A stretch of 5,952 nucleotides of DNA, taken from positions 1 through 5,952 of the forward strand of contig JAGCSE010000028.1 in assembly GCA_017964325.1 (NCBI GenBank), read 5' to 3'. The notes below the pieces were generated by a model, which worked only from the letters and a program-made list of their open reading frames with translations, was not told the origin of the DNA and ran no database searches. The position numbers and the translations under genes are program-made. This document shows, piece after piece, positions 1 to 5,952 of this stretch (positions within the stretch are counted from its first letter, which is position 1; each line of letters opens with the position of its first letter). Source of the DNA: Victivallales bacterium. Lineage in GTDB: Bacteria > Verrucomicrobiota > Lentisphaeria > Oligosphaerales > Oligosphaeraceae.

Positions 1-2
1 AT

Positions 3-512
3 GACAATCCATGCATCTTTTTCAACACTCTTTGGTATAGTCAGATACCAGAAGTTCGTGAATGTGTCTGTACAGCAATCTCGCATCTAGCGAAAGCCGT
101 CTCAGGCTTTTCACCTTCGAAGGATGGTGGAGTATCCGACCGTTTCAAGTTACGGGCCCGACACTATCGCTTAACGGCAAGGGAAAGTGATTTGCTTCTT
201 GTTGGACTTTGTGTAGAACATAATATTCTAGAATACGAACTGGGGGACTATAATCGTAGAAACTTCTACATTCGTCTTGAAGAGGCTGCCTCCTATATTG
301 GCTGTCGTATCGATGATATCCTTCCGCTTGTCCGCAATGATGCAAAACTTGTCGCTTGCGGCATTCTCTGTGACGACCTTACACCTACTCGTGAAACTCT
401 GGAATATATCGAAGGCCATGTATCCATTCCGGCCATAAAGGCCGGTCATATTGCAATAGATGTTACAGCCGAAGAAATTGTCAACATCATGAAGGGGGAT
501 TCCTGGGAATAA
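3..512 (+). CDS. 3' part of an unrecognised protein, possible winged-helix segment (5' partial)
   Basis: This frame is open from the left edge to a double stop (TAA TAA, 510-515), giving 169 residues with no start in the window, so the gene begins upstream. An internal TTG at 192 has AAGGGA seven bases before it, but the frame continues well above it, so I treat it as internal. Residues 58-122 (from LTARESDLLLVGL to about CGIL) have the alternating amphipathic pattern of a helical or winged-helix domain. LEEAASYIGCRIDDILPLVR and the following residues look like helix-turn-helix-wing. Similar segments precede the ATPase domain in some large AAA+ ATPases, but here the protein ends about 45 residues later with no ATPase motif. 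It could be a stand-alone regulator or the remnant of a longer protein. The family is not identified. Coding status is fairly sure; the fold is a guess. Confidence 0.72.
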   Translation, partial: DNPCIFFNTLWYSQIPEVRECVCTAISHLAKAVSGFSPSKDGGVSDRFKLRARHYRLTARESDLLLVGLCVEHNILEYELGDYNRRNFYIRLEEAASYIGCRIDDILPLVRNDAKLVACGILCDDLTPTRETLEYIEGHVSIPAIKAGHIAIDVTAEEIVNIMKGDSWE

Positions 513-534
513 TAACCATTGAACAGAGGAATAT

Positions 535-579
535 ATGACAAAATACCTAAGACTTTTGAGGTTTTATCCACATGATTAA
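535..579 (+). CDS. Possible 14-aa small ORF (MTKYLRLLRFYPHD)
   Basis: ATG at 535 is preceded by AGAGGA at 525-530, four bases away, which is a usable ribosome site. The frame runs 14 codons to TAA. The peptide is basic and aromatic, with no recognisable motif. It sits in the gap before the YopX-like gene and could be a leader peptide, a remnant or chance. There is no overlap with the next gene, so coupling is not indicated. Support rests on the ribosome site alone. Confidence 0.22.
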   Translation: MTKYLRLLRFYPHD

Positions 580-640
580 AAACTTTATCATCTACAGCAA
601 GAGGAAAATCGGATTTTGCTGACAAGTCAACCAAATGAGA

Positions 641-645
641 AAGGA
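641..645 (+). promoter_or_regulatory. Ribosome binding site deciding the start at 649
   Basis: AAGGA inside GAGAAAGGA lies three bases before the ATG at 649. An in-frame TTG at 616 would add 11 residues but has no convincing site at normal spacing, and the family-like sequence begins only after 649. The same leader pattern, AAGGAAATAT, recurs before the small ORF at 1491. Confidence 0.6.
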
Positions 646-648
646 AAT

Positions 649-1056
649 ATGGAAAACAAAATATGGTATGAAAGAAAACAGCCGTTGAAGTTGCGGGTAT
701 GGGATGGCTGTACCTTCACGAATGAATGCAGCTTCATCATGGGGAAGGAAGGGATTGAAGTCATTGGAGCAGATGGGAATCCCAAAAAGGATGTCAAAAT
801 ACAGGTATGGACTGGCTGCTTGGACAGGGAAGGGCATGAGATCTTCGAAGGGGATTATCTGATGTTGACGGATGAAGGCCACTGGATTGGAGCGGTCGTG
901 TTCAATGGTGGATCTTTTTGTTGTCTGGATGAAAACGGTTACTTCAGCAGCGAGTTTGAATGGGGAAATGAACTCGTCGTAGGGAATGTGTTCACTGGAA
1001 TTGACAAAGCTCTAATTGCATTGAAACGCGAAAGATGTAAACAGAAGAATGTATAA
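649..1056 (+). CDS. YopX-family protein (phage-associated)
   Basis: This 135-residue protein has the order of motifs found in the YopX family of small phage and prophage proteins. KLRVWDG at residues 14-20 matches the usual opening (K-x-R-x-W-D). WTGCLDREGHEIFEGDYL at 54-71 matches the hallmark (T-G-L-x-D-x-x-G-x-E-I-x-E-G-D). VVFNGGSF at 83-90 and VVGNVFTG at 110-117 match the later beta strands and the terminal V-x-G-N-x-x pattern. The length is normal for the family. No signal peptide or membrane segment is seen, so it should be cytoplasmic. The biochemical role of YopX proteins is unknown; their presence mainly marks phage, prophage or mobile-element DNA. The start at 649 is preferred to the in-frame TTG at 616 because of the adjacent AAGGA. 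It is followed 62 bases later by another same-strand gene. Confidence 0.85.
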   Translation: MENKIWYERKQPLKLRVWDGCTFTNECSFIMGKEGIEVIGADGNPKKDVKIQVWTGCLDREGHEIFEGDYLMLTDEGHWIGAVVFNGGSFCCLDENGYFSSEFEWGNELVVGNVFTGIDKALIALKRERCKQKNV

Positions 1057-1118
1057 CTTGATGAATAAATAGCCAATACGAGAAAATAAAAATTGAGATT
1101 TAAAAAGGAATCAACAAC

Positions 1119-1475
1119 ATGAACAAGAAGAAAAACAACAAAACAAACAAAAGCTCATCAATTCCATTTGAATTCTACTGCATTGCCATCGGCATTCTTG
1201 GTGAACATGATGAATTTTCAGAAAGAATCCGCATCAAACCCATGCTTCCCGATATGTCAACTTTCAGACGAATTGAATGGGATTTGCATGACGCAAATTT
1301 GATTGATGAAGACGGGCTTCCATGCTTTGAGGATATCAATCAGGCCTTGAAAGACTTGCGTAAATATCTTACAAATGCTTCTGAAGACAGATTTGCTGAT
1401 TTAGATAAGTGCGAATTTGAAGAAGATGAAGAAATGGATTTTGACAAAGATAATTTTGACAAAAATGATTTTTGA
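1119..1475 (+). CDS. Hypothetical small protein with lysine-rich head and acidic tail
   Basis: This 118-residue protein starts at an ATG with AAGGA (1105-1109) nine bases upstream. The first 11 residues include five lysines and the tail is the opposite. Residues 88-118 hold 15 Asp/Glu against four Lys/Arg and end in the quasi-repeat DFDKDNFDKNDF. The middle part (about 15-85) looks folded: IPFEFYCIAIGILGEH and FRRIEWDLHDANLIDEDGLP suggest strands and helices, and ALKDLRKYL a helix. I recognise no family. Strong charge separation fits a protein that binds a basic partner or mimics DNA, and acidic DNA mimics occur among phage-encoded proteins, but nothing here shows this. The next small ORF starts 16 bases after its stop, so the two are probably co-transcribed. 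Coding is well supported by start, ribosome site and composition; function is unknown. Confidence 0.75.
   Translation: MNKKKNNKTNKSSSIPFEFYCIAIGILGEHDEFSERIRIKPMLPDMSTFRRIEWDLHDANLIDEDGLPCFEDINQALKDLRKYLTNASEDRFADLDKCEFEEDEEMDFDKDNFDKNDF
1438..1463 (+). repeat. Short in-frame direct repeat in the acidic tail (11 bp, 15-bp period)
   Basis: ATTTTGACAAA occurs at 1438-1448 and again at 1453-1463, exactly five codons apart, and encodes the two FDK units of DFDKDNFDKNDF. This is the kind of short tandem unit that can lengthen or shorten by replication slippage without changing frame. Confidence 0.7.
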
Positions 1476-1490
1476 TAAAAGGAAATATCC

Positions 1491-1535
1491 ATGATATATA
1501 GTGATTATTTTGAGAAGGCTTCTGAAGGGTTCTAA
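1491..1535 (+). CDS. Putative 14-aa leader peptide (MIYSDYFEKASEGF)
   Basis: ATG at 1491 follows AAAAGGA at 1477-1483 with seven bases between, an excellent ribosome site and as good as or better than those of the larger genes. The frame runs 14 codons to TAA at 1533-1535. The peptide is acidic and aromatic with no known motif. Its stop overlaps the next ATG (TAATG, 1533-1537), and a chain of overlapping stops and starts then leads to the 251-residue gene at 1545. The likely role is to load ribosomes and deliver them to the downstream gene. It might instead be the residue of a decayed gene. No run of regulatory codons, such as that of an amino-acid attenuator, is seen. Confidence 0.45.
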   Translation: MIYSDYFEKASEGF

Positions 1536-1548
1536 TGATATGATATGA
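1524..1548 (+). promoter_or_regulatory. Stop/start relay controlling translation start at 1545
   Basis: The sequence ATGATATGATATGAAA holds three ATGs, at 1535, 1540 and 1545. The first reads Met-Ile-stop (TGA 1541-1543) and the second reads Met-Ile-stop (TGA 1546-1548). Each stop overlaps the next ATG as ATGA, and the leader stop TAA (1533-1535) overlaps the first. GAAGGG at 1524-1529 is five bases from the first ATG but 15 from the last, so the ribosome site is set for the dead-end start. Expression from 1545 would then depend on termination and re-initiation. The arrangement is seen directly; the regulatory role is inferred. Confidence 0.45.
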
Positions 1549-2300
1549 AAACACTAAGTTGGAAACCGATTTTATCAAATTTATCAGAAGCCTATGGAGA
1601 ACTAAAAAATCTCTATTGTCACCTGCATTTTATGGCATTTGGTGAAATGCCAGACAACTGGCAAGATGATGGCTCCTATAAGGCATGGCTTGAGAAAAGA
1701 GAAAATGGACATCCTTTCACTGAAATGACTTTGTATGTCAGCCTTGACCATGTGTATCATCATCTTAACTGGGCTTGGAATATCCGACAGACTCTGGAGG
1801 AGCGTATTTGGCACTTCACCCCAGAAGAGGCCAAAAAGTGGGGCAAGTTTCCCAAGACTAGGGATTTCTCTGATCTTTGGTCACCAACAATTTCCACAAA
1901 GATAATCAATGACAAGCCAAGATCCAGAAAAATAAGTCTTACGCCTGTGCGTGTCAGAATACAGGTGGCTCAATGGAAGCTTGGCATTCTCTCTCGTCGC
2001 GTTGAAAAGGAAGTCGAAATTAATTCGTCCATAGGAAACAACTATTCAAAAAGATTGAATGTGGACGTTGATTCACAACTTGACAGGTATTTCTCTCAAT
2101 ATACGTGGGGTTCTTATTCAAAAAGATTGAATGTGGACGTTGATTCACAACCATTCAGTGAAAAGGAATTTGCGAAAAGGATGCATCGGATTTATGCAGA
2201 AATGAACATGGCCTGGAACAGTCGCAAAGACAAGACATTCGTTATAAAACCGTATGCCATTCATCGACGAAGATATTTTCCCAAAATATTTCAAAGATGA
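1545..2300 (+). CDS. Hypothetical protein with two AWN-R motifs and an internal repeat
   Basis: This protein has 251 residues and ends in TGA. Two segments align without gaps: residues 57-81 (PFTE, ten residues, VYHHLNWAWNIR) and 203-227 (PFSE, ten residues, IYAEMNMAWNSR). They share P-F-S/T-E, V/I-Y, L/M-N-x-A-W-N-x-R, and each is followed by K/Y-F-P-K (101-104 and 244-247), so a module of about 45 residues is duplicated. The pattern AWN-x-R followed by a W-x-x-F/P element resembles an uncharacterised bacterial protein group that I cannot name with certainty. Between the copies lies a basic stretch (about 122-155, RSRKISLTPVRVRIQVAQWK) and then YSKRLNVDVDSQ twice (167-178 and 191-202). There is no signal peptide or membrane helix. 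The many Trp, His and Arg residues would suit nucleic-acid or protein binding. ATG 1545 is the only one of three adjacent ATGs that opens a long frame. No function is assigned. Confidence 0.75.
   Translation: MKTLSWKPILSNLSEAYGELKNLYCHLHFMAFGEMPDNWQDDGSYKAWLEKRENGHPFTEMTLYVSLDHVYHHLNWAWNIRQTLEERIWHFTPEEAKKWGKFPKTRDFSDLWSPTISTKIINDKPRSRKISLTPVRVRIQVAQWKLGILSRRVEKEVEINSSIGNNYSKRLNVDVDSQLDRYFSQYTWGSYSKRLNVDVDSQPFSEKEFAKRMHRIYAEMNMAWNSRKDKTFVIKPYAIHRRRYFPKIFQR
2043..2151 (+). repeat. Perfect 37-bp direct repeat, 72-bp period, in frame
   Basis: The 37 bases at 2043-2079 are identical to those at 2115-2151, with 35 unrelated bases between. The period is 72 bp (24 codons), so both copies encode YSKRLNVDVDSQ. 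Each copy contains two small inverted repeats with five-base loops: ATTCAA/TTGAAT (2044-2049 with 2055-2060) and GTTG/CAAC (2067-2070 with 2076-2079). Identity at every synonymous site means recent copying at the DNA level. No third copy flanks the pair. Confidence 0.9.
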
Positions 2301-2512
2301 CTAAATGTTTACTTTTAGAGATGGTAGAAAAAGAATATCAGCTAAAGTCATTATTTCATTATCTTCAAATAATTGAATTTTGTCTTTAAATAATATTGTG
2401 CAGATGAAGCCTTCAATTTTTTTGCCCACCAGTGGCACATTCTTGACCAGTTAAAATGTCATCTAACGGCTTTTCATGCGGATTTTGTTTTGGCATAAAG
2501 ATTGCTATGGAT

Positions 2513-2529
2513 AGGAGGAAACCTCTCCT
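2513..2529 (+). promoter_or_regulatory. AGGAG/CTCCT hairpin upstream of the ankyrin/DUF932 start
   Basis: AGGAG (2513-2517) can pair with CTCCT (2525-2529) across a seven-base loop, 29 bases before the ATG at 2559. The left arm is part of a consensus Shine-Dalgarno, AGGAGG, with no start codon at usable spacing behind it, while the true site lies further downstream. It could be a standby or regulatory structure, or it could be chance. Confidence 0.3.
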
Positions 2530-2547
2530 GTTTTCATAATACAAATA

Positions 2548-2552
2548 AAGGA
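2548..2552 (+). promoter_or_regulatory. Ribosome binding site deciding the start at 2559
   Basis: AAGGA lies six bases before the ATG at 2559. The same frame is open back to a TTG at 2502, adding 19 residues (beginning MLWIGGNLSCF), but that codon has no ribosome site and its sequence overlaps the AGGAG hairpin. The ATG is therefore preferred. Confidence 0.65.
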
Positions 2553-2558
2553 AGAACA

Positions 2559-4100
2559 ATGAACGAGAACATTGAGACAATGATGGAACAAGACGACTGG
2601 GATGCCATACAAGACTATCTATATACGCATCATCAGGAAATGAATCTACGAAGTGGTAACATCCTTCAACGAGCTGCCGAACGCGCTCCTGACATCCGAC
2701 GCTTCATCCAATATTTTCCTATTGAAATGACCGACGAGAATGGTCGAACCGCAACTTGGTGGGCAGCCTTCCGCGGGCAGCTCGGCAATTTGCGCGCCTT
2801 GCTTGAAGCGGGAGCCAATCCAAATCTTGCAGATCACAAGGGGCTTTCCCCACTGTTTGTTGCAGCCAATGGAATGACTGTCGCGTTACTTCACGAGTTT
2901 GGTGCACAATTGCAGGCATTTGACAACAATGGGACGCCTCTGCTGGAATATGTGGAAAAGAGCGGACGGCTTGATGCGGTAAATCGCATACGTGAACTTT
3001 CCCCAGGCGTTTCCGAATATGCGTTCACGATTTCACAGAACAATGATGACTATGGGACACGATTCGAAATGCTGAACATATCACCAAGAATATTGGTGGA
3101 TAGTCTTGATGCTGACAATGGTTCGTTGCGAGGCATCATTGTTGATGGAGAACGATATACCCTGTCCCATCGATTTCTCAAAGGTCTGGCCACCCGCATG
3201 AAAGTCCCATACACTGTATTCAACCTGTTCACGCCGTTGGAAGTGATTCACCGTACAGCGGAAAGACAGCCCGATCTTCCCCTTCGGATGACTCTTGACC
3301 ACTTGAATAGGACTGCACTTGGGCTTGTTGAGGCCAAAGGAAATGCGCTTCCCATCGGCCAAGTGGCAAATATTCTAAAGCATGATTCCCGCATCCAGAA
3401 AATTGACTATGAAAACGGTATCTTGAAGGCAACTCTCGATTTAAACGAAACATGGGTTATTCCTCACGACAGTGAATACAAAGTACAGGTGTCCTGCCAG
3501 ATTCCTGTTGACGGAATGGGCCAGCCGGAAATCATTCTTGCGACTTACCGTCAGATTTGCAGCAATGGGGCCGTCGCAGAGGAATCCAGCTTCCGTACTA
3601 AGATGGAAATCAAAGACAACAGCGGACTGCATTTTTCCAAGTTGCTCAGATCGTTTAACAACCGCAATGGAATAGAGATGCTGCACCAACGGTTGTTGGA
3701 TGCCAATACGACAAAGGCTTCGGTAGGTGAATTGATGGAGGTGGATGGACTGATTCGGAAGATGGTTACAGACAGACACAGTCAAATGCTTTTGTGCGAA
3801 GAACTTCTGACACTTGGTGACAATCCCTGTGTACATTATGGTGTCACCGATCTTTCAAATATCGGTGAAAAGCGGCGTAGCTTGTTGCCCGTCGGTTGCT
3901 CGGTGGCCGATTTGTTGAACTTTACCTCCGAGCTTGGTACGCATTACTGTAAACTGCTGAAAGAGGTGGAGCCTCTACACGCCTTCTACGGTCGAAAGTT
4001 GGCCAGAAGTTTTGATTTGGAGGACATGTACAAGAACACTCGCCCCGCAAGGGACTTCCATTTGAATCGTATTTATTTTGGAGAGGCTGCAAATCAATGA
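2559..4100 (+). CDS. Ankyrin-repeat plus DUF932-like (phage/plasmid-like) protein
   Basis: This 513-residue protein has two parts. Residues 59-92 are a clear ankyrin repeat (NGRTATWWAAFRGQLGNLRA, then LLEAGANPNLAD). Residues 93-121 and 122-144 are weaker repeats (KGLSPLFVAANG; NGTPLLEYV), and residues 1-58 may be a degenerate capping repeat. From about 150 to the end the sequence resembles the DUF932 / phage-plasmid-like family: YTLSHRFLKGLATRMKVP (200-217), where an early helix selects 'correct' fold elements in that family, and RQICSNGA (331-338), matching its typical R-x-x-C-x-N-G. DUF932 proteins are common on phages and plasmids and have no established activity. Ankyrin repeats bind proteins, so this half may recruit a partner. 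The stop overlaps the helicase-protease start as ATGA, pointing to coupled synthesis and joint function. There is no signal peptide or membrane segment. The DUF932 assignment rests on pattern recognition only. Confidence 0.8.
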   Translation: MNENIETMMEQDDWDAIQDYLYTHHQEMNLRSGNILQRAAERAPDIRRFIQYFPIEMTDENGRTATWWAAFRGQLGNLRALLEAGANPNLADHKGLSPLFVAANGMTVALLHEFGAQLQAFDNNGTPLLEYVEKSGRLDAVNRIRELSPGVSEYAFTISQNNDDYGTRFEMLNISPRILVDSLDADNGSLRGIIVDGERYTLSHRFLKGLATRMKVPYTVFNLFTPLEVIHRTAERQPDLPLRMTLDHLNRTALGLVEAKGNALPIGQVANILKHDSRIQKIDYENGILKATLDLNETWVIPHDSEYKVQVSCQIPVDGMGQPEIILATYRQICSNGAVAEESSFRTKMEIKDNSGLHFSKLLRSFNNRNGIEMLHQRLLDANTTKASVGELMEVDGLIRKMVTDRHSQMLLCEELLTLGDNPCVHYGVTDLSNIGEKRRSLLPVGCSVADLLNFTSELGTHYCKLLKEVEPLHAFYGRKLARSFDLEDMYKNTRPARDFHLNRIYFGEAANQ

Positions 4101-5737
4101 AGTACGAATACCGCCAGTATCAGGAGGATGCCGTTGCCACCTGCCTAAAATGCTATGAGCAAGGGAGGAATTCCGTCATGCTCGAATCACCAGTCGGTTC
4201 AGGCAAGACACTGATGGCGTTGAAGATCCTTCATTGCATGCAGGAGCGAATGGGGCGTCGTCTTCGCATCAATTGGATTGCTCCGCGTCGTCATCTGCTC
4301 CAGCAGGTGATGGAGGCGAATCTAGGGTTGTTCCAAGATGACATTCGTCCAGTTTCTCTATTTGAAAAGGTGCCGCCGCCTGCAGAGTTTGTCGTGCTTG
4401 ATGAAGCGCACCATGAGGCAACTCAGTCATGCGTGCTTCTCTATGAAAAGATGCATAACACATGGACTCTCGGCCTTTCAGCGACTCCTCTGCGGACAGA
4501 TCGCATGAAACTTTCGTTTCAGGAAACTGTCACGACTTGTGGTATCGGACGTCTCATCCGCGAGGGCTTTCTCAGTCCATTCCATTCTTATCTGCTGCCC
4601 CACTATGATGTGAAAATCGTGGCGGAATGCTATCTGCAATCCCCTGAAAAATGGGGCAAGAGTCTCGTGTTCTTCCACACAATCTGCGAATGCATGGAGT
4701 TTCAGGCAATTCTCGAGGCAAATGGAATCCCCTGTGAAGTAGTCACTTCCGACAGTGACAAAGATGCTCAACTGGAGAGATTTTGTTATAATCGTACTCG
4801 AGTCATCGCCAATGTCTCGATGCTGACGGAGGGCTTTGATCAGCCAGATGTTCAAAGCATCTTCGCACGGGATGCATCGCGTCTTCCGACCATCCAGATG
4901 TGCGGGCGTGGATTGCGCCGTTGTGAGGACAAGGAAAAATGTAACATCATCCAAAGCTGCAATACCTCCTATCTGTTTGAAAAGGTCGCCCCTGCGCAGA
5001 ACGCCTTCCGACTGATGAACGGACAATGGCTTGCCTTGAAAGACGGCACGGAGGAAATCAATGCAACGATTGCGCAAAGTCTGAAACTTCTAGAACAACG
5101 AGATGCCATTATAAAGAATAAACGAAATGTATCGTCTCATTTGCAAAATGATTATGACAATAGGGAATTTAGACATAAAAATAGTATAGAAGAGGTCAAA
5201 TCATTACCTGTATCTCAATCATTGTATTATCAGGCATTCGGTGAAATCTATAAAGAACTCTATGGTCTCTATGATTTTTGCAACAGTGTCTGTTGGAACA
5301 ACCATTTGCCTAAATGTGTAATTTTCATGAATCGAAAAGTTGTACCTTTTCATGTAATGGCATTTGCCACGGCTTCAAAAGCAGAGAAAAATGGTATCAT
5401 ATATCCTGGCATTTGCTTAATCTTGCGACAATGTAGTCGCATCACACCTGAACATCTATTGCGTGTGATGCTTCATGAAATGACACATATCTGGCAATTT
5501 ACCAATGGCTTACGTGGCGGACATGGCAGGGATTTCTACAGTACCATGGTCTGCATCGGTATACGGGAAAAAGAAGACCTCTGTCGAAATGGATCTCTTG
5601 CAGACTATATCCTCAAGGACGCACAACAAAACCATCCCGACATATGTCTTCATCTCCGTGAAATGCTGGAATCTGACATCCCCTATCCCCCAGAAGGGGA
5701 TGTCAGATTCTTCTTTGAAGAAGTGGTTGGAGAATGA
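4097..5737 (+). CDS. SF2 DEAH-box helicase fused to SprT-like zinc metalloprotease
   Basis: This 546-residue protein has two enzymes in one chain. The N-terminal helicase shows Q-like YRQYQEDAV (5-13), Walker A SPVGSGKT (31-38), motif Ia around IAPRRHLLQQ (61-70), DEAH (102-105), SAT (128-130), KSLVFFHT (188-195), LTEGFDQPDV (243-252) and motif VI QMCGRGLRR (267-275). It is thus a complete SF2 ATPase of the UvsW/RadD-like type acting on nucleic acid. After an AT-rich linker (about 333-372), residues 377-500 are SprT-like, with zinc site HEMTH (460-464) and third ligand H476 in GGHGRDF. The catalytic Glu461 is present. SprT/Spartan proteases cut proteins bound or crosslinked to DNA, so a motor-protease for clearing DNA is a reasonable inference. 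No zinc-ribbon tail follows the protease domain. ATGA overlap couples it to the upstream gene. Base composition drops sharply at the linker, suggesting a fusion. Confidence 0.9.
   Translation: MKYEYRQYQEDAVATCLKCYEQGRNSVMLESPVGSGKTLMALKILHCMQERMGRRLRINWIAPRRHLLQQVMEANLGLFQDDIRPVSLFEKVPPPAEFVVLDEAHHEATQSCVLLYEKMHNTWTLGLSATPLRTDRMKLSFQETVTTCGIGRLIREGFLSPFHSYLLPHYDVKIVAECYLQSPEKWGKSLVFFHTICECMEFQAILEANGIPCEVVTSDSDKDAQLERFCYNRTRVIANVSMLTEGFDQPDVQSIFARDASRLPTIQMCGRGLRRCEDKEKCNIIQSCNTSYLFEKVAPAQNAFRLMNGQWLALKDGTEEINATIAQSLKLLEQRDAIIKNKRNVSSHLQNDYDNREFRHKNSIEEVKSLPVSQSLYYQAFGEIYKELYGLYDFCNSVCWNNHLPKCVIFMNRKVVPFHVMAFATASKAEKNGIIYPGICLILRQCSRITPEHLLRVMLHEMTHIWQFTNGLRGGHGRDFYSTMVCIGIREKEDLCRNGSLADYILKDAQQNHPDICLHLREMLESDIPYPPEGDVRFFFEEVVGE
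5669..5717 (+). terminator. Perfect 16-bp inverted repeat inside the 3' end of the helicase-protease gene
   Basis: The 16 bases at 5669-5684 are the exact reverse complement of 5695-5710, with a ten-base loop, and the outer G5668/T5711 could add a wobble pair. Half of the stem is G/C. TTCTTTG follows the right arm, a poor but recognisable U-rich tail. The stem encodes residues 525-538 and ends 27 bases before the TGA. It could end transcription when translation stalls, protect the mRNA 3' end, or be an old terminator absorbed by loss of an earlier stop. The structure is certain; terminator activity is not. Confidence 0.5.
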
Positions 5738-5760
5738 GAAACAGATAAAAACATAAAAAT

Positions 5761-5952
5761 ATGTATTATCAAACAAATCTTTTCGCACCTGTATTCTACA
5801 GTGAGAAAAATCTTGATGCGCAAGAATCATGCATGTGCTTTGGATTTGAGTGAGACGGATGGTTCGAGCCGTTGCTTGACTTCAGCAAGGAGGTTATTCG
5901 GATAAATGAAATTGCACTGAAACGCGACATCTGATTTGTCACGTCACAGATC
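5761..5952 (+). pseudogene. Decayed or recoded phage-type gene, two in-frame TGA codons (3' partial)
   Basis: From ATG 5761 the frame gives 30 residues ending SCMCFGFE before TGA at 5851-5853. It continues in the same frame with DGWFEPLLDFSKEVIRINEI and then ALKRDI to a second TGA (5932-5934), then FVTSQI to the window edge. Read together this resembles a small phage- and prophage-associated family that I recall by its C-M-C-(W/F)-G-(F/I)-E-C-G-D-G-W motif and a later Q-V-K-E-K-(F/Y)-G segment. One residue is missing where the first TGA stands. The start lacks a clear ribosome site, and the upstream frame is closed by TAA at 5746. The simplest reading is a pseudogene lying 23 bases after the helicase-protease gene. 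Stop-codon readthrough is less likely because the neighbouring genes use TGA as their stop. The family match is from memory, so confidence is moderate. Confidence 0.48.

What the first reader, a model, noticed from the sequence alone, without database searches (positions are those of the whole stretch)
4097..5737. Helicase fused to a SprT-like protease in one polypeptide
A full set of SF2 motifs (Walker A, DEAH, SAT, motif VI) and a full SprT zinc site (HEMTH plus H in GGHGRDF) share one frame. SprT/Spartan proteases act on proteins attached to DNA, and joining one to a translocating ATPase is a direct design for a machine that moves along DNA and removes bound protein. I do not recall a characterised bacterial example of this architecture on an accessory element.
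Basis: partly seen in the sequence, partly recalled or inferred. Interest (0 to 1): 0.72.

Follow-up and report, generated by a model that had tools for sequence, protein, structure and literature searches.

The report
Helicase fused to a Spartan-like protease
A bacterial DNA stretch encodes one protein that joins a nucleic-acid motor to a protease of the kind that clears proteins stuck to DNA; relatives show the protease half joined, exchanged, disabled or lost while the motor and its partner gene stay.

Summary
ORF 4097-5737 (546 aa) is one uninterrupted frame with an SF2 helicase core (about residues 1-337) and a SprT/Spartan-type zinc-protease domain (about 378-540; H460, E461, H464, H476). 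The fusion recurs in many relatives, so it is not an assembly error. The conserved unit is a gene pair: a DUF932-like protein, immediately upstream, and the helicase. They are adjacent in 41 of 42 bacterial places examined and in 9 of 9 viral contigs, there in reversed order and without SprT in the stretch held. SprT is an addition: a separate gene of the same operon in four genomes, fused to the helicase in the window's group. In relatives it lost the catalytic glutamate at least twice, lost zinc ligands in one large clade, was apparently exchanged between near-identical helicases, or disappeared. A sigma54-type promoter element and a tandem AAA+ ATPase are statistically linked to the pair. 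Best reading: an inducible, mobile nucleic-acid motor module with an optional Spartan-type module that cleaves, or in many relatives only contacts, nucleic-acid-bound protein. Biochemistry is untested. My ten paper searches found no description of it.

The parts
4097..5737 (+). Helicase-SprT fusion gene (546 aa)
4097..5107 (+). SF2 helicase core, about residues 1-337; closest solved folds LlaBIII, RadD, XPB, HsdR
4196..4210 (+). Walker A GSGKT (residues 34-38)
4400..4411 (+). DEAH box (102-105)
4478..4486 (+). SAT motif (128-130)
4895..4918 (+). Motif VI QMCGRGLR (267-274)
5132..5197 (+). Low-confidence linker (346-367)
   Evidence: pLDDT under 50
5228..5734 (+). SprT-like (Spartan-type) domain, residues 378-546
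5474..5488 (+). HEMTH zinc/catalytic motif (460-464)
5522..5524 (+). Third zinc ligand H476
2559..4100 (+). Partner gene, 513 aa: ankyrin repeats (about 2559-3010) plus a DUF932-like domain (about 3009-4097)
4097..4100 (+). ATGA overlap: partner stop and helicase start share bases
2491..2505 (+). Candidate sigma54 -24/-12 element TGGCATAAAGATTGC (1 mismatch of 10), 53 bases before the partner ATG

Best explanation
This is the second gene of a two-gene unit: a DUF932-like protein (here with N-terminal ankyrin repeats) and an SF2 nucleic-acid motor of the RadD/XPB/HsdR kind. SHOWN by sequence: the pair is the conserved core and also occurs in viral contigs, there without SprT in the stretch held. 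A Spartan-type zinc protease is associated with the pair in Lentisphaeria/Kiritimatiellae-type genomes, as a separate gene of the same operon in some and fused to the helicase C-terminus in others, and it has decayed or been lost in several branches. INFERRED: the DUF932-like protein and the motor act together on nucleic acid. In the window, whose zinc site is complete, the motor brings the protease to proteins bound or crosslinked to nucleic acid and the protease clips them. In relatives with a dead domain, the same domain only contacts such protein or a partner. The operon is inducible through sigma54 activators and moves as an island.
Against: No activity was measured. Helicase-only relatives (9 of the 120 listed proteins; 12 of 42 places) show that the protease is dispensable. 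Nothing shows that the nucleic acid is DNA rather than RNA. Domain arrangement is not predicted reliably (pTM 0.54). Three distant pairs of intact SprT domains gave dN/dS 0.61-1.01, so this half evolves fast and the constraint argument is not strong. The window carries no mobility gene apart from a YopX-like one, and no regulator or AAA+ gene lies within it.
Confidence: 0.42

Rival explanations
1. One reading: a dedicated ATP-driven DNA-protein-crosslink protease that translocates and removes bound protein.
For: Complete motor and zinc sites in the window; Spartan is the best solved relative; E112Q inactivates Spartan (PMC5128726 passages), so the catalytic residue kept here fits activity.
Against: 24 of 81 aligned relatives lack an intact site; the SprT half is lost repeatedly and was not found beside the viral pairs.
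Confidence: 0.2
2. The SprT half is mainly a recognition or docking module for the motor, kept for binding and varied by exchange; proteolysis is secondary or lost.
For: Degraded domains keep dN/dS below 1; in G195/G004/G188 helicases are 98.4-99.7% identical but the SprT halves only 67-79%, with high identity returning downstream in G195 against G188; P0052 pairs a P0049/P0055-type helicase with a P0041-type SprT half.
Against: 57 of 81 keep the full site, including the window; only two exchange groups were found, and P0052 could be an assembly chimera (one member, 2033-base contig).
Confidence: 0.2
3. The protease regulates the module itself: it clips the partner, the motor or a repressor upon damage, like zincin domains that process multidomain phage or plasmid proteins.
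For: Processing by zincin-like metallopeptidases is proposed for polyvalent proteins (PMC5512222 abstract and passages); sigma54 activators lie near many loci, though they are common in these genomes.
Against: No cleavage site was sought; many inactive or missing domains coexist with an intact pair.
Confidence: 0.1
4. A phage-type DNA replication/recombination gene pair kept on chromosomal islands, with SprT an opportunistic rider of little importance.
For: The pair occurs in viral contigs; DNA ligase-like genes precede it in L092, L094, L095; a fused beta-beta' RNA polymerase and a sigma factor flank it in others.
Against: SprT, intact or not, accompanies the pair in 27 of 42 places.
Confidence: 0.08

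Closest known systems
Spartan/SPRTN and Wss1 (SprT-type DNA-protein-crosslink proteases)
   Same: HExxH plus third His in register with human Spartan by profile; E112Q kills Spartan (PMC5128726 passages), matching the predicted inactivity of HAxxH relatives.
   Different: Here fused to an SF2 motor or encoded beside it in a bacterial operon. That Spartan and Wss1 work with the tandem AAA+ p97/Cdc48 is recalled; a tandem AAA+ gene is linked here, but it is not shown to be equivalent.
RadD/YejH, HsdR, LlaBIII, XPB (SF2 motors)
   Same: Among the best structural matches of the helicase half.
   Different: Far below the RadD family cut-off (53.9 against 720 bits); different C-terminal half and a DUF932-like partner.
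DUF932 proteins (prophage and plasmid type, recalled)
   Same: Partner aligns over 221 columns, hhalign probability 96.8%; controls 0.1%.
   Different: Below the Pfam cut-off in the members scanned; constant association with this helicase.
Polyvalent proteins of phages and conjugative elements (Iyer 2017, PMC5512222)
   Same: Zincin-like metallopeptidases and SF2 helicases occur in one set of proteins.
   Different: Passages read describe large multidomain proteins with SWI2/SNF2 helicases; 'SprT' has no occurrence in the main text.
Stand-alone SprT of jumbo phages and mycobacteriophages
   Same: Same protease family (PMC7824862 and PMC12363180 passages).
   Different: No helicase fusion is mentioned in the passages read.

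Membership tests
SprT/Spartan-type metalloprotease | HExxH and a third His ligand | tested here: met
   H460, E461, H464, H476; in register with Spartan
SprT/Spartan-type metalloprotease | Score above the curated Pfam SprT-like cut-off | tested here: not met
   21.6 against 25.6 bits for the window protein; the separate orthologue in L086 passes with 39.5
SprT/Spartan-type metalloprotease | Three His in one metal site | tested here: inconclusive
   No coordinates; joint loss of H460 and H476 in 17 of 17 rows; helix-loop layout fits
SprT/Spartan-type metalloprotease | DNA-dependent protease activity | not testable with these tools
   needs biochemistry
SF2 helicase/translocase | Walker A, DEAH, SAT, motif VI | tested here: met
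RadD (NCBIfam equivalog) | Score above 720 bits | tested here: not met
   53.9 bits
DUF932 (partner) | Pfam PF06067 gathering score | tested here: not met
   best single-sequence match E 0.0017, 18.6 against 23 bits, in a viral member; 4 of 55 bacterial members weak, best E 0.037
DUF932 (partner) | Homology by profile-profile comparison | tested here: met
   probability 96.8%, E 2.7e-10, 221 columns; 84.3% with a narrower alignment; controls 0.1%
Known anti-phage defence systems (PADLOC) | Match to a system's signature proteins | tested here: inconclusive
   helicase-SprT protein matches PbeA 4.5e-17 and restriction subunits, mainly over the motor; partner matches two models (Ankyrin, PDC-M72A) over its N-terminal ankyrin part
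Polyvalent proteins | Large multidomain protein with LPD-type domains | not tested
   definition taken from passages and recall; LPD domains not sought

The most novel reading that the evidence does not exclude
An inducible, horizontally moving conflict or repair system in which a Spartan-type protease was captured by a phage-type DUF932-helicase pair, fused, and then turned in several branches into an exchangeable non-catalytic recognition domain on the motor.
Probability: 0.27. Interest if true: 0.78.

Novelty: new variant of a known kind. Interest (0 to 1): 0.62.

Why it matters
It would be a bacterial case in which a Spartan-type protease is physically coupled to a nucleic-acid motor, with natural separate, fused, catalytically dead (Glu to Ala) and protease-free versions for direct comparison. 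That makes testable whether translocation and proteolysis are coupled, and whether a dead SprT fold still has a job. It also gives a functional lead for DUF932 proteins, which as far as I know (recall) have no established function.

Tried and rejected
Frameshift or assembly artefact in the window: rejected. The same fused frame occurs in P0002 (91% identity in A1, 47 member sequences), P0003 (54 members) and many others. Some relatives do have breaks: L050 an in-frame TAA between the halves, L008 frame breaks. I described these, mended none, and kept L008 out of the tree.

Phage or plasmid origin of the window: not shown. No megablast match of the window in the phage or plasmid collections; no match for the partner domain there. 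Whole-genome context: none held.

The PDB look-up of the full partner model was filled by ankyrin hits, so its DUF932-like fold was not tested by structure. The SprT half was not listed in the VIA table, which the helicase filled: inconclusive.

DUF932: not found above cut-off in five pair genomes; it became convincing only with a more diverse partner alignment (84.3%, 96.8%).

The SprT tree does not resolve whether the separate genes are ancestral to the fused ones (fused rows are one group in 16% of bootstrap trees). The order separate-then-fused rests on the helicase tree, which warns of long branches and whose root I set.

Sigma54 scan: partner ORFs that the crude caller missed (for example in L053, L089, L035, L070) were left out of the 6-of-30 count. 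One search, with wider windows, shows elements of 0-1 mismatch for window, L006, L008, L050, L053, L054, L062, L035, L044 and L089, that is 10 of 40 loci scanned.

Association of sigma54 activators with the pair was not tested against background; they are common (a match in 38 of 39 pair genomes).

Slips in scripts: one search prints HTxxH for L054, which one search shows to be HEMTH; L063's SprT is cut by the contig end; L038 duplicates L065 (same place), so the 43 rows are 42 places. At least two further helicase matches (G179:C249 and a fragment in G249:C22) were not examined for neighbours. The 81 rows of A1 were chosen from 121: helicase-only, truncated and some near-identical rows were dropped, and the profiles built from A1 inherit that choice. 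PADLOC was run on the two window proteins only.
Full report

2. THE FUSION IS A FAMILY. A search of 5.8 billion proteins gives 428 homologues at E up to 1e-3, of which 120 were listed. One, P0024, is named 'SprT-like domain-containing protein' of a Kiritimatiellae bacterium. With the window, 119 of 121 have Walker A (the two without are shorter records that begin shortly before the DEAH box), and 121 of 121 have DEAH and motif VI. In 81 full-length rows chosen from these 121, the residues at H460/E461/H464/H476 are HEHH in 57, HAHH in 6, HVHH in 1, and otherwise in 17. In those 17 both H460 and H476 are gone (2 keep H464, 6 show a Glu at 461). H476 is kept in 64 of 64 rows that kept H460. This fits one metal site, with the caveat that rows are related. 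E112Q inactivates Spartan (PMC5128726, passages), so the 7 HAxxH/HVxxH forms are predicted inactive. Nine of the 120 listed proteins are helicase-only.

3. THE CONSERVED UNIT IS A GENE PAIR. In the window the helicase start overlaps the stop of a 513-aa gene with N-terminal ankyrin repeats. Among 42 distinct places examined with this helicase (43 rows, one duplicate), the partner lies directly upstream in 41; the exception, L096, is a helicase fragment. The partner is DUF932-like. Single-sequence Pfam matches are weak (4 of 55 members, best E 0.037; two viral members 0.0017 and 0.0019). Profile-profile comparison with 13 DUF932 proteins gives 84.3% with a narrow alignment and 96.8%, E 2.7e-10, 221 columns with a diverse one. 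Two unrelated comparisons give 0.1%. All 9 have a helicase of this family just upstream (E 3.1e-41 to 4.2e-98), that is in the reversed gene order, and no SprT hit in the stretch held. Some are copies of one another, leaving about six distinct sequences. Of 8 viral contigs found with the helicase instead, 2 have a partner hit within about 3 kb and 6 have none in the stretch held. Adjacency conserved with changed order argues for a working partnership.

4. WHERE SprT CAME FROM AND WHAT BECAME OF IT. In G002, G433, G508 and G436 (L099, L085, L086, L087) SprT is a separate gene immediately upstream of the partner: SprT, partner, helicase. Of the 42 places (states read): 5 fused with intact site (window, L006, L051, L054, L070); 1 with intact motif but frame breaks (L008); 1 with an in-frame TAA between the halves (L050); 1 HAxxH (L084); 15 fused and degraded, one of them cut by the contig end; 4 separate; 12 with no SprT found; 3 not assessable (L044, L090, L096). 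On a helicase tree of 73 rows I set the helicase-only places L091-L095 as root. The seven rows that hold the separate-SprT places branch next, and the other 61 rows (the fused type and helicase-only kin) form one group (support 89). The label 'none' needs 12 changes on the tree, 7 forced by starred branches; HAxxH needs 3, all forced (with a long-branch warning). An earlier 120-row tree agrees that helicase-only forms are scattered. A SprT tree puts fused and separate copies together (100/100) against six stand-alone SprTs of Alteromonas-type bacteria and a virus, without resolving which is older. Reading: recruitment as an operon gene, fusion to the helicase, then in several branches loss of the catalytic Glu, of the metal ligands, or of the domain.

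5. THE DEAD DOMAIN IS FAIRLY CONSTRAINED AND APPARENTLY EXCHANGED. By a simple Nei-Gojobori count, pairs of degraded members with SprT dS under 0.7 give dN/dS from 0 to 0.41 for the SprT half against 0.03-0.18 for the helicase; more distant pairs reach 0.69. Three distant pairs with intact sites gave 0.61-1.01, so this half evolves fast in general and the argument is limited. In G195, G004 and G188 the helicases are 98.4-99.7% identical but the SprT halves only 67-79%. Nucleotide identity falls from 95-100% to 68-85% near the helicase-SprT boundary and, in G195 against G188, returns to 94-96% beyond. P0052, with an intact site, has a helicase 99.4-99.7% identical to P0049/P0055 and a SprT half 99% identical to P0041; it rests on one 2033-base contig, so an assembly chimera is possible. 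Such discordant pairs are 7 of the 43 with helicase identity of 98% or more (5 without the duplicate row L038), in two groups.

6. REGULATION, NEIGHBOURS, MOBILITY. A sigma54-type -24/-12 element with at most one mismatch lies near the start of 6 of 30 partner ORFs against 9 of 339 other ORFs (one-sided Fisher 5e-4). The window has one at 2491-2505. Sigma54 activators of RtcR or another type lie near many places, but matches occur in 38 of 39 pair genomes and this association was not tested against background. A tandem AAA+ ATPase (PF00004 twice) lies within 10 kb in 13 of 39 pair genomes (positions). It co-occurs with the pair in 12 of 14 against 48 of 183 genomes of one class and in 23 of 25 against 41 of 320 of the other; Fisher 1.5e-5 and 8e-17, ignoring relatedness. 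G195 and G188 share a roughly 6-kb block (sigma factor, partner, helicase, RtcR-like) with little similarity beyond it. L006 has GmrSD-type, PLD-type, HipA-like and PIF1-like genes nearby (the last two named by eye).

7. MECHANISM. Shown: architecture, operon, homology, decay. Strongly suggested: exchange. Following from the families: an ATP-driven SF2 motor and, in the window, a zinc protease with all catalytic residues. Inferred: motor and DUF932-like protein act together on nucleic acid; SprT acts on protein bound there; induction through sigma54. A tandem AAA+ beside a Spartan-type protease recalls the p97/Cdc48-Spartan partnership of eukaryotes (recall, not tested). DNA repair, defence and a domesticated phage replication module are not separated by this evidence.

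8. NOVELTY. Ten paper searches showed no description of a helicase-SprT fusion or of this pair in their listings; four papers were opened, by passages only. The library holds open-licence papers only. Closest is the polyvalent-protein theme (PMC5512222). I rate it a new variant of a known kind, interest 0.62.

Noticed in passing
L055:12488-17416 (-); also L056, L057, L059, L060, L061, L063: A 1642-aa single-chain RNA polymerase joining Rpb2-type (beta) and Rpb1-type (beta') domains lies in one run with the partner-helicase pair; L055, L056 and L061 also have a sigma70-type factor there and six of the seven an RtcR-like activator.
   Followed up: partly
L094:1977-9696 (+); also L092, L095: Tightly packed same-strand run: tandem AAA+ (not found in L092), genes of 219 and 229 aa without Pfam match, ATP-dependent DNA ligase-like gene, DUF932-like partner, helicase.
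   Followed up: partly
L065/L101 (G195) against L100 (G188), about 0.8-1.4 kb of the G195 contig: The N-terminal part of the sigma70-type factor is also divergent (66-77%) beside an otherwise 94-100% identical stretch: a second variable segment.
   Followed up: no
window 2043-2079 and 2115-2151: Perfect 37-base direct repeat, spacing 72, inside the 251-aa ORF 1545-2300; it repeats a peptide stretch.
   Followed up: no
window 649-1056 (+): YopX-like phage-type protein (phrog_98, 1.6e-9; Pfam YopX just under its cut-off), the only hint of a mobile element that I saw in the window itself.
   Followed up: no
L006:4643-5176, L050:14741, L090:6399-6917, L096:7121-7642: A small PLD-type protein recurs near the pair in four loci.
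   Followed up: no
L086:5492-6181; also L085, L087, L088: A conserved gene of about 224-230 aa without Pfam match directly follows the helicase in L086, L087 and L088, and a homologous stretch does in L085.
   Followed up: no
L050:9558-9560; L008 near 7331 and 8263: In-frame TAA between helicase and SprT in one genome and frame breaks in another; real splits or assembly errors cannot be told apart.
   Followed up: partly
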